Part shown: positions 1-64,000 of the stretch, in pieces
Position numbering within the stretch: the first letter of the stretch is position 1
Layout of the letters: each line of letters opens with the position of its first letter
Source: Verrucomicrobiia bacterium
GTDB lineage: Bacteria; Verrucomicrobiota; Verrucomicrobiia; Limisphaerales; CAIMTB01
Assembly: GCA_019634625.1 (NCBI GenBank)
Contig: JAHCBA010000015.1
Location: 62,001 to 126,000 of the forward strand
DNA length: 64,000 bases
Direction: 5' to 3'
Program-made: the position numbers and the translations under genes
Notes under the pieces: generated by a model
What the model saw: only the letters and a program-made list of their open reading frames with translations
Told to the model about the DNA's origin: nothing
Databases searched by the model: none

Positions 1-1
1 G

Positions 2-2297
2 CACACCGCCCTCAGCCGTCGTACCTTCCTCCAATCCACCGTCAGCGCCCCCGTCCTGGCCTCGCTCGGCGGCCTCACCATGAAGGGGATCCTCGCCTCC
101 GTGGACGCCGCTCCCATCCCGCCCGGAAACGGATTCGCCGGGATCGGCTTCGAGAGCATCCCCCCCAACCTCGTGCCTCTCGACGATGCCGTCGCCGTGC
201 CCCCGGGCTACCAGGCCGAGATCCTCGCCGCCTGGGGTGACCCGATCCTTCCCAACGCACCACCCTGGATCGAGGAAGCCACCCAGGATGCCGCCGCCCA
301 GGCCGCCCAGTTCGGCATGCACAACGACGGCATGCACTTCTTCCCTTTCCCCGACCCGTCATCCGGCAACCCGGGCCCATCGAGTGAACACGGCCTCCTC
401 TGTGTGAACCACGAATACACCCAGGAGGAAATCCTCCATGGACCCGAAGGCAACCGTGACCCCGCGCCCATGACCGTGGCCAAGGCCCGCAAATCCCAGG
501 CGGCCCACGGCGTCTCGGTGCTTGAAATCCGCCGCGCCGACGGACGCTGGGCGGTCCTGCGCGAATCCCCCCTGGCCCGCCGCATCACCGGCAACACCCC
601 GGCCCGGATCTCAGGTCCGGCGGCCGGACATGCCCTCCTCCAATCCCGACGCTTCGAAATCACCCCCGAGGCTTCCATCGCCCACGGGTTCCACGACGGC
701 CGCTCCGCCCTGGGCACCCTCAACAACTGCGCCCACGGACACACCCCATGGGGCACCTTCCTCACCTGCGAGGAAAACTGGAACAGCTACTTCGGCGTCC
801 GGGCCGCAGAACCCGGTGCAACCGACACTCCTCCGCCGGACCCCGCGGACATCCCTCCCCATCACCGGCGCTACGGTCTCAACCGCAACGGCTCGGGCTA
901 CCGCTGGCACGAGGTGGATCCCCGATTCGACCTCGGATCCAACCCCCTCGAACCCCACCTCTTCGGCTGGGTCGTGGAAATCGATCCCCTCGATCCCTCC
1001 AAACCCCCGGTCAAACGCACCGCCCTCGGCCGGTTCAAACACGAAAGCGCCCAACCCGCCCTCACTCCCGATCCCTCCGGATCCCACCCTCGCCTCGCCT
1101 TCTACATGGGCGACGACGAACGCAACGAGTACCTCTACAAGTTCGTCTGCCACCGCCCCTTCAACCCCGCCAACCGTGCCGCCAACGCCGATCTCCTCGA
1201 CGACGGCACCCTCTACGTCGCCTCCTTCACCCCTCAGCCCGGCCACCGCCCCGGAAGCTTCCGCGGCGCCTGGATCCCCCTCCTGCCCGATACCGATTCG
1301 GTGCTCGATGACCCGAAGGATCCCGGCCGCAAACGCAAACTCCGCGAACTCGACCTCTTCCGCTCCCCGTCCGGCGAGGATCGCGATGTCCTCGCCCGCA
1401 TCCTCATCCACACCCGTCAGGCCGGGGACGCCGTGGGCGCCACCATGATGGACCGGCCCGAATGGACCGCCCTCCGCACCTACTTCGATCCCGACCTCAC
1501 CCCCGGCGCCGTCCCCATCTACTCCGCCCGGCGCCCCCTCGAGATCTATTGCAGCCTCACCAACAACGACCTGCGCGGCGCCATCGCCGAGGACCCCGCC
1601 CGTTCCTTCAATCAGCCCGACGGTTCCACTCCGGCCGGTTCCGCCCGTCCCCCCGTGGACCCCGCCAATCCCAGACCCCACAACCTCTTCGGTCACATCC
1701 TCCGCTGGCGCGAAGACGGCAACGACGTCACCGCCACCGGATTCGATCTTCGTGCTCTGTGGCGACAGCGCCACCACCCTGACCCTCGACGCCACCGGTC
1801 CCTCGCCTGCCTTTGATCCCACCCTCGCCCAACCCGGCATGGCCCTCCCCGATGTCTATCGCGGCACCATCGGCGACATCCCTCCGGGCAGTGCCGATTT
1901 CGGCGCCCCCGACGGCCTGTGGTTCGATCCCTTCGGTCGCCTCTGGATCCAGACCGATCACCAGGGCACCGCCCAGGGCCACTGGGTCAACCTCGGCACC
2001 AACGTCATGTGCTGCGCCGACCCCAATACCTGCGAAGTCCGTCGCTTCCTCACCGGCCCCCCGCAATGCGAAGTCACCGGCATGACCTGCACCCCGGACG
2101 GACGTTCCCTGTTCGTCGGCATCCAGCATCCCGGCGATCTCTCCAAGGCCTCCGATCCGGACGAGTTCAGCGCCTGGCCCGGCAGCCAGTTCGCTACCAA
2201 TAGCGCCGGCGATCCCCTCCCCAACGGAACCCACCGCCGTCCCCGCTCCGCCGTCATCGTCATCACCCGCAAAGACGGCGGCATCGTGGGCACCTGA
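2..2297 (+). pseudogene. PhoX/DUF839-family secreted phosphatase-like protein, 5'-partial and frameshifted
   Basis: The frame is open from the first bases, so the true start lies upstream of the window. The first codons read HTALSRRTFLQS and then a hydrophobic stretch, which fits a twin-arginine export signal. The body carries segments typical of the DUF839/PhoX family (calcium/iron-dependent secreted alkaline phosphatases and relatives): THLTCEENW-like FLTCEENW, MGDDERNEYLYKFV, TMMDRPEW and CSLTNND. Near 1748 the reading frame changes: the protein runs ...TGFD and resumes one frame over as FVLCGDSATT, continuing through LWIQTDHQG and TGPPQCEVTGM to a stop at 2295-2297. One extra base or two missing bases explain this. 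A recent inactivating mutation and a sequencing error are equally possible. The gene converges on uppS. Family assignment is firm; phosphatase activity is not shown. Confidence 0.8.
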
Positions 2298-2317
2298 ACG
2301 CCAAAACCGCCCGCCCC

Positions 2318-3055
<738 letters not shown>

Positions 3056-3094
3056 GAAGGGTGCCCGGAACAACGGGACGGCTCCGCCCGCCGC

Positions 3095-5879
<2,785 letters not shown>

Positions 5880-5931
5880 GGGTCAAGAATGTCCCCGGAC
5901 TGTGCCGGGAACCCGTCCCGCGTGGGAAGCG

Positions 5932-6363
5932 TCAACCTGCCGGAAACCAGTGGTAGAGCATGAAATAAATCAGCACCCCGGTCACCGAGACATACATCCA
6001 CACCGGCCACGTCCACCGCGCAATCCGCCGGTGCGCATCGAACCGCTCGCGCAGCGCCCGCGTGATCGTGATCAGCGCCATCGGCACGATCGCCGCCGCC
6101 AGCACGATGTGCGAGATCAGCATCGGGTAGTACACCGCCCGCACCCACCCGTCCGCCCCCAGCCGCGTATGCACCCCCTGCACCAGGATCTTGTGCGCCA
6201 CGTACGACACCAGGAAAATCACCGAGGTCGAAAACGCCGCCAGCATGCAGCGTCGATGCGCCTCCTTCCGTCCCTGCCGGATGAACACGAATCCCAGCAC
6301 CAACAGCACCGTCGCCACCCCGTTCAACCCCGCATTCAACGCCGGCAGATCCGCAACCGTCAT
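5932..6363 (-). CDS. DUF420 membrane protein (CtaM-like oxidase assembly factor)
   Basis: This 143-residue protein is almost entirely hydrophobic, with about four membrane segments. It has the DUF420 pattern: LNAGLNGVATVLL, HRRCMLAAFSTSVIFLVSYVAHK, YYPMLISHIVLAAAIVPMALIT, HRRIARWTWPVWMYVSVTGVLIYFML. The conserved His and Arg residues at membrane edges are present. DUF420 proteins (CtaM in Gram-positives) are needed for assembly of haem-copper oxidases. The ATG at 6363 overlaps the stop of the SCO1-like gene by 4 nt, which fixes the start; the frame is open much further upstream but only as a shadow. It is the last gene of the cytochrome oxidase operon. Confidence 0.88.
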   Translation of the reverse strand: MTVADLPALNAGLNGVATVLLVLGFVFIRQGRKEAHRRCMLAAFSTSVIFLVSYVAHKILVQGVHTRLGADGWVRAVYYPMLISHIVLAAAIVPMALITITRALRERFDAHRRIARWTWPVWMYVSVTGVLIYFMLYHWFPAG

Positions 6364-7010
6364 CGGCGCCCCTCCGACTCCAGCATCCGCAGCGCCTCCA
6401 CCACCCGCTCCGCCGCCCCCGGCTCCAAACCTTCCATCGTGCCGCGCCACCGCCCCTGCCCGTCCAGCAGCACGATGGCCGTGCTGTGCAGAAACAGGTC
6501 GTCCGGCGATTGCCGTTCCTCCTCGGGAATGTCCTGCAACACCAGCAGCAACCGCTCGATCGCCAGCCTCCGGATCTCCGCCCGCGTTCCGGTCACAAAA
6601 TGCCAGCGGCTCCCGTCCGCCCCAAACTTGGAACCGTACGCCCTCAATACCGCCGGCGTGTCGTACTCCGGATCCGACGTCAAGGTCATCAACCCCGCCC
6701 GGGAACCCGCCGGCAACCGCTCCTGCACCGAGCGCATGACGCCCGTCAGTTGCGCACAGGGCCCCGGACACCGGGTGAAGATCAGGTTCACCGCCCAGGG
6801 CCGTCCGCCCAGATCCTCCAGCCCGAACGGAACCCCCGCCGCATTGGTCACCGAAAACGCCCCGACCTCATGCAGCACCGGCATCGGTGCTGCCGTCTCC
6901 ACCGGCCCGCGCGGCATCGTCATCCGCAGCACCGCCATCGCCACCAGCAGCACCGCCCCGGAAAGCAACAGCCATCGAAAATGTCGTTCCATGAAAAGGT
7001 CCCGCGCCAT
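6360..7010 (-). CDS. SCO1/SenC family copper chaperone for cytochrome oxidase
   Basis: SCO proteins deliver copper or reduce the CuA cysteines of oxidase subunit II. The 216-residue product has an N-terminal membrane anchor (LLLSGAVLLVAMAVL), a thioredoxin-like domain with the copper ligands Cys81 and Cys85 in FTRCPGPC, and His174 in LFLHSTAIVLLD. The segment LTLTSDPEYDTPAVLRAY is also typical. An internal ATG at 6992 (MERHFRW) is an alternative start and gives a tidier anchor. It follows ctaC by 26 nt and overlaps the DUF420 gene by 4 nt. Confidence 0.92.
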   Translation of the reverse strand: MARDLFMERHFRWLLLSGAVLLVAMAVLRMTMPRGPVETAAPMPVLHEVGAFSVTNAAGVPFGLEDLGGRPWAVNLIFTRCPGPCAQLTGVMRSVQERLPAGSRAGLMTLTSDPEYDTPAVLRAYGSKFGADGSRWHFVTGTRAEIRRLAIERLLLVLQDIPEEERQSPDDLFLHSTAIVLLDGQGRWRGTMEGLEPGAAERVVEALRMLESEGRR

Positions 7011-7036
7011 CGAGGACGCCGCGCTATCCGAAGCTC

Positions 7037-7801
7037 CTATTCGAAGCTCGTGGCCACGCCGTCCCCGGCCACCTGAGAATCGATCCAGGCGTCATACTCG
7101 TCCTCCGGCAGCACCGTCAGCACCCCCTGCGCCATCTTGGCATGGCCGTTGCCGCACAACTGCGCGCAGATCACCTGGTACCGGCCCTCCTTCACAGGCA
7201 CGAAGTGGATCGGAATATTCAGACCCGGTATGCACTGCTGGTTCACCCGCATCGGCAACACCTTGAAGGTGTGAATCACGTCCTTTGACGAGCAGTTCAG
7301 GATCACCGGCTTGTTCACCGGCACCCGCATCTCATTCAGCACCTGAATGTTGTCCCGCGTCGCCTGATCCTCCGGGTCGAATCCGAACGGGTTCGCGTTG
7401 CTCACCAGGGTCAGATCCTGGCGCCCGAACTTGCCGTCCGGACCCGGATAGATGAACCACCACCCGAACTGCTCCGCCACCACCCGGACAACCGTCGATT
7501 CCTCCGCCGGCGGAAAGTCATCCACCGCCTTGCCCCACAGCGGGATCGCAAAACCCACCAGCAGCACCGCCTCGAACGAAACCACCCCCACCTCCAGCCA
7601 CGTCGAAGCATGCCCCTTCACCCCCGCATGATCGGCCCGCCGGTTCCGGGTCGCCCGGAAACGCCACAGCACATAGAAAAAGAACAGGGTCCACCCCACC
7701 GCCAGCAGCCCCATCAGCCAGTGCACCAGCACCATCATCCGATCCATGTCCGGACCGTGTTGTGACACCACGACCGGCAGGTCCAACAGTTTCTCCATCA
7801 T
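7037..7801 (-). CDS. ctaC: Cytochrome c oxidase subunit II
   Basis: Subunit II carries the CuA centre that accepts electrons from cytochrome c. Two membrane helices lie in the first 100 residues (LMGLLAVGWTLFFFYVLW and VGVVSFEAVLLVGFAIPLWG). The periplasmic domain has EQFGWWFIYPG and the CuA ligands: His in DVIHTFKVLP, then the C-x3-C-x3-H-x2-M motif CAQLCGNGHAKM. The protein has 254 residues and no C-terminal cytochrome c domain, so it is not the classical fused caa3 form. Its ATG overlaps the preceding small gene by 4 nt. Being distal to subunits I, III and IV is an unusual order. Confidence 0.95.
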   Translation of the reverse strand: MMEKLLDLPVVVSQHGPDMDRMMVLVHWLMGLLAVGWTLFFFYVLWRFRATRNRRADHAGVKGHASTWLEVGVVSFEAVLLVGFAIPLWGKAVDDFPPAEESTVVRVVAEQFGWWFIYPGPDGKFGRQDLTLVSNANPFGFDPEDQATRDNIQVLNEMRVPVNKPVILNCSSKDVIHTFKVLPMRVNQQCIPGLNIPIHFVPVKEGRYQVICAQLCGNGHAKMAQGVLTVLPEDEYDAWIDSQVAGDGVATSFE

Positions 7802-8130
7802 GACAGGTCTCCGGATTCAACTCTCGATTCAACCCCCGATTCACCCCCCGAACGCCGCTGAACCCCCGTGGCAGCCCCGCTCTCCAACGCCATCTCCGCC
7901 TCCACCGCCGCCGCCCGGCGCACCAGGTACACGGCAAATGTGCCGAAGGCCACCAGCGTCCCCATGATGCACATCAGCAGCGCAAACACGCCCCAGTGCA
8001 ATCCCTTGCCCAGCGGTGAATCAGTCTGTCCAAAACACACCGAGCACGCCTCGGCCGCCATCGGCAGTCCCCCCATCGCCACCCAAACCACCACCACCGC
8101 CGTCGTTGTCCACGAACGTCTCATTCGCAT
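7798..8130 (-). CDS. Small membrane protein of the oxidase operon with a CSVCFG motif
   Basis: The 110-residue product begins with a basic, hydrophobic signal-like segment (TTTAVVVVWVAMGGLPMAAEA), directly followed by CSVCFGQTDSPLGKG, and then one clear membrane helix (GVFALLMCIMGTLVAFGTFAVYLV). The C-terminus is a low-complexity ES/GV repeat. The start at 8130 lies 2 nt after the stop of the upstream gene; a second ATG at 8124 is possible. The stop overlaps the ctaC start by 4 nt. I do not recognise a named family. The exported C-x2-C next to subunit II suggests a role in copper handling or thiol chemistry during CuA assembly, which is inference. Confidence 0.75.
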   Translation of the reverse strand: MRMRRSWTTTAVVVVWVAMGGLPMAAEACSVCFGQTDSPLGKGLHWGVFALLMCIMGTLVAFGTFAVYLVRRAAAVEAEMALESGAATGVQRRSGGESGVESRVESGDLS

Positions 8131-8132
8131 TG

Positions 8133-8342
8133 TCAGAAGTAGTCGATGTTCTTCAGTTTCTTGAGGAAATACCGGCCATAGACCACCAGGCCCACGGCCC
8201 CGGCCAGCGACAGCAGCCCAAGCAGCAGATCGCCCGCCCGGCGTGACTGGGAGAAAAACTCGTTCAAACTCCATCCGCCAAGGAACAGGCAGAGCAGGAA
8301 CGCCGACCCGATGAAGACGACATGGAAGGTTTTGAGGGACAC
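8133..8342 (-). CDS. Small two-helix membrane protein of the oxidase operon
   Basis: The 69-residue product starts at a GTG and has two hydrophobic segments (FHVVFIGSAFLLCLFLGGW and LLLGLLSLAGAVGLVVYGRYFL) separated by a short polar loop, ending in KKLKNIDYF. It lies 6 nt after the subunit IV gene and 2 nt before the next small gene, so it is inside the oxidase operon. I do not recognise a family. A minor subunit or assembly factor is plausible from position alone. Confidence 0.7.
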   Translation of the reverse strand: MSLKTFHVVFIGSAFLLCLFLGGWSLNEFFSQSRRAGDLLLGLLSLAGAVGLVVYGRYFLKKLKNIDYF

Positions 8343-8348
8343 GGCGGT

Positions 8349-8663
8349 TCAGGGGAAGATCGGGCGCGGAATGTCATTCATGGCCCAGATGGTGAGGAAC
8401 ATCATTCCAAGAAAGAAAAACGCGGTGATCCCCAGAATCGCGTAGATCATCCGCTGCTCGCTGGCCAGATGCATGAACCACCCCGCCACCAGCGACGCCT
8501 TCGCCGCCGCAATCACCAGCGCCACCAGCACCGTCAGGAAGAGCGTTGTAAAATGCACCGTCCATGCCAGCACCGTGATGATGGTGCCGATGATCAGCCC
8601 GAAAAACACCCAGAGATACAACCGGATGTTCCCGTGCCCGTGATGCGCCTTGTTCGTGCTCAT
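8349..8663 (-). CDS. ctaF: Cytochrome c oxidase subunit IV (prokaryotic type)
   Basis: The 104-residue product starts MSTNKAHHGHGN and has three membrane helices (YLWVFFGLIIGTIITVLAW, FLTVLVALVIAAAKASLVAGWFMHL, MIYAILGITAFFFLGMMFLTIWAM). The AAKASLVAGWFMHL segment is the hallmark of bacterial COX4/CyoD-type subunits. The ATG at 8663 lies 2 nt downstream of the subunit III stop; the longer upstream frame is a shadow of ctaE. Subunit IV is thought to stabilise the complex rather than take part in catalysis. Confidence 0.9.
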   Translation of the reverse strand: MSTNKAHHGHGNIRLYLWVFFGLIIGTIITVLAWTVHFTTLFLTVLVALVIAAAKASLVAGWFMHLASEQRMIYAILGITAFFFLGMMFLTIWAMNDIPRPIFP

Positions 8664-8665
8664 GC

Positions 8666-9511
8666 TTAAAGGAGATAGAGAATCGGGAAGAGAAAGATCC
8701 AGACGAGATCGACAAAGTGCCAGAAGAGTCCCGTCGTCTCCACACGGTTCGTGTAGCGCTCCGGATCCGTCTTCCACATCCCCGCCCCCGGACCCCAGAT
8801 CCATCCGATGACCAGCGCCCCGCCAATGACGTGCAGCGCATGCAGGCCCGTGAGGGTGAAATAAATCGCCAGATAGGTGTTGTGCCACGGCCCGTAGGAC
8901 TGCAACCGCCGGGATTCGGCCAGCGGCACCCGAAATTCCTGGTGGTGATCAATCCGACCGCCACGCTCCTTCTCCAACCGCTTGATCAACGGTCCCTTCG
9001 CCTTCCCCGCCGCCGCCATCTCCGCAGGCAATTCCACCCCCTTCAGCACAATGTACTCGGCCCGCTGCCGCACCCCGTCCACCACCTGGCCCTCCCCCTG
9101 AAAGGCCACCAGATGACCGTCGTACACCCGGCCGTCCCGCATCACCACCTCATAGTGCGTGAACTTGTCGTGGTACTCATAACTCTTGATCCCCACAAAG
9201 ATCGCCGCGCAGGCGAGGGTGATCGCCTGGTACTTCCGGTAACTCGCGAAATTGTTCGCCTTCAAGGCCGCCCAGCCCAGCACCACGGTCACGCTTGAAC
9301 AGATCAGCACCAGCGTGTTCACCGTGCCCACCGGGATGTTCAGTATCTCCTGCGGCCAGGTGCCGGGATCCGCCCCCACCCGCAGCAGCACATACGCCGA
9401 AAACAACGCGCCAAACAGCATCACTTCCGACGCCAGAAACAGCCAGATGCCCAGCTTGGCGTTGTACAGCCCCGTGTCGCGTCTCGGTAGTACCGTGTAG
9501 GGAATGTCCAT
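8666..9511 (-). CDS. ctaE: Cytochrome c oxidase subunit III with an unusual hydrophilic insert
   Basis: The 281-residue protein has the subunit III core: KLGIWLFLASEVMLFGALFSAYVLLR at the start, TLVLICSSVTVVLGWAALK, then LAIYFTLTGLHALHVIGGALVIGW and TTGLFWHFVDLVWIFLFPILYLL at the end. Between about residues 115 and 205 there is a charged, soluble segment (from YHDKFTHYEVV through GEGQVVDGVRQRAEY to HHQEFRVPLAE) where most orthologues have a short loop. It sits between ctaD (57 nt upstream) and ctaF. The insert probably projects from the membrane; its role is unknown. Confidence 0.93.
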   Translation of the reverse strand: MDIPYTVLPRRDTGLYNAKLGIWLFLASEVMLFGALFSAYVLLRVGADPGTWPQEILNIPVGTVNTLVLICSSVTVVLGWAALKANNFASYRKYQAITLACAAIFVGIKSYEYHDKFTHYEVVMRDGRVYDGHLVAFQGEGQVVDGVRQRAEYIVLKGVELPAEMAAAGKAKGPLIKRLEKERGGRIDHHQEFRVPLAESRRLQSYGPWHNTYLAIYFTLTGLHALHVIGGALVIGWIWGPGAGMWKTDPERYTNRVETTGLFWHFVDLVWIFLFPILYLL

Positions 9512-9568
9512 GTGCGGAGAAGTCGGTTTCGTCGGTCGCTTCGGTCGCTTCGGTCGCGTCAGTCGGTA

Positions 9569-11401
9569 TCAGCCCTTCACGGGAATCTCGTTCTGAGGGG
9601 TGTAATCCCGCGGCGCCCCGGGAACACTGTACTCGTACGGCCCCCGGTACACTTTCATCACCCCCGCAAAGTTGCCATGCGGCGGAGGCGTCGGCGTCTG
9701 CCATTCCAGCGTCGTCGCATCCCACGGATTGTCCGAGGTCACCTTCTCGCCCCTCACAATGCTGTGGAAGAAATTCCAGATGAACGGCAGTTGCGCCACC
9801 GCCAGCAACAACGCCGCCGTCGAAATCCCGATGTTCGCCTGGATGATCGTCTCCGAAAGCCGCCCCACGACGTCCGCCGTCACATCGGACACCATGTAGG
9901 CAGCTCCACCATCCGACATCCGCCGCGACATCCCCGCAAACCCCTGCGCGAACATCGGCAGGAAAATCAGGTTCATGAACACAAACGACGCCGCGAAGTG
10001 GATCCTGCCCAGCAACTCGTTCATCTTCCGCCCCGTCGCCTTCGGGAACCAGTAGTAGATCCCCGCAAACAACGCGAAGATCGTCCCCGGGGCCACCACA
10101 TAGTGGAAGTGCGCAATGACATAGTAGCTGTCATGCAGATGCACGTCCGTGAAACTGAATCCCAGCGGGAGACCGGTGAGCCCCCCGATGCCGAACATCG
10201 GAAGAAACGCCAGCGTGAAGAGCATCGCCGTGTTGAACCGGATCGACGCACCCCACAGGGACAGAAACAGACACGTCAGGATGATCACCGATGGAATCGA
10301 GATGATCATCGTGGTGGTCTGAAAGAAGGTCGAGATCTTCGTCCCCATCCCGGTCAGATACATGTGGTGCGCCCACACGATGAACGAGAGGAAACCCACC
10401 GCCAGAACCGAGTACACCAGCGAGCGGTACCCGAACAGCGGCTTGCGGGAGTTGTTGGCCAGAATCTCGGCCACAATCCCCATGGCAGGCAGAATCAGTA
10501 CGTACACCTCCGGATGCGCCAGGAACCAGAAGAGATGCTGCCATAACAACGGACTCCCTCCCCCGCTGATGTCCGCCAGGTTGCCCCCCACCATCAGCCC
10601 GGTCGGCAGGTAGAAACTGGTGTCGAACACCTTGTCCATGAGCTGCATCACCGCCGCCGCCTCCAGGGGCGGAAACGCCAGCAGCAGAATGAATGCCGTC
10701 ACAAACTGCGCCCACGTGAAAAACGGCAGCCGCATCCACGTCATCCCCGGCGCCCGCAGTTGAATCACCGTGGCAATGAAATTCACCGACCCCAGCAGCG
10801 AGGAGGTGATCAGAAACACCATGCCGATCAGCCAGTACGTCTGTCCGTCCGTCGGAATCGACGTCGCCAGCGGTGAATACGAGGTCCATCCCGCCTGCGC
10901 CGCCCCGCCCGGGATGAAGAAACTCACCATCATGATCACGCCTCCGATCAGGAACGACCAGAAGCTCGCCATGTTGATCCGCGGAAACGCCATGTCCGGC
11001 GCCCCGATCTGAAGCGGCACCAGGTAGTTCCCGAAGGCCGCAAACCCCAGCGGCACCACCCCGAGAAACACCATGATCGTCCCGTGCATCGCCCCGAAGG
11101 CATTGTACAGGTCCGCCCCGATCACCCCGCCCGACGCCACCGGGCCCAGCATCGCCTCCAGCATCCCCCCAAAAACGGGCAGCGGCTGGTCCGGATAGGC
11201 GATCTGCCACCGCATCGCCAGCATCAGCAGGAAACCAAAGAACAGGAAAACCAGGGACGACACGCCGTACTGGATCCCGATCACCTTGTGGTCGGTCGAG
11301 AAGATGTAGGTGCTCCAAAATCCGCCGTGAGGATGATCGTCCCCGGCGTGGGACGTGTGCCCGTGCGTGGCAGAAGGCGTGGCCGTGACTTGCTGACTCA
11401 T
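9569..11401 (-). CDS. ctaD: Cytochrome c oxidase subunit I (A-type haem-copper oxidase)
   Basis: Subunit I reduces oxygen to water and pumps protons. The 610-residue protein has all haem and copper ligands: AMHGTIMVFLG (low-spin haem His), WFLAHPEVYVLILPAMG (CuB His with the cross-linked Tyr), WAHHMYLTGMG (two CuB His) and HDSYYVIAHFHYVVAPG (haem a3 and haem a His). The HPEVY form with Glu marks the A-type family with a D-channel. About twelve membrane helices are visible. The N-terminal ~25 residues are His-rich (HGHTSHAGDDHPHGG). It follows ctaB by 25 nt. Confidence 0.97.
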   Translation of the reverse strand: MSQQVTATPSATHGHTSHAGDDHPHGGFWSTYIFSTDHKVIGIQYGVSSLVFLFFGFLLMLAMRWQIAYPDQPLPVFGGMLEAMLGPVASGGVIGADLYNAFGAMHGTIMVFLGVVPLGFAAFGNYLVPLQIGAPDMAFPRINMASFWSFLIGGVIMMVSFFIPGGAAQAGWTSYSPLATSIPTDGQTYWLIGMVFLITSSLLGSVNFIATVIQLRAPGMTWMRLPFFTWAQFVTAFILLLAFPPLEAAAVMQLMDKVFDTSFYLPTGLMVGGNLADISGGGSPLLWQHLFWFLAHPEVYVLILPAMGIVAEILANNSRKPLFGYRSLVYSVLAVGFLSFIVWAHHMYLTGMGTKISTFFQTTTMIISIPSVIILTCLFLSLWGASIRFNTAMLFTLAFLPMFGIGGLTGLPLGFSFTDVHLHDSYYVIAHFHYVVAPGTIFALFAGIYYWFPKATGRKMNELLGRIHFAASFVFMNLIFLPMFAQGFAGMSRRMSDGGAAYMVSDVTADVVGRLSETIIQANIGISTAALLLAVAQLPFIWNFFHSIVRGEKVTSDNPWDATTLEWQTPTPPPHGNFAGVMKVYRGPYEYSVPGAPRDYTPQNEIPVKG

Positions 11402-11426
11402 GGGATGGCGTTCGTCCGTGTTCGGG

Positions 11427-12359
11427 TTAGCCCAGGATTCGGGAGGCGTTGTCCAGCATCAGTAATCCAAGAAGCAGAGGCAGATAAAGGATCGACGCGA
11501 AAAACACCAGCCTTGCCTGATGCCGCTCCAATCGATGCGTAAATCGCGCCGCCATGGCCAGGAATCCAATCCCCAGGATCGTCGCCCCCGCCCCGTAGAG
11601 CGGCCCCGCAATCCCCACCCCCACCGGCACCAGACTGACCGCCAGCAGCAGCAGCGTGGTCCCCAGTGTCGCCCATCCGGTCGCCCGCCCGCCGGGATCC
11701 ACCACCGGAAGCATCCGGTATCCCGCCCGTGCGTACTCGTCCCGGTACAGCCACGCGATGGCCATGAAGTGCGGGATCTGCCAGAGAAAAAGAATGCCGA
11801 ACAGCGCCAGCCCCCCGAGCCCCATCTCACCCCGCGCCGCTGTCCACCCCATCAGCGGCGGCAGCGCCCCGGGCACCGCTCCGATCACCGTGTTCCATGC
11901 CGTGACCCGTTTGAGTGGCGTGTACACCAGCACGTAACTGACCATCGCCAGCGCCCCCAGCACCGCGGTGAGTCCGTTCACCAGGGCCGCCAGGTACACC
12001 ACCCCAGCCAGCCCGGTGCTCAGACCGAAGGCCAGCGCGAACCACGGCTCGATCTCCCCCGACGGCAGCGGTCGATGCGAGGTGCGCTCCATCAACCGGT
12101 CCAGATCCCGTTCCCACCACTCGTTCAATGCCGCCGCCCCCGCCGCCACCAGGCCCGTCCCCAAAAGCACATGCAGGCCCGTCAGCCAGTCGGCCATTCC
12201 CGTTCCAGCCACGAAAAAGCCCGTCAGCGTGGTAATCAGGACCAGGGCTGTCAGTCGCGCCTTGGTCAGCTCCGCCAGCATGGAAATCACCCCGCGCATC
12301 GGCGTCGCCGACTCCCGCTCCGCCGAGATCGAGGCCTTCATGGTCGCTTCCGGATCCAT
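11427..12359 (-). CDS. ctaB: Protohaem IX farnesyltransferase (haem O synthase)
   Basis: CtaB adds a farnesyl group to haem b to give haem O, the precursor of haem A used by subunit I. The UbiA-family signature NEWWERDLDRLMERTSHRP lies near residues 100-118; orthologues usually have Asp where this has Glu in the W-E-R position, a conservative change. The second motif region is YRDEYARAGYRMLPVVDP. About nine membrane helices are visible in 310 residues. The start at 12359 abuts the ctaA stop; an internal ATG at 12341 is possible. Confidence 0.94.
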   Translation of the reverse strand: MDPEATMKASISAERESATPMRGVISMLAELTKARLTALVLITTLTGFFVAGTGMADWLTGLHVLLGTGLVAAGAAALNEWWERDLDRLMERTSHRPLPSGEIEPWFALAFGLSTGLAGVVYLAALVNGLTAVLGALAMVSYVLVYTPLKRVTAWNTVIGAVPGALPPLMGWTAARGEMGLGGLALFGILFLWQIPHFMAIAWLYRDEYARAGYRMLPVVDPGGRATGWATLGTTLLLLAVSLVPVGVGIAGPLYGAGATILGIGFLAMAARFTHRLERHQARLVFFASILYLPLLLGLLMLDNASRILG

Positions 12360-13514
12360 CTACGACTTCACCCCCACCCACGGAGCTGTCGCTCCGGACA
12401 ATTCCCCGGGCGCCTCCGCAGCCCGCGGCACCCGGGCGGCGCCGACCACGAAAACCCCCGCCGCCACACCGGCCACCAGGCATAGGGCCCCCACCACCAC
12501 GTGGGCCGTCGCCATGTCCGCCGCCTTGTTCGACCAGACGGTGATGGCCCCCAGAAGAATCTGCACCCCGACCAATCCCACCCAGACCGTCCCGACCCGC
12601 CCCATCCCGGACCGGACCCCGAAGGCACGCCGAAGTCTCAAGGCCGCCACCAGCACCGCGGCGGTCACTCCCAACGCCAGCACCCGGTGCGCCATGTGAA
12701 GCTGCACGTGAAACGGAGTGATCGGGTGGAAATCCCGCGTGTCCATGCGCCCGGCGTTCACCCGCTGCAGGAACCCCTCATCCATGGGGGGCCACACCCG
12801 TCCGTACGCCAGCGGAAAATCCGGCACCGCCAGGCCCGCATGCTGGTGCCGCATGCCCGCCCCCACCAGGAGCTGGACCAGAATCAAGCCCGTGGCCAGC
12901 CCCACCCAGGTGCGAACGCCCGGCGCCACGGCCGGTGCGGAAACCTTCCAGCGCCGCCACGCCGGTGACGCCAGCACGGCAATGATGACCAGCAGGGCCA
13001 GGAACAACTGCGCCAATGCCGCATGCACCACGCCGATCTGGTCCTTCATCAGGTTCACCCGCAATCCGCCCAGCACCCCCTGCACCACCACCAGCGCCAG
13101 CGCCATCCAGCCCAGCCGGATCAACCGCCGGTCCTTCGACCCCAACTGTAACCCGACGGCCAGGATCACGGTCATCAGGCCCACCACGGAGGCATAAAGC
13201 CGGTGCGTGTGCTCGTAGAAGATGCCGCCCACCCACTGGGACACGGGAAACAGGAACATGTTGTACCCGTAGGTCGTCGGCCAGTCGGGCACCGCCATCC
13301 CCACCCCGTGCGAGGTCACCAGCCCGCCCAGCGCAATCAACCCCACCGTGGCCAGCGCAGTCAGTGCGGCGTAATGGCTCAGCCAGGGTCGTGTTGTGGA
13401 TTCGGGGGCCATCTCTGCAAAAGGAACCGCCGAGGAACTACCCCCGGCGGCCTCATCCAGCTTCGCCCGACCAAGCCCCTCGCGAGTCCCGCGAAGCCCG
13501 GCCGGCGACGTCAT
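12360..13514 (-). CDS. ctaA: Haem A synthase (CtaA/Cox15)
   Basis: This membrane enzyme oxidises the C8 methyl of haem O to the formyl of haem A. Features include GGLVTSHGVGMAVPDWPTTYG near the N-terminus, EHTHRLYASVVG, VHAALAQLFLALL, RHQHAGLAVPDFPLAYG, and MAHRVLALGVT, giving the conserved His pairs that hold haem. The two halves show the internal repeat expected of Cox15. The start at 13514 is 1 nt from the stop of the upstream copper protein; a second ATG at 13412 (MAPESTTRPW) would remove a 34-residue leader and is an equally good candidate. It directly precedes ctaB. Confidence 0.93.
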   Translation of the reverse strand: MTSPAGLRGTREGLGRAKLDEAAGGSSSAVPFAEMAPESTTRPWLSHYAALTALATVGLIALGGLVTSHGVGMAVPDWPTTYGYNMFLFPVSQWVGGIFYEHTHRLYASVVGLMTVILAVGLQLGSKDRRLIRLGWMALALVVVQGVLGGLRVNLMKDQIGVVHAALAQLFLALLVIIAVLASPAWRRWKVSAPAVAPGVRTWVGLATGLILVQLLVGAGMRHQHAGLAVPDFPLAYGRVWPPMDEGFLQRVNAGRMDTRDFHPITPFHVQLHMAHRVLALGVTAAVLVAALRLRRAFGVRSGMGRVGTVWVGLVGVQILLGAITVWSNKAADMATAHVVVGALCLVAGVAAGVFVVGAARVPRAAEAPGELSGATAPWVGVKS

Positions 13515-13515
13515 C

Positions 13516-14223
13516 CTACTGGGTCAGGACCTCCACAGTAAAGTTCGCCGTTACCGTGGCGTCGCCCACCGTGATCTCCTGGGTCGCAGCCTTGTCGTCC
13601 GTGACATGCGTCCGGCGATGGAATGCCGCCAGCGTGTACGTGCCGGGCGGAACGCCCTCGATCTTGAAGTTCCCGTCCTTGTCCGTCACCGCGTAATACG
13701 GATGCGGGAGCACCCCGACGTAGGCGAACATCCACGGATGCACGTCGCACTTGAACCGCACGAAAACCTCCGCCTGCGGGAACACCCGCTCGATGTCCTT
13801 GCCCCCGGCCATCTGGGCAAGGTTGAACCCGCGGTTGATGCGCGGCGTGGCATGCACGTTGTGCAACACCGGATCCGAATTGCGCACCATGAGCTTCTGG
13901 CCGGTCTGAAGTCCCACCACATACGGCAGATACTCGCAGCCCTTCTGATCCAGAAGCACCGGCTTGCTCGGAGGATCAACCGCCAAGTCGTCGCTCCGCA
14001 GATAGACGAAGACATCCGCCAGCCCGTTGTCCGCCCCCACCAGATAAAACCGGGTCTTCGGCTTTTCGTTCGGCCACAGCTTCCCGCACGAGGGGTCCAA
14101 CGGCATGACCCGCTCCGGCGGCGGCGTGCCCGACAGCGTGATCTTTCCAACAATGTCGGCGCCTGAGGCGGACCCGACGCCCGCCAGCAGCGCCACTCCG
14201 GCGACTGTTCCAATCAATCTCAT
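13516..14223 (-). CDS. Secreted cupredoxin-like protein with a carboxypeptidase-regulatory-like domain
   Basis: The 235-residue protein has a signal peptide (LIGTVAGVALLAGVGSASGA). Residues 100-170 resemble a cupredoxin: NSDPVLHNVHATP supplies His121/His124 and VRFKCDVHPWMFAY supplies Cys159, His162 and Met165 in C-x2-H-x2-M spacing, as in type-1 copper sites. Residues 170-205 (YAVTDKDGNFKIEGVPPGTYTLAAFH) form a carboxypeptidase-regulatory/CNA-B-like strand set. It is the first gene of the oxidase operon, so a role as electron carrier or copper donor is a reasonable inference. The ATG at 14223 is the first in frame with a signal peptide. Confidence 0.82.
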   Translation of the reverse strand: MRLIGTVAGVALLAGVGSASGADIVGKITLSGTPPPERVMPLDPSCGKLWPNEKPKTRFYLVGADNGLADVFVYLRSDDLAVDPPSKPVLLDQKGCEYLPYVVGLQTGQKLMVRNSDPVLHNVHATPRINRGFNLAQMAGGKDIERVFPQAEVFVRFKCDVHPWMFAYVGVLPHPYYAVTDKDGNFKIEGVPPGTYTLAAFHRRTHVTDDKAATQEITVGDATVTANFTVEVLTQ

Positions 14224-14237
14224 CGTGATGCGTAAAT

Positions 14238-14251
14238 AGGTGTTAAGACCT
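14238..14251. promoter_or_regulatory. Near-perfect palindrome upstream of the oxidase operon
   Basis: The sequence AGGTGTTAAGACCT is symmetric except for one position in each arm. It lies 15 nt upstream of the start codon of the copper protein that heads the oxidase operon. It could be an operator or part of the leader. No promoter was assigned with confidence. Confidence 0.3.
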
Positions 14252-14369
14252 GAGCGGCGACCTAACAACCCCGCCCCAACCCGGGCAAGCGATTTGTGTC
14301 GCGCCGCCCAAGGTAGAAGCCCCGCTTCTCGCCAGAATTGCCCCCGTTGCGGGCCCACACCGCAATCCC

Positions 14370-14879
14370 TCAAACCGGCCTCGCCCGTTGCCCGCCCCCC
14401 CCTTTCCTACCCCCCCGCAATCGAGGCATCAGCCGCGCCATGGCCAGGGCCGACCGCGCCGCCTCCACCCCCCGGTTGTACCGTGCATCCAGGCAGCGCG
14501 CATCCGCCTGCGATTGGTTCGCCACCAGCAGCACCTCGTGGATCACCGGCACCCGGTGCCGGACGGCGATCCCCATCAGGGCCCCGGTGACCGTGGTTCC
14601 CACCAGATCCGCATGCGCCGTCTCCCCGCGAATGATCACCCCCAGGCAGATCAACGCCGACCAGCGCCCGCGGGCCTCGTGCAGCAGGGATTCGGCGGCC
14701 ACAGGGATCTCGAACGCCCCGGGCACCCGGAACACCTCAACCTCCGCTCCCGTCGTCCGAAGTCCATGCACCGCCGCGTCCAGCAGTCCATCGACGTGTT
14801 TGCGATTGTACTCGGACGCCACAATCGCCACCCGCGCCCGGGACGCCACGGGAGCGGCCAGTTTGACCCGTTTGAGCAT
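14370..14879 (-). CDS. ribH: 6,7-dimethyl-8-ribityllumazine synthase
   Basis: RibH condenses the ribityl-aminouracil intermediate with dihydroxybutanone phosphate, the penultimate step to riboflavin. The 169-residue protein has IVASEYNRKHVDGLLDAA, RVPGAFEIPVAAESLL and CLGVIIRGETAHADLV, where His89 is the likely catalytic base. HEVLLVANQSQADAR is a variant of the usual F-G-V-L-T-x-x-x-x-x-Q-A segment. The C-terminal tail is Gly/Arg-rich. The ATG at 14879 follows ribBA by 29 nt, so the substrates of RibH come from its neighbour's product. Confidence 0.93.
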   Translation of the reverse strand: MLKRVKLAAPVASRARVAIVASEYNRKHVDGLLDAAVHGLRTTGAEVEVFRVPGAFEIPVAAESLLHEARGRWSALICLGVIIRGETAHADLVGTTVTGALMGIAVRHRVPVIHEVLLVANQSQADARCLDARYNRGVEAARSALAMARLMPRLRGGRKGGGGQRARPV

Positions 14880-14908
14880 GCCCCCCGACCCTGCCGGGTC
14901 CGCCCCCC

Positions 14909-16144
14909 TCAAAGCAAGTGGCCGAGTTTGTCCCGCTTGGTCTTCAGATACCGCCGGTTGTGCGGATTCGGCCGGATCTGGATCGGGATCTGATCCACGA
15001 TCTCCAGTCCGTACCCCTCCAACCCGACCACCTTGCGCGGATTGTTGGTCAGCAACCGGATCTTCCGCAGCCCGAGATCCACCAGGATCTGGGCCCCGAT
15101 CCCGTATTCCCGCAGATCCATCGGGTAGCCGAGGTCGAGGTTGGCCTGCACCGTGTCGCGCCCCTGTTCCTGCAGCTTGTAAGCCTGGATCTTCGGCGCC
15201 AGTCCGATCCCACGCCCCTCCTGCCGCATGTAAACCAGCACCCCGCGTCCCGCCTCCGCAATCTGCCGCAAGGCCTGCTGCAACTGCGGCCCGCAGTCGC
15301 ATCGCAACGACCCGAAGACATCCCCGGTCAGGCACTCGCTGTGCACCCGCACCAGGACCGGCTTCCCGTCCGCCACGTTCCCATGCACCAGCGCGACATG
15401 ATGCTGGTCGTCGGTCAACGCCCGGTACAACACCAGTTGGAACTCCCCGAACTCCGTCGGCATCCGCACCGCCTCCACCCGCTCGATCAACCGCTCCTGC
15501 CGGCGTCGATGCTCGATCAGCGCCTCGATCGAACAGATCTTCAACCGGTGCCGCACCGCGAACCGCCGCAGCTTCGCCAGCCGCATCATGGTCCCGTCGT
15601 CGTCCATGATCTCGCAGATCACCCCCATCGGCCGGTACCCCGCCAACCGCGCCAGATCCACCGCCGCCTCCGTGTGCCCCGCCCGCTGCAACACCCCGCC
15701 CGCCTTGGCCCGCAGCGGAAACACATGACCCGGCTGCACCAGGTCCCCGGGCACCGCCGTCGGATCCGCCATCACCTGAATCGTCCGCGCCCGGTCGGCC
15801 GCGCTGATCCCCGTGGTGATCCCCGTCGCCGCATCCACCGAAACCTGGAAGTCCGTCCGGAAACTCTCCCGGTTCTGCACCACCATCCGGTCAATCCCCA
15901 ACTGCCGCAGCCTCTCCGATGTCGCCGGTACGCAGATCAGCCCGCGCCCGTGCTTGGCCATGAAGTTGATGGCCGCCGGCGTCACCCGCTCCGCCGCCAT
16001 CACCAGATCCCCCTCATTCTCGCGATCGGCATCGTCCACCACGATGACCATCCGCCCCCGGCGAAGATCGGTCAGGGCGGCGTCGATGGGGTCCAGTGGG
16101 CTCGGCACGCCGCTCAGGCTATCAGGCGCCCCACGCGGGGTCAC
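14909..16144 (-). CDS. ribBA: Bifunctional 3,4-dihydroxy-2-butanone 4-phosphate synthase / GTP cyclohydrolase II
   Basis: The N-terminal half makes dihydroxybutanone phosphate from ribulose 5-phosphate; it shows [16 protein letters not shown] with the acidic loop and [13 protein letters not shown]. The C-terminal half opens GTP; it shows the zinc site C-x10-C-x-C in [18 protein letters not shown], the [10 protein letters not shown] segment, and [17 protein letters not shown]. The chosen start is a GTG at 16144 that overlaps the glgA stop (GTGA), giving 411 residues; a GTG at 16108 is an alternative. No ATG lies at the expected position. It is followed by ribH. Confidence 0.94.
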
Positions 16145-17580
16145 GCCCCGCCACGATAAACCTCCTCGTACGCCGCCCGCGTCCGGTCCCACGAAAAGTC
16201 GGCCGCCATCCCGTTCCGCCGGTAGAATCCAAGCCAGTCCGGCTGCGCGTACAACGCCAGCCCCTTCCGGATGGCCTTCACCAGCGCCCGGCTCGAATAC
16301 GACTCGAACTTGATCCCGTTGGCCCGCCCCGGGTCGTCCCGCAGATCCGTCACCGAGTCGTCCAATCCCCCCGTCCGCCGCACGATCGGCACCGTCCCGT
16401 ACCGCAGGCTGTACATCTGGTTGAGCCCGCACGGCTCGAACCGCGACGGCATCAGGAAGAAATCGCACCCGGCCTCGATCCGGTGCGACAGCGCCACATC
16501 GAAGCTGACCCGGCTCCCCACCTTGTCCGGATACCGCCGCATCAGCGCCGTCAACGCGCTCTGGTATTCCGCCTGCCCGCTCCCCAGCGAGACAAACTGG
16601 ATCGGCCCCGCCAGCATCTCCTCCAGCGCCCCCAGGGTCAGGTCCACGCCCTTCTGCTCCGCCAGCCTCCCCACCGTCCCCAGCAACGGCACCGACGCCC
16701 GCGGCGGCAATCCCATCTCCGTCTGCAGGGCCGCCTTGATCAGCGCCTTCCCCCGCATTTCCTCCGCCGTGTACGCAAACGGCAGATACGGGTTCCCCTC
16801 GGTCTTCCACTCGTCGTAATCCACCCCGTTCAGAATCCCCCGCAGCACCCCCTGCCGCGACCGGATCACCCCGTCCAACCCGTCCCCAAACTCCGGCGTG
16901 GTGATCTCCCGCGCGTACCGCGGACTCACCGTGGTCAGCGCATCGGCATAAATAAGCCCGGTCTTCAACAGGTTGAACCCGCCATGAAACTCCGCGCCGC
17001 CCGGATGGAAATGCGACCACGGCAACCCCGTCAGCCCATACGCCGCACGCCCGAACATCCCCTGGTACGCCAGGTTGTGAATGGTCAGCACCGTCCGCGG
17101 CGCCTCCGCCCACCCCCCCCGTTCCACCGCGTCCCGGATCAGCAACGGCACCAGCCCCGTCGGCCAGTCATGCACATGCACCACCTCCGGCCGCCACGGC
17201 AGATGCCGCGCCAAATGCACCACCGCCTGGCTGAATCCGATGTACCGCGCGTCATTGTCCCCGTACGGCACATGGGTGTCGCCATACACGCCGTCCCGGT
17301 CGAAATACTCCAGCGCATGGACGAAATACACGGTCAGGTTGGGCTCCGGTTCGAGTACCCGGACCTCCGGCCGCACCGTCCGGTCCCCCACCGTCAGTTC
17401 CATCCACCAGTCCAGCCGCTCCGGACTGTGACGCGCCCAGATCGGCCGGTACAACGGCGTCACCACCCCGACCCGATGCCCCGCCCGGGCCAGCGCCTTG
17501 GCCAGCGCCGAGACCATGTCCGACAACCCGCCGGTCTTCGAGTAGGGATGCAGTTCGCTGGTCGCCAGTAGAATGCGCAT
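16141..17580 (-). CDS. glgA: Glycogen synthase (ADP-glucose type)
   Basis: GlgA extends alpha-1,4-glucan chains from ADP-glucose. The N-terminus [21 protein letters not shown] carries the substrate-binding Lys15 in KTGGL. The C-terminal GT-B domain has [14 protein letters not shown] and [29 protein letters not shown] with the Glu of the E-x7-E motif. Length (479 residues) is normal for the GT5 family. It lies 27 nt downstream of serS and overlaps ribBA by 4 nt, an arrangement that joins unrelated pathways. Confidence 0.95.
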
Positions 17581-17607
17581 GCTCCAGTTCCCGTGTTCAG
17601 GGTTCGT

Positions 17608-18909
17608 TCAGGGTTCAATCCGGTCCGTCCCCAAATAGTCCCGCAGCGGCTCCGGAACGATCACCCCACCGTCCGCCTGCTGATGGGTCTCGATCAAGGC
17701 CACAAACAGCCGCGCCAGGGCCGTCCCGCTGCCGTTGAGAATATGCGGGAACCGGTTCTGCCCCTCCTCGTCCTTGAATCGCAGATTCATCCGGCGCGCC
17801 TGAAACTCCTCGCAATTCGAACAGCTCGACACCTCCAGCCATCCCCCCTGCCCCGGCGCCCACAACTCGATGTCATAGGTCCTGGCGCTCGCGAACCCCA
17901 TGTCCCCCGTGCACAACTGGATCACCCGGTAGTGCAGCCCCAGGCTCTGCAGGATCCGCTCCGCGTTCCCCACCATCTCCTGCAACGCCGCCTCCCCCTC
18001 CTCCGGCCGCACAATCCGGATCATCTCCACCTTGTCGAACTGGTGCACCCGGATCATCCCCCGCGTCCCCACCCCGGCCGCCCCCGCCTCCGCCCGAAAA
18101 CACGGACTGTACGCCACGTACCGGACCGGCAGCGCTTCAACCGGCAGGATCTCCTCCCGATGGATGTTCGCCACCGGCGCCTCCGCGGTCGGAACCAGGT
18201 ACAGCTTCCCCAACGTCCCGTCATCCAGTCCCTCCCGCACCGCATACGCCTGGTCCGCAAACTTCGGAAACTGACCCACCCCCACCATGCACGCATGACC
18301 CACCACAAACGGCGGCGACACCTCGGTGTACCCGTGCTCACGGATGTGAAGGTCCAGCATGTACTGGATCAACGCCCGCTCCAGCCGCGCCCCCCAGCCC
18401 GTATACAAAAGAAAGCCGCTCCCCGAGAGCTTCGCGCCCCGCTCGAAATCCACCAACCGCAACCGCTGACACAACTCGACATGCGTCCGCGGCGTGAACT
18501 CAAACGCACGTCGCTCCCCCCACGTCCGGATCACCGGGTTGTCCTCCGCACTCCGCCCCACCGGCACTCCCGCGTCCGGCAGATTCGGCAGGGCCAGCAA
18601 TACCTCGCGCCGGCGCTCCTCGCATTCGTCCACCTCCCGGTCCAGTGCCGCGATCCGCTCCCCCAATCCCCGCACCTCGGCCTTCCGCGCCTCCGCCTCC
18701 GCCACCTTCTTCTGGCCCATCAGCGCCCCAATCGCCTTCGAAGCCGCGTTCCGCTCCGCCTTCAACCGCTCGACCTCCCCCACCTTCAACCGCCGCGCCT
18801 CGTCCAGCTCCACCAAAGCGTCGATCTTCGCCTCATCCCCAGCCCCACGCGCCCGCAGCCGTTCCCGCACCCAGTCCGGCCGCTCCCGCACTAACTTCAT
18901 GTCGAGCAT
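17608..18909 (-). CDS. serS: Seryl-tRNA synthetase
   Basis: SerS charges tRNA-Ser. The first ~110 residues form the coiled-coil arm that grips the tRNA long variable loop (RRLKVGEVERLKAERNAASK...). Class II motifs follow: motif 2 in CFRAEAGAAGVGTRGMIRVHQFDKVEM and motif 3 in NGSGTALARLFVALIE. TAEAPVANIHRE and SSCSNCEEFQARR are also characteristic. The ATG at 18909 (MLDMKLVRERPDWV) gives 433 residues; the frame is open 13 codons further but the upstream part does not match the family. A second ATG lies at 18900. Confidence 0.96.
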   Translation of the reverse strand: MLDMKLVRERPDWVRERLRARGAGDEAKIDALVELDEARRLKVGEVERLKAERNAASKAIGALMGQKKVAEAEARKAEVRGLGERIAALDREVDECEERRREVLLALPNLPDAGVPVGRSAEDNPVIRTWGERRAFEFTPRTHVELCQRLRLVDFERGAKLSGSGFLLYTGWGARLERALIQYMLDLHIREHGYTEVSPPFVVGHACMVGVGQFPKFADQAYAVREGLDDGTLGKLYLVPTAEAPVANIHREEILPVEALPVRYVAYSPCFRAEAGAAGVGTRGMIRVHQFDKVEMIRIVRPEEGEAALQEMVGNAERILQSLGLHYRVIQLCTGDMGFASARTYDIELWAPGQGGWLEVSSCSNCEEFQARRMNLRFKDEEGQNRFPHILNGSGTALARLFVALIETHQQADGGVIVPEPLRDYLGTDRIEP

Positions 18910-18998
18910 CGCGGCGCCAGTCTTAGAAACCGCCCCACCCCGACGCAAGACCCCGTCACACCGTCCGCCCTCCGCCCTCTGCCTTCCGAGGAGCTACG

Positions 18999-19018
18999 CA
19001 ATTCGCTGAGACGAATTG
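18999..19018. promoter_or_regulatory. Inverted repeat overlapping a candidate -35 box
   Basis: CAATTCG and CGAATTG form a perfect 7-bp inverted repeat separated by 6 nt. The right arm overlaps the candidate -35 element at 19016. It could be an operator for the secreted protein gene starting at 19088 or a weak hairpin downstream of nothing else. Function is inferred. Confidence 0.35.
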
Positions 19019-19044
19019 GATTACCGGCTTCTGATCTCTATAAC
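19016..19044 (+). promoter_or_regulatory. Candidate sigma-70-type promoter for the 1029-aa secreted protein
   Basis: TTGGAT (19016-19021) and TATAAC (19039-19044) are separated by 17 nt, in a locally AT-rich patch 44 nt upstream of the ATG at 19088. The -10 box matches five of six consensus positions, the -35 only three. Confidence 0.35.
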
Positions 19045-19087
19045 ATTGACTCACCCTGCGAAATCAGGGACGGACTGAACCCATCCT

Positions 19088-22000
19088 ATGGAGGCTCTCC
19101 ACGTCCGGCACTGCCGTCTTCCCGTGTCCATTCCCCGCCCCCCATTGGCCTGGCTCGGTGCCCTCGCCGCCGCCGCCTTCGTGGCCGCCACTCCCGGCTC
19201 CCTCCGCGCCGCCACACCCTGGGGCACCCCCATCATGCAGCCCGGCATCGGAGCCGTTACCTGCGCCGCCCCCGCCAGCATGGCCCTGACCAATGCCTGG
19301 GTCATGGGCCTCATGGATTTCCGCAATCCGCCCCCCGGTGACTACGGCCCCCTCGGCCCGGCCGCGCCGCTCTGGAACCCGCCCGACTACCATCACCCGT
19401 CCTGGACCGCCGAGACCCTCGGCGCCGTGTACGGTCTGGCCATCGACACCCAGGGCGACATCTACGCCGCCGCCCACGGCCTCTATTCCAAATCCTGGTT
19501 CCTCAATTACCACCATCGCTACGGCAGCCTCGGGGGCGGTTCGAATTCGCTCGCCGCCGCCGGGACCATCTACCGGATCAACCGGACCAACGGCGTCCCC
19601 TCCGTCTTCGCCGTCCTGCCCCAGCAGGCCATGACCCTCACCCCCGGCTGGGTCTCAGGCCCCGGCATCGGCAACCTCGCCCACGACCCCGTTCACAATC
19701 AGTTCTTCGCCACCAACCTCGAAGACGGCCGCATCTACCGCATCGACAGCGCCGGTTCCGTCGTCCAGACCTTCGATCCCCTCGGTGCCGATACCGGCGC
19801 CCCCGGCCTTCCCCCCCTGACCGAACTCCTCTGGGGCATCGGCGTGTCCCAGGGCGCCGTCCACTACGCGGTCTGGAACACCGGCGGCTCCACCTCCCCC
19901 GGCAAAATCCGGCGCATCCAGATCTCCGGTACCGGCGCCCTCCTCCCCGCCACCGACGCGGAAATCCTCACCGTCCCCGCCTCGCCCATCGCCGTGCCCA
20001 CCGGCTGGGCCCAGGCCGTCCCGGTCACCGACATCGCCTTCTCTGCCGACGGCACCCGCATGCTCCTCGGGGAACGCACCATGCTCACCCCGACCGACTC
20101 CTATAATCACGCCAGCCGCGTCCACATCGCGGTCCTCTCCGGCACCACCTGGACCGTCACCCGCACCCTCGAGACCGGCAACAGTTGGGGCCGCGGCGAA
20201 GCCTATGGCGGCGTGGCCTACGGCGAGGAAAACGGCGCCCCCGAACAGATCATCTGGATGACCTCCGCCGACCTCGCCGACATGCCCGGACCCCACGGCA
20301 TCCAGGGCGTACGCCCCGCCGACTTCCCCCTGGCCACCAGCCCCTCCATCGTCACCAACGCCTTCCGCGTCCCCTTCGATCCCGCCTACACCACCTCCGG
20401 TCCCGACTTCAAAGGCAGCGGCGGCGACGTCGAGATCATGCCCGGCCAGCCCTGCAGCGCCATCCGCGTCCTGCGGGTCGAATGCCCGAAGGAACCCGGC
20501 GCCCCCGTCACCGTGACCGCCGAAATCACCAACCTCTCCGGGGTCACCGTGAACTACGCCTGGTTCACCCCCTGCCCCACCAACCTCCTCCCCGCCGGGG
20601 CCATCACCCTGCAACCCATCCCCACCACCGTCTTCAACCTGCCCGGCCCCCTCACCAACAACGGCACCGCCACCATCACCTTCCAGCTTCCCGCCGGTGC
20701 CGACGGCCATACCGTCTGCTTCCGCCTCACCCTCCTCAACGAAAGCGGTGAGGTCTGCTGCACCGAAAAACTCTGCGTCGTCGTCCCCAACTGCGACTGC
20801 GCCCGCCTCGTCGAGCACAAGATCGATTGCCGGCTCCAGCCCGACGGCACCGTTCTCTACACGCTCCAGCTCGTGGTCGAAAATCTCACCCACCTCTCGC
20901 CCAACCCGTTCCCGTTCTACTACGCCACCTTCCTGCCCCCGTCCGCATTCAGTCCGGCCCATGCCGTGCCCGTTCCCAACCCCATTCCCCCCGGCGGCAC
21001 CGGCGTCTTCACCGTCAATTACACCGGCGGCCCCGGACCCCTCTGCTTCAACCTCACCCTCCACGACGAAAGCATCGACCCCTGCTGCGCCATCCCCGTC
21101 TGCCTCGAACTGCCCCCCTGCGTGGGCACCCCCGTCAAACCCGACTTCTGCGCCGTCGATGAACGCGTCCCCTGCCGGCCCAACACCGACGGCACCCCGG
21201 GCAGCAGCGCCATCATCCTCTACACCGTCTGCAACAACGCCACCGTCCCCCGCACCTACACCTGGGCGGCCGCCGGTCTCCCCGCCTCCCCTCCCTGCAC
21301 CCAGGTCCTCGGCGTGTCCGACTTCTCCCCCGCCACCGGCACCCTCGGCCCCATCCCCCCCGGCGGCTGCCTCACCGTTCCCATCGTGATCCGCTGCCCC
21401 GATCTCCCGCCCGGCGGTTGCGCCGCCTTCGAGGTCTGCGCCTCCGCCGGACCCGACCTCCCGCGACTCTGCTGCCGCGGAACCGTCTTCCGCCCGCGCA
21501 TCGGCGATCCCGTCATCCACCTCGTCCGCGACCCCGCCGCCCCGACGCCCACCCTCACCGTCGGGGGCTCCGTCCCGCTCGACTTCGACGTCGCCAATCC
21601 CGGCACCGCACCCCTCGACGCCACCGTCGTCATTCGCGACCGCGTCAATATCCTCGGCTTCGCTTCCCAACCCGGAAACGTCCCGGACATCGGTCACGTC
21701 GCGTCCTTCACCCTGGCACCCGCCGCCACCCAGCGCCTGCGCGTCCTCGTCTCCCGCTTCGACCTCGGACAAAACCCGCCGCCCTTCTCCGAGGTCCTCG
21801 CCTGGGCCCGCTCCGATCTGGAAGCCCTGGACCTCCTGTCCCTCGGCGAACCGGACCTCGCCACCCCGCTGCGCCTGCCCGCCCGCACCGGCACCGTCGA
21901 TCCCCAGCCCCGCCCCACCATCGCCGGGTTCCGCATCGTCCCGACCGATCCACCTCGCGCCGCCCTGACCCTCGAGTCCGTCGCCGGCGCCCGCTACCGC

Positions 22001-22177
22001 ATCGAACGGAACCCGTCCCTCCGCGAAGACTGGGCCACCACGCGCCCCGAAATCGAAGACTGCCCCGTGGACGACCAAGGCGTCTTCGTCGGCAACGGCG
22101 GCGCCCTGACCTGCGAGGTCCCCTGCGAACCCGGCGAAACCGCCATGTTCTTCCGCATCGTCCGCCTGCCCGAGTGA
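19088..22177 (+). CDS. Large secreted Cys-rich protein with an N-terminal propeller-like domain
   Basis: The 1029-residue product has an N-terminal signal (LAWLGALAAAAFVAATPGSLRA). Residues ~100-430 have repeated Y-G-L-A-I-D / D-P-V-H-N-Q-F-F-A-T-N type blades and resemble a beta-propeller. Residues ~455-805 hold three Cys-rich beta domains, each ending in a doublet-Cys segment (GEVCCTEKLCVVVPNC, IDPCCAIPVCLELPPC, PRLCCRGTVFRP). A CARDB-like region follows. The last ~75 residues (VAGARYRIERNPSLRED ... MFFRIVRLPE) match the C-terminal module seen in six other proteins of this window. No enzyme motif was found. Surface or matrix function is likely but unproven. Confidence 0.75.
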   Translation: MEALHVRHCRLPVSIPRPPLAWLGALAAAAFVAATPGSLRAATPWGTPIMQPGIGAVTCAAPASMALTNAWVMGLMDFRNPPPGDYGPLGPAAPLWNPPDYHHPSWTAETLGAVYGLAIDTQGDIYAAAHGLYSKSWFLNYHHRYGSLGGGSNSLAAAGTIYRINRTNGVPSVFAVLPQQAMTLTPGWVSGPGIGNLAHDPVHNQFFATNLEDGRIYRIDSAGSVVQTFDPLGADTGAPGLPPLTELLWGIGVSQGAVHYAVWNTGGSTSPGKIRRIQISGTGALLPATDAEILTVPASPIAVPTGWAQAVPVTDIAFSADGTRMLLGERTMLTPTDSYNHASRVHIAVLSGTTWTVTRTLETGNSWGRGEAYGGVAYGEENGAPEQIIWMTSADLADMPGPHGIQGVRPADFPLATSPSIVTNAFRVPFDPAYTTSGPDFKGSGGDVEIMPGQPCSAIRVLRVECPKEPGAPVTVTAEITNLSGVTVNYAWFTPCPTNLLPAGAITLQPIPTTVFNLPGPLTNNGTATITFQLPAGADGHTVCFRLTLLNESGEVCCTEKLCVVVPNCDCARLVEHKIDCRLQPDGTVLYTLQLVVENLTHLSPNPFPFYYATFLPPSAFSPAHAVPVPNPIPPGGTGVFTVNYTGGPGPLCFNLTLHDESIDPCCAIPVCLELPPCVGTPVKPDFCAVDERVPCRPNTDGTPGSSAIILYTVCNNATVPRTYTWAAAGLPASPPCTQVLGVSDFSPATGTLGPIPPGGCLTVPIVIRCPDLPPGGCAAFEVCASAGPDLPRLCCRGTVFRPRIGDPVIHLVRDPAAPTPTLTVGGSVPLDFDVANPGTAPLDATVVIRDRVNILGFASQPGNVPDIGHVASFTLAPAATQRLRVLVSRFDLGQNPPPFSEVLAWARSDLEALDLLSLGEPDLATPLRLPARTGTVDPQPRPTIAGFRIVPTDPPRAALTLESVAGARYRIERNPSLREDWATTRPEIEDCPVDDQGVFVGNGGALTCEVPCEPGETAMFFRIVRLPE

Positions 22178-22827
22178 TCCACCCCCGGAACACCCCGCCC
22201 GCCACGAAACGCCGCATCTCCGAGCTGCCGTAAGGTGCAACGGGATCGGGATCGGCATCGGGGTCGGGGTCGGAATCGGTCTCCAGAGGAGCAACGAGGG
22301 TTCACGAATCCCCGGAGTTCGATCCGGGAACTTCCCAACCGCCCACTCGGCCGCCCCGTGATCGTCAGGAGGGAGCCAATCGGAGGGACGATCTCCGCGA
22401 GTCCACAACCCACCTCTCCCCGTCCTTTGCGCCTTCCTGGTGAATCCACTATTTCTCGGACGGGCTTCCCCGGCGATCAGGCCTCTCTTCCCGTCCCGCC
22501 ACCCACCCCCGACCGAACCCCCCGTCGCCCGTGCAGCATCCCCGGCATTCCCGCAGCTCCAATGGAACGAGCCGGCCCATCGCAATCCAAAACCGGATTC
22601 TCCCCACCAGGCCCCCCCCACAACCCCCTCGCACCCCGCCCAACCTCCCCCGCAGACATCATTCCACACCTGGGCCCACCCAGACCCCCTCACCCATCCT
22701 CAAACCTATCCGCCCGCCAGGAACTCACGGCTCACCTACCCCACCCAATCCATCATTGACAACCTCAAACCCTTTCTACAAGCCTATAGGCCAATCAACT
22801 TAGGGCACTTCTCAGCAAGAGTACCTA
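22178..22827. other. 650-bp intergenic region with a simple repeat
   Basis: No convincing gene was found. The left part contains a short GGNATCGG-type repeat (separate entry). The middle is Pro/Arg-coding in every frame, as expected of GC-rich noncoding DNA. The right end becomes AT-richer before the HNH gene; it contains a perfect TTGACA at 22756 and the palindrome GCCTATAGGC at 22782-22791, but spacing to a -10 box is poor. Confidence 0.5.
22237..22281. repeat. Hexamer-type simple repeat (GGGATC/GGCATC/GGGGTC)
   Basis: About seven near-identical 6-nt units of the form G-G-N-[AG]-T-C follow each other directly after the end of the secreted protein gene. Such degenerate units suggest slippage-prone intergenic DNA. 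No coding role is apparent. Confidence 0.7.
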
Positions 22828-23745
22828 ATGACCGAAAAGGATATAAAGCTACTCTGGGGACGTGCAGCGAACCTCTGCTCTATATGCCGCGTCGAGTTGT
22901 CGCAAACCCAAAGTCCCGCCAGCGGAGCCTTTGTCATTGGTGAGCAGGCGCATATCGTGGGTGAGAAACAGGACGCGCCACGCGGAAAAAGCCCGCTATC
23001 GGCAGAGGAGCGTGATGGATACCATAACCGGATTCTGCTTTGTCCCAACCATCACACAGAGATCGACAAGAACCAAGTTGAGTGGCCTGTCGAGCGACTT
23101 CATATTCGCAAGTCAGAGCACGAGCTCTGGGTTCGGGAGACTCTAACAAGCGTTGCAGACGCTAAAATGAAGGCCCAGCAGCTCGCAGTTTCCTCCATCA
23201 TCGACTACACGGTCAAGGCCTGTCAGCTGGAGCGATGGAAGACATGGGCGAGTCAGATGCTTACACCTGATCCGGCACTCGAAAGAGAAATACCAGAGAA
23301 TTGTTTTAAGTTGAGGCAGCGCATCGCCGCATCTATTTGGCCGAAGGAGTTTGATGAGCTAATGCGAGCCACGACATGCCTTGGTTGGCTGCTTCAGGCC
23401 GCATGCCAGAAGTTCTTGGAGCACGCTCAGCTCGAACAAACCCACTTTGTTTCGCAGCGATTCTACAAGAGTAAAGGGTATTGCTCTGACTATGACCTGC
23501 GTGTTCAAATGTACGAGGACTGGCTTCTTGAGTGCTCTAGGCTGATTAAGCGGGCGACATGCGCTGCCAATTGGTTTGCGGACGTAGTACGACGCGACAT
23601 CAACCCATTATTCTTTACCGAGAGCGGCAAGTTTCTGGTCGAGGAGGGTCCGTGTGAGAGATTTCGATACTACGCAATCATGCCAGAGTTTACGACCGAG
23701 GAGAAGGCCCGCCTGCCAGGAACGATGACAGATCCATACGCATAA
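22828..23745 (+). CDS. HNH endonuclease domain protein
   Basis: The 305-residue protein has an N-terminal HNH nuclease domain (residues ~10-95): LCSICRVEL gives the first zinc C-x2-C, EQAHIVGE the first catalytic His, and YHNRILLCPNHHTEID the Asn, second C-x2-H and final His. The remaining ~200 residues are predicted helical (AQQLAVSSIIDYTVKACQLERWK onward) and unlike anything I recognise. The gene is visibly richer in A/T and in AGA/CGA/TTG-type codons than its neighbours, which suggests recent transfer. It has no operon partner. Standalone HNH proteins include phage-defence and homing-type nucleases, but nothing here decides between them. Confidence 0.85.
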   Translation: MTEKDIKLLWGRAANLCSICRVELSQTQSPASGAFVIGEQAHIVGEKQDAPRGKSPLSAEERDGYHNRILLCPNHHTEIDKNQVEWPVERLHIRKSEHELWVRETLTSVADAKMKAQQLAVSSIIDYTVKACQLERWKTWASQMLTPDPALEREIPENCFKLRQRIAASIWPKEFDELMRATTCLGWLLQAACQKFLEHAQLEQTHFVSQRFYKSKGYCSDYDLRVQMYEDWLLECSRLIKRATCAANWFADVVRRDINPLFFTESGKFLVEEGPCERFRYYAIMPEFTTEEKARLPGTMTDPYA

Positions 23746-24525
23746 CAGCCCTGAAGGTATGTAGAGAACGCGCGGCAGAGCGGGTCGGGGCGAGACTTCG
23801 GATCGGATGCGACGAGTCTGCTGATTGCCCCCGTGTTCCTTACATTCCAGTCCCGCGGACCCGGAAGAAGCCGATGCGTGGCGGGGCGCCCCCGGTTTCA
23901 GCGGAAACATTGCGAAACGTGTCAATACGCCCCTTCGCACCGAAGTGTTCGAGCGGCAGCAGCACCCGATCGGAGGGCCGCTGACCAAGTCCCGTGTCTC
24001 CCCGTCCGGTGTCCTGGCTTCAGCCGGCCACAGCCCCGCTCCAACCCCCCGGCTCCGGCCACCCACCGGGAAACCGCAGGGTCTCTGACATAGTCCCCAA
24101 GGAAGACCCGAGGTTTTTGGAAAGGATTTACAGGATCGACAGGATGCAGAAGAGCGGCGTTCCTGCCGGGTTTCGCGGTGGATCGAGCGCTCCATGTCTC
24201 CTTCTCCGCTCCATCCTGTTCATCCTGTTCATCCTGTCCAAGAGCCTCAGACCAGACCCCTCAGAGCCTTTTCAATCGTCCTGCACCAGATCTTCCGCGA
24301 TGCGCTTCTGGATTGCGTGGGGAGAGGGCTTCCCTTAGGCATGGGAACCGTGATTGAGGCCGCTCCCGATCGCGGCGGCGGTCGGTGATCCGAGTCATCA
24401 GGCCGCTCAAGGATTTGTCCAGCGCCCAATGGAAATCGACCATTGCATGTCCTGAAGTCCCTCGCTCATTCGTCGCATCATTGAACGACACCAAGGCGAT
24501 CAGCCTGATTACGAAGACCAATACC
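23746..24525. other. 780-bp intergenic region without a supported gene
   Basis: No reading frame here shows family features or a plausible start. The region contains an interrupted palindrome built from ACAGGAT units (separate entry). The final 140 bp before the VOC-family gene hold no clear promoter. Confidence 0.55.
24124..24239. repeat. Interrupted palindrome of ACAGGAT units
   Basis: The left arm (24124-24156) contains TTTACAGGATCGACAGGATG and the right arm (24207-24239) contains the reverse complement pattern with three CATCCTGT units. The arms pair over roughly 30 nt with some mismatches, with ~50 nt between. Runs of A-C-A-G-G-A-T-[GT] are a common intergenic repeat in Verrucomicrobiota and related phyla, to my knowledge without an assigned function. 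Confidence 0.65.
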
Positions 24526-25005
24526 ATGCCAAGTTCCATCCGCACCTGCCTCTGGTTCCATGACGGACGCGGCCGTGAGGCCGCCGAATACTACTGCTCC
24601 CTGATCCCAGGAAGCCGGATCGAGACGACCTTTCATGGCGACGCCGGACATGGTGCCTTCTCGGTGATCGACTTCTCGTTGGGCGGAGTACCCTACCAAA
24701 TACTCGACGCCGGGCCGATGTTCACGCTGACTGAGGCGGTCTCGATTTCAGTTGCGACGGACAGCCAGGCCGAGACGGATCGCCTCTGGGCGGCGCTGAC
24801 TGCGAACGGGGGTGAGGAAAGCCACTGCGGATGGCTCAAGGACCGCTTCGGGGTATCGTGGCAGATTTACCCAAAGCGGTTGACGGAGTTGACGACGAGT
24901 GCCGACAAGAATGTATCGTCCCAGGCGATGGCAGCCATGATGAAGCAGATGAAAATCGACATCGCCGTGATCGAAGCAGCGGTTCGTGGCCAAAAGAAGC
25001 TGTGA
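24526..25005 (+). CDS. VOC-family protein (PhnB / 3-demethylubiquinone methyltransferase-like fold)
   Basis: The 159-residue product begins MPSSIRTCLWFHDGRGREAAEYYCSLIPGSR, followed by FSVIDFSLGGVPYQILDAGP and GGEESHCGWLKDRFGVSWQIYP. These are the hallmarks of the '3-dmu-9_3-mt' subgroup of the vicinal oxygen chelate superfamily. The C-terminal helix SQAMAAMMKQMKIDIAVIEAA is also typical. Members bind small ligands or metals; the name methyltransferase is historical and should not be taken as function. The frame is open to 24385, but ATG 24526 matches the family N-terminus. No partner gene is adjacent. Confidence 0.88.
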   Translation: MPSSIRTCLWFHDGRGREAAEYYCSLIPGSRIETTFHGDAGHGAFSVIDFSLGGVPYQILDAGPMFTLTEAVSISVATDSQAETDRLWAALTANGGEESHCGWLKDRFGVSWQIYPKRLTELTTSADKNVSSQAMAAMMKQMKIDIAVIEAAVRGQKKL

Positions 25006-25018
25006 TCGCTGTAGCCCA

Positions 25019-25034
25019 CGGTCACCGGTGACCG
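25019..25034. promoter_or_regulatory. Perfect 16-bp palindrome
   Basis: CGGTCACCGGTGACCG is fully self-complementary and starts 13 nt after the stop of the VOC-family gene. It has no following T-run, so it is not a classical terminator. An operator or remnant of a mobile-element end are alternatives. Confidence 0.45.
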
Positions 25035-25121
25035 GAGTACTGGAGGGACCGATTGCCGGAGCCATGACGCCAGGCAACGAGACGCCACTACACAAAACAC
25101 CAACCACAAAGCGCGCCATGA

Positions 25122-25560
25122 AGACACCATCAAGAGTTGGACCTGGAGAGTTTCCTGCCCCGCTTCGCCGTCGTGGACACCGCGCGAGAGGCCGACGCCA
25201 AGCGGGCACGTGAGGTGTGCGCCGACGTGCAAGCGGGGGAAATCGTCATATTTGACAAGGCCTACGTCGATTTCCGGCACTTGTGGGACCTCCAGTGCCG
25301 GGGGGTGTTCTGGGTGACGCGAGCCAAGGAGAACATGGGCTGCGAGGTGCAGGAGTCCCTCCCGGTGGCCAGCGGGGCACGAGCGGTCCGGGACGAGTTG
25401 GTGGCGCCCAAGAGCCCGCGTTCGGCGAAGGCGTATCCGGACTTGCTGCGCCGGATCACCGCGTGGGTCGTAGTGGACGGAGGGGATCGGTTAATGACCT
25501 TCCTCACCAATCAAATGGACTGGAGCCCTCAGACCATTGTGGAACTCTACCGACGTGGCC
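25122..25560 (+). pseudogene. IS4-family transposase, internal fragment
   Basis: The central part of a DDE transposase is readable: LDLESFLPRFAVVDTA, then IVIFDKAYVDFRHLWDLQ (second catalytic Asp region), RGVFWVTRAKENM, and TNQMDWSPQTIVELYRRG. The first catalytic Asp region and the C-terminal Y-x2-R-W-x-I-E motif with the catalytic Glu are missing; the sequence becomes unrelated after LYRRG. An in-frame stop lies directly upstream (25119-25121). No terminal inverted repeats were identified. This is a decayed insertion sequence and cannot transpose itself. Confidence 0.85.
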
Positions 25561-25731
25561 AGGGCTTCCTCGACGGTGGTTTCCTCGATCATCCAATCCC
25601 CTCCGGAACGCGTGGGGAAATCGGCGGCCCAAGGGAGCCGGGAAAGGGCGGCGGAGTTTCCAAATCCACGATTCAGAGGCGGGACTTGACAGTATCGACC
25701 TCGGAGAACGAGCCTGAAATCGGCAGGAAGC

Positions 25732-26310
25732 TTGAGCGAGTTCACCCAAATCCTGGAACGTGTGGAACGTGGCGATCCCGAAGCTGCCGCGGGACTTTTC
25801 CCCATCGTTTACGAAGAACTCCGCCGTCTGGCGGCGCAGAAGATGGCCCGTGAAGCCGCTGGCCATACGCTCCAGCCCACCGCCCTCGTCCACGAGGCCT
25901 GGATCCGGTTGGTCGGCGGAGATGCCCCGACGTTTCACAATCGCGCCCATTTCTTCGGTGCGGCTGCCGAGGCGATGCGTCGCATCCTGGTCGAACACGC
26001 CCGGCGAAGGCTGGCCGCCAAACGCGGCGCCGGGATCCAGGTGATCGACCTGGATGGACTCGACCTTCCCACTCCTGTCGCCGCCGACGATCATTTGCTC
26101 GCCGTGAACGAGGCGTTGGAAAAATTCGCCTTGATCGACTCCCGCAAGGCCGAGCTGGTGAAGCTGCGGTACTTCGTCGGCTTGAGCTTCGAGGAAGCCG
26201 CCACGGCCCTGGGCATCGCCGTGCCCACCGCCAAGCAGTGGTGGGCCTACGCTCGGTCCTGGCTCTCGGTCGAGCTCAAGGGTGCCACCGCCGGAAAGCC
26301 ATCCGGCTGA
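25732..26310 (+). CDS. ECF-type RNA polymerase sigma factor (TIGR02999-like)
   Basis: The 192-residue product has the sigma-2 region LFPIVYEELRRLAAQKMARE, the signature LQPTALVHEAWIRLV, FHNRAHFFGAAAEAMRRILVEHARRR, and a sigma-4 helix-turn-helix KLRYFVGLSFEEAATALGIAVPTAKQWWAYARSWL. This subgroup is typically encoded next to Ser/Thr kinases in Verrucomicrobiota, Planctomycetota and Acidobacteriota, as here. The start is a TTG at 25732 preceded by AGGAAG at a good distance. The transposase fragment ends ~170 nt upstream. Confidence 0.92.
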   Translation: MSEFTQILERVERGDPEAAAGLFPIVYEELRRLAAQKMAREAAGHTLQPTALVHEAWIRLVGGDAPTFHNRAHFFGAAAEAMRRILVEHARRRLAAKRGAGIQVIDLDGLDLPTPVAADDHLLAVNEALEKFALIDSRKAELVKLRYFVGLSFEEAATALGIAVPTAKQWWAYARSWLSVELKGATAGKPSG

Positions 26311-26312
26311 GT

Positions 26313-26522
26313 TCAGGCTTGGCGGCCCTTGGGCGTATGCGTGTCCCAAGTGCGCCCGGACTCCGGCTGCACATGGGTGAAGCCGGTGCCCGCCGGCGGG
26401 TTCGGGATGCGGATCAAATGGTCGCAGGCCGGGCACTGAATCTGCCGGCCCGCGTGGCAGGGATCGCACTTCAAGGGCTGATCGCAGTGGGAACAGTAGA
26501 ATTTGAATTCGATGGTGTTCAT
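26313..26522 (-). CDS. 69-aa double zinc-ribbon protein
   Basis: The product starts MNTIEFKFYCSHCDQPLKCD and has two Cys pairs (C-x2-C at 10-13, and C-x2-C in QCPACDHL) plus a central KCDPCHAG, so six Cys and likely one or two zinc sites. It ends in a polar tail (HTPKGRQA). Near-identical small ribbons recur in Verrucomicrobiota genomes. It is convergent with the sigma gene (2 nt between stops) and divergent from the kinase gene, so it is a separate unit nested between the two. The function is unknown; binding of nucleic acid or protein is inferred from the fold. Confidence 0.85.
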   Translation of the reverse strand: MNTIEFKFYCSHCDQPLKCDPCHAGRQIQCPACDHLIRIPNPPAGTGFTHVQPESGRTWDTHTPKGRQA

Positions 26523-26556
26523 GGCCTTCACCAGAGACATGCGTTCATTCGTCTCC

Positions 26557-26587
26557 AAAAGTATGTCGAAAATAACTCCATACTTTT
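26557..26587. promoter_or_regulatory. Inverted repeat between divergent zinc-ribbon and kinase genes
   Basis: AAAAGTATG and CATACTTTT form a perfect 9-bp inverted repeat with a 13-nt AT-rich spacer, in the 94-bp gap between the two start codons. The position suits an operator controlling both directions. The right arm ends in TTTT, so a weak attenuator on the kinase side is an alternative. Confidence 0.5.
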
Positions 26588-26616
26588 CGCCCGGCGGATC
26601 ACGCATGGAGAAACAG

Positions 26617-29600
26617 ATGAACCATTCCACTATGCCATCGCCCCAGGAACGTGAGGCCGCCTTGTTCGCGCTGACCGCCGAGAAGCCCGTCGCCGAACGC
26701 CCGGCCTTTCTGGACGCGGTCTGCGGCCAGGACTCCGCCTTGCGCCAGCGCCTCGAAGCGCTGCTCGCCGCGCACGAGCAGCCAGCCACCGCGCTGGATG
26801 CGCCGACGGTACCCGCCCGCCCCACCCTCAAGCTCGACCTTCCCGAACCGCCCGACGAAGCCGTCGGCCAGACCCTTGGGCGATACAAACTCTTGGAGCG
26901 CGTCGGCGAAGGCGGGTGCGGCGTGGTGTATGTCGCCGAGCAGACCGAGCCGGTGCGGCGGCTCGTGGCGCTGAAGGTCATCAAGCTGGGCATGGACACC
27001 AAGCAGGTGGTGGCGCGGTTTGAGGCCGAGCGGCAGGCGTTGGCAATGATGGATCATCCCAACATCGCCAAGGTGCTGGATGCGGGGACGACCGACGTAG
27101 GTCGCCCCTATTTCGTCATGGAACTGGTGCGCGGCATCCCCATCACCCACTACTGCGACCAGGCCAACCTGAGCACCAAGGAGCGCCTCGACCTGTTCAT
27201 CAAGGTCTGCCAGGCGATTCAGCACGCGCACCAGAAGGGGATCATCCACCGGGACATCAAGCCGTCGAACATCCTGGTGACGCTACATGACGGCGTGCCG
27301 GTGCCCAAGGTGATCGACTTCGGCATCGCCAAGGCGACGGAAGGCCGGCTGACGGACAACACGGTTTACACGCAGTTGCACCAGTTCATCGGCACGCCGG
27401 CTTACATGAGTCCGGAGCAGGCGGAGATGAGCGGGTTGGACATTGATACGCGCTCGGACATCTACAGCCTGGGCGTATTGCTCTACGAACTGCTGGCCGG
27501 CAGCACGCCGTTCGATGCGAAGGAATTGATGTCGCAAGGCATTGATGTGATGCGGAAGACGATCCGGGAGAAGGAACCGCAACGACCCAGCACGCGCCTC
27601 GCAACTCTCGGAGCCGATCAACTCACCACCACGGCCAGACGCCGCTCCGCTGACACCGCGAAGCTGCTCCATCAGCTCAAGGGCGACCTCGATTGGATCG
27701 TGATGAAGTGCCTGGAGAAGGACCGCACCCGGCGCTACGAGTCGGCTAGTGGCTTGGCAGCGGATCTCAAACGTCACTTGGAAAACGAACCGGTGGTCGC
27801 GCGTCCGCCCAGCCAGCTTTACCGCTTTCAGAAAGCCTACCGGCGCAACCGGCTGGCCTTCACGGCGGCGGCCTGCGTGCTGGTGTCACTGGTCGGCGCC
27901 CTGGTGTTCATCGGGATGGCGGCACAACGCGAGGGCCGGGCGCACATGCATGAGTCCATCCAGCGAAACCTGGCGGAGCAGCGGCGACAGGAAGCCGAAG
28001 CCGCGCGGACACTTGCCGAAAACGCCCAGGCCAAGGAGGCGGGCGAACGCCAGCGCGCGGAAGCCAGCGAGCGGGCCACGCGCGAACTGCTCTACTCCGC
28101 CAACATGGGTCTGGCCCAGACGGCCTGGGAAGAAGGCGACATCGGAAGATTGCAGGGTTTGCTCGCGCAGACCCGTGACGATCCCCAGCGAGGATTCGAG
28201 TGGTTCTACTGGGCACGCCAGCTTCATCGCGACTCGCTGACCTTTCGCGAACACCGGGGAGTTCCTCGCAGGCCGGAATTTTCGCCCGACGGACAATGGA
28301 TCGCCAGCAGTGGCGACGACTTACGCTTGAAGATCTGGAGCGCCACGGATGGCCAGGTGCGGCACGATGTGAAGCTCGACCAGTTGTTGTCCGGCCTGGC
28401 TTTCTCTCCGGACGGAGGCCGCCTCGCCACCGCAACCCAGCGGCCGTGGAAGCTGCAACTGTGGGACGCGCTCACCGGTCAGATCCTCCGCGAGATCAAG
28501 GTGGACACCACCAACGCAGTGCGGAATCTGGCCTGGTCGCCGGAGGGTTCGCGCATCATCGGCGTGGACACCCGTGCGGTGTGGCTCTGGGACGCTTCCA
28601 CCAACCAGGAATTGCGTCGCATTACCAACTATCACGGTGAGGCCGTCCTGACCTGGTTCTCGCCCGAAGGCCGGCCTCAGATCGCGGTGCGAGACGAAAC
28701 CGGTTACCAGCTTCAGGACGTTGCCACGGGGGAGGCGTTGGCGCGGTTCGATGCGCCCGGCGCGGTCAGCGAAACGATCTCCCGCGACCTGAGCCGTTTC
28801 GCCGCGTCGGCCGACAATGGCGTCATCAGCCTGTTCGAGGTCCGCACGGGGCGTGAGTTGCGCCAGTGGCGCGGCAGCGAAGGGCCGACGTGGCTGTTGC
28901 GACTGTCCCCCGACGGCAAGTATCTCGCCACCACGGAAGGGAACGGGACCATCCGGCTCCGTGATACCGACTCCGGCGAGGAACTCGGCACGTTGAAAGG
29001 CCATAGCCGGCAAATCTTCGGACTGGCCTTCTCGCCCGACGGCCAAAGGCTGGTGTCCGCGAGCGGCGACGAAACGATCCGGGTTTGGGATTGGCCTGGT
29101 TTGATGGAGCCGGCTTCGTTGTTTGCAAGGCATCCTCGTTTGCAGGTTTTCTTGAGCAGCGATGGCTCCCGGGCGGTCGTCGTGACCAATCGCACACCGG
29201 GGTTCAGGGGCTGGGTCTTTGGCCTTCCCAACCGTCGCAACCCGGATCAGCCGTTTGACGTGGAAGCTCGCGTCGTGGACACCCGCACGGGGCAGACGCA
29301 AGCGGTGCTGCCGGGACTGACCGGCGGGGTCGTGCAGTTCACGCCGGATGGGCGGCGCGTGGCCGGCGTCAGCACCAACCTGTCACGTGCGCAGGTGTGG
29401 GATGCGCTGACGGGTCGTGTATTGGTCACCTTAGATGCAGGGACCAACCTGATCGCCGACTTCAGGCTTTCGCCGGATGGCCGGCAAATCGTCACCGTCG
29501 AACGGCACCCCTCCCAGCTGCTGCCCGATGTGGTGAAGCTCTGGGACTCCATCACTGGGAAGATCCGATTTTCCCTCAAAGAAGTTCCAACACCTGCCAT

Positions 29601-31086
29601 TCCGCTGGCCTTCTCCGCCGACAGCCGAAGGCTCCTGACCGGTGCCCCCTTTGATCCGTTCGCCGTCGTCTGGAACACCATGACCGGACAGGAGGAATCT
29701 CGAATCGAGGCCACGGCCCTTTCAGGAGTCGTTTTCGGTGCGTTCTCGCCCGACGGAGAGCGTGTCATCATGGCCAGCTTCCTGGACGCGATGATGCGGG
29801 TCCGGTCCATGCGATCGCCGGGAGCCGGGACGGATGCCGGATTCGTGCTTCACAGCCGGATCGTCGGTCCAAATCCGGCATTTTCTCCTGATGGTCACCG
29901 CATTCTGTCGGAAACCGAAGATAAGGCGAAGCTTTGGGATGCCGCCACCGGTCGCGAGATGCTGACCTTGAAGACTCCGCCGTATGCGCGTTGCCAGTTC
30001 ACCCCCGATGGCCAGGCGGTCATCAGTGCGCGCCCCGATGGCACCCTCCTCCGGTGGGACATCGCCACGCCGGCCCAGGTCGCCGCGTGGGAGGCGGAGG
30101 AGGACGTCGGAACCCTCCGGAAAATGGCCGCCACGGCACGCAACTCCACCAGTTCGCTGCTGCGTTCACGCCGTTACACGGAACTGGAGACGACCAGTCG
30201 CGAGATGTTGAAGTCGCTACAGACGCGCTCTGGAGCGGAACCAGCGGAGTATGTCGAATTCACACTACGACTCGCCACCGCCCTGCTTTCACATGCTGTT
30301 GAAGCTGACGCCAAAGGCGAAAAGGACCGGGCGGAAACTCTCAAGGTGGAAGCCGGGGAGCTATTGCGCGGTATCGCCAACGAGCGGCTCGACGCTTACC
30401 TGCGGACTGATCCCGGATATGAAATGGGAGATTTCCTGGGGCAGGCGGGACACTGGTCGCAAACCGAAGCGTTCGTGAGGCGAATTAGTGAAACCGTGCC
30501 GACCAACAGCATCCCGTGGAAACTTCGCGCCACGTTGCTGGCCAGGATGGGAAACGAACCGGAATTCGCGAAAGTGCGTGACAACCTGCTCGAACTGCTC
30601 CCCGGACTGACCAACACAGCTCACCTGGCCTGGGGAATCAGAGCCGTGGCGCTCCGACCGCTTGATGCGTCCACAGCGGCGACCGTCGAGCGCCTGGCGA
30701 ACCGGAAGCTCGAGCTGGACCAGGACGAATACTCTGAATCCTGGCTTCCTCTCGCCCAGGCTTTGGCGCGCTATCGGAACAGAGATTTTGCCGGCGCGCT
30801 GACGTCCGTTCAAAAGGCCGCGGCCGCTACCGATCATGCGAGCTTCGAGACGACGCTGCACGCGGTGACAGCGTTGGTCCGCTATCAGCTTGGCCAGCGC
30901 CAGGAAGCCAGCGCCGCACTCAACGACGGCGCAGCGCTGCTGAAAGAGAACTGGTTTTCACCCGAGCGGGGGGCGTTGGAAGGCGACGGGTGGTGGATCG
31001 ACTGGCTCTCCGCCCACATTCTGCTCCAGGAAGCCAGGGAGCTGATCGAGGGACAGCGCACGAATCCTGAGGCACTGAAACCATGA
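26617..31086 (+). CDS. Membrane Ser/Thr protein kinase with WD40-like propeller and C-terminal helical repeats
   Basis: The ATG at 26617 is preceded by GGAG at suitable spacing and gives 1489 residues; 26605 is an alternative. Residues 1-60 are the ...REAALFALTAEKP-AERPAFLDAVC leader typical of these kinases. The kinase domain (~88-370) has GEGGCGVVY, ALKVIK, HRDIKPSNIL (His near 211), DFGIAKA and GTPAYMSPEQ, so it should be active. A membrane helix follows (ACVLVSLVGALVFIGMAA, ~412-434), then a coiled coil and about a dozen WD40-type repeats (LAFSPDGQRLVSASGDETIRVWD and similar). The last ~330 residues are helical, TPR-like. It likely receives signals and acts with the nearby ECF factor. The stop overlaps the next start by 4 nt. 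Confidence 0.92.
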   Translation: MNHSTMPSPQEREAALFALTAEKPVAERPAFLDAVCGQDSALRQRLEALLAAHEQPATALDAPTVPARPTLKLDLPEPPDEAVGQTLGRYKLLERVGEGGCGVVYVAEQTEPVRRLVALKVIKLGMDTKQVVARFEAERQALAMMDHPNIAKVLDAGTTDVGRPYFVMELVRGIPITHYCDQANLSTKERLDLFIKVCQAIQHAHQKGIIHRDIKPSNILVTLHDGVPVPKVIDFGIAKATEGRLTDNTVYTQLHQFIGTPAYMSPEQAEMSGLDIDTRSDIYSLGVLLYELLAGSTPFDAKELMSQGIDVMRKTIREKEPQRPSTRLATLGADQLTTTARRRSADTAKLLHQLKGDLDWIVMKCLEKDRTRRYESASGLAADLKRHLENEPVVARPPSQLYRFQKAYRRNRLAFTAAACVLVSLVGALVFIGMAAQREGRAHMHESIQRNLAEQRRQEAEAARTLAENAQAKEAGERQRAEASERATRELLYSANMGLAQTAWEEGDIGRLQGLLAQTRDDPQRGFEWFYWARQLHRDSLTFREHRGVPRRPEFSPDGQWIASSGDDLRLKIWSATDGQVRHDVKLDQLLSGLAFSPDGGRLATATQRPWKLQLWDALTGQILREIKVDTTNAVRNLAWSPEGSRIIGVDTRAVWLWDASTNQELRRITNYHGEAVLTWFSPEGRPQIAVRDETGYQLQDVATGEALARFDAPGAVSETISRDLSRFAASADNGVISLFEVRTGRELRQWRGSEGPTWLLRLSPDGKYLATTEGNGTIRLRDTDSGEELGTLKGHSRQIFGLAFSPDGQRLVSASGDETIRVWDWPGLMEPASLFARHPRLQVFLSSDGSRAVVVTNRTPGFRGWVFGLPNRRNPDQPFDVEARVVDTRTGQTQAVLPGLTGGVVQFTPDGRRVAGVSTNLSRAQVWDALTGRVLVTLDAGTNLIADFRLSPDGRQIVTVERHPSQLLPDVVKLWDSITGKIRFSLKEVPTPAIPLAFSADSRRLLTGAPFDPFAVVWNTMTGQEESRIEATALSGVVFGAFSPDGERVIMASFLDAMMRVRSMRSPGAGTDAGFVLHSRIVGPNPAFSPDGHRILSETEDKAKLWDAATGREMLTLKTPPYARCQFTPDGQAVISARPDGTLLRWDIATPAQVAAWEAEEDVGTLRKMAATARNSTSSLLRSRRYTELETTSREMLKSLQTRSGAEPAEYVEFTLRLATALLSHAVEADAKGEKDRAETLKVEAGELLRGIANERLDAYLRTDPGYEMGDFLGQAGHWSQTEAFVRRISETVPTNSIPWKLRATLLARMGNEPEFAKVRDNLLELLPGLTNTAHLAWGIRAVALRPLDASTAATVERLANRKLELDQDEYSESWLPLAQALARYRNRDFAGALTSVQKAAAATDHASFETTLHAVTALVRYQLGQRQEASAALNDGAALLKENWFSPERGALEGDGWWIDWLSAHILLQEARELIEGQRTNPEALKP

Positions 31087-31508
31087 ATCCCTCCCGCGAA
31101 GAAGCCCTGTTTGCGTTGGCGCTGGAAAAACTGGCGGAGAAACGCGCCGCCTTTCTGGACGCCATCCGGCTCCTCGAAGACCTCATTGAGAAACAGCGCC
31201 AGGTGCTCGGAAGGCAAGCCGCATACGAGTCGAATCGCGACGCCATGCCGGCGCGATTCGGCTCGACGACGAACGCGCAAACTGCAAACCGCGTGGCGAA
31301 GATGTGCTTGCTGCAGCCGCTGTACGCCGGTCAACGCATGCCGGCCGTGGAACTGGCCGATCATGGCGTCCGACTCGGAGAAAACTCCCAGTCGCTCAGA
31401 TGGTGTCTGTTCGCGCAGTCCCTGGCTCGATACGTCCTGATCGCACACATGCCCCTGCGCGAGGCTGGTGCGCTCATCCCGGGCGATATTGATGAGAGGA
31501 AACCATGA
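31083..31508 (+). pseudogene. Kinase remnant: N-terminal leader joined to a short C-terminal piece
   Basis: The 141-residue frame begins MNPSREEALFALALEKLAEKRAAFLDAI, clearly the same leader as the upstream kinase, then breaks into sequence from the far end of such a protein (LLEDLIEKQRQVLGRQ and QPLYAGQRMPAVELADHG). The whole kinase domain, membrane helix and propeller are absent. It overlaps both neighbours by ATGA, so the coupling geometry of the original tandem kinase array is kept. It may still be translated, but no function is likely. Confidence 0.7.
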
Positions 31509-32395
31509 ACTCATTCCAAATGATCCCTTGTGCCATTGCCATTCTGGCCACGCTGTTATTACCGCTGCGCGCCTTTGCACGAGACGTGTCGGTCCGTATT
31601 CCGGATCCGGCGCTCGAAGCGGCAATTCGGGCGGCGCTGAATAATCCCCCTCGGGACATCACACGGGCGGACATGGAAGACCTCACGGTGTTGGACGCCA
31701 GCCGGGATCGTACTTATCCGCCGACTTCCGCTCCCATCGCCTCCCTGGAAGGGCTCGAACTCGCCACAAACCTGGTCGTGCTCAAGCTCGACGGATCATC
31801 GCTGCTTTTTCCCATGGGGAATGAAACCGCGGCGCTGAGCGTGAGTGACCTCTCGCGTCTCTCCTCTTTGACGAAACTGGAATCGTTGTCTCTTGCACTA
31901 AACCAGTTCACGACCATCCGATTGCCGGACGGGATGAGCAGCCTCCGAACGCTGGTGCTGGAGGGGAATCAGCAATCTGACCCTGCCGCCGAATCTCAGC
32001 AGCCTCCGCACGCTCGACCTGGGTTTGAATCGGCTCACGAATTTCCCGTGGGTTGTGACCAACCTGACGGAGTTGGCGTTTTGGGGCCATCCGATTCGCG
32101 ATTTCAGTTTTCTGCGCAATCTCCCGGCCCTTCGAAGGGTGAGATTTTCCTCGACAGGCATGACAGCCGGGAACGCCGTCGATGTGATGGCTGCGTTGCC
32201 GGAACTGCGCGAACTTGCCATCGGTTTAAACCCGCTGGGTGCCTTCACGCTGCCGGCGCACTTAGCCGCTCTCGAAAGATTGGACCTGCGCAGCTCGGAA
32301 CTCACCAGCCTTGATCTGCCGCCGGAAATGACATCTCTGCGAAGGCTTGAACTGGATGGAAACTCATTGAGCCACATCCGCCTGCCCGCCAAGCG
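31505..32395 (+). pseudogene. Secreted leucine-rich-repeat protein, frameshifted and 3'-truncated
   Basis: The first 155 codons encode a signal peptide (MIPCAIAILATLLLPLRAFA) and LRR units (LATNLVVLKLDGSSLL, LTKLESLSLALNQFTTI, SSLRTLVLEGN). At about 31970 the frame moves by one; the repeats then continue as SNLTLPPNLSSLRTLDLGLN, VVTNLTELAFWG, LAALERLDLRSSELTSL and MTSLRRLELDGNSLSHIRLP. After about 32395 the LRR sequence stops and the DNA belongs to an ATPase fragment read from the other strand. Hence a frameshift plus loss of the 3' end by rearrangement. Confidence 0.8.
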
Positions 32396-33268
32396 TAAAC
32401 GCCGAAACCGGTCTGGACGCCCGCTTCCACCAATCCTTTCGGCGGCGCGCCAAACTCGGAGCGCCAGCGTTCCGACGCCTTCACCTCGATGCCCACCGAG
32501 CGTTTGGCGCGCGTCCAGATGAAGTCCACTTTGCTGCCGTGCGGCGTGCGCCAGTAGTGAAGCTGGCCGCCGGTGTTGTGAGACGCCATCGCCGCGCGCA
32601 ACTCGTGCAGCACCCAGGTCTCCAACAGGAAGCCGCGCTCGCTTCCTTCGAGAGGTTCGCGTAGTGCGCACCAGCGCCTCCTGCTGGATTTCCTCGCGGA
32701 TGTAGTTCGACACGTAGGCGTCCAGCACATCGAGCGCGTGCTCCGGTTCGGCGTGAATCTGCGGCAGCAAACCGAAACGCAACACGCGGTCGAGGTCGAA
32801 GTCGTGATTCAGCTCGGAGGCGGTGAGCGGGAAGAACTGGCGGTTGACGGCGCGGCCGGCGAGGAGGTTCACGTCCAGGCGCTTGAGCCTGCACGCGCTG
32901 GAGCCGCTCAAGGCAAAGCGGTATTTGCGGCCAGTCTCCGCGATCAGCGCATGGACTTCGTTCAACAGGCTGGGCAGGCGTTGCACCTCGTCCACCACCA
33001 CCCAGCCGCCCTGCGGACGCGCCTCGACCTGCTGCCTGAAGGACTCGGGCTGGCGCGTCAACCCGAGCAGCGTATGCGTGCGGAGCAGATCGAACCACAC
33101 CGCGTCCGGCAATACCTGCCGCAGCCAGGTGCTCTTGCCTGTGCCGCGCGGGCCGAACAGGAAGAACGAATGATCAGGAACCGGATAACGCCGCAGAAAC
33201 ATCGCCGGCAGATTGCCGGTAAAAATGCTGGCGAGTAATACATGATTATCAACCCATGAACCCTTCAT
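32395..33268 (-). pseudogene. AAA-type ATPase with DUF4143-like C-terminus, internal deletion and frameshift
   Basis: The N-terminal part reads MFLRRYP, FFLFGPRGTGKSTWLRQ (Walker A), WVVVDEVQRLPSLLNEVH (Walker B), FALSGSSACRLKR (sensor) and FDLDRVLRFGLLPQI, then YVSNYIREEIQQEALVRT. Intact relatives continue for about 80 residues before the nuclease-like DUF4143 core. Here the sequence jumps, one frame over, to GFLLETWVLHELRA, YWRTPHGSKVDFIWTR and VGIEVKASERW, and ends at FGVYAWRAG. Starts at 33268 or 33202 are possible. These ATPases are common, often decayed, accessory genes. Its distal end abuts the truncated LRR gene. Confidence 0.85.
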
Positions 33269-33288
33269 CAGAAGAGGCCCTGTCGAAT
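33256..33288 (+). pseudogene. Ser/Thr kinase N-terminal scrap
   Basis: Reading ATG at 33256 gives MNPSSEEAL, matching the MNPSREEAL leader of the remnant at 31083; homology ends within about ten codons. It suggests that a further tandem kinase once started here. The stretch overlaps the start of the ATPase remnant on the other strand. Confidence 0.45.
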
Positions 33289-33338
33289 TTGCCACAAATC
33301 GCTGGCCGAAACCCTCTACCCTGTGGCGACCGTGTGGC

Positions 33339-36300
33339 ATGCGTGCACCCATCGCGCCCCGCCGGAAAGGATTCCCCGTTGTCGCTGTCGCTTGCGCTGC
33401 CCTGACCTTCCTCGTCGCCTCCAGCCCCCGGGCCGCCGATGCCTGGTCTCCCGCCAAGGGGCCCCTCCTCACCCGCTGGGCCGCTGACGTCCATCCCGAC
33501 CGGGTTCACCCCGAATACCCGCGCCCCCAGCAGACCCGTCCCGACTGGCTCAACCTCAATGGTCTCTGGGACTACTCGATCGCCCCCAGGGACGCCTCCC
33601 AACCCGGGGCCTGGGACGGCCGGATCCTGGTCCCCTTCCCCATCGAGTCCGCCCTCTCGGGCGTCGCCAGGTCCGTCGGCCCCGACCAACGCCTCTGGTA
33701 CCGCCGCACCTTTGAACGACCGATCGCCTGGAATGACCGTCGCCTCCTCCTCCACTTCGGCGCCGTGGATTGGGAAACCACGGTCTGGGTGAACGGCCGG
33801 GAAATCGGTTCCCACCGCGGCGGCTATGACGCCTTCTCCTTCGACATCACCGAGGCGCTCCGGCCGACCGGCCCCCAGGAACTCGTCGTCGCCGTCTGGG
33901 ACCCCTCCGACGCCGGCTATCAGCCTCGCGGCAAACAGGTTCGTGAGCCCCACGCCATCTGGTACACCCCCACCACCGGGATCTGGCAGACCGTGTGGCT
34001 GGAACCGGTCCCCCACACCGCCATCGAGTCCCTGCGCATCACCCCCAACTACGACGAAGGCACCGTCACCCTCGAAGCCCGGATCCGTTCCTGGGAAGAA
34101 TCCCCGGCTCCCGCTTCGGTCCGGTTCGTCGCCCTCGAGGGCAACCGCCGCGTCGCCTCCGAAACCGCCCGCGTCCTTCCAGGCGCCGACGGCTCCCCCG
34201 CCATCGCCCGCGCCACCCTCACCCTCCCCGATCCCAAGTCATGGTCGCCGGACTCCCCCTTTCTCTACGATCTCCGCGCCGTCCTGCGCCGCGACCGTCG
34301 CCCCGTGGACCGCGTCGCCTCCTACTTCGGCCTCCGCAAGATCGAACTCGCCCAGGATGCCGAAGGCACGCCCCGCCTCTTCCTCAATGGCGAACCCCTT
34401 TTCCAGTTCGGCCCTCTCGACCAGGGCTTCTGGCCCGACGGACTCTACACCGCGCCCACCGACGAAGCCCTGCGCTACGACATCGAGGTGACCCGCCAGT
34501 TCGGGTTCAACATGGCCCGCAAGCACGTCAAGATTGAACCGGCCCGCTGGTATTACTGGGCCGACCGCCTCGGCCTCCTCGTCTGGCAGGACATGCCCAG
34601 CGGGGACCGCTACATCGGCAGCCGCGACCCCGACATCACCCGCTCCCCCGAATCCGGAGCCCAGTTCGAAGCCGAACTCCGCGCCATGGTGGACGGCTTC
34701 TACAACCATCCCTCCATCGTCATGTGGGTCCCCTACAACGAAGGCTGGGGCCAGTGGGACACCTGCCGCATCGCCGACCTCGTCCGCTCCTGGGACCCCA
34801 CCCGCCTCGTCAACAGCGCCTCCGGCTGGACCGACCGCGGCTGCGGAGACGTCCACGACATCCACGCCTATCCCGGCCCCGCCGTGCCCCCCGTCGAAGC
34901 CCGGCGCGCCGTGGTCCTCGGCGAATTCGGCGGCCTCGGCCTCCCCATCGCCGGCCATACCTGGCAGGACGAGCGGAACTGGGGCTATCGCAGTTACACC
35001 ACCCGGGAAGACCTCACCGAAGCCTACCTCGCCCTCATCCGGAAACTCCATCCCCTCACCGGCACCCCCGGCCTGGCCGCCGCCGTGTACACCCAGACCA
35101 CCGATGTCGAAATCGAGGTCAACGGTCTCCTCACCTACGACCGCGCCATCCTCAAGTTCGACCCCGCCCTCCTCGCTCCCATCCACCGCACCCTCTACAC
35201 CCCGCCCGAACCGCGCCAGCAGACCGACACCACCCAGCTCATCCCGCCCTCCACCCCGCTCGTCGTCTGCGATCCCTACTTCAGCATCTGGTCCCCCGCC
35301 GACCGTCTCGCCGACGAAGACACTGTCCATTGGACCGGCCGGCCCCACCGGCTGACCGTCCTCGCCCGCATCGACGGTCGCACCTTCCGTCTGCTCGGCC
35401 CCAACCCGCCGGAACTGCCGCCCCTGCCCCAGACCGCCCTGGAAGTCCTGCCCACCCGCACCATCGCCACCTTCGCCGGCGCCGGAGTCGAAATCACCCT
35501 GACCTTCCTGACCCCCATGCTGCCGGAGGACCTTGACCTCCTCTCCCGTCCTGTCACCCACGTCACCTGGGACATCCGGGCCACCCGGGCCGCACCGCGC
35601 CGCGTTCAGTTGCTCTTCGAAGCCGCGGCGGAAATCGCCGTCCACGAACCCCGTCAGGAAGTCCAGTGGTCCACCGTCCAGGCCGGAACCGTTTCCGCCC
35701 TCCGCGTCGGCACCACCCACCAACCCGTCCTCGCCCGGCGCGGCGACGATGTCCGCATCGACTGGGGCCACCTCTACCTCGCGGCCGCGGACTCCCAGCA
35801 GCCGACATTGCGCATCCTGCCCACCCACGCCGCCCGCGCCGCCTTTATCCAGGGTGGCCAGATCCCCTCCGCCGGGCCTGAACCGGCTCCCGCGTCCGCC
35901 GCCACCGCCCCCGCAGGCTTCGCCCACTTCGACCTCGGCCTGGTGGGCCCCGAACCGCAGTCCCGATGGCTCCTGCTCGCCTACGATGACGAATACTCGA
36001 TCCAGTACATGAAGCGGAACCTCCGTCCGTACTGGCGCCGGGATGGCACCGACGCCGCCGCCCTGCTCGAACGTTCCGCCGCCGAACATGACTCCCTCGT
36101 CGCCCGATGCCGCGCCTTCGATGACGAACTGATGTCCGATCTCACCCGCGTCGGCGGGCTGCCCTATGCCCAACTCGCCGCCCTCGCCTACCGCCAGGGC
36201 TTCGCCGCCAGCAAGTTCGTCGCCGACGACCACGGCCAGCCCATCTCCTTCTCGAAGGAGAACTTCAGCAACGGCTGCATCGGCACCTCGGATGTCTTCT

Positions 36301-37736
36301 ATCCCATGGCGCCCCAGTTCCTTCTCTTCGGCTCCTCCGCCGCCCGGTCGTTCCTCGTGCCCTTCATGAACTACGCCGTCAGCGAACGCTGGAAGTTCCC
36401 CTTCGCCCCCCATGACCTCGGCACCTATCCCCACGCCAACGGCCAGGTCTATGGCGGCGGCGAACACTCCGAGGAAAACCAGATGCCCGTCGAGGAATGC
36501 GGCAACCTCCTCATCCTCATGGCCGCCGTCGCCCACCTCGAAGACAGCGCTGAATTCGCCGAACCCTGGTGGCCCACCCTCACCCGCTGGGCCGGATACC
36601 TCCGCGAACACGGCTACGACCCCGCCCATCAGCTCTGTACCGACGACTTCGCAGGGCACCTCGCCCGCAATGTCAACCTCAGCGCCAAGGCCATCGTCGC
36701 CCTCGGCGCCTTCGCCCAACTCGCCGATCGTCGCGGCGATTCCGCCCTCGCCGCCGAATACCGCGAGGTCGCCCGCACCTTCGCCGCCCGCTGGGTCGAA
36801 GACGCCCGCGACCCCACCCATTACCGGCTCACCTTCGACCGCCCCGGCACCTGGAGCCAGAAGTACAACCTCGTCTGGGACCGTCTCCTCAACCTCAACC
36901 TGTTCCCCGACTCCGTCCGCCGCCTCGAGATGGACCACTACCTCAGTGTCCAGAATGCCTACGGTCTCCCCCTCGATAACCGGGCCGATTACACCAAGCT
37001 CGATTGGATCCTCTGGTCCGCCACCCTGACCCGCGACCGCTCCGACTTCGAGGCCCTGGTCGATCCCGTCGTCCGCTGGCTCAACGAAACCCCCCAGCGC
37101 GTTCCCATGAGCGACTGGTACGACACCCGCAACGCCCGCCAGATCGGCTTCCAGGCCCGTCCCGTCGTCGGCGGCGTCTTCCTCGAAATGCTCTACCACC
37201 CGGAACTCTGGTCCAAATACGCCAGCCGCGACCGTACCCGCGCCACCGGCTACGCCCCCATGCCCGTCCCCCCGCGTGTCATCCCCGTCCTCCCCACCGC
37301 CCGCGATGAAGCCCCCCCGTGGCGCCACACCACCCGACGGCCCCAGGCCCATTGGATGGACCCCGGCTTCGACGACGCCTCCTGGGAACTCGCCCCCGCC
37401 GGTTTCGGCACCCGCGGCACCCCGGGCGCCATCGTCCGCACCGAATGGAACACCCCCAACATCTGGATCCGTCGCACCTTCGATCTCCCGTCCGACCTCC
37501 CCACCGACGGGCTCCACCTGCACCTCCACCACGACGAGGACGTCCGCGTGTACCTCAACGGACGCCTCATCCTCGAACGGTCCGGTTACACCACCGACTA
37601 CGAGACCATCCCCCTCACCCCCGCCGCCATCGAAGCCCTCCGGCCTGGCCTCAACATCCTCGCCATCCACTGCCGCCAGACCGGCGGCGGCCAGTACATC
37701 GACGCCGGCCTCGCCCGCGTCGAGTTCGTCCGCTGA
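33339..37736 (+). CDS. Secreted fusion of a GH2 glycosidase and a DUF4964/5127/4965/1793 'glutaminase-like' protein
   Basis: The 1465-residue protein has a signal peptide (VVAVACAALTFLVASSPRAADA). Residues ~60-600 are a GH2 enzyme with sugar-binding (YRRTFERP, GAVDWETTVWVNG), immunoglobulin-like and TIM-barrel domains; the acid/base is Glu468 in PYNEGWGQWD and the nucleophile Glu529 in VLGEFGGLG. At ~633 a second set begins: DUF4964 (CDPYFSIWSPADRL, HWTGRPHRL), DUF5127, DUF4965 (FSKENFSNGCIGTSDVFYP, ~970) and DUF1793 (WYDTRNARQIGFQARPVVGG, ~1259). The last ~150 residues are a galactose-binding-like domain. Substrate is likely a plant or algal glycan; linkage is unknown. Confidence 0.9.
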   Translation: MRAPIAPRRKGFPVVAVACAALTFLVASSPRAADAWSPAKGPLLTRWAADVHPDRVHPEYPRPQQTRPDWLNLNGLWDYSIAPRDASQPGAWDGRILVPFPIESALSGVARSVGPDQRLWYRRTFERPIAWNDRRLLLHFGAVDWETTVWVNGREIGSHRGGYDAFSFDITEALRPTGPQELVVAVWDPSDAGYQPRGKQVREPHAIWYTPTTGIWQTVWLEPVPHTAIESLRITPNYDEGTVTLEARIRSWEESPAPASVRFVALEGNRRVASETARVLPGADGSPAIARATLTLPDPKSWSPDSPFLYDLRAVLRRDRRPVDRVASYFGLRKIELAQDAEGTPRLFLNGEPLFQFGPLDQGFWPDGLYTAPTDEALRYDIEVTRQFGFNMARKHVKIEPARWYYWADRLGLLVWQDMPSGDRYIGSRDPDITRSPESGAQFEAELRAMVDGFYNHPSIVMWVPYNEGWGQWDTCRIADLVRSWDPTRLVNSASGWTDRGCGDVHDIHAYPGPAVPPVEARRAVVLGEFGGLGLPIAGHTWQDERNWGYRSYTTREDLTEAYLALIRKLHPLTGTPGLAAAVYTQTTDVEIEVNGLLTYDRAILKFDPALLAPIHRTLYTPPEPRQQTDTTQLIPPSTPLVVCDPYFSIWSPADRLADEDTVHWTGRPHRLTVLARIDGRTFRLLGPNPPELPPLPQTALEVLPTRTIATFAGAGVEITLTFLTPMLPEDLDLLSRPVTHVTWDIRATRAAPRRVQLLFEAAAEIAVHEPRQEVQWSTVQAGTVSALRVGTTHQPVLARRGDDVRIDWGHLYLAAADSQQPTLRILPTHAARAAFIQGGQIPSAGPEPAPASAATAPAGFAHFDLGLVGPEPQSRWLLLAYDDEYSIQYMKRNLRPYWRRDGTDAAALLERSAAEHDSLVARCRAFDDELMSDLTRVGGLPYAQLAALAYRQGFAASKFVADDHGQPISFSKENFSNGCIGTSDVFYPMAPQFLLFGSSAARSFLVPFMNYAVSERWKFPFAPHDLGTYPHANGQVYGGGEHSEENQMPVEECGNLLILMAAVAHLEDSAEFAEPWWPTLTRWAGYLREHGYDPAHQLCTDDFAGHLARNVNLSAKAIVALGAFAQLADRRGDSALAAEYREVARTFAARWVEDARDPTHYRLTFDRPGTWSQKYNLVWDRLLNLNLFPDSVRRLEMDHYLSVQNAYGLPLDNRADYTKLDWILWSATLTRDRSDFEALVDPVVRWLNETPQRVPMSDWYDTRNARQIGFQARPVVGGVFLEMLYHPELWSKYASRDRTRATGYAPMPVPPRVIPVLPTARDEAPPWRHTTRRPQAHWMDPGFDDASWELAPAGFGTRGTPGAIVRTEWNTPNIWIRRTFDLPSDLPTDGLHLHLHHDEDVRVYLNGRLILERSGYTTDYETIPLTPAAIEALRPGLNILAIHCRQTGGGQYIDAGLARVEFVR

Positions 37737-37902
37737 ACCGGCGGCAACCGGACCGGGCCCGACAACACCCGAACGGCGGGAGGGATCGATCGCGCCAAAG
37801 CACCCTGCGGGCAGGGCACGACACCCGTGCCCACCCACCCGCGGGCGCTCCGAGGGACGGTGCGCCCCGACCCAGCGCCTTCGCCGGTTCGTTTTTCCTC
37901 CC

Positions 37903-39027
37903 TCACCTCGACCGCAATCGGAAGAACACTGCTTCGCTGGTTCCCGGCAGTTCGACCGACATCATGGCGCCCTCAAGCACCGCCTCCCTGGCCACAGGAT
38001 TGAACGGCCCACTGACCTGTGTTGCCGACTCCGTCACGAATCCCGGGCCACACACGGACGCTGGCCAGCGAAGGCGCACCCCCTCGCCGGTACGCACCCA
38101 TTCGATCGTCGGCACCTCAACAGGTTTCGGGATCAGCAGCACCTCCGGCAACGAACTCACCGCGGGCACCTCCAGCACGCGATCCGGGACAGGCTCGTGA
38201 CAGTCGCTGCGAACGTGGAGCGTGTAAGTCCCTGCGGTCAGGTTCGTGAACGCAAACCCTCCCTCGCCATCCGTCGACAATTCCAACGTCGTGTCGCCCG
38301 GACCCGTCAGCGTGATGGTCACACCCACCCCCGGCGTTCCCGAGACACCCCCGGTGCGGACGGTGCCCCGAACTTCGAAGCGGGACGGCGCGGGCCCCGG
38401 ATCCACCCCGCTGAACCGGCTCAATTCCCACCCGCCATTCTCGAACCCGCTGAAGGCCAGCCGCACCGGCCCGATGCCCGGGGCCAGGTGCCACTCCTCG
38501 ACATCGCCGAAGTCATCCAGCCGGAGAACCAGACAGTTCTGGAAGGTCCCTGCCGGCGTCGTGACGGTCGCCGTGGTCGAGATGACCGTGTACTCCGACT
38601 CGAAGTACGGGTCCCATAGGAAGTAGCGTTCCCCAACCCTGGGGTTCGCGGGCAGATAGAGCACATCGGCCTCATGATACTCGCCCGTCAGCCCGTCGTG
38701 GGTCCGCAACTGCCAGACGTTCCCGTCCGTGTCCTGAGCCAGCCAGGAGAGCTGGTCCGCGTCGATCGATCGCCTTGAGCGCGCCTTGAGGCAGGCCACC
38801 CCGTCCACCGTCTCAACCGCCAGCGCCTCCATGGAAAGCCCGATGCCCCGCGCATCCCCGAAGCCGGTGAACGTCAGCGACGTCCCGACCCGCCAGGCGC
38901 CGTAGGGGTGGGTCAACATTGCGGAGTTCGGACCGAAAGTGGCGGCAGACGCCGTCCAGACGGCCCCCAGCCCGAGGGCGACCAGGCTTGATCGCAGTTT
39001 ACCAGTGAGTGTGTGGATGCGTTTCAT
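37903..39027 (-). CDS. Secreted protein with CNA-B-like domain and shared C-terminal module
   Basis: The 374-residue product starts MKRIHTLTGKLRSSLVALGLGAVWTASA, a clear signal peptide. Residues ~25-215 form a beta-rich domain with YLPANPRVGERYFLWDPYFESEY that I do not recognise. Residues ~220-300 are a carboxypeptidase-regulatory/CNA-B-like domain (VTITLTGPGDTTLELSTDGEGGFAFTNLTAGTYTL). The C-terminal ~70 residues end in EAVFFRLRSR and fit the shared module of this window. The ATG at 39027 was chosen because the signal begins there. It lies 210 nt downstream of the giant Calx-beta gene. Confidence 0.75.
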   Translation of the reverse strand: MKRIHTLTGKLRSSLVALGLGAVWTASAATFGPNSAMLTHPYGAWRVGTSLTFTGFGDARGIGLSMEALAVETVDGVACLKARSRRSIDADQLSWLAQDTDGNVWQLRTHDGLTGEYHEADVLYLPANPRVGERYFLWDPYFESEYTVISTTATVTTPAGTFQNCLVLRLDDFGDVEEWHLAPGIGPVRLAFSGFENGGWELSRFSGVDPGPAPSRFEVRGTVRTGGVSGTPGVGVTITLTGPGDTTLELSTDGEGGFAFTNLTAGTYTLHVRSDCHEPVPDRVLEVPAVSSLPEVLLIPKPVEVPTIEWVRTGEGVRLRWPASVCGPGFVTESATQVSGPFNPVAREAVLEGAMMSVELPGTSEAVFFRLRSR

Positions 39028-39236
39028 GGCAATGGTCGATGATGAGTGACTGCACCGGGATCGCAAAATCGTCGGAGACATGAGCGGGCTCCTTTGCTGC
39101 ACAGCGGGGTATCCATGGGCTGGATGTCCCGATGTCCGTCGCGGATCCCGCCCCACCCCGGGCCAACCGAGCGAAACAACACGGATCTGCGGAAGCTCAT
39201 CGAAGGATCCCGCCGGATCCACCGCCTTGCAGCCTT

Positions 39237-42200
39237 TCACTCGCCCCCTCCCGTCACGTGGCGCGCCCGGTAAAAGCCCGCGGCCGTGCCCGGCTCGGCG
39301 ACGATCGGGATCCACGTCGTCTCCACCTCGCTCCGGAACTCACCGACAGTCCGCCACGGACTCCCCTCCCCGATGAGCGCCTCAGCGCGCTCGATGAGAT
39401 ACCGCCACCCGACTGGACCCCGCACGCCCAACCGCATGCCGCCCCCGACGTCCCGCGTCACCAGCAGTTCGATTCCCCCGACCTCCACCTCCCACCGGGC
39501 CAGGTTGGTCTCGTCGAAATACTCGTTGTTCCCACGCACCGATACCTGGCTTGTCGCCAGGCCCGGCCGCGAAACCCTCCCGATCACCCGGATCTCGTTC
39601 ACCGATGACCTGGCAAGGTGTCCCATGTGGAAGACCAGTGTCCCACCGCGCCACTCGAGACGGCCCTGCCGGTACTCCGCATGCAGGAATTCCACGTTCG
39701 GCGGGAGTTCGTGGGTCACGACGACGCCCACGCCCTCGCACTCCCCACCGTGGCGCACGGTCACCGTATAGGCGATTTCGTCCCCGGCCCGCACCACTCC
39801 GGATGGCCCGTCCATTTCCACCGCCAGACTCAACGCCCCGCACTCCAGACACCGGATCAGCCAGCAGACCGCGTTCTGAAACAGCGCCTTCCGATTGAAC
39901 TGCCCCGCCGGATCGTCCCCGCGCGCCACCAGGAAGTGCTGCCGCACCGTTCGCGTCTGTCCGTAGTCCACCTCCTGAAACCCCGGATGAATCACCAGCA
40001 CTTCCGACTCCCCGGCGCGCCCCAGGGTCTCCGACTCGGGATCGACATTGGTCACCACCTCCAGGCCGCCGGGATGCTCGATCCACTCCTCCAACACCCC
40101 GAAGTGCCCGTGACGGATGGCCTCATACTCGACCGAACTGTCAAGGATGATCCGGCCCGCGCCCGTGCGACCCTGCACCGGCCCGGCCTGCACCAGGGAC
40201 TGCCACGCCACCCGGGCACTGCCCGTGAGCGCCTCACCCGATGACCCCAACCGCTCCCCGATCAGATACAGCGGCATGCCCTCAGCGTGCAGGCGGGCGA
40301 ACAACTCGGCCTGAACTCCGGTGAGGCCGGGTTCGCCAAGATCGTTCCAGATCACCAGCCGGAAGGGACGCAACGCCTCGAAATCCGCCGTCGCCTCGTC
40401 AAACACCACCGGACACAACCCCATGTCCCACAGGTACGCCTCCATCAATTCGATCTCCGAACCCTCCCCGTTCCCGACAATCGCCACGTCTCCCGCGAGA
40501 GGCCGCACCACCACACATACCGGTTCCGATACCGTCATCGCGCCGTCCCGACAGTACGCCACCGCAGTGAAGCAGTAGTCCCCAACCGGCACTTCCTCCC
40601 AATCGACCGCGAATGGGCTGGACCGGACAACGGCCAGTGGCATCGACCCCACATGGAACTCGACCCGTTCGATCCGGTCGGCGTCGCCGTCCCCCGGCGT
40701 GGCCGCCAGGTGAAGCGTCGAGCCCGGCGCATAGCAGGCCCGATCCCGCGGCGCCACCACGGTCAGAAACCGGGGACACTCCGTCCCGCCTCCGCCCGTG
40801 CGGTCGTCGTCCACGATGGTCCCCAACCCCCGGTCGATCCGGAACGTGGCGTGGCTCGCCCGGACGAGCCGCACTTCGAACCGCTCGTCCTCCTCCTCGA
40901 GGGTGTCTCCCAGGACCTCGACCCGGATCTGCGCTCCCGTCTCTCCCGGTCGAAACCGGAGCGTCCCGGACGTCGCCCGATAGTCCAGGCCCGCCGTCGC
41001 ACTGGTCGGCCCGGGCGGCAGGTCGGCGGTCGCATAATCCACGGTCACTTCAAAGCCGCTCGGTCCCGACAACCGAACCGAAAACACGGCGTCCGTCATT
41101 CCCTCGTCCCCTTCGATGACGCTGACGGAATCCACCGACAACTCGGGGGGCGGATCGTCATCCACAATCGTCCCCACCGCCTGCACCCGGCCCGGCATCG
41201 CGCCCTCCCACTCCAACAACTCCACATGAAACGTCTCGTCGGGCTCATCCAACCGGTCCCCAATGATCTCCACCGGAAGGGTCGCCGTAGTCCGCAGCGG
41301 CTCGAACCGCAACGTTCCCGCGGCAGCCCGATAGTCGAGCCCCGCCAAAGCCGACCCGTTCCCTGTGCGGTAGCGCACCGACACGGGAAAACTGCTCGGA
41401 TTGCTCAAGGCGACACCGAAGGCCGCCACCGTCGTCCCTTCATCCCCCTCGGGCACCCGGACATCGGCCACTTCCAGCGTCGGCATCGGGTCGTCATTCA
41501 CGATCGTCCCCACGGCGCGGTCCCGGCCGAACCGCGCGTTGCGCACCTCGCTCAACCGCACCTCGAACGTCTCGTCGTGCTCGTACACCCGGTCCCCCAG
41601 CACCGGCACCGACACCGTCCGCAGCACCTCGCCCGGCTCGAACAACACCGCCCCCGCCCGCGCCAGGTAATCCTCCCCGGCCCGTGCCGTCCCATCCGCG
41701 GTGCTGTAGTCGGCCCGCACGGTGAAGCGGTTGGGCGCCGTCAACCGGACCTCGAAGACCGCGTTGGTCGTGCCGTGATCGCCCTCAAGCACCCGCGCAT
41801 CGGCGATCGACACGACACCCGGATCCTCGTCGGTGATGGTCACCCTTCCCACCGGCCGGATCAGACTCGCATGCTCGGGCTCGGACAGGTCCACGAAGAA
41901 CCACTCGATGCCCTCATCGAAGGTGTTCCCGCTCACCACCACCTCCACCCGTCCTCGTGTCTCCCCCGCCGGCATCTCGACCACGCCGGCCCGCGTCTCG
42001 TAATCCGTCCCCGAACTCGCCGTCCCGTCCCGCGTCGCATACCGCACCCGAACGTCCCGCTCGCCCGGTGACGACAACGTCACCTCAAGGATCGCCACCG
42101 CGGCCCCTTCTCGCCCCACGTTCACCTCGACGTCCCCGATCGACAGCCCCGGCGGATCGTCATCCAGAATCGTCGCCGTCCCCCGCCCCCTGGCCACCGC

Positions 42201-45200
42201 CGCCCCCTCGGACCGGCTCAACTGCACCTGGAAGAATTCCGTGGGCTCGTCTTCCGCATCGTCCAGAACTTCGATCGACAACCGCAATTCGGTGGTCCCC
42301 GACGGAAACCGCAGCGTGCCCGACGCCGGAACATAGTCCCTTCCGGCCACCGCCGTGCCATCGAGCGTCGCGTAGTCCACTGTCACCTCCCGCCCGGAAG
42401 GGGGATGCAACCGCACCGTGAAGACCGCCCGGGCGCCAGGTCCCTCGGTGACGGTCACATCGTTGATGGACAGGCCAGGCGGCGGGTCCACCCGGTTGGC
42501 GATGACCACCAGGTTGTTGCCGGGCACCGGATCGGCCGTCCCCGACTGCACCTGCCCGAGGTAGATCAGGTTCCCAAGGCGCACCGGTTCGACCTCCAGC
42601 GCCATGGCGACGCTCTCGCCCGCCCGCAGCAACGGAATCGAAACGACCACATCCCGGTTCGTAACCGTCACTTCTCCCGCCGGACTGGTTGCCGCCACCA
42701 ACGGCACGCCGTCAGGAAGCCGGTGCAGCACCTGCACCCGCTCGGCCTCGCCCGGACCGAGATTCTCCAGGACCAGGGCGTACGTCAGCAGACCCCCAAG
42801 CGTCACCGGCTCCGGCGTGCCGTTCCCCGTCAGCCGCAGGTCCGCCTGCGTGCAGCAGGTCCATTGCCCGCCCGACTCCCGCCCCAAAACCAGTTCATAC
42901 GGCAATGCCCCCAGGGAACGGTCGCCGTCCGCCACCTCCAGCCACAGCGTCAGGCGTTCCCCGCATCCGCCCATCGCCTGAAGCGTGAAGGGCCGGCTCA
43001 CCGCCCCCCCGCCCACCCCGACCCCGCCGTACGACTGCGCCCCAGAAAGGACGGTCACCCGCCCGGTATCCCGCAGGCGCGCCGTCAGGTTGCCGATCGG
43101 ACCCAACCCCCGATTCACCAACGCCAACTGCAACGTCACGGTCTCGCCCGGGTCCACCGCGCCGTTGGCAGGCACGCATTCCTCCGCCATCAGCGCCCAG
43201 CCCGCCGCCTCGGGACGACCCAGGTAGTCGTCGTTGACGATCGTTCCGGTCCCCTGGCTCACCGCCAGGACCGCATTCACCGGATCGCTGAGCCGCACAT
43301 GGAAGATCTCATCCAGTTCGGGCAGGTCGTCGCCATGCACCGTCACCGCAATCCGCTGTTCGGTGGTCCCCGGCGCCCATTCAAGCTGCCCCGAGGTCAG
43401 CACATAGTCGCTCCCGGCCACCGCCGTCCCGTTGGCCGTCGTGTACGTGACCCCGACCGCACGACGGCTGGGCACCGTCAACCGGACCGTGAACACCGCC
43501 TGCGTCGTCGTCCCCGACCGACCTTCGACCACCCGCACATCGTCGATTGTGATCGAGGGCACGATCCCGTCGAAATCCAGGATCGTTCCGGTGGCGTTCG
43601 TGCGGCTCAGGGTCGCGTTCTCCGGCCGGCTCAACACCAGGTGGAAGGTCTCGTCCGGTTCCGTCACCGTGTCCCCCAGCACCCCCACCCGGATCTGGGC
43701 CTCCGTCTGTCCCGCTTCGATCATCAACACCCCGGAGGTCGCCTCATAATCCAGCCCGGCAATGGCTGTGCCGTTGGCCGTTGCATAGGCCACCGACACC
43801 CGCCGGCCGATCGGAACCTCCAGGCGCAATGGGAAAACCGCCTCCGTCCGACCCCCGTCCGGCGGTTCCTCCACCGTGACATCCTCAACCGTCAACGCGG
43901 GCACATCGTCATCCAGGATCGTGCCCGTCCCGATGCCGCGCCCCTCGGCGATGACCGCGTTGACGGGATCCCTCAGCACAACCCGGAAGGTCTCGTCCGC
44001 CTCCACCAGCCGATCTCCCAGCACCGGCACCATCACCGTCGCGGTCGTCGTTCCCGGCGCGAAGGTCAGCGGCCCCTGTGTGCGAACATAGTCCACACCC
44101 GCCATCGCCGTGCCGTCCGCCGTCTCGTAATCCACCGTGACCGTCCGCCCGCTGCCCGGCTGCAACCAGACTGTGAATACCGCGTTCGTGGTCCCGGTGT
44201 CCCCTTCCCGCACCGCCACATCCCCGATCGACAGCCCCGTCGGCGCCAGCACCCGTGTCGCCACCACCGCCACGTTGTCGTTCGGGTTCGGATCGTTCTC
44301 GACGCTTCCCACCCGGAAGATCGCGATGCGATCCCCGGGACTTTCCGGCACCCCCACCACGATCACCTGGGCCCCTTCCCCGGGTTCGATCCGCCCCAAC
44401 GCGCAACGCAACAGATCCCCCTCCAGCTCGCATCCCCCCTGCGTCGCCTCGAACGAAATCAGCCGCACGCCGGCCGGAATCCGATTCGTCAGCCCCACCG
44501 CCGTCGCCGGAAGCGGCCCGCGATTCGCCACCTCGGCCACATACGTCAGCGGTTGTCCGACCTCCACGGTCTCCGGCACACCGGGCACCGCGACGCCGAC
44601 ATCCGCCGTCCGGCAACACACCCATCGCCCGCCCACCAGGGTCCCCAGGGTCAGCCGGAACACCACGTTCGTCAGCGGCACGGTCCCCTCCCTCAACTCC
44701 ATCCGCGCCTCCACCACCCCGCCGCACTCCCCGTCCACCCGCAGCGTGAACGGCCGCGACACTTCCGGCCCGCGCGCCTCCAACCTCCCGAATGGCTGCG
44801 GCCCGCTGATCGGCGTGACCCCTCCCCCTTCCACCAGGCGCCCGATCAGATTCGTCGTCGGGATGCTCCCCACATTCGCCAGCGCGAAGTTCACCGTCAC
44901 GGTCTCCCCCGGATCGATCGCCCCATTCGCCGGAAGACAATCCTCGACGATCACCGACGTTCGTACCGGCACCACGACCACCACCAGATCGTCATCCACG
45001 ATCGTCCCGATCCCCTGCTGCCGCCCCAGCGTCGCCCGCACCGGATCGCTCAACCGCACGAAGAACATCTCGTTCGGCTCCGGAATGTCGTCTCCCAACA
45101 CCGTGACGGTCACCGGCAGGGCCACAGTCCCCGCCGGAAACGTCAGCAGCCCCGTTGCCCTCCGATAGTCCTCCCCTTCGGTCGCCGTGCCGTCCGCCGT

Positions 45201-48200
45201 CTCGTACCGCACTGTCACCGTCTCGCAACTCGCCGCCGAAAGCCGCACCGTGAACACCGCCGGTGTCGTCGTCCCGGCCGGTCCTTCGATCACCGTGACG
45301 TCGTCGATGAACAATTGCCCGCTGTCGTCGTCCCGGATCGTTCCCGTGCCGCGCGCCCGTGCCACCCCGGCGTTCACCGCGCCGCTCAAGTCCACATAAA
45401 ACCGCTCGTCCGCCTCGACCCGGCAGTCGCCGATCACGGGAACCACGACGGTCCCGACCGTCGTTCCCGGCGCAAACTCGAGCTCGCCGCTTCGCGCCTC
45501 ATAATCCTCGCCCGCCGTCGCCGTGCCATCGGCCGTCGCGTACCGCACCGTGACGGTCCGGCTGTTCGCCACCGAAAGACTCACCCGAAAGACCGCCTGC
45601 GTCGTTCCGGAATCCCCTTCGGTCACCGTCACATCCTCGATCGAAATCTCGCACACATCGTCGTCTTCGATCGTCCCCACCGCGCGCTCCCGCTGCAAAC
45701 CCGCCTCCGATGGGTTCCGCAGGCTCACCAGGAACGTCTCGTCCGGCTCCGCCACCCGATCCCCAATGACCTTCACCGTCACTGGCTTGCTCGTTTCGCC
45801 CGGACTGAAGCTCAACGTGCCCGACGCAGCGATGTAATCGTTCCCCGCCCGCGCCGTGCCATCCGCCGTCTCATAGGACACCGTCACCGGCCGCCCGCTT
45901 GCCTCCGTCAATCCCACCGTGAACACCGCATCCCGCGTCCCGGTGTGTCCCTCGACCACCCGGACATCCCCGATCGTCAGTCGTGGCGGGTCGTCGTCGT
46001 TCCGGATCTCCCCGGTCGCCCGGCCCGCTCCCGCCCCGATCCGCCCGTTCTCCGGCTGGCTCAACGTCACGAAGAACGTCTCGTCGAACTCGTACCGCCG
46101 ATCCCCAACGACCGGGACCGTCACCGCCCCCGTCGTCTGACCCGGCTCGAAGGTCAATCGCCCCACCCGCGCCTGGTAGTCGTTGTCCCCCGTTCGCGCC
46201 GTGCCGTCCGAGGTCGCATACCCCACCGACACCCGCCGCCCGCTGGGCCGCGACAAGCTCACGGGAAACACCGCGTTCCGCGGCCCGCTGTGCCCCTCGT
46301 CCAGCGACACCCCGGCGATCGAGATTTCCGGCGGCTCGTCATCGTCCAGAATCGTCCCCGTCGCCACCCCCCTCTGAATCAACGCCTGCGTCGGCTCGCT
46401 CAACGTCACCCGGAAAGTCTCGTCGTCCTCGTCCAGCAGGTCGTCCATCACCGGCACCCGGATCTCCCTCTCGGTCGTCCCCACCGGGAACTCCAGAATC
46501 CCCGAAACCGCCCCGTAATCCACTCCCGCCCTCGCCGTCCCGTCCGACGTCGCATACCGCACCGTGACGATCTCCTTCGCCGCCGGTGCCAGCACCACCC
46601 GGAAGACCGCCTCGCCCGGCCCGCCGCTCCCTTCGACCACCGTCGTATCGAACACCGAAAACGCCGGATACGGATCGTCGTTCCGAATCGTCCCGATCCC
46701 CTGCGACCTCCCGATCCTCGCCCCCACCGGATCGCTCAATTGCACCACGAACGTCTCGTCCGGCTCCGGCAGATCGTCCCCGATCACCACCACCACGACC
46801 TCCCGTTCCGTCTGACCCGGCTCGAAGATCAACGACCCCGACGCCGCCCGGAAATCCACCCCCAGGGTCGCCGAACCGCCCACCGCCAAATACTCCACCT
46901 TGATCGCCAGCGAACTCGGCCGCGACAACCCCACCCGAAACACCGCATTCGTCGTCGTCCCCGCCGCGCCCTCGAACAACGTCACATCCCCGATCTCCAG
47001 CACCCGCCATTCGTCGTCATCCAGGATCGTCCCCACCGCCTCCAACCGCCCCGGTACCGCATGCGTCAGGCCGCTCAACGTCACCCGGAATGTCTCGTCT
47101 GCCTCAATCGCCACATCCCCGATCACCGGCACCGTCACCCGCCCCACCCGCTCCCCCGCCGGCAACGTCAACAGCCCCGACCGCGCCACGTAATCGCTCC
47201 CCGCCGTCGCCGTCCCGTCCGAGGTCGCATATCGCGCCGTCACCGTCCGACCGCTGACCGCCGACAACGACACCTCGAACACCGCGTCCACCAGCCCGAC
47301 GTCCCCCTCGACCACCGAAACGTCCTGGATCGAAAGCGTCGGCGTCGGATCGTCGTCCCGGATGGTCCCGATCGCCTCGCCCACCGACACCACCGCATCC
47401 ACCGCCCCACTCAGCGTCACCCGGAACGTCTCGTCGTCCTCGTCCATCACATCCCCGATCACCGACACCGGGATGTGCACCAACCCGACGCCCGGAGGGA
47501 ACACCAGCGTTCCCGCCGCCGCCACATAGTCCACGCCCGCCGTGGCCGTGATGTCCGACGTCGCGTACTCGACCGTCACCGCCACGCTGCTCGCCGGCAC
47601 CAGCGTCACCGGGAACAACGCCGTTCGCATCCCCACGTTCCCCTCCTCGACCGACACCGGACCGATCGCCAGCCGGTTCGGAAACGCCGCCGGCGTGAAC
47701 AGGTCGTCCACCGTCACCGTCAGCGACCCCGCCTCCTGGTCCACATTCCGCGCCCCGGAGTTCTGCAACCCGATCCGGTTCACCGACAGACTCCGCCCCT
47801 GCGGCAGCAACGCCGAGGAAAACCCCACCAGATTCGTGAACCCCGCCCCGTCCAGGATCTCCACCGTCAATGTTCGCAACCCCGACTTGTACCGTCCCAC
47901 CGCCAGATACTCCCGTGCCAACTCCAGCGGCACCGCCGCCCCACCTGACTGGAACTCCCCCTGCTCGATCGTCGCATTCGCCACCAAGCGCCCCTCCGCC
48001 GTGGACACCACCATCGTCAGCCCATCCCCGAAATCCCCCAGCGACCGGTCCGTCATCAACCCGAAGAACCCCGCCGGCGAAAACCGGTCGTCCACCTCCT
48101 CCACCCGGAACCGCACCGAGAAACTCGCATCCACCCCATCCGTCACCGCGCCGAACGGCCGCGACAGATAGAACGCCGCATCCCGATCCACATCCAGCAC

Positions 48201-48413
48201 CGCCCGCAGCCGCCCCTCCGCCGCATCATGCTCAAACCCCGACTCCGTCCCCCCCACCCGCATCTCGAACCGCCCCGAAGCCACCGGGTCGTTTGAAAAG
48301 TCCTCAGCCACCGCACCCCCTGCCGGACTCCCCGCAAACACCAGCGCCGCGAGAATGCTTCTCCTCGCCCGGTGGGTTCCCTCCACCCATCCGCTCAGGC
48401 AAACCCCAAGCAT
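39237..48413 (-). CDS. Giant secreted Calx-beta repeat protein
   Basis: The ATG at 48413 starts MLGVCLSGW and a signal peptide (SILAALVFAGSPAGGAVA), giving ~3058 residues; the frame runs further upstream through a repeat. After an N-terminal lectin-like domain (~30-240) come 16 Calx-beta repeats by my count, in blocks of 8 (~246-1139), 3 (~1393-1729) and 5 (~1983-2539), with patterns such as VEGDSGTTQAVFRVSLS and DGTATAGEDY. Each gap holds a copy of a CARDB-like plus DUF11-like module with a double-Cys (WVCCRTADV, WTCCTQADL). Then follow an Ig-like domain, a GATase/ThuA-like domain (~2640-2860), DUF11, and the FYRARHV C-terminus. Likely a calcium-binding surface or matrix adhesin. Confidence 0.88.
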   Translation of the reverse strand: MLGVCLSGWVEGTHRARRSILAALVFAGSPAGGAVAEDFSNDPVASGRFEMRVGGTESGFEHDAAEGRLRAVLDVDRDAAFYLSRPFGAVTDGVDASFSVRFRVEEVDDRFSPAGFFGLMTDRSLGDFGDGLTMVVSTAEGRLVANATIEQGEFQSGGAAVPLELAREYLAVGRYKSGLRTLTVEILDGAGFTNLVGFSSALLPQGRSLSVNRIGLQNSGARNVDQEAGSLTVTVDDLFTPAAFPNRLAIGPVSVEEGNVGMRTALFPVTLVPASSVAVTVEYATSDITATAGVDYVAAAGTLVFPPGVGLVHIPVSVIGDVMDEDDETFRVTLSGAVDAVVSVGEAIGTIRDDDPTPTLSIQDVSVVEGDVGLVDAVFEVSLSAVSGRTVTARYATSDGTATAGSDYVARSGLLTLPAGERVGRVTVPVIGDVAIEADETFRVTLSGLTHAVPGRLEAVGTILDDDEWRVLEIGDVTLFEGAAGTTTNAVFRVGLSRPSSLAIKVEYLAVGGSATLGVDFRAASGSLIFEPGQTEREVVVVVIGDDLPEPDETFVVQLSDPVGARIGRSQGIGTIRNDDPYPAFSVFDTTVVEGSGGPGEAVFRVVLAPAAKEIVTVRYATSDGTARAGVDYGAVSGILEFPVGTTEREIRVPVMDDLLDEDDETFRVTLSEPTQALIQRGVATGTILDDDEPPEISIAGVSLDEGHSGPRNAVFPVSLSRPSGRRVSVGYATSDGTARTGDNDYQARVGRLTFEPGQTTGAVTVPVVGDRRYEFDETFFVTLSQPENGRIGAGAGRATGEIRNDDDPPRLTIGDVRVVEGHTGTRDAVFTVGLTEASGRPVTVSYETADGTARAGNDYIAASGTLSFSPGETSKPVTVKVIGDRVAEPDETFLVSLRNPSEAGLQRERAVGTIEDDDVCEISIEDVTVTEGDSGTTQAVFRVSLSVANSRTVTVRYATADGTATAGEDYEARSGELEFAPGTTVGTVVVPVIGDCRVEADERFYVDLSGAVNAGVARARGTGTIRDDDSGQLFIDDVTVIEGPAGTTTPAVFTVRLSAASCETVTVRYETADGTATEGEDYRRATGLLTFPAGTVALPVTVTVLGDDIPEPNEMFFVRLSDPVRATLGRQQGIGTIVDDDLVVVVVPVRTSVIVEDCLPANGAIDPGETVTVNFALANVGSIPTTNLIGRLVEGGGVTPISGPQPFGRLEARGPEVSRPFTLRVDGECGGVVEARMELREGTVPLTNVVFRLTLGTLVGGRWVCCRTADVGVAVPGVPETVEVGQPLTYVAEVANRGPLPATAVGLTNRIPAGVRLISFEATQGGCELEGDLLRCALGRIEPGEGAQVIVVGVPESPGDRIAIFRVGSVENDPNPNDNVAVVATRVLAPTGLSIGDVAVREGDTGTTNAVFTVWLQPGSGRTVTVDYETADGTAMAGVDYVRTQGPLTFAPGTTTATVMVPVLGDRLVEADETFRVVLRDPVNAVIAEGRGIGTGTILDDDVPALTVEDVTVEEPPDGGRTEAVFPLRLEVPIGRRVSVAYATANGTAIAGLDYEATSGVLMIEAGQTEAQIRVGVLGDTVTEPDETFHLVLSRPENATLSRTNATGTILDFDGIVPSITIDDVRVVEGRSGTTTQAVFTVRLTVPSRRAVGVTYTTANGTAVAGSDYVLTSGQLEWAPGTTEQRIAVTVHGDDLPELDEIFHVRLSDPVNAVLAVSQGTGTIVNDDYLGRPEAAGWALMAEECVPANGAVDPGETVTLQLALVNRGLGPIGNLTARLRDTGRVTVLSGAQSYGGVGVGGGAVSRPFTLQAMGGCGERLTLWLEVADGDRSLGALPYELVLGRESGGQWTCCTQADLRLTGNGTPEPVTLGGLLTYALVLENLGPGEAERVQVLHRLPDGVPLVAATSPAGEVTVTNRDVVVSIPLLRAGESVAMALEVEPVRLGNLIYLGQVQSGTADPVPGNNLVVIANRVDPPPGLSINDVTVTEGPGARAVFTVRLHPPSGREVTVDYATLDGTAVAGRDYVPASGTLRFPSGTTELRLSIEVLDDAEDEPTEFFQVQLSRSEGAAVARGRGTATILDDDPPGLSIGDVEVNVGREGAAVAILEVTLSSPGERDVRVRYATRDGTASSGTDYETRAGVVEMPAGETRGRVEVVVSGNTFDEGIEWFFVDLSEPEHASLIRPVGRVTITDEDPGVVSIADARVLEGDHGTTNAVFEVRLTAPNRFTVRADYSTADGTARAGEDYLARAGAVLFEPGEVLRTVSVPVLGDRVYEHDETFEVRLSEVRNARFGRDRAVGTIVNDDPMPTLEVADVRVPEGDEGTTVAAFGVALSNPSSFPVSVRYRTGNGSALAGLDYRAAAGTLRFEPLRTTATLPVEIIGDRLDEPDETFHVELLEWEGAMPGRVQAVGTIVDDDPPPELSVDSVSVIEGDEGMTDAVFSVRLSGPSGFEVTVDYATADLPPGPTSATAGLDYRATSGTLRFRPGETGAQIRVEVLGDTLEEEDERFEVRLVRASHATFRIDRGLGTIVDDDRTGGGGTECPRFLTVVAPRDRACYAPGSTLHLAATPGDGDADRIERVEFHVGSMPLAVVRSSPFAVDWEEVPVGDYCFTAVAYCRDGAMTVSEPVCVVVRPLAGDVAIVGNGEGSEIELMEAYLWDMGLCPVVFDEATADFEALRPFRLVIWNDLGEPGLTGVQAELFARLHAEGMPLYLIGERLGSSGEALTGSARVAWQSLVQAGPVQGRTGAGRIILDSSVEYEAIRHGHFGVLEEWIEHPGGLEVVTNVDPESETLGRAGESEVLVIHPGFQEVDYGQTRTVRQHFLVARGDDPAGQFNRKALFQNAVCWLIRCLECGALSLAVEMDGPSGVVRAGDEIAYTVTVRHGGECEGVGVVVTHELPPNVEFLHAEYRQGRLEWRGGTLVFHMGHLARSSVNEIRVIGRVSRPGLATSQVSVRGNNEYFDETNLARWEVEVGGIELLVTRDVGGGMRLGVRGPVGWRYLIERAEALIGEGSPWRTVGEFRSEVETTWIPIVAEPGTAAGFYRARHVTGGGE
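40795..42465 (-). repeat. Calx-beta block C (5 repeats)
   Basis: Five protein repeats of about 110 residues, from SINDVTVTEG to GTIVDDDRTGG. Each carries the D-E-T-F / E-x-D-E acid clusters that bind calcium in the family. Confidence 0.85.
43225..44235 (-). repeat. Calx-beta block B (3 repeats)
   Basis: Three repeats from SIGDVAVREGDTG to GTIVNDDYLG; the second has the insertion EEPPDGGRTEAVF in its first strand and ends in D-F-D-G instead of D-D-D. Confidence 0.85.
44995..47675 (-). repeat. Calx-beta block A (8 repeats)
   Basis: Eight repeats from AIGPVSVEEGNVG to GTIVDDDLVVV, the longest uninterrupted run in the protein. Neighbouring copies differ enough that DNA-level identity is patchy, so the array looks old. 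Confidence 0.85.
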
Positions 48414-48418
48414 GCGGC

Positions 48419-48531
48419 TCTCACGGAGGCACCAGGGCACGGAGGAGAAGATCCCCTGAAGACCCTCAATCCCGCGCCCGGATTGTGTCTTGCCCATCAT
48501 CTCCGTGTCTCCGTGTCTCCGTGGGAAACCG
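48419..48531. repeat. ACGGAG/CTCCGT interrupted palindrome
   Basis: CTCACGGAGGCACCAGGGCA CGGAG-type sequence at 48419-48445 faces three CTCCGTGT units at 48502-48531, forming an interrupted palindrome. Runs of C-A-C-G-G-A-G-A are a widespread intergenic repeat in Verrucomicrobiota and Planctomycetota. It lies just upstream of the giant gene's start codon. Confidence 0.65.
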
Positions 48532-48560
48532 TCCCTTGAATCATCCATGGATCTCGCCTT

Positions 48561-51083
48561 TTACGGGATCTGGACCGCCCGATAGAACCGCGACGGTCCT
48601 TCATCGGCCGCCAACGTCATGCACCCGAGTGCCCCCGCCGCGACCGACAGTTCTCCAATGCGAGTCCATTGCGTCAGGTTGGGTTGAGCATGGAACGCCG
48701 GCGCCCATTCGATGGCGTACTTCCCGGCCGTCGCGCCCCCCGCAAGGCAGAACTCCAACCCTCCGCCCGGAGCCTTCCCGACCCTCAGCGAGAAGTCGCC
48801 GATCCGCCAACCCTCTCCCGGTCCCGCCACGAAGCTGGCCATGCCGCTCATCGGCGGCTGCCCATTGTCCGTCACCCGCACGGTGATCGTGTGCTCACGA
48901 CCCGCCTGCTCCTCCGTCGGCGTCCACGAGAACAATCCCGTCTGCGGTTGGATGCTCGCGCCGGCTGGTGCGCCGTCCCCCAGTCCGAAGGTGAAGGCCT
49001 GAAGAACCGGCCGGTCCAGATCGAACGCCGTCACCGTGAACACCAATGGCACCCCGGCCGCAATCGTCTGCCGCGGAATCGGGTCGATCTGCGGTGGCTG
49101 ATTGACCTCGTTGACCCGCACTTCAAACGTCCTGAAATCCAAGGGAGTGAGCGTGTTGTTCGGATCCACCGCCTCGACGGTGACCGTGTAGGTCCCGGGT
49201 CCATGCTCCTCGCCCGGAATCCAGGTCACCACACCCAGATCCACCTGCATCCCGTCCGGGGCATCGCTTCCCAGACGCACCTCCGGAACCGGGGCGGCCA
49301 ACGAGAGCGGTACGGTCATCAAAGCCCCTTCGTCCACCACCTGGTTCGCGATCCGGTCCAGGTAGCCGCTCCGAATGCTCACCTCGTCGATGTACCAGCC
49401 GGGGGCGGTATTGTGAGTGCGGCCCGAGTTCCAACGGGTGTGAAGATAGAACCCGATCTGCACCGTCCTGCCGGCGTAGGATGTCAGTGGGTAACCTGCC
49501 GGACTCCATCCCTCGCCACTACTACCCCGGATCTCCCCGCTCAAGTCGCGCCAGGCCCCCCCAACTTCTCTGATCTGGACCTTCCCGTAGTCGCCGCCTT
49601 CGACAGGCTGCTCAGCGGCGTTGCGTTGCAACTCCACATAGAACCCATGGAAGTGCCAGAAGCTCAAACGAGGTTCCAAACTCCCTGGCGGCACCAGGAA
49701 CGTAGGCGAGATCAGATGGGAGGCCGTGTTATCCCAATAGTCGGCAGCTACACGGGTTCCCATGACGCTCCGCCCCCGATACGCCCCCCGGGGACCGAAA
49801 CCAAGCGGCACGACGCCAATCTCCCACGAGCCGAACTCGGCAGACCAGTCTCCCGGACCCTCCTCGAAGCCCTCGGGATTCCGAAAGGCGATCGGCCCAC
49901 GGACCAACGAAACCTCGTCGAGATACCATCCGGGTGCGGTGGTGAGACTACGCCCGGAGTTCCAGTGGGCCTGGAAGTTGAATCCGACCTGAACGCGTTT
50001 GCCGGCAAAGCCCCCCAGGGCAACCGAGACCGGGCTCCAAGCGCCCGAACTGTTTCCACGAATCTCCCCGCCCAGGTTCTGCCACGCCCCGCCCACCTCC
50101 CGAATCTGAAGGCGTCCATAATCCCCCCCCTCGATAGGCTGCTCAGCAGCGTTGCGTTGAAGCTCCACATGGAACTCGAACCAATGCCAGAACCGTAACC
50201 GCGGATTCTCGTCGGCATCGGGCACGGTGAACTCCGGAGTCATCAGCCGTGACTGGGCGTTGTCCTGATAGTTGGCGGCCAATCGCGTTCCCATGACATT
50301 GGCGCCCCGAAACGCGCGGCGGGGCCCGAAGCTGGCCGGGAGCGGGCCGACCTCCCAGCTCCCATACTCGGCGGACCAATCCCCCACGCCGTTCTCGAAA
50401 CCCTCCACGCCCTCGCCGAACTCGATCGGCCCACGGACCAGTGAAACTTCATCGAGATACCAGCCAGGTGCCTCGGTCAGGGCTCGCGCCGAATTCCATC
50501 TCGTATGAAGATGGAAGCCAATCTGAACACGTCGGCCCGCAAAGGCCGCGAGTCCGACGGACACGGGACTCCAAGCGCCCGAACTGCTTCCACGAATCTC
50601 CCCTCCCAGATTCTGCCACGCTCCACCCACCTCACGGATCTGAAGGCGCCCGTAATCCCCCCCTTCGACAGGCTGCTCAGCGGCGTTGCGTTGGAGCTCC
50701 ACATGGAATTCGAACCAGTGCCAGAACCGCAGCCGCGGATTCTCCGACGCCTCGGGCACCAGAAACGAATGCGTGATCAGTCGCGAGTTCACGTTGTCAG
50801 AATAGTTCCCGCCGAGGTTCGTGGCGGCGCAACGGGTTCCCTCCTTCGCTCGCCCCGGTCCGCTGGTGGGCACCCCGGCCTGCCAGACCCCACCCTCGAC
50901 AAACCAGTCCTCCCATACCTGGTCCGACTCGAAGTCCTCGTGCCACACCACCGTGGGCGCAGCGTGAACGGCCGGGCCGCGAAGCAAGCATGCCACGGTA
51001 ACCAGCATGAGCAGGCACGTGGGGAACGCCCGGCCTCGGGCAGACGGGCTTCGAAGGAGCGGGGTGAGGTGCGACGGTTTCAT
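48561..51083 (-). CDS. Secreted protein with a triplicated 177-residue module and two Ig-like domains
   Basis: The ATG at 51083 starts a basic signal peptide (FPTCLLMLVTVACLLRGPAVHA), giving 840 residues. Three tandem modules (~50-225, 225-405, 405-580) each contain FWHWFEFHVELQRNAAEQP, GGDYGRLQIREVGGAWQNL and APGWYLDEVSLVRGP; they resemble MAM/jelly-roll domains. Two cadherin-like putative Ig domains follow (ANQVVDEGALMTVPLS; NQPPQIDPIPRQTIAAG). The final ~70 residues (GKYAIEWAPAF ... SRFYRAVQIP) are the shared C-terminal module. It is transcribed toward the giant Calx-beta gene, 147 nt away. Confidence 0.85.
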   Translation of the reverse strand: MKPSHLTPLLRSPSARGRAFPTCLLMLVTVACLLRGPAVHAAPTVVWHEDFESDQVWEDWFVEGGVWQAGVPTSGPGRAKEGTRCAATNLGGNYSDNVNSRLITHSFLVPEASENPRLRFWHWFEFHVELQRNAAEQPVEGGDYGRLQIREVGGAWQNLGGEIRGSSSGAWSPVSVGLAAFAGRRVQIGFHLHTRWNSARALTEAPGWYLDEVSLVRGPIEFGEGVEGFENGVGDWSAEYGSWEVGPLPASFGPRRAFRGANVMGTRLAANYQDNAQSRLMTPEFTVPDADENPRLRFWHWFEFHVELQRNAAEQPIEGGDYGRLQIREVGGAWQNLGGEIRGNSSGAWSPVSVALGGFAGKRVQVGFNFQAHWNSGRSLTTAPGWYLDEVSLVRGPIAFRNPEGFEEGPGDWSAEFGSWEIGVVPLGFGPRGAYRGRSVMGTRVAADYWDNTASHLISPTFLVPPGSLEPRLSFWHFHGFYVELQRNAAEQPVEGGDYGKVQIREVGGAWRDLSGEIRGSSGEGWSPAGYPLTSYAGRTVQIGFYLHTRWNSGRTHNTAPGWYIDEVSIRSGYLDRIANQVVDEGALMTVPLSLAAPVPEVRLGSDAPDGMQVDLGVVTWIPGEEHGPGTYTVTVEAVDPNNTLTPLDFRTFEVRVNEVNQPPQIDPIPRQTIAAGVPLVFTVTAFDLDRPVLQAFTFGLGDGAPAGASIQPQTGLFSWTPTEEQAGREHTITVRVTDNGQPPMSGMASFVAGPGEGWRIGDFSLRVGKAPGGGLEFCLAGGATAGKYAIEWAPAFHAQPNLTQWTRIGELSVAAGALGCMTLAADEGPSRFYRAVQIP
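49360..50935 (-). repeat. Tandem triplication inside the 840-aa protein gene
   Basis: Three copies at ~530-bp spacing are conserved at the DNA level; the marker GGCTGCTCAG occurs at 49606, 50137 and 50671, i.e. periods of 531 and 534 nt. Conservation of third codon positions points to recent duplication or ongoing gene conversion. Confidence 0.8.
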
Positions 51084-51118
51084 GTCAGGAACTGTGCTGG
51101 GGTGGGGAGAGAAACTCG

Positions 51119-51667
51119 TCAGCGGTTGGCCAGCGTCGCCTCGGTGAGCTGCTCCAGCTTCGCACGACACAGCGCGGCGGCCTGGATCGCCCGCAGGGCG
51201 AGCGATTTCGTCTCGCGCCTGTCCCGGATCATCTGGCCATAGGGGACGTCGGTGTAGGCGTGTCCACCCGCGATCGCCGCCAGGAAGTGAATGCCAAGGT
51301 CCGCCACGAACGCTCCGGCAAGCGCATTGCCCTGCTGCCGCGCTTCGCCGTCGACATGGGCGGTGGCCTCGATGGCCACGCCCCGATCGAGCAGCGCCAA
51401 AACGAGGTTCGTGTCCCCCGCTTCGGCCGCCCGGTGCAAGGGCGTCGCACCGACGGAATCCCGGCGCTCAAGGTGGCGGCCCCGCTCGATCAGGGCCTTC
51501 GCCCTGGCGTGGTCCTTGCGCACGATGGCGCCGTGAAGCGGCGGATGCGTCGCGCAGCCGCCTGTCACCACGGCAAGCGCCACGAGGACCAGCACGCATG
51601 CGGCGAGCGGTTTGAGGGAGGAGCCGGCGGCAACCGCGAACCGCGACAGGGAGGGAAGGGTGTTCAT
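51119..51667 (-). CDS. Ankyrin-repeat probable lipoprotein
   Basis: The product (182 residues from ATG 51667; ATG 51676 is an alternative) has a hydrophobic N-terminus (LAACVLVLVALAVVTGGC) with a Cys that could be lipid-modified, although the preceding T-G-G is a weak lipobox. Two ankyrin repeats follow (THPPLHGAIVRKDHARAKALIERG and GATPLHRAAEAGDTNLVLALLDRG). The C-terminal half is uncharacterised. Ankyrins bind proteins. It lies 35 nt upstream of the 840-aa gene, so cotranscription is likely. Confidence 0.78.
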   Translation of the reverse strand: MNTLPSLSRFAVAAGSSLKPLAACVLVLVALAVVTGGCATHPPLHGAIVRKDHARAKALIERGRHLERRDSVGATPLHRAAEAGDTNLVLALLDRGVAIEATAHVDGEARQQGNALAGAFVADLGIHFLAAIAGGHAYTDVPYGQMIRDRRETKSLALRAIQAAALCRAKLEQLTEATLANR

Positions 51668-51890
51668 GGCTTTCATCAACACACTCCGCCGCGCCGCGGC
51701 TCGAGGTTACGGCCGACGTGAAAATGGCGCGCCCGGTCTCGAAACCCGCCCCAATGGCCCCAGGTCCGACACCAGCCCGCCGCCCCACACGCAACGCCCG
51801 AACCTCCGTGCATATGCACGAAGTTTCGATCGTATCTCCCGCCCTCATCGAACCCTGCGCCATCGGGGACCCAACGTCCCGCGCGCTCTC

Positions 51891-52844
51891 TCACCACGCC
51901 TCCTCGTGCGGTTGATGGTCGTTGTTCCATTGGCGGCGGGCGCCGGGGGTGGGGGCGGCCCAGGCGGAGCGCTTGGCGAAGGCGGTGTGGCCATCGACGA
52001 AGAGCATGATTGCCCCGTCCCGATGCCAGTTGCCGATCCCGGGCCGGCCGAGCCTCGGGACGTCATGGGGAAATGCGACGTGGAGAAGGTCGCGATACGC
52101 GGGCGGGTCGTCCGGATCCAGACCGATGACGATCGCTGCGTCGCTGTCGCCAAAGGCGATCATCTCGGACGGCGCGACGACGCGGGTCTCCGGCATGGCA
52201 AGGTAGGTGCCACCCGTGTCGGACCAGACATAGTCGCCGCCCAGTCCGAGGTTGTGATCGGTCGTCCTTCGCCGCGCGGCTCCAAGATGGTTGTACCCGT
52301 AGTGCGGGTGGATGCGGCTCCCCGGGAACTTGAAGAGAGTCACATGTTCCCACGCGGCGGTGATCCGTTGGGGACACTGGAGCAGCGAGTCGCCGACAGC
52401 CTCCCTCAGCGGTCGCTGCCAGCTCCCCAAAGCGCGTCCGGTGGTGGCGAGTGGAAACGCGCCGGCGTCGTCCACGTAGAGGCGCAGGGCGATACCGAGT
52501 TGGCGAAGATTGTTTGTGCAATGAGCCGCCCTGGCCTTGGCGCGAGCGATGCCCAGCACGGGCAGAAGCAACCCGGCAAGGATCCCGATGATCGCGATCA
52601 CCACCAGCAGTTCCACCAGGGTGAAACCGGATGCGGTGCATCCGCGAGTTGTCGGTAAGGGTGTCAGCCTCGCAAAGCTTGGCTTCGGAGGGCCGAGTTC
52701 CACGAGGCCAGGCGAGCCTGTGGAGCAAGGGGATGAGGACTCGCTCAACTCGTCCCTCCGAAATGCGGCATCGTCACCGTCAACCTGTGGATGCACGGAA
52801 CCGGATGGAGCGGGACGGGGTCTCCCGGTGCGAGCGGGTTTCAT
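51891..52844 (-). CDS. Prepilin-like (GFTLVELL) secreted protein with an unusually long leader
   Basis: The ATG at 52844 overlaps the preceding stop (ATGA), giving 317 residues. The type IV pilin-like segment [19 protein letters not shown] starts at residue 73 (cleavage after Gly73), while normal leaders are 6-30 residues. The mature part has [34 protein letters not shown] and a terminal [14 protein letters not shown], typical of a large verrucomicrobial and planctomycete pseudopilin family. Residues 28-54 are encoded by a palindromic element (separate entry). A GTG inside that element could instead be the start. Function may be in a type II-like secretion or surface system. Confidence 0.8.
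52684..52762. repeat. Palindromic element inside the prepilin-like gene leader
   Basis: TTCGGAGGGCCGAGTTCCAC-GAG (52684-52706) pairs with CTCGCTCAACTCGTCCCTCC-GAA (52740-52762), 19 of 23 positions matching, around a 33-nt loop that holds an inner CAGG/CCTG hairpin. It is in frame with the gene. It resembles an intergenic REP-type element captured by a coding region. Confidence 0.55.
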
Positions 52845-53938
52845 GGCCGGACAAGAACGCGGAAGTAGCCTTCGGAATGCTCCGGAGGGAGGGGTGCGGT
52901 CCAGGAAGGGACGGTCGGGCTCCCGAGCACATGCCATTCGGCGTCGGAGGCTTGGGGAGCGGATTCGACCGAGTACCCGGAGGCGCCCGGCTCCGGATCC
53001 CATTGGATCAGCGCCTGGTCATTCTCGACCCGAATGCGCAGCCCGCTCACCGATTTCGGGACGTCCGGGGGTGACAGCTCGCTAGCCTCGAAGACACGCC
53101 GCAGCGTCCTGGCAAGTCCGATGCCCGGAGGCGGCACTTGTTCCTGGCCACCCGCAATGATCTCGACCGCCCTCCCGATGCCAGGGACGAGCCAGTAGTA
53201 ATTCCGGAAGCGCTGCGGCGGCAAAGGCAGTCCGAAGTCCAGCTCTTGAAGCGTATAGGTGTTCAACTCGTGAACACGCAGGGCCGGGACCTCGCCGATT
53301 TCGGGCAGGACAACGGTTCCATGGGCATCGACCTCGGATTCGGAAGTGAAGGTAACCTTGACCCGCACGACGAAGACGCCGGCGTCGATAAGGTCATCCC
53401 ACCTCACCGTCCGGCTCCACGACTGGCCGTAGTCGACCTGCGCCGGGATATCGACGGTGGGGGCGTCGAAGACGACCACCGGCTGGGCCGGATTGATGTC
53501 GGGAGCCTGGAACCCGAAATAGGAACGGCCCAGCCCCGGAACGATGCGGTAGTAACTCCAGCTTCTCGATCCGCCCGACTCGCGTGTCTCGCGTTGGGCA
53601 TATTCCGCGACGGGGAAGCGGGCCCCCTGACCGCCGTCGTTCGAAGGCACGATGTCCGTTCGCACCACCGTCTCGCCGGTTCCCTTGGGCTCCGAGAAAT
53701 CCCAGCGATGAGGGCCGCCGGGAGCACCGACCCGATCCGAGACGTCCACTTCTTCGGAGAGGTTCTGGTAAGCCCGGAAGTAGGCCCCCACCTGGCTCGG
53801 AAGATCGCTCGCCCGGAAAACGGGTTGAGCGGGTACGGGGATCGACGCGGCAACCAGGAACGCCAGACCGGCAAGGCCTGGAGCGTGGCCGGATCGCCGC
53901 AACAACGGATGGGAAGGAGAATATGGAGGGTTGTTCAT
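52841..53938 (-). CDS. Secreted protein of unknown function with shared C-terminal module
   Basis: The 365-residue product has a signal peptide ([17 protein letters not shown]). The central domain ([49 protein letters not shown]) is not one I recognise. The C-terminal ~85 residues are FN3-like ([20 protein letters not shown]) ending [10 protein letters not shown], the module shared in this window. Both ends overlap neighbours by ATGA, so it is coupled to the kinase upstream and the prepilin-like gene downstream. Confidence 0.78.
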
Positions 53939-56739
53939 GGCTCGGAGAGTTCGGGATCGGAAGCAGGCGCAATCAGTTCACGAAGTCGCAGGACGGCGGC
54001 CCCGCGCTGCGCGGTGGCCCATGAATCCTCGGGATGGCGAATCAGCCAGCGGTCGAGGCCGCGCAGCGCCCGGCTCCATGCCCCGGTCGCCAGGTCCAAT
54101 CGGATCCGGGCCTGTTCGACTGCGGGATCCTCGGGATGGGCACCTTCCCAGTGCCTCAGGGCGCTGGCGGCGAGATCGTGCTCGCCCAGGGCCAGGGCCA
54201 TGCCGAACCAGGCGCGGCCCTCGATCCCGGACACCTCCGGCGCGCGCAACGCGGTGCCCAGGTGGGTTCGACACGCTTCCCCCGCCGGACCGCCATCGCC
54301 CCCCTCCCGTTCCGCTATTTCGAGGTACGCCACCGCCGCCCGGTAGCGGGCCAACCGGTTCAAGCCCGGCAGAACCGACGCCGAATCCGCGGCGAGTTCG
54401 AAAAGCCCCGCCTGCATTCGAAGCAGCGCCAGCGATCTGGAACCCTCCCGGGGATGCCGCCCATCGAGGGCGTTCCCGGCGAACATCGGCAACAGCGCCT
54501 CCGGATGGTGCCGCCAGCTCTCGCGGACCGTGGCCACACTCCCTTCGACATCGCCCCACAACGGCAGGAGCAGCGCCTGAACCGCCTCGTAGGCCCGGTG
54601 CATCCCCAGCCGCAGACTCGGCAGGGCCGGCACCCGGAAATCCGACAGCGCATGGCGTCGGCCAGGGTCCCGCCGCACCGCCAACATCCCGGCGATGCTC
54701 TCCAGCAACTGCTCGAACGCCGCCGGATCGGTGAGATCTCCCCCCAGCCGCGCCTCGGGGGAATAATGCCGGGCCGCCATCTCCAGAAGCCGCAATCCCT
54801 GCCGCAACCCCGGCAGTAACTCGGCCGGCACCGCATTCGACACCGAACCCAGCAACGCCTCCCCCTCGGCCAGGCGCCCGAACAACGCCAGTTCCGAGGC
54901 CTCGAGATACGTCGCGGTGGGATCCTGCGGAAACAGCGCCTTGAACACACGCAGATGCCCGGCCAGCGCCTCGTGCTGCCCCAGCAGATGTTCAAGACCC
55001 AGACTGTGCCGATGGGCGCCGTGATGAAACGGATTCAGCTCGAGAACCCGGCGGAAGTGAGCCAGCGCCGCCGGGGTCGTCTCCGCCAGCAGACCCAACG
55101 CGAACTCCAGGTCAGCGCCGGTCAACCCGATCGACAGCGCCTCCCGAACCCGCGCCACCCCCTGCTCATGCGTGCCCGGCGAGAACAACTCGAACTCCCC
55201 AACCCGCAACAACACTTCGCCCCGCCGTTCCCCAGGATCCGTGCGCCGCATCAACCGACGCAGTTCGGCCTCCGCCCGGTCCGGTTGCGACAGGACCGTC
55301 CATGCCTCCGCCCGCCGCAATCCCAGCCGGACCGCGTCGCGATACCCCGCCGCCTCCGCCGCCGCCCAACCCTCCAGCGCCTCCTCCCAACGTCCCGTCC
55401 GCGATGCCATCTCCGCCCTCCCCAGCGCATCGTTCGCGACCGCCATCCGTCGGGCGACGTCCCTCTGCACCGCGAGCCCACGGTTCACCGCGAACCCCGC
55501 CGTCCCCACCACCACGACCAGCCCCGCCAAAAGCACCTGGCCCGCATGGCGTCGCGCCCATCGATGCAGAACGAGCAACGGACCCGGACGCCGCGCCTGC
55601 ACCGGGCGCCACTCGAGCGCGGCCCGGAGATCCTCCGCCATGCCCTCCATCGACACATACCGGCGTCCCGGATCCGGATGCATGGCCCGCTCACAGATCG
55701 CCGACAGATCGCGACTGACCCCTCGACACAGCCGCCGCACCGGCTCCGGCGGCCCCGCCACAATGCGTCGCCGCAGTTCCGCCTCGTCCGGCAATCGGCC
55801 CTCCGCATCCGAATAGGGCGGTCGGCCGGTCAACAGGTGGTACAGCATCACCCCCACCGAATAGACATCCACGGTCGCACCCGGACGCCCGGCCGTACCC
55901 GACAACACCTCCGGCGGCGTGAACAGCGTGGTCACCGGCTGACCCGAACGCCGCGTGCTCCATGGGGAACCCCCGACCGACCGACCTGCCTCGGCGCGGT
56001 CCGTTTCCACTCCGGTCGCCACACCGCCCCCCGCGCCGCCGCCGGCCATTCCGTGCCCGGAGCCGGCATGGGCCGAGCCCCAGTCGATCACCCGCACGTC
56101 CCCAAACGCGCCCACCATCACATTGGAAGGTTTCAGATCCCGATGAATCACGCCACGGCTGTGCGCGTGGCCCACGATCTCGCAGACGCGCACCAACAAC
56201 CGCACCGCACCCTCGAGCGTCCAGACCGCCCCATTGCCTGAGGCGACTTCCCGCCACACCCCCTCCAGCGTCGTGTCCGGCAGCCACTCGGTGGTGAAGT
56301 ACAACCGCCCGTCCGGGTCCACCCCCAGGTCGAAAATCGGGAGGACCCCCGGGTGCTGCAGTTGGCTGGCGATCTGCGCCTCGGCCACAAACCGGTCCAG
56401 CGCCGCCTCCTCTTCCGGCGTCGCGCCATGCGCATGGACCCGCTTCATCGCCAGGAACCGCCGCAACTCCCGGTCCCACACCTTCACCACCCACCCCTGG
56501 CCCCCCTTCCCCAGCGACTCGATGACGTCGTACTTCCCAAAGAAGTCCTCCCGACGCCGAAACCCGGGACGTTCAGCCTGGGGCCTCATCCCGCCCTGTT
56601 CACCGGACAACCCGGACTCCTCCAACCCTTCGCCCGCCCCGCCCTCCACACCCAACGCCGTCCCAAGCAAACACCCCGGACATTCCCGGAACGGGTGGTC
56701 CGCCTCCATCTCAGTGCCGCAGGTCTCGCAGGATCTCAT
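53935..56739 (-). CDS. Membrane Ser/Thr protein kinase with N-terminal zinc ribbon and helical C-terminal region
   Basis: The 934-residue product starts MRSCETCGTE, and Cys4/Cys7/Cys20/Cys23 form a zinc ribbon. The kinase domain (~70-380) has LGKGGQGWVVKV, Lys99 in LAMKRV, HRDLKPSNVM with Asp201, and DWG (219-221) in place of DFG, a substitution seen in some active relatives. A membrane helix follows near residue 400 (GQVLLAGLVVVVGTAGFAV), then a long extracytoplasmic TPR-like part (GRWEEALEGWAAAEAAGY and similar). It lies 41 nt downstream of an ECF sigma gene, the usual pairing. The stop overlaps the next gene by 4 nt. Confidence 0.92.
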   Translation of the reverse strand: MRSCETCGTEMEADHPFRECPGCLLGTALGVEGGAGEGLEESGLSGEQGGMRPQAERPGFRRREDFFGKYDVIESLGKGGQGWVVKVWDRELRRFLAMKRVHAHGATPEEEAALDRFVAEAQIASQLQHPGVLPIFDLGVDPDGRLYFTTEWLPDTTLEGVWREVASGNGAVWTLEGAVRLLVRVCEIVGHAHSRGVIHRDLKPSNVMVGAFGDVRVIDWGSAHAGSGHGMAGGGAGGGVATGVETDRAEAGRSVGGSPWSTRRSGQPVTTLFTPPEVLSGTAGRPGATVDVYSVGVMLYHLLTGRPPYSDAEGRLPDEAELRRRIVAGPPEPVRRLCRGVSRDLSAICERAMHPDPGRRYVSMEGMAEDLRAALEWRPVQARRPGPLLVLHRWARRHAGQVLLAGLVVVVGTAGFAVNRGLAVQRDVARRMAVANDALGRAEMASRTGRWEEALEGWAAAEAAGYRDAVRLGLRRAEAWTVLSQPDRAEAELRRLMRRTDPGERRGEVLLRVGEFELFSPGTHEQGVARVREALSIGLTGADLEFALGLLAETTPAALAHFRRVLELNPFHHGAHRHSLGLEHLLGQHEALAGHLRVFKALFPQDPTATYLEASELALFGRLAEGEALLGSVSNAVPAELLPGLRQGLRLLEMAARHYSPEARLGGDLTDPAAFEQLLESIAGMLAVRRDPGRRHALSDFRVPALPSLRLGMHRAYEAVQALLLPLWGDVEGSVATVRESWRHHPEALLPMFAGNALDGRHPREGSRSLALLRMQAGLFELAADSASVLPGLNRLARYRAAVAYLEIAEREGGDGGPAGEACRTHLGTALRAPEVSGIEGRAWFGMALALGEHDLAASALRHWEGAHPEDPAVEQARIRLDLATGAWSRALRGLDRWLIRHPEDSWATAQRGAAVLRLRELIAPASDPELSEP

Positions 56740-56780
56740 GATTCGATCGGGACCTCGCCGGCTTCACCGACACCGCCCCG

Positions 56781-57557
56781 TCACTGTCCACTCCGCAATC
56801 CGTCCCGATCGGGTAACGAAGAACTTCGGGAAAATTGCGACATCAGGTACCGGATCTCATCATCGACATCCCCGGCCCTCGGCCCGGCCAGCAGCGCCAC
56901 CTCCCGGCGCAATTGCGCAGGAAAACGACTGCGAAAACGGAAGTACGCCTGCTTGAATGCCTCCTCGGAAATACCCAGCCGTCCCGCCGCCTCGGCCTGC
57001 GACAACTCACCCCGGAAATGTTCCAGCAGATAATGCGACCGCGTCGTCTGGCCCGCAGCCCGGCGGATCACCTCCAGGGCAATCTGACGGTCCAGTTCCT
57101 CGCTTGCCGCCCGTCTCAGCCGCTCCTCCGCCTCCGGGTCCCCCGGGTCAAGACCCTCCAGCGCCGTCCACACCACCTTCCCGCCCGCCTTGACGGTCTT
57201 CTCGCGCCGGACCCTCTCCTTCAGGTGATCCCACAACACGTGGGACAGGAAACTCCGGAACCGTGGCGCCTTCTCCCGGTCCGCCCGGAACAGGAACCCC
57301 TCGCGGTCCTCCCACCGCGCATGAATCCGGGTCGCGAAGAAATCCTGGGTCCAGTCGTCCGCCACCTCATGCGAGCACCCGTTCCGGCGGAGGAACGCAT
57401 ACACCGCCGGCCGGTACGCCTCACAGAACGCCACCAACGCCCCCCAGGCCTCCCTCCCCTCCCCCTCCTGAATCACCCTCAGAATCCGCGTCCACTGGGT
57501 GTGGGGGAAGGAGGAGCCCTGAGTGTCACCACCTGAGCCGTGAGCATCGCCTGTCAT
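56781..57557 (-). CDS. ECF-type RNA polymerase sigma factor (long form)
   Basis: The 258-residue product has a sigma-2 region (AWGALVAFCEAYRPAVYAFLRRNG, ADDWTQDFFATRI, RFRSFLSHVLWDHLKERVRRE) and sigma-4 region (GELSQAEAAGRLGISEEAFKQAYFRFRSRF). It is longer than the sigma factor at 25.7 kb and from a different subgroup, with extended linker and C-terminus. Directly upstream of a membrane kinase, it probably acts with it. The start at 57557 gives MTGDAHGSGG, a polar N-terminus. Confidence 0.9.
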   Translation of the reverse strand: MTGDAHGSGGDTQGSSFPHTQWTRILRVIQEGEGREAWGALVAFCEAYRPAVYAFLRRNGCSHEVADDWTQDFFATRIHARWEDREGFLFRADREKAPRFRSFLSHVLWDHLKERVRREKTVKAGGKVVWTALEGLDPGDPEAEERLRRAASEELDRQIALEVIRRAAGQTTRSHYLLEHFRGELSQAEAAGRLGISEEAFKQAYFRFRSRFPAQLRREVALLAGPRAGDVDDEIRYLMSQFSRSSSLPDRDGLRSGQ

Positions 57558-57582
57558 GCGCCAAAGCCCGCCTCAAGGTGAG

Positions 57583-58185
57583 TCATCGTCGCGGTCGCTT
57601 TGGGATCGTCTCGATCATCTTGTAGGTGGCCTGTTGAATCGCCTCTTGACTGACGAGACCAACCACCAGCATTCCGATCAGTCCCCCCTGTCCGGCACGA
57701 CCGATCGCCTTGTCCCGCCACACCAGCAAACCCTCCTGCTTGTCCACGAGGATTGCCGCGAGCTCGGCATTGCCGGTGCTGCCAAAGGTGAGTTTGCGTG
57801 TGACGTCGTGGACGCTGAAGATCATGATCCAACGGGCGTCCTCCGGGCCAAGCGACTGGATAAACTGCGGCGACGGATCGATCAGTTCCTCCTCCGGATA
57901 GGTCGTGTCACCCGCCTGGCCGTCCCAGAGTTCCACGGTGTACCGCTTCTGTTTCAGGACCCGCCTCGCCTGGTTCCGGGTCCACTTGTCGATGTTGATG
58001 TCGATCCTGCTGTCAGGCCGGGCGTCCACGACCGGAGGAATCACGATCCGGTCCACTGCCCTCGCATCGAATCCCGCACTCAGATGGAGCGGCTGGCGCG
58101 GCGCCTGGCACCCTGTGCCAAGGACGACCATCGCTGCGGCCAATGATGTCCAGCAACAGCCGGATCGGATCAGATGGATGCTCAT
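57583..58185 (-). CDS. Putative lipoprotein A (GNA1162/DUF799-like)
   Basis: The 200-residue product has a short signal and lipobox (AAAMVVLGTGC, Cys26). The mature part starts RIVIPPVVDARPD, then VWRDKAIGRAGQGGLIGMLVVGL with a hydrophobic C-terminal stretch. The 'V-I-P-P-V' strand and overall size recall GNA1162/DUF799 and CsgG-related lipoproteins, but I am not sure. ATG 58185 overlaps the stop of the second lipoprotein by 4 nt. The sigma gene starts 25 nt downstream. Confidence 0.68.
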   Translation of the reverse strand: MSIHLIRSGCCWTSLAAAMVVLGTGCQAPRQPLHLSAGFDARAVDRIVIPPVVDARPDSRIDINIDKWTRNQARRVLKQKRYTVELWDGQAGDTTYPEEELIDPSPQFIQSLGPEDARWIMIFSVHDVTRKLTFGSTGNAELAAILVDKQEGLLVWRDKAIGRAGQGGLIGMLVVGLVSQEAIQQATYKMIETIPKRPRR

Positions 58186-58916
58186 GGCACAGTCTCCTGC
58201 AATGTGGATGAATAGAGTGACTGAATGGCTTCCTGATGTTTTCGGTTTCCCGCACGCGGCACCTGACGCAGAAACACCTCGCTTCTCCACAACACCTCAC
58301 CGTCCATGCACCGAATCAGGGCTGCCCGGAAGTGCGCGCTGCTCATCGGCGACGTGATGGCCCCCGAGTTCGGATCCCAGGTTCCCCGAGGCCCCACCTT
58401 GACCCGCACATGATGAACCAGCACCACGCGCCCCGGATCATGGCCAGATGCCTCTGACAACTCGGCAATGGCCCGGCCCGGCCCGCCCGGACGCAGCAAC
58501 TCCACGGACCTGGCCACAAGTCCATCCCATCCCGATGCACCATCACCGGATCCCAATGTGGGAGCCTGAACCACCGCGCATCCCGCCTCCCGAAGCGATC
58601 GCATCGCCGCCTCCATCATGCTCGTTCGGACATCGGCCTCCTGGAACATGGCACCGTCCAGTACCGCCTCGGTCTCAATGTGCTCGTACCGCAATTGTGG
58701 CGGCAGAACGATCACCGACGTTCCTGCAATCGCCGAAGCAGGCGCCGTCGCTCTAGCCAGTGACACGGTCTGCGTAGTGGAGCAACCGACCACGACCAGA
58801 CACGTAACGGATAGTAGAAGCAGGCCCACACCCGTCTCATTCCGCAGATCGATCGACTTGCGACCATGACGGATCCCCGCGGTTTGGGGGATGCACCGCT
58901 TCCCGGATGCCTCCAC
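58182..58916 (-). CDS. Putative lipoprotein B, partner of lipoprotein A
   Basis: The chosen GTG at 58916 follows GGAGAG at a good distance and gives 244 residues; a GTG at 58829 is an alternative with a shorter signal. The lipobox is LVVVGC. The mature part has SVIVLPPQLRYEHIETEAVLDGAM and VVLVHHVRVKVGPRGTWDP, which resemble the 'I-V-V-P-P' strands of its neighbour, so the two may be distant homologues. Function unknown. It leads a unit with lipoprotein A and perhaps the sigma/kinase genes. Confidence 0.65.
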   Translation of the reverse strand: MEASGKRCIPQTAGIRHGRKSIDLRNETGVGLLLLSVTCLVVVGCSTTQTVSLARATAPASAIAGTSVIVLPPQLRYEHIETEAVLDGAMFQEADVRTSMMEAAMRSLREAGCAVVQAPTLGSGDGASGWDGLVARSVELLRPGGPGRAIAELSEASGHDPGRVVLVHHVRVKVGPRGTWDPNSGAITSPMSSAHFRAALIRCMDGEVLWRSEVFLRQVPRAGNRKHQEAIQSLYSSTLQETVP

Positions 58917-59149
58917 GATCTCTCCACCCGTGCGGGCCCATCCTCCACCTGACCCGCTATCCGTCCGCGCCTGTTTGTTGTCACATGGGGTTTTCACCGG
59001 AGACCTTGGGGCTTGATGCACCCTCGCAGATCCTCGATCGAAACGTCCATGCGTCAGATGACGTGATTTGTGGAGCCCGCAGCCCGGCAGCACCGCGCAA
59101 CCGAGTCGATTGGCTCAGTCGGAGCCGGAAGACCTCGTCGTCTGGCGCG

Positions 59150-59315
59150 TGCCCTCTCTGCGGCAGGATCCGGAGAAGCTCCGAATTTCGTATTGGCGCG
59201 TCGCCGTGACCAGGTGGATGCCATCGAGTGCAAGTGGAACTGCGACGCGTTCGACAGCAGCGGGCTGGAAGTGTTTCGCCGCTACTATCCGAAGGGACGC
59301 AACTATCTTACGGCC
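59150..59315 (+). pseudogene. C-terminal scrap of a DUF4143-type ATPase
   Basis: In the frame of 59199 the DNA reads RRRDQVDAIECKWNCDAFDS, then EVFRRYYPKGRNYL, which is the C-terminal nuclease-like end of a family of AAA ATPases. Just upstream, LRISYWR is in another frame, so there is a frameshift too. No start or ATPase domain is present. It is unrelated in position to the ATPase remnant at 32.4-33.3 kb. Confidence 0.7.
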
Positions 59316-59389
59316 CTGGGCAGCCTCCATCTTCTGCTCAGAACAGCTTGTCTCGGGGCGGGCGATCTGAACAACCCCCACCTGCCCCT

Positions 59390-59512
59390 GACCATCACCC
59401 ACATGGTGACGCCGACGCCTTCTTCCCCGGCCGGATGGATGAAGTGGCCCTGTTTGGACAGCCTCTTTGCGACGAACAGGTCGCGGGACTCCATGCCGCG
59501 GGCCTCGACGCG
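59390..59512 (+). pseudogene. C-terminal scrap of a LamG/concanavalin-like domain
   Basis: In the frame of 59402 the DNA reads HGDADAFFPGRMDEVALFGQ, then PLCDEQVAGLHAAGL, the typical last strand and helix of LamG domains in verrucomicrobial secreted proteins. Nothing else of such a gene is present. Confidence 0.65.
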
Positions 59513-59569
59513 GCATCCGCACGCTGCCTCACCCCCTCATCGATCCCGATCGATGGACCTCCCCTGCAT

Positions 59570-60895
59570 TCAAGGATCGATCCCCCCCGAAATGCCTCTG
59601 CCGAGCCGGTAAAACCGGAACGGCCGCTCCGCGAACTCCGGATCGATCAACTCGAATACGCCGCCGGTCACCGTCCCGCTGGTCAGCACCTCCCAGCCCC
59701 GGAGATCCAGCGACGTCTCGATCCAATACCCTCCATCCGGCAGGCCGCTCCATCGCAGCGCGAATCCTCCGGCCACCACGCCGCCTTCAAACCGCGGTTC
59801 CCTTGGTTCCACCGCCAGGACCCGAAGCGTCACCGTCGCCAAGGCCGATGCCGCCTGCCCGTCATGGGCCCGGAACTCGAAGCGGTCGGTGCCCGCGAAT
59901 CCCGCGTTCGGCCGGTACACCACCCCGGGCGGTGTGCCGCTCAAAACCCCGTGCGCCGGCGGAGTCACGATCTCGAACCGCAACGCATCCCCGTCCACAT
60001 CGATCGCCCCCAACACCAACCCCACCGCCCCATCCTGCAACAGCGTCACGCTCATGGACCCCGCCACCGGCGGATCGTTGACCGGCCGGATGACGATCCG
60101 CACCGTTGCCGGCGCCGACGTCAGCAATCCGTCCGTCGCCACGTAGGTGAACGTGTCGGTCCCGTGGACATCCTGGAATGGGGCATACACCAGGGACGGC
60201 ATCGTCCCGCTCAGGCGCCCCAGCGAGGGGGGCGTGACGATCCGAAATGTCATGGGATCCCCATCCGGGTCCCCGGCCAGAAGCCGGACGCCCACCGGGG
60301 TGTCCTCATCGGTGGTGAAAGCCAGATCCACGGCGATCGGGGCGCGGTTGTCGGAACGGAGAACCTGCAACGTCACGGTGGCCGTTGCCAGGTGACCGTG
60401 ATCATCCCGAACCCGGTAGGTGAAGCGGTCCGTACCGCGAAACCCGGCGGCCGGCGTGTACCGGACCTCGGGGAAGGTGCCGCCCAACGTCCCGCGCTCG
60501 GGTCCGGACACAAGTTCGAACGTGAGCGGGCCGCCATCCACATCGACCACGGCCAGCGCAATGGGCGCGACAGTACCCTCGGTCAGGAAGATCTCCTGGG
60601 CTGCGGCCCGAGGCGGATGGTTGGCCTGGGCGGCATGGCCCAACCGCACGTGGAAGCGTCCGCTGGAGTTCTGAGCGGCGCCCCCGAGCGACTCCATCGA
60701 CGCCACCTTGGCGAACGATTCGCTGCCGGCGTGCCCGCCTCCTCCGCCCAGGGAAGCGTGCGGAATCTGGTAGCGGAAACCCGTGGATCCGGCACCCCGG
60801 GCCCCGGGAGCCCCCAATCCCACCGTCACGGCAAGCGCGACGAACAGCAGGGCGTGCCGAAAGGTCCGTCGGAGCGAATCAGGGATTTCGGCCAT
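59570..60895 (-). CDS. Secreted protein with three cadherin-like Big_9 domains and shared C-terminal module
   Basis: The ATG at 60895 gives 441 residues starting MAEIPDSLRRTFRHALLFVALAV. Residues ~90-360 hold three tandem domains with the pattern 'N-x-x-P-x-A ... D-V-D-G-x-x-L-x-F-E ... Y-T-P-A-A-G-F-x-G-T-D-x-F-T-Y' (FELVSGPERGTLGG, FRIVTPPSLGRLSG, FEIVTPPAHGVLSG). The C-terminal ~75 residues (GGYWIETSLDLRGWEVL ... FRFYRLGRG) are the shared module. It overlaps the MORN gene by 17 nt. Confidence 0.82.
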   Translation of the reverse strand: MAEIPDSLRRTFRHALLFVALAVTVGLGAPGARGAGSTGFRYQIPHASLGGGGGHAGSESFAKVASMESLGGAAQNSSGRFHVRLGHAAQANHPPRAAAQEIFLTEGTVAPIALAVVDVDGGPLTFELVSGPERGTLGGTFPEVRYTPAAGFRGTDRFTYRVRDDHGHLATATVTLQVLRSDNRAPIAVDLAFTTDEDTPVGVRLLAGDPDGDPMTFRIVTPPSLGRLSGTMPSLVYAPFQDVHGTDTFTYVATDGLLTSAPATVRIVIRPVNDPPVAGSMSVTLLQDGAVGLVLGAIDVDGDALRFEIVTPPAHGVLSGTPPGVVYRPNAGFAGTDRFEFRAHDGQAASALATVTLRVLAVEPREPRFEGGVVAGGFALRWSGLPDGGYWIETSLDLRGWEVLTSGTVTGGVFELIDPEFAERPFRFYRLGRGISGGIDP

Positions 60896-61499
60896 GGGGT
60901 GCTTCCCTCGAGGCGGCCCCGGCGATGGCGGCGGACTCCGACCCGATCCGGACCTCGGTGCGCAGACGACCGTCCGGATCCCAGGCCCGGGCCGTTCCCA
61001 CCGGCCGGTTGTCGCGCATCTCAACCTCCTCGGAGAGGCGCCCGTTCTCGTGCCAGCGCCGGAAGGTTCCGTGCAGGCGCCCTTCGACGATGGTCGCCTC
61101 GGACTGACGGGTGCCGTCGGGATGCCACTTCTCGCGCACCCCGTGCGACACGCCGCGCACGAAGTGCTCACGCACCTGGATCTGACCGTTGGTGTGCCAT
61201 CCCTCCGAAATCCCCGCCAGCAGGCCGTTGGAGATCGCGGAGCGCGATTGAAGTTCCCCGGATGGATACCGCGCGATCAGCCACCCGGTGTAGAGGTTGG
61301 TCGCGCCCGGACGGCGCAGTCCCTCGGGCGTGGACTCGAGCTCCGCCATGGTGGCCTCGGCCGGAGGGGTCTCCGGGGCGGGTTCCCTACGGGAACAGCC
61401 CCAGGCCAGAATCACCGCCAGAACCAGTCCCGCTGCGGCGGCACCAGATCCCCTGAACAGGGCTCCCGGGATCGGAACGCTGACCGGCAGGCGGATCAT
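60879..61499 (-). CDS. MORN-variant repeat lipoprotein
   Basis: The 206-residue product has a signal ending in LAVILAWGC (Cys35 lipobox) and four or five MORN/YwqK-type repeats: YPSGELQSRSAISNGLLAG, WHTNGQIQVREHFVRGVSHG, WHPDGTRQSEATIVEGRLHG, WHENGRLSEEVEMRDNRPVG. These proteins are often secreted or periplasmic of unknown function. The ATG overlaps the upstream stop by 4 nt; the stop runs 17 nt into the next gene. Confidence 0.85.
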   Translation of the reverse strand: MIRLPVSVPIPGALFRGSGAAAAGLVLAVILAWGCSRREPAPETPPAEATMAELESTPEGLRRPGATNLYTGWLIARYPSGELQSRSAISNGLLAGISEGWHTNGQIQVREHFVRGVSHGVREKWHPDGTRQSEATIVEGRLHGTFRRWHENGRLSEEVEMRDNRPVGTARAWDPDGRLRTEVRIGSESAAIAGAASREAPHGRNP

Positions 61500-62341
61500 T
61501 GCACGCGGAGGCGGAAGAAGTGGGCGCCTGAATCGGCGGATGGCAATTCGACCTCCACCTGCACGTTGCGAAGATCGGTGGCCATGTATTCAGCCATCAT
61601 CGCCCCCGATCGGACTTCCAGGAACCGGCCGGTCCGCCACTCCCCCACGGAGTTGCCGATCTCGACCGCGTAGGTCCGACCCGACAGCCCCAGGAACTCG
61701 AGCATCACCCGCCCCTCCACCGCCCCCGCGACCTTCAGCGACAAGGTATGTTCGCCGTCGTAGGCGTGGGTCCCCGCCAGGTATTCCATCCGGTTGGTGA
61801 GACCATCCCCATCGAGGTCATCGTCGGGCCGGATGTCGGCGAGTGTCAGACCGCCTCCCAACTGGGCGATCAGGGCCCGCTCCCAGGCATCCGGAAGGCC
61901 GTCGCCGTCCGTATCCTCGCCCAGCGTCAGATCCAGCCGCGTCCGCCCTCCCGGCAGACCCAGCGTCGCGTAATCGCCCGTCATCTCGATCGGAACGAAC
62001 TGGGCGGTGCCAATCCGGACCCGGATCAGGAAGGGCACGAACGGGCGCAGGGCGGTTGGCCGGTACAGGTCCATGGTCAGGCCGGCGTCCATCGGGATGG
62101 TGAGGGAGTAGTTCACGCCGCCGCCCAGAACCGGATTGATGCGGGTGGAGACGACCGTTCCCGAGGCGGCTTCGAAAAGCACCTCCGCCCGGATCGAGTT
62201 CAGCGGACGCCCCAGTTCATCCCGGATCGTCCCGAAGACGACATGATGGGGCGCGGGTGGGTAGGCACGGCTTTCGCCGATCCCGAAGGCGAGCAGGAGC
62301 ACGATCGGCAGCAGGGGCGGAGGAAGCGGAAGGGTCTTCAT
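61496..62341 (-). CDS. Secreted protein with thrombospondin-3-like calcium loops and shared C-terminal module
   Basis: The 281-residue product has a signal peptide (LLPIVLLLAFGIGESRA). Residues ~30-130 are CNA-B-like (VVFGTIRDELGRPLNSIRA). Then GEDTDGDGLPDAWE and DDDLDGDGLTNRMEYLAGT form calcium-binding loops as in type-3 thrombospondin/dockerin-like repeats. The C-terminus (GRTYAVEIGNSVGEW ... AHFFRLRVQ) is the shared module. It begins a three-gene coupled unit. Confidence 0.82.
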   Translation of the reverse strand: MKTLPLPPPLLPIVLLLAFGIGESRAYPPAPHHVVFGTIRDELGRPLNSIRAEVLFEAASGTVVSTRINPVLGGGVNYSLTIPMDAGLTMDLYRPTALRPFVPFLIRVRIGTAQFVPIEMTGDYATLGLPGGRTRLDLTLGEDTDGDGLPDAWERALIAQLGGGLTLADIRPDDDLDGDGLTNRMEYLAGTHAYDGEHTLSLKVAGAVEGRVMLEFLGLSGRTYAVEIGNSVGEWRTGRFLEVRSGAMMAEYMATDLRNVQVEVELPSADSGAHFFRLRVQ

Positions 62342-62457
62342 GAGCAGGGAAAGGGTCCAATGTCGGGATGCCTCATGCCGCCGTGAACCGGACTCCCCGA
62401 TTCGCCATTGGCCAGTCGCCGTTCGCCAGGGTTCATGGGCAGAAGAATTCGGTTCGT

Positions 62458-64000
62458 TCAGTTCCCCGAGTACGAATACGTCACGTAGTGCAACCGGACG
62501 TCATGCACGGACTGGATCAGGCGCTCGAGGCCCTCGTTGGGATCGTGCAACAGCGTGTGGCCGGGAATCACCAGCTTCCATCGGCTGTTCCAAACCGACC
62601 GGCCGATCAGACGCCGGTTGGTGAACTGCGAGGACAACAGCGACCCGCCCTGCCCGTACACATCGGGCAGGAACCGGGCCGACGTCGAGACCGGGCGGAA
62701 GGCCTGGTGTTTGCGGACGCCAAAGAGCGGTTCCGACAGCGACTCCCGCGACTGCCAGAGCGGCTGGCTGGAAAAGGCCGAGGCTCCGATGTTGAACGGC
62801 AGCGGGATGGTGACGTCCTCCACGGCCCAGGTGCGCACGGCACTCGAGTCGCCCAGCGGCGGACTGCGCATCGAATCGAGTCCCACCGGGATCAGGTACA
62901 CGTAGGGCGTGGCTGCGAGGGCGCGTGGATTCAGGAAGGCCAGCGACGGGTCTGCGGGCGACGTGCCACCGCCAAAGCTGACGGCCCCGCTGTTGGCCGC
63001 CGGATCCGCCATCCCGATGTACCCTTCGAGGGCCACGCCGACCGCGAATATCTTCGTGGCGAAGGAACTGGGGCTGAATGCGTGATCTCCCGCCGCCAGG
63101 GGGCGCCCGAACAGGTTCAACCGATCCGCGACGGTGGTGGAGAATTCGAGGACGATGCCCGGCACCGGAAGGCCGTTGCCGGCGTCGATCTGCAGGCAGT
63201 AACGCCGTACATCGGGATCGTCGAGCACATTGGGCATCCGATGGCGCGCCAGGTAATCCTTCCAGTTCGCGTCCCCTTCCATCCCCGGCAGGATCCGCAG
63301 GTTCTCCGTCCGCAGGGACACCGTGGTTCCGTAGGCATCGGGGTTGCGGAATCCAAGCCGGCCCTTGAGCACCAGCCAGTCGGCCTGCATCTCGGCGAGG
63401 GCGCTCGACAGTCCGGGATCGCCGGTATTGCTGCCGGCGAACTGGGGAACACCCCCGTTCATCACCCCGAGCGCCCGGGACCGCACGATCCGCTGGATGA
63501 AGTCCTTCCCGGCCGCGGTGTGGAGAAGACCGGTCTCGTAGTCATACGCCTGGGCCGCCATGAAGGCGTACTGGGCGGAGAGATCAAACAGACTCTTGTA
63601 ACGTTCCAGCTTCTCGTTGCGGAAGATCCGGAATGCCGCGTCCCGCGTCCGGAATCCCTGGATCACCGCCGCGGCCCGCTGCCGGAAGATCTGGCGTTCC
63701 TGCTGGATGCGGTCTCCCTCCGCGAGCAGGGCCTGGTAACGGCGCCGGGCATCGTCCAGTTCCTGAAGCCGCTGGTTGAGGGTGGGCAGCCTGTTCTGCA
63801 CACCGTAAACCGCATTGCGCAGCGTACTGGTCGCCTCGCGCAGTTCCTGGTCCCACTGTTCCGGTGCGATCTGCGTGAACTCAATCAGTTCCTTGCTGGT
63901 CTCGTTGGCAAACTCCAGCGCACTGATCAGCGAGAAAAAGATCACCCGCGCCCAGCCCGTCACGTTCTTCACCGTGCCCCCCGCCGCCTTGACTGCCGCC
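62458..64000 (-). CDS. Large protein of unknown function, 3' part only
   Basis: The frame continues beyond the right end of the window (reading AAVKAAGGTVKN before the first in-window GTG at 63972), so only the last ~514 residues are seen. There is a coiled-coil stretch (RLQELDDARRRYQALLAEGDRIQQERQIFRQRA) followed by FMAAQAYDYETGLLH, and a beta-rich end (WKLVIPGHTLLHDPNEGLERL, LHYVTYSYSG). I recognise no domain. It does not end in the shared C-terminal module. Confidence 0.65.
   Translation of the reverse strand, partial: AAVKAAGGTVKNVTGWARVIFFSLISALEFANETSKELIEFTQIAPEQWDQELREATSTLRNAVYGVQNRLPTLNQRLQELDDARRRYQALLAEGDRIQQERQIFRQRAAAVIQGFRTRDAAFRIFRNEKLERYKSLFDLSAQYAFMAAQAYDYETGLLHTAAGKDFIQRIVRSRALGVMNGGVPQFAGSNTGDPGLSSALAEMQADWLVLKGRLGFRNPDAYGTTVSLRTENLRILPGMEGDANWKDYLARHRMPNVLDDPDVRRYCLQIDAGNGLPVPGIVLEFSTTVADRLNLFGRPLAAGDHAFSPSSFATKIFAVGVALEGYIGMADPAANSGAVSFGGGTSPADPSLAFLNPRALAATPYVYLIPVGLDSMRSPPLGDSSAVRTWAVEDVTIPLPFNIGASAFSSQPLWQSRESLSEPLFGVRKHQAFRPVSTSARFLPDVYGQGGSLLSSQFTNRRLIGRSVWNSRWKLVIPGHTLLHDPNEGLERLIQSVHDVRLHYVTYSYSGN

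Follow-up and report, generated by a model that had tools for sequence, protein, structure and literature searches.

A perfect 9-bp inverted repeat raises the question of how two divergent genes of a Verrucomicrobiia bacterium are controlled. Its arms, AAAAGTATG (26557–26565) and CATACTTTT (26579–26587), are 13 nt apart and lie in a 94-bp gap of the window (the whole stretch of 64,000 nucleotides analysed here), between the start of a zinc-ribbon gene (26522, minus strand) and the ATG of a kinase gene (26617, plus strand). A sequence-only reading of this region had described a perfect repeat, which proved exact, and had taken it for a candidate bidirectional operator, with the small zinc-ribbon protein as its possible regulator. 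Comparison with related loci leads to another answer. The arms are probably the −35 boxes of two promoters that point away from each other and serve the neighbouring, kinase-coupled sigma factor of an ECF43-like type; this assignment of 26557–26587 draws on the exact arms and on the conserved pairs found in relatives.

The inverted repeat and its surroundings

In the genome (6.74 Mb), the exact repeat with a spacer of 10–16 nt is found once, and among the 58 genomes searched with the same spacer range it occurs in two, the genome itself and G055. The latter has two copies with a different core and without the CGCATG box; each is a 30-bp perfect palindrome, AAAAGTATGTCCCGTACGGGACATACTTTT (L058:1339-1368 and L059:5465-5494), whose arm sequence is common to the window repeat. 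The exact repeat was rejected as a regulon marker because of its single genomic occurrence and the absence of CGCATG from the G055 copies.

The repeat also continues outwards, which the sequence-only reading had not noted. Beyond each arm, read in the direction of that arm, comes CGCATG (26543–26538 on the minus strand, 26602–26607 on the plus strand). At further loci with the zinc-ribbon gene, across families, the repeat is conserved. A terminator hairpin might be suggested by the short T run that ends an arm, but the position between divergent starts, the A+T-rich stem and the conserved outer boxes make both a terminator and a chance palindrome barely credible. Chance is further disfavoured by the retention of the repeat in several families and by dinucleotide shuffling of the 94-bp gap, where a perfect inverted repeat of at least 9 bp with a loop of 3–20 nt appeared in only 64 of 20,000 shuffles. 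Both readings were rejected on conservation.

Architecture of the two-box element

In the aligned gaps of relatives, the arms turn out to be upstream boxes within a larger, directional unit, ATACTTTT-N12-GCGCATG, with one unit per direction. The window contains a promoter-like element facing the zinc-ribbon gene (26538–26565, minus strand), consisting of CATACTTTT (26565–26557) and CGCATG (26543–26538) with 14 nt from TACTTT to CGCATG. The promoter-like element facing the kinase gene (26579–26607, plus strand) is composed of the same upstream box, CATACTTTT (26579–26587), and CGCATG (26602–26607); here the spacing is 15 nt, as against 14 nt on the kinase side of the other 14 loci of the same box type (class A, ATACTTT). 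Elements were scored with a leave-one-out matrix at a threshold set by 2,606 background stretches (their 99.9% level). All sites entered the background matrix, and each locus was scored with its own sites, but not those of near relatives, removed. The zinc-ribbon-side element of the window scores 16.9 bits against a background level of 14.2, among the lowest scores of its set. The kinase-side element reaches 27.6 bits when one spacer base is skipped, with a 3-bit penalty included, and is missed, at less than 13 bits, without the skip.

The spacing figures come from 24 of 51 loci, picked for a visible motif, and apply only to loci that bear it. Class A is represented by 15 loci with 30 half-sites; TACTTT and CGCATG are separated by 14 nt in 28 of these, by 15 on the kinase side of the window and by 13 on the zinc-ribbon side of L091. 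One further locus, L105, gave no sensible pair in this analysis and was left out of the 15, while matrix scoring finds a weak pair there. The eight class B loci, with TGATCC or a near variant as the upstream box, have a spacing of 17 nt in all 16 half-sites. The distance between the paired −35 boxes is 16–19 in class A and 19–32 in class B. An operator with dyad symmetry should keep its centre constant and two promoters their internal spacing, so the pattern favours promoters; the contrast is modest within class A alone and is carried by class B.

In the motif-bearing loci, the two boxes keep a nearly fixed spacing, are bound to one orientation and lie upstream of the target start, as is usual for promoters of the ECF type. 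A classical operator, in which a dimeric repressor or activator other than a sigma factor would occupy the central palindrome and govern both genes, is consistent with the perfect dyad between divergent genes and with the nearly constant arm distance of class A (16–19). It is nevertheless unlikely: the arm distance varies, reaching 32 in class B, the conserved unit takes in CGCATG at a near-fixed spacing from each arm, half-elements are found alone and in one direction at other genes, and the sigma factor is the only one of the three cassette proteins with a recognised DNA-binding domain. In the sequences of the 15 class A loci, just 13–15 nt lie between the −10-like box and the zinc-ribbon start, which implies a very short leader for the product of the putative promoter.

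Paired elements beside zinc-ribbon genes

Within the order (320 genomes), 50 genomes contain relatives of the zinc-ribbon protein at E ≤ 1e-12, with 55 matches in total. No relative reaches this threshold in the other four genomes from the genus, which have weaker domain relatives only, and relatives with 72–91% identity are present in other families. A search of named genomes gave 42 zinc-ribbon loci, mostly labelled Verrucomicrobia, Limisphaerales, Verrucomicrobiales or Pedosphaera; one is labelled Akkermansia muciniphila, one ‘bacterium’ and one weak match Prevotellaceae. A DDE transposase remnant (PF01609, 1.9e-10) is located upstream of the sigma gene of the window, at 25137–25610. Together with the lack of a close relative of the zinc-ribbon protein elsewhere in the genus (four other genomes), this remnant hints that the cassette was acquired. 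The genome also contains a truncated copy of the window sigma gene at L009 (G000:C3:59040-62357), 94% identical over residues 1–119 and with a similar upstream flank.

Of the 55 zinc-ribbon loci, 51 were read with their flanks, the window being included as one. The sequence-only reading would have been refuted had the repeat been missing elsewhere beside this gene. According to the leave-one-out matrix, both copies of the element are present at 18 of the 21 loci that combine the zinc-ribbon gene with a divergent kinase; L054 and L056 reach the threshold on a single side and L089 on none. The part of the operator proposal that stands is a conserved control element common to both divergent genes; the classical dyad does not, as the unit is a directional pair of boxes that also occurs singly. 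Zinc-ribbon loci without a detected divergent kinase mostly lack the element (26 of 30). The remaining ones have a single copy (L091) or both (L052, L085 and L101), and in L101 a decayed kinase reading is found at the paired element. A stricter twin pattern matches four of 384 genomes of the class, all within the same order.

The ECF sigma factor and covariation of the upstream box

The gene at 25732–26310 (plus strand) encodes an ECF sigma factor that scores above the curated cut-offs of TIGR02999 (201.7 versus 126.15 bits) and PF07638 (193.9 versus 21.1 bits); a search against PDB sequences gave no match at 0.001. Its region 2.2 reads LQPTALVHEAW, without DxxD, and its recognition helix is GIAVPTAKQWWAYAR. 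The sequence LQ[PA]T[AS]L[VI]HE is present in all sigma rows that cover region 2.2 except own_L010, which is below the TIGR02999 cut-off. The genome has eight sigma genes over this cut-off, several of them adjoining kinases.

According to the accessible parts of two studies (PMC13147305, PMC8999054), ECF43 sigma factors have no acidic motif in region 2.2, typically contain QTTA with a phosphorylated Thr and are activated by a neighbouring kinase; for EcfK, additional phosphosites in the linker are also reported (PMC13147305). In the ECF43/Hanks-type kinase pairs, EcfP–PknT of Vibrio parahaemolyticus and EcfK–PknS of Xanthomonas citri, the sigma gene adjoins a serine/threonine kinase gene, as in the window, and region 2.2 likewise has a conserved Thr and no DxxD, with QTTA in ECF43 and QPTA in the window. 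The kinase neighbour and the region 2.2 motif make the window sigma factor appear ECF43-like, much as in those pairs.

The upstream box changes on both sides of a locus together, and its changes parallel those in the recognition helix of the sigma factor nearby. Class A loci encode the helix A[VI]PTAK[QE]W and class B loci SEPTAKR[WY]W, the latter taken from the complete sigma rows of L054, L056 and L099 and from a fragment in L052. Further variants were recognised by eye: L113, with the helix SAATVKRHW, has GTGAGCCTTTTT (GTGAGCC type) before the kinase, and L116 and L122, with SRSTADRAW, have CTTGAAGC, CGCAT being kept at the −10 position in all three. Seven of the loci detected by the DNA pattern include a sigma gene, and in every one the helix is of class A. 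The link between helix and −35 box draws on few independent changes, because the class A sigma factors form a single clade (97/96). The classes also overlap: L054, with a class B helix, has a TGATACTTTT site too, and one side of L096 and of L102 reads TGATAC.

The paralogue at L007 of the same genome has a near-identical helix, AVPTAKQWM (GIAVPTAKQWMAYAR), and could share the element sites. Its resemblance to the helix of the adjacent sigma factor would also fit a reading in which the elements are promoters of another sigma factor of the genome, such as the L007 paralogue, or of both. This is improbable, as the element recurs beside a sigma gene of the adjacent type in many genomes, and neither a ATACTTTT-GCGCATG element at L007 nor a third exact site in the genome is found. 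The adjacent sigma factor is the preferred candidate for reading the two elements.

Of 11 class A sigma genes inspected, none is preceded by the element, and in L054, L056 and L099 the sigma gene is located downstream of the kinase. By eye, TTGTCA-N16-TATTCT or TATGCT is seen just upstream of the sigma genes in L051 and L094, and TTGACA, without a clear −10 box, precedes the sigma gene of the window at 25686–25691. These sites look like promoters of the housekeeping type, as would suit a sigma factor that is always produced and becomes active later.

Single copies and the extent of a possible regulon

A scan of the 320 genomes of the order with the DNA pattern only gave 27 sites in 22 genomes, compared with one for the reversed pattern. 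Eight of the 27 belong to known pairs, and the remaining 19, in 18 loci, were examined. Of the 14 sites with a 12-nt spacer, ten adjoin a sigma or kinase gene and four, in L168, L172, L174 and L178, do not; none of the five with a 13-nt spacer is clearly beside the cassette. In L162, L163, L175, L183, L180 and L181, one copy lies between the sigma and kinase genes and a zinc-ribbon match is absent; L181 also has what appears to be a decayed left copy. L176 has an element pair with the kinase on one side and no zinc-ribbon match on the other.

Single copies also precede other genes. A copy in L166 precedes an acyltransferase gene that adjoins the sigma gene, the copies in L172 and L174 are located before a PPIase and a Calx-beta protein, respectively, and in L101/L179 a single copy is found ahead of a second kinase. 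In L054 a variant copy, TGATACTTTT...TTTCGCATT, lies ahead of a TonB receptor gene, directly after the sigma gene. Elements that are single, in one orientation and in front of genes are more readily understood as promoters than as halves of an operator.

In the genome itself, the pattern ATACTTT-N12-16-GCGCATG gives no matches, because the window has ACGCATG. The relaxed pattern TACTTT-N13-15-CGCATG finds exactly the two sites of the window and no third exact site. Using the same relaxed pattern, 32 sites were found in 13 of 15 zinc-ribbon-bearing relatives, compared with seven for the reversed control. Half of these (16) belong to known pairs and 16 lie outside them; one of the latter precedes the second kinase of G273, and the remaining ones may well be chance. 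A wider regulon therefore lacks support, given the absence of a third site in the genome and the 16 outside sites against seven in the control. Other TIGR02999 loci of the genome in which a kinase follows closely behind the sigma gene (L002, L005, L006 and L008) have no element recognisable by eye.

The kinase and the zinc-ribbon protein

The kinase gene (26617–31086, plus strand) neighbours the sigma gene, with the zinc-ribbon gene between them; the sigma/kinase pairing recurs in relatives, and the kinase gene matches PF00069 at 8.3e-45. Its product is a serine/threonine protein kinase with C-terminal WD40 repeats, 1489 aa long when counted from the ATG at 26617; the start is uncertain and may be at 26605, 26617 or 26632. 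A short ORF after the kinase gene (31083–31508) starts with MNPSREEALFALALEKLAEKRAAFLDAI, like the N-terminus of these kinases, and has no Pfam match; it may be what is left of a further kinase in tandem. In L086, L088, L094 and L103 a second kinase reading does follow, partial or running off the locus ends. A distant reading of a second kinase domain, 27% identical to the first, is found elsewhere in the window (55546–56541, minus strand).

The zinc-ribbon gene (26313–26522, minus strand) encodes a 69-aa protein with a conserved C-terminal tail, SGxTWxT. In 33 relatives, including the window protein, C10, C13, C30 and C33 of the ribbon and G56, T58 and W59 of the tail are invariant, and S55 and T61 nearly so. 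The model shows a four-strand ribbon and a low-confidence tail (mean pLDDT 68, pTM 0.40). A fold search with it gave no match at E ≤ 0.001; GltJ ZnR (0.33) and ZitP (0.83) ranked first and fourth by E-value, values that give no evidence of membership. The comparison with PDB sequences likewise gave no E-value below 0.077, and among the named zinc-ribbon Pfam families the window protein is below the gathering cut-off, its best score being 17.0 bits versus 27 (Zn_ribbon_3). Its relatives have a best E-value, considered as an E-value alone, of 8.4e-06 (Zn_ribbon_FGT1_2). The ribbons of GltJ ZnR and ZitP are protein-binding domains.

That the zinc-ribbon protein regulates the repeat, as the sequence-only reading had suggested, found no support. 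Autoregulatory binding of the repeat by this protein is brought to mind by the adjacency of its gene and by a weak profile similarity to the transcriptional-regulator zinc ribbon Zn_ribbon_Brz, which for the window protein is below the cut-off. Such binding is very improbable, however. The element exists at loci where no zinc-ribbon match is found (L162, L163, L175, L183 and others) and is missing from most zinc-ribbon loci where no divergent kinase was detected, the upstream box tracks the sigma helix, and the small ribbon has no significant structural match. Since the zinc-ribbon gene has the same promoter-like element as the kinase gene, its product is most simply seen as an output or a feedback partner of the system. 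The threonines of its tail are a possible target of the kinase.

Proposed circuit and relation to known systems

The following circuit is proposed from these comparisons. Twin promoters, the same in sequence with a −35-like ATACTTTT and a −10-like GCGCATG, would both be targets of the RNA polymerase that contains the adjacent ECF sigma factor. The kinase would sense a signal and phosphorylate the sigma factor. Active sigma factor would then drive transcription of the kinase gene, a positive feedback, and of the zinc-ribbon gene, so that the zinc-ribbon protein would be co-expressed with the kinase and would act as an effector or feedback adaptor rather than as a DNA-binding regulator. Several observations count against the promoter reading: the irregular kinase-side spacing and the weak zinc-ribbon-side score in the window, the very short leader, the overlap between the classes, the pair at L176, the class A sigma genes that no element precedes, and the missing or one-sided elements of L089, L054 and L056.

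Autoregulated ECF promoters, such as those of sigma-E and sigma-W, have two boxes read by the cognate sigma factor, and the common type of ECF promoter is GGAAC/GTC. The window resembles them in having two boxes at a near-fixed spacing upstream of regulator genes. The boxes themselves, ATACTTTT/GCGCATG, are unlike the common GGAAC/GTC type, and in the class A loci inspected the genes that would be driven are those of the kinase and the small zinc protein, unlike in autoregulated ECF promoters, and not the sigma gene. Compared with the ECF43 pairs, the window differs in its third, divergent zinc-ribbon gene and its twin identical promoter-like elements, in the WD40 repeats of the kinase and in that a target promoter sequence is proposed. 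The window sigma factor fits the TIGR02999 family (Sig-70_X6), whose model is silent on promoter and partner genes. The literature searched, available in part, describes neither a target promoter for such verrucomicrobial sigma factors nor this element; the main ECF classification work may list a predicted promoter.

A broader picture is more tentative, and somewhat likelier to be wrong than right. It would be a verrucomicrobial, kinase-gated ECF system with two identical promoters, arranged symmetrically and fired by a single sigma factor. The kinase that activates this sigma factor would thereby be produced along with a zinc-ribbon partner dedicated to the system. The partner may be a substrate of the kinase through its SGxTWxT tail, or an anti-sigma factor or adaptor. 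The −35 boxes would co-evolve with the recognition helix, giving natural orthogonal sigma/promoter pairs, and envelope genes (those for the TonB receptor, the acyltransferase, the PPIase and the Calx-beta protein) would be further targets in relatives.

The locus cautions against taking every perfect dyad between divergent genes for an operator, as it may consist of two promoters. The small zinc-ribbon protein is indicated as a third component of the sigma/kinase system. With a promoter sequence and a candidate cognate sigma helix at hand, prediction of the regulon and direct tests become feasible.

Follow-up and report, generated by a model that had tools for sequence, protein, structure and literature searches.

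A probable fibrillar adhesin-like protein from a Verrucomicrobiia bacterium with a Calx-beta stalk and a putatively non-catalytic GATase-fold domain in its tail

The window analyzed here, a stretch of 64,000 nucleotides from a Verrucomicrobiia bacterium (contig JAHCBA010000015.1), encodes a giant protein on the minus strand at 39237..48413; all features of this gene given below are on the same strand. These coordinates had been given correctly in the first-pass annotation, and translation from the ATG at 48413 yields 3058 aa. The frame remains open further upstream, to an ATG at 48548, which adds 45 codons and results in a 3103-aa ORF (P0001), the numbering of which is used for all residues. 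The additional codons overlap the intergenic region and an inverted 'cacggagacacggag' element within it, and a signal peptide follows position 48413; therefore, the ATG at 48413 is preferred as the start. This Sec-type signal peptide (residues 46-81; 48306..48413), judged by eye from the sequence, consists of a basic n-region and a hydrophobic core, with cleavage near AVA-ED. It is followed by an N-terminal domain (residues 82-291; 47676..48305) that had not been recognized before, has no match in Pfam, and is 58% identical in a genome from another family of the same order (G085); we regard it as a candidate distal head. The protein is acidic, with a pI of 4.4. The intergenic region before the gene (48414-48560) contains a 'ccacggagacacggagacacggag ... 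cctccgtg' element, which is probably a dispersed intergenic repeat.

At the other end, the protein terminates in a domain that we refer to as the FYR tail (residues 3026-3103; 39240..39473), which was delimited with an HMM of the tail and a genome-wide profile and is likewise missing from the first-pass annotation. The profile, describing a domain of 70 residues, had 80 matches in the source genome at E up to 0.01, and all copies that were checked (20 of 20) end within 14 codons of the stop; Pfam gave no convincing match for this domain. To judge from what C-terminal sorting domains generally do, the FYR tail likely sorts or anchors the protein. Within the window, the profile matches at 39261-39473 and 48564-48788.

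The gene upstream of the giant gene (48561-51170, minus strand, 869 aa) likewise has an FYR tail and further encodes a He_PIG Ig domain and three MAM-like repeats that resemble one another; its product is a probable second exported surface protein. Downstream, a gene at 37903-39027 (minus strand) encodes a signal peptide, a CarboxypepD_reg domain, and, by eye, an FYR-like end ('VFFRLRSR'). Together with the giant gene, these two would form a run of three consecutive minus-strand genes for exported proteins. Farther along, on the plus strand, a 1465-aa frame at 33339-37736 matches glycoside hydrolase family 2 as well as glutaminase A-type (GtaA) domains and is an apparent GH2/GtaA fusion.

The architecture proposed in the first-pass annotation, with 16 Calx-beta repeats in an 8+3+5 layout, is borne out. 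Pfam recognized 16 stretches of Calx-beta (PF03160) with a whole-protein E of 2.2e-279 and 909 bits, passing the cut-off, and HMMs built from the protein itself placed them as repeats 1-8 (44988..47675), 9-11 (43227..44240), and 12-16 (40803..42479). The acidic columns of Calx-beta are kept in 12 to 16 of the 16 repeats, and NCX1 chains (NCX Calx-beta domains) match the repeat profile of the giant protein with an E of 6e-33. Judging from these residues, the stalk may be stiffened by Ca2+. DNA-level tandem repeats were not found in the gene with TRF, which indicates that the Calx-beta repeats have diverged. Furthermore, haemolysin-type Ca2+-binding (RTX nonapeptide) families gave no match at E up to 1 in either Pfam or NCBIfam, and the protein was not classified as an RTX adhesin because the C-terminal RTX nonapeptide repeats were not found in that search.

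The three blocks of Calx-beta repeats are separated by two composite modules of 249 aa each (residues 1188-1436 and 1775-2023, placed by HMMs from the protein), in which a CARDB-like half precedes a DUF11 domain. Module 1 (44241..44987) comprises the CARDB-like half at 44613-44987 and DUF11 at 44241-44612, with a Cys doublet at 44613-44618; module 2 (42480..43226) has the same composition, with the doublet at 42852-42857, so that the doublet noticed previously is present in both. The self-comparison supports the relatedness of the modules as whole units, since 35.7% of their 249 residues, aligned without gaps, are identical (z = 26 vs shuffles), and their CARDB-like halves reach 41.6% identity. 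While DUF11 was recognized by Pfam in 3 stretches of the protein, the CARDB-like half matches PF07705 weakly: a hit was obtained for 22 of the 48 members aligned, with an E of 1.5e-4 at best, but not for the half in module 1. A sequence search of the PDB with the first DUF11 gave nothing convincing; the model of the composite module (pLDDT 93.7) matches the CLIPPER structure 9ifr with its DUF11 half (Z 13.6). Across 55 CARDB-like units, both members of a cysteine pair are present in 23 and neither in 29, with 3 mixed cases, a pattern that, although inflated by shared ancestry, points to a disulfide within this half; in module 1, it would join C1204 and C1275.

A 3674-aa protein of G085 (L146, on contig G085:C22) has a similar layout, with the N-terminal domain, eight Calx-beta repeats, a composite module, three repeats, a module, and three repeats, followed later by the Big_7, GATase-like, DUF11, and FYR domains described below. 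Beyond its third Calx-beta block, it continues with a LamG-like stretch (by eye), one more Calx-beta repeat, and other domains, whereas the window protein has two more Calx-beta repeats at the corresponding place. The position-wise match between the Calx-beta repeats of the two proteins exceeds every one of 20,000 permutations, repeat 13 being the clearest pair, and their GATase-like domains are 31% identical. In G087, which belongs to the genus of G085, a copy collinear with that of G085 and mostly 83-88% identical to it (L188, G087:C36:74000-92500) is split over several frames, reflecting either true decay or assembly errors. The collinear order in G085 and G087 implies that the 8-module-3-module order predates the split of the two families or was moved whole. 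On the best reading, the design had a single origin and was then passed on by descent or transferred intact, with the far part of the stalk being remodelled.

Among genomes of the same genus as the source (G001-G004), no full-length match to the composite module was found. G001 encodes a 3082-aa protein with the same N-terminal domain and tail but with 13 uninterrupted Calx-beta repeats. The tail of this protein is the nearest to the window tail in the tail tree (84/93). The G085 tail is no closer to the window tail than other tails are, so that tail and stalk may have separate histories. These comparisons suggest that the ends of the protein were retained and its stalk was remodelled.

The conclusion of the first-pass annotation that the composite module was duplicated as a unit therefore needs to be qualified: the two copies are homologous as whole units and belong to one clade, but the arrangement is not particular to this protein, being common to G085 and G087, and the collinear relative in G085 rules out a recent duplication in place. 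With regard to origin only, separate acquisition of the two modules was considered as well. CARDB-like halves are common across the genomes of the order, and single units elsewhere reach up to 46% raw identity. At 41.6%, the two window copies are no nearer to one another, which would be compatible with such a scenario. Since raw identity does not set the modules apart from single units, it is the tree and the unique junction that carry the argument for a single clade. Elsewhere in the order, the CARDB-like unit precedes other sequence, of the 'FD.v..P.LP.GW' or 'yPS.i.VsG' type, and a fusion through a CC..[AG]D junction was seen in only four modules among the fetched loci, two from the window and two from one G085 protein, all with an invariant Cys doublet. 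A tree built from 55 CARDB-like units joins these four to the exclusion of 51 others of the order (92/95), a group recovered in 92% of bootstrap trees. Both observations make separate acquisition improbable.

Following the last Calx-beta block, the protein ends in a tail of four domains. The first is a Big_7-like Ig domain (residues 2592-2684; 40497..40775), newly noted here on the basis of a weak Pfam match, the tail HMM, and the model. The second is the domain that had been described as GATase/ThuA-like (residues 2687-2903; 39840..40490). An AlphaFold2 run on 36 aligned tails resulted in a model with a pLDDT of 90.8, and its structural comparison proved the fold call right. Over about residues 95-309 of the model, the best-scoring structures were STM1381 (3soz, Z 18.2) and a GATase1-like protein from Planctomyces (3rht, Z 17.4); ThuA-like structures (4pxy, Z 17.4, rmsd 4.9; 4e5v, Z 15.4) and TrpG (1i7q, Z 15.9) matched as well. 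The domain thus has both the alpha/beta fold of class I glutamine amidotransferases and a ThuA-like fold, matching 3soz, 3rht, 4pxy, and 1i7q in fold over about 190 residues at Z 15.9-18.2. Unlike these, it lacks a nucleophile Cys, is embedded in a secreted multi-domain protein, and has no Pfam family: none of the 36 members had a convincing family match, ThuA being missing even from the hits at E up to 1, and searching PDB sequences with the profile of the domain likewise gave nothing convincing.

GATases carry their nucleophile Cys at the elbow, as in the 'PVLGICYG' of the GuaA protein from the same genome. When the GATase-like alignment was compared as a profile with the GATase domain of this GuaA, no meaningful alignment resulted; the catalytic position was therefore assigned from the fold, the pattern, and the numbers of Cys and His, with the elbow placed by pattern and topology rather than by superposed coordinates. 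At the elbow thus placed, which reads 'PLYLIGERL' in the window protein (Gly 2764), Gly is invariant (36 of 36) and Cys is absent (0 of 36). Neither a His nor a Cys column fitting a catalytic pair is conserved among the 36 members, and the conserved residues are mostly structural. With the catalytic Cys/His check carried out, the glutamine-amidotransferase-like fold of the first-pass annotation does not extend to a working enzyme, and with the elbow as located by pattern, the domain does not qualify as a class I glutamine amidotransferase. The clear match to GATase1-like and ThuA-like folds (Z 15-18) might still suggest a surface-tethered enzyme, be it an amidotransferase, a peptidase, or a sugar-active protein, and a chemistry other than Cys-His-Glu is conceivable. 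Given the invariant Gly, the lack of a suitable His or Cys column, and the mostly structural conservation, we consider an active enzyme very doubtful.

The GATase-like domain is followed by a third DUF11 domain (residues 2904-3025; 39474..39839), another addition to the first-pass annotation, which was placed by the tail HMM and the model and is linked to its neighbor by Cys co-variation. The well-occupied Cys columns of the GATase-like domain are confined to its C-terminal border, and these border cysteines co-occur perfectly with the DUF11 cysteine: 25 proteins have both, 11 have neither, and none is mixed (n = 36; p = 1.7e-9, a value inflated by shared ancestry). This co-variation predicts a disulfide between the two domains, from C2937 to C2900 or C2903, that would clamp the GATase-like domain to the last DUF11. 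CLIPPER/DUF11 domains, such as those of fibrillar adhesins (9IFR), can carry a Lys-Asn isopeptide bond (PMC12617251). The DUF11 domains of the window protein share the profile (3 Pfam stretches) and the CnaA-like fold, with matches to 9ifr at Z 13.6 and 14.7. However, each of the three contains 0 Lys, which makes a Lys-Asn isopeptide bond impossible there; assignment as isopeptide-bonded CLIPPER domains was rejected for this reason, and disulfides are predicted instead.

The tail is not restricted to this protein. Of the 320 genomes from the order, 36 encode GATase-like domains, with up to five per genome. Nearly all of the 36 proteins in which the domain was scored keep the succession of Big_7, GATase-like, DUF11, and FYR, some lacking FYR. 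This cassette rides on Calx-beta stalks or on other stalks, and several differing paralogues occur per genome; the source genome itself encodes a second protein with a GATase-like tail (L010, 2107 aa). In a sample of 387 genomes of the phylum, the source genome was the only one with a match. The description of the domain as unusual holds in that it lacks a Pfam family and had no other member in the phylum sample, but it recurs within the order. The seven named loci with a GATase-like domain are all Verrucomicrobiota records, two from Pedosphaera sp., a genus placed in the order Pedosphaerales by NCBI taxonomy, and one labelled Akkermansia muciniphila. The latter contig (L169, CAMAWP010000198.1) carries the domain even though the phylum sample gave only the source genome, and its label may be wrong.

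Two further loci deserve mention. L189 (G284:C17:30500-45000) has the N-terminal domain almost directly before Big_7, GATase-like, and FYR domains, with no Calx-beta stalk and with a frame change; it may be a naturally short form, or else the gene has decayed or was misassembled. In the source genome, L009 (G000:C4:246000-262000) encodes a Calx-beta protein of 2800 aa that has an FYR tail but no GATase-like domain; a metalloprotease motif, HELGHNLGLLH, was read in it by eye. Apparently, neither the tail cassette nor the FYR domain is described in the mostly open-access literature that we found. We rate at somewhat below even the chance that these GATase-fold domains constitute a new, unnamed family of extracellular pseudo-amidotransferases. 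They would be clamped by a disulfide to a domain of the CLIPPER type, with a set place in the Big_7-GATase-like-DUF11-FYR tail of giant surface proteins in one order of Verrucomicrobiota, and would serve in ligand binding or sensing or in multimerisation of the fibre, the ends being kept while the stalk is remodelled.

Taken together, the giant protein is probably secreted and fibrillar, of an adhesin-like kind, stiffened by Ca2+ and reinforced by disulfides, and its tail would carry a non-catalytic module with the GATase fold. The first-pass term adhesin was soundly derived, as a signal peptide (by eye) and a long stalk of Ig-like repeats are both present; adhesion itself is what we infer from this architecture, and no adhesive ligand domain was recognized by family in Pfam. 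The absence of a recognized ligand-binding family, together with the great length, acidity (pI 4.4), and repeat-rich composition of the protein, would also suit a structural matrix, sheath, or S-layer-type protein that builds extracellular material and binds no specific target, and DUF11-containing proteins occur in archaeal surface layers as well (PMC12617251). We nevertheless regard such a role as rather unlikely, since the protein varies in its stalk but is conserved in its N-terminal domain and tail, as expected of a fibre with head and base, and since several differing paralogues per genome suit a bulk lattice less well.

For the adhesin-like protein, the nearest tested precedent that we found is BapP, a Calx-beta protein required for Ca2+-influenced biofilm formation in Pseudoalteromonas tunicata (PMC12153261). 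Both proteins have a Sec signal peptide, an N-terminal head, and a stalk of Calx-beta and other Ig-type repeats. BapP differs in its length of 1600 aa, its five-bladed propeller head, and its BIg_9 repeats, and a GATase-like or FYR tail does not appear to be described for it (PMC12153261). In the fibre proposed here, the secreted protein would present the N-terminal domain as a distal binding head on a Calx-beta stalk stiffened by Ca2+. The composite modules may act as covalently braced joints, in which disulfides would do the work that an isopeptide bond does in other CLIPPER/DUF11 domains. The putative base would consist of Big_7, the non-catalytic GATase fold, DUF11, and the FYR tail, with the GATase-fold domain, disulfide-clamped to the last DUF11, serving as a non-enzymatic module for ligand binding or oligomerisation and the FYR tail sorting or retaining the protein at the surface.

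These findings point to an enzyme fold that has recurrently been re-used outside the cell as a structural or binding module, with an elbow Gly and a border disulfide as the signature of the pseudo-GATase. Moreover, that a repeat protein of 3000 aa keeps its repeat order across two bacterial families suggests selection on the layout of the stalk. Annotation of large surface proteins in the Verrucomicrobiota would benefit from the tail cassette and the FYR domain, neither of which has a Pfam family.
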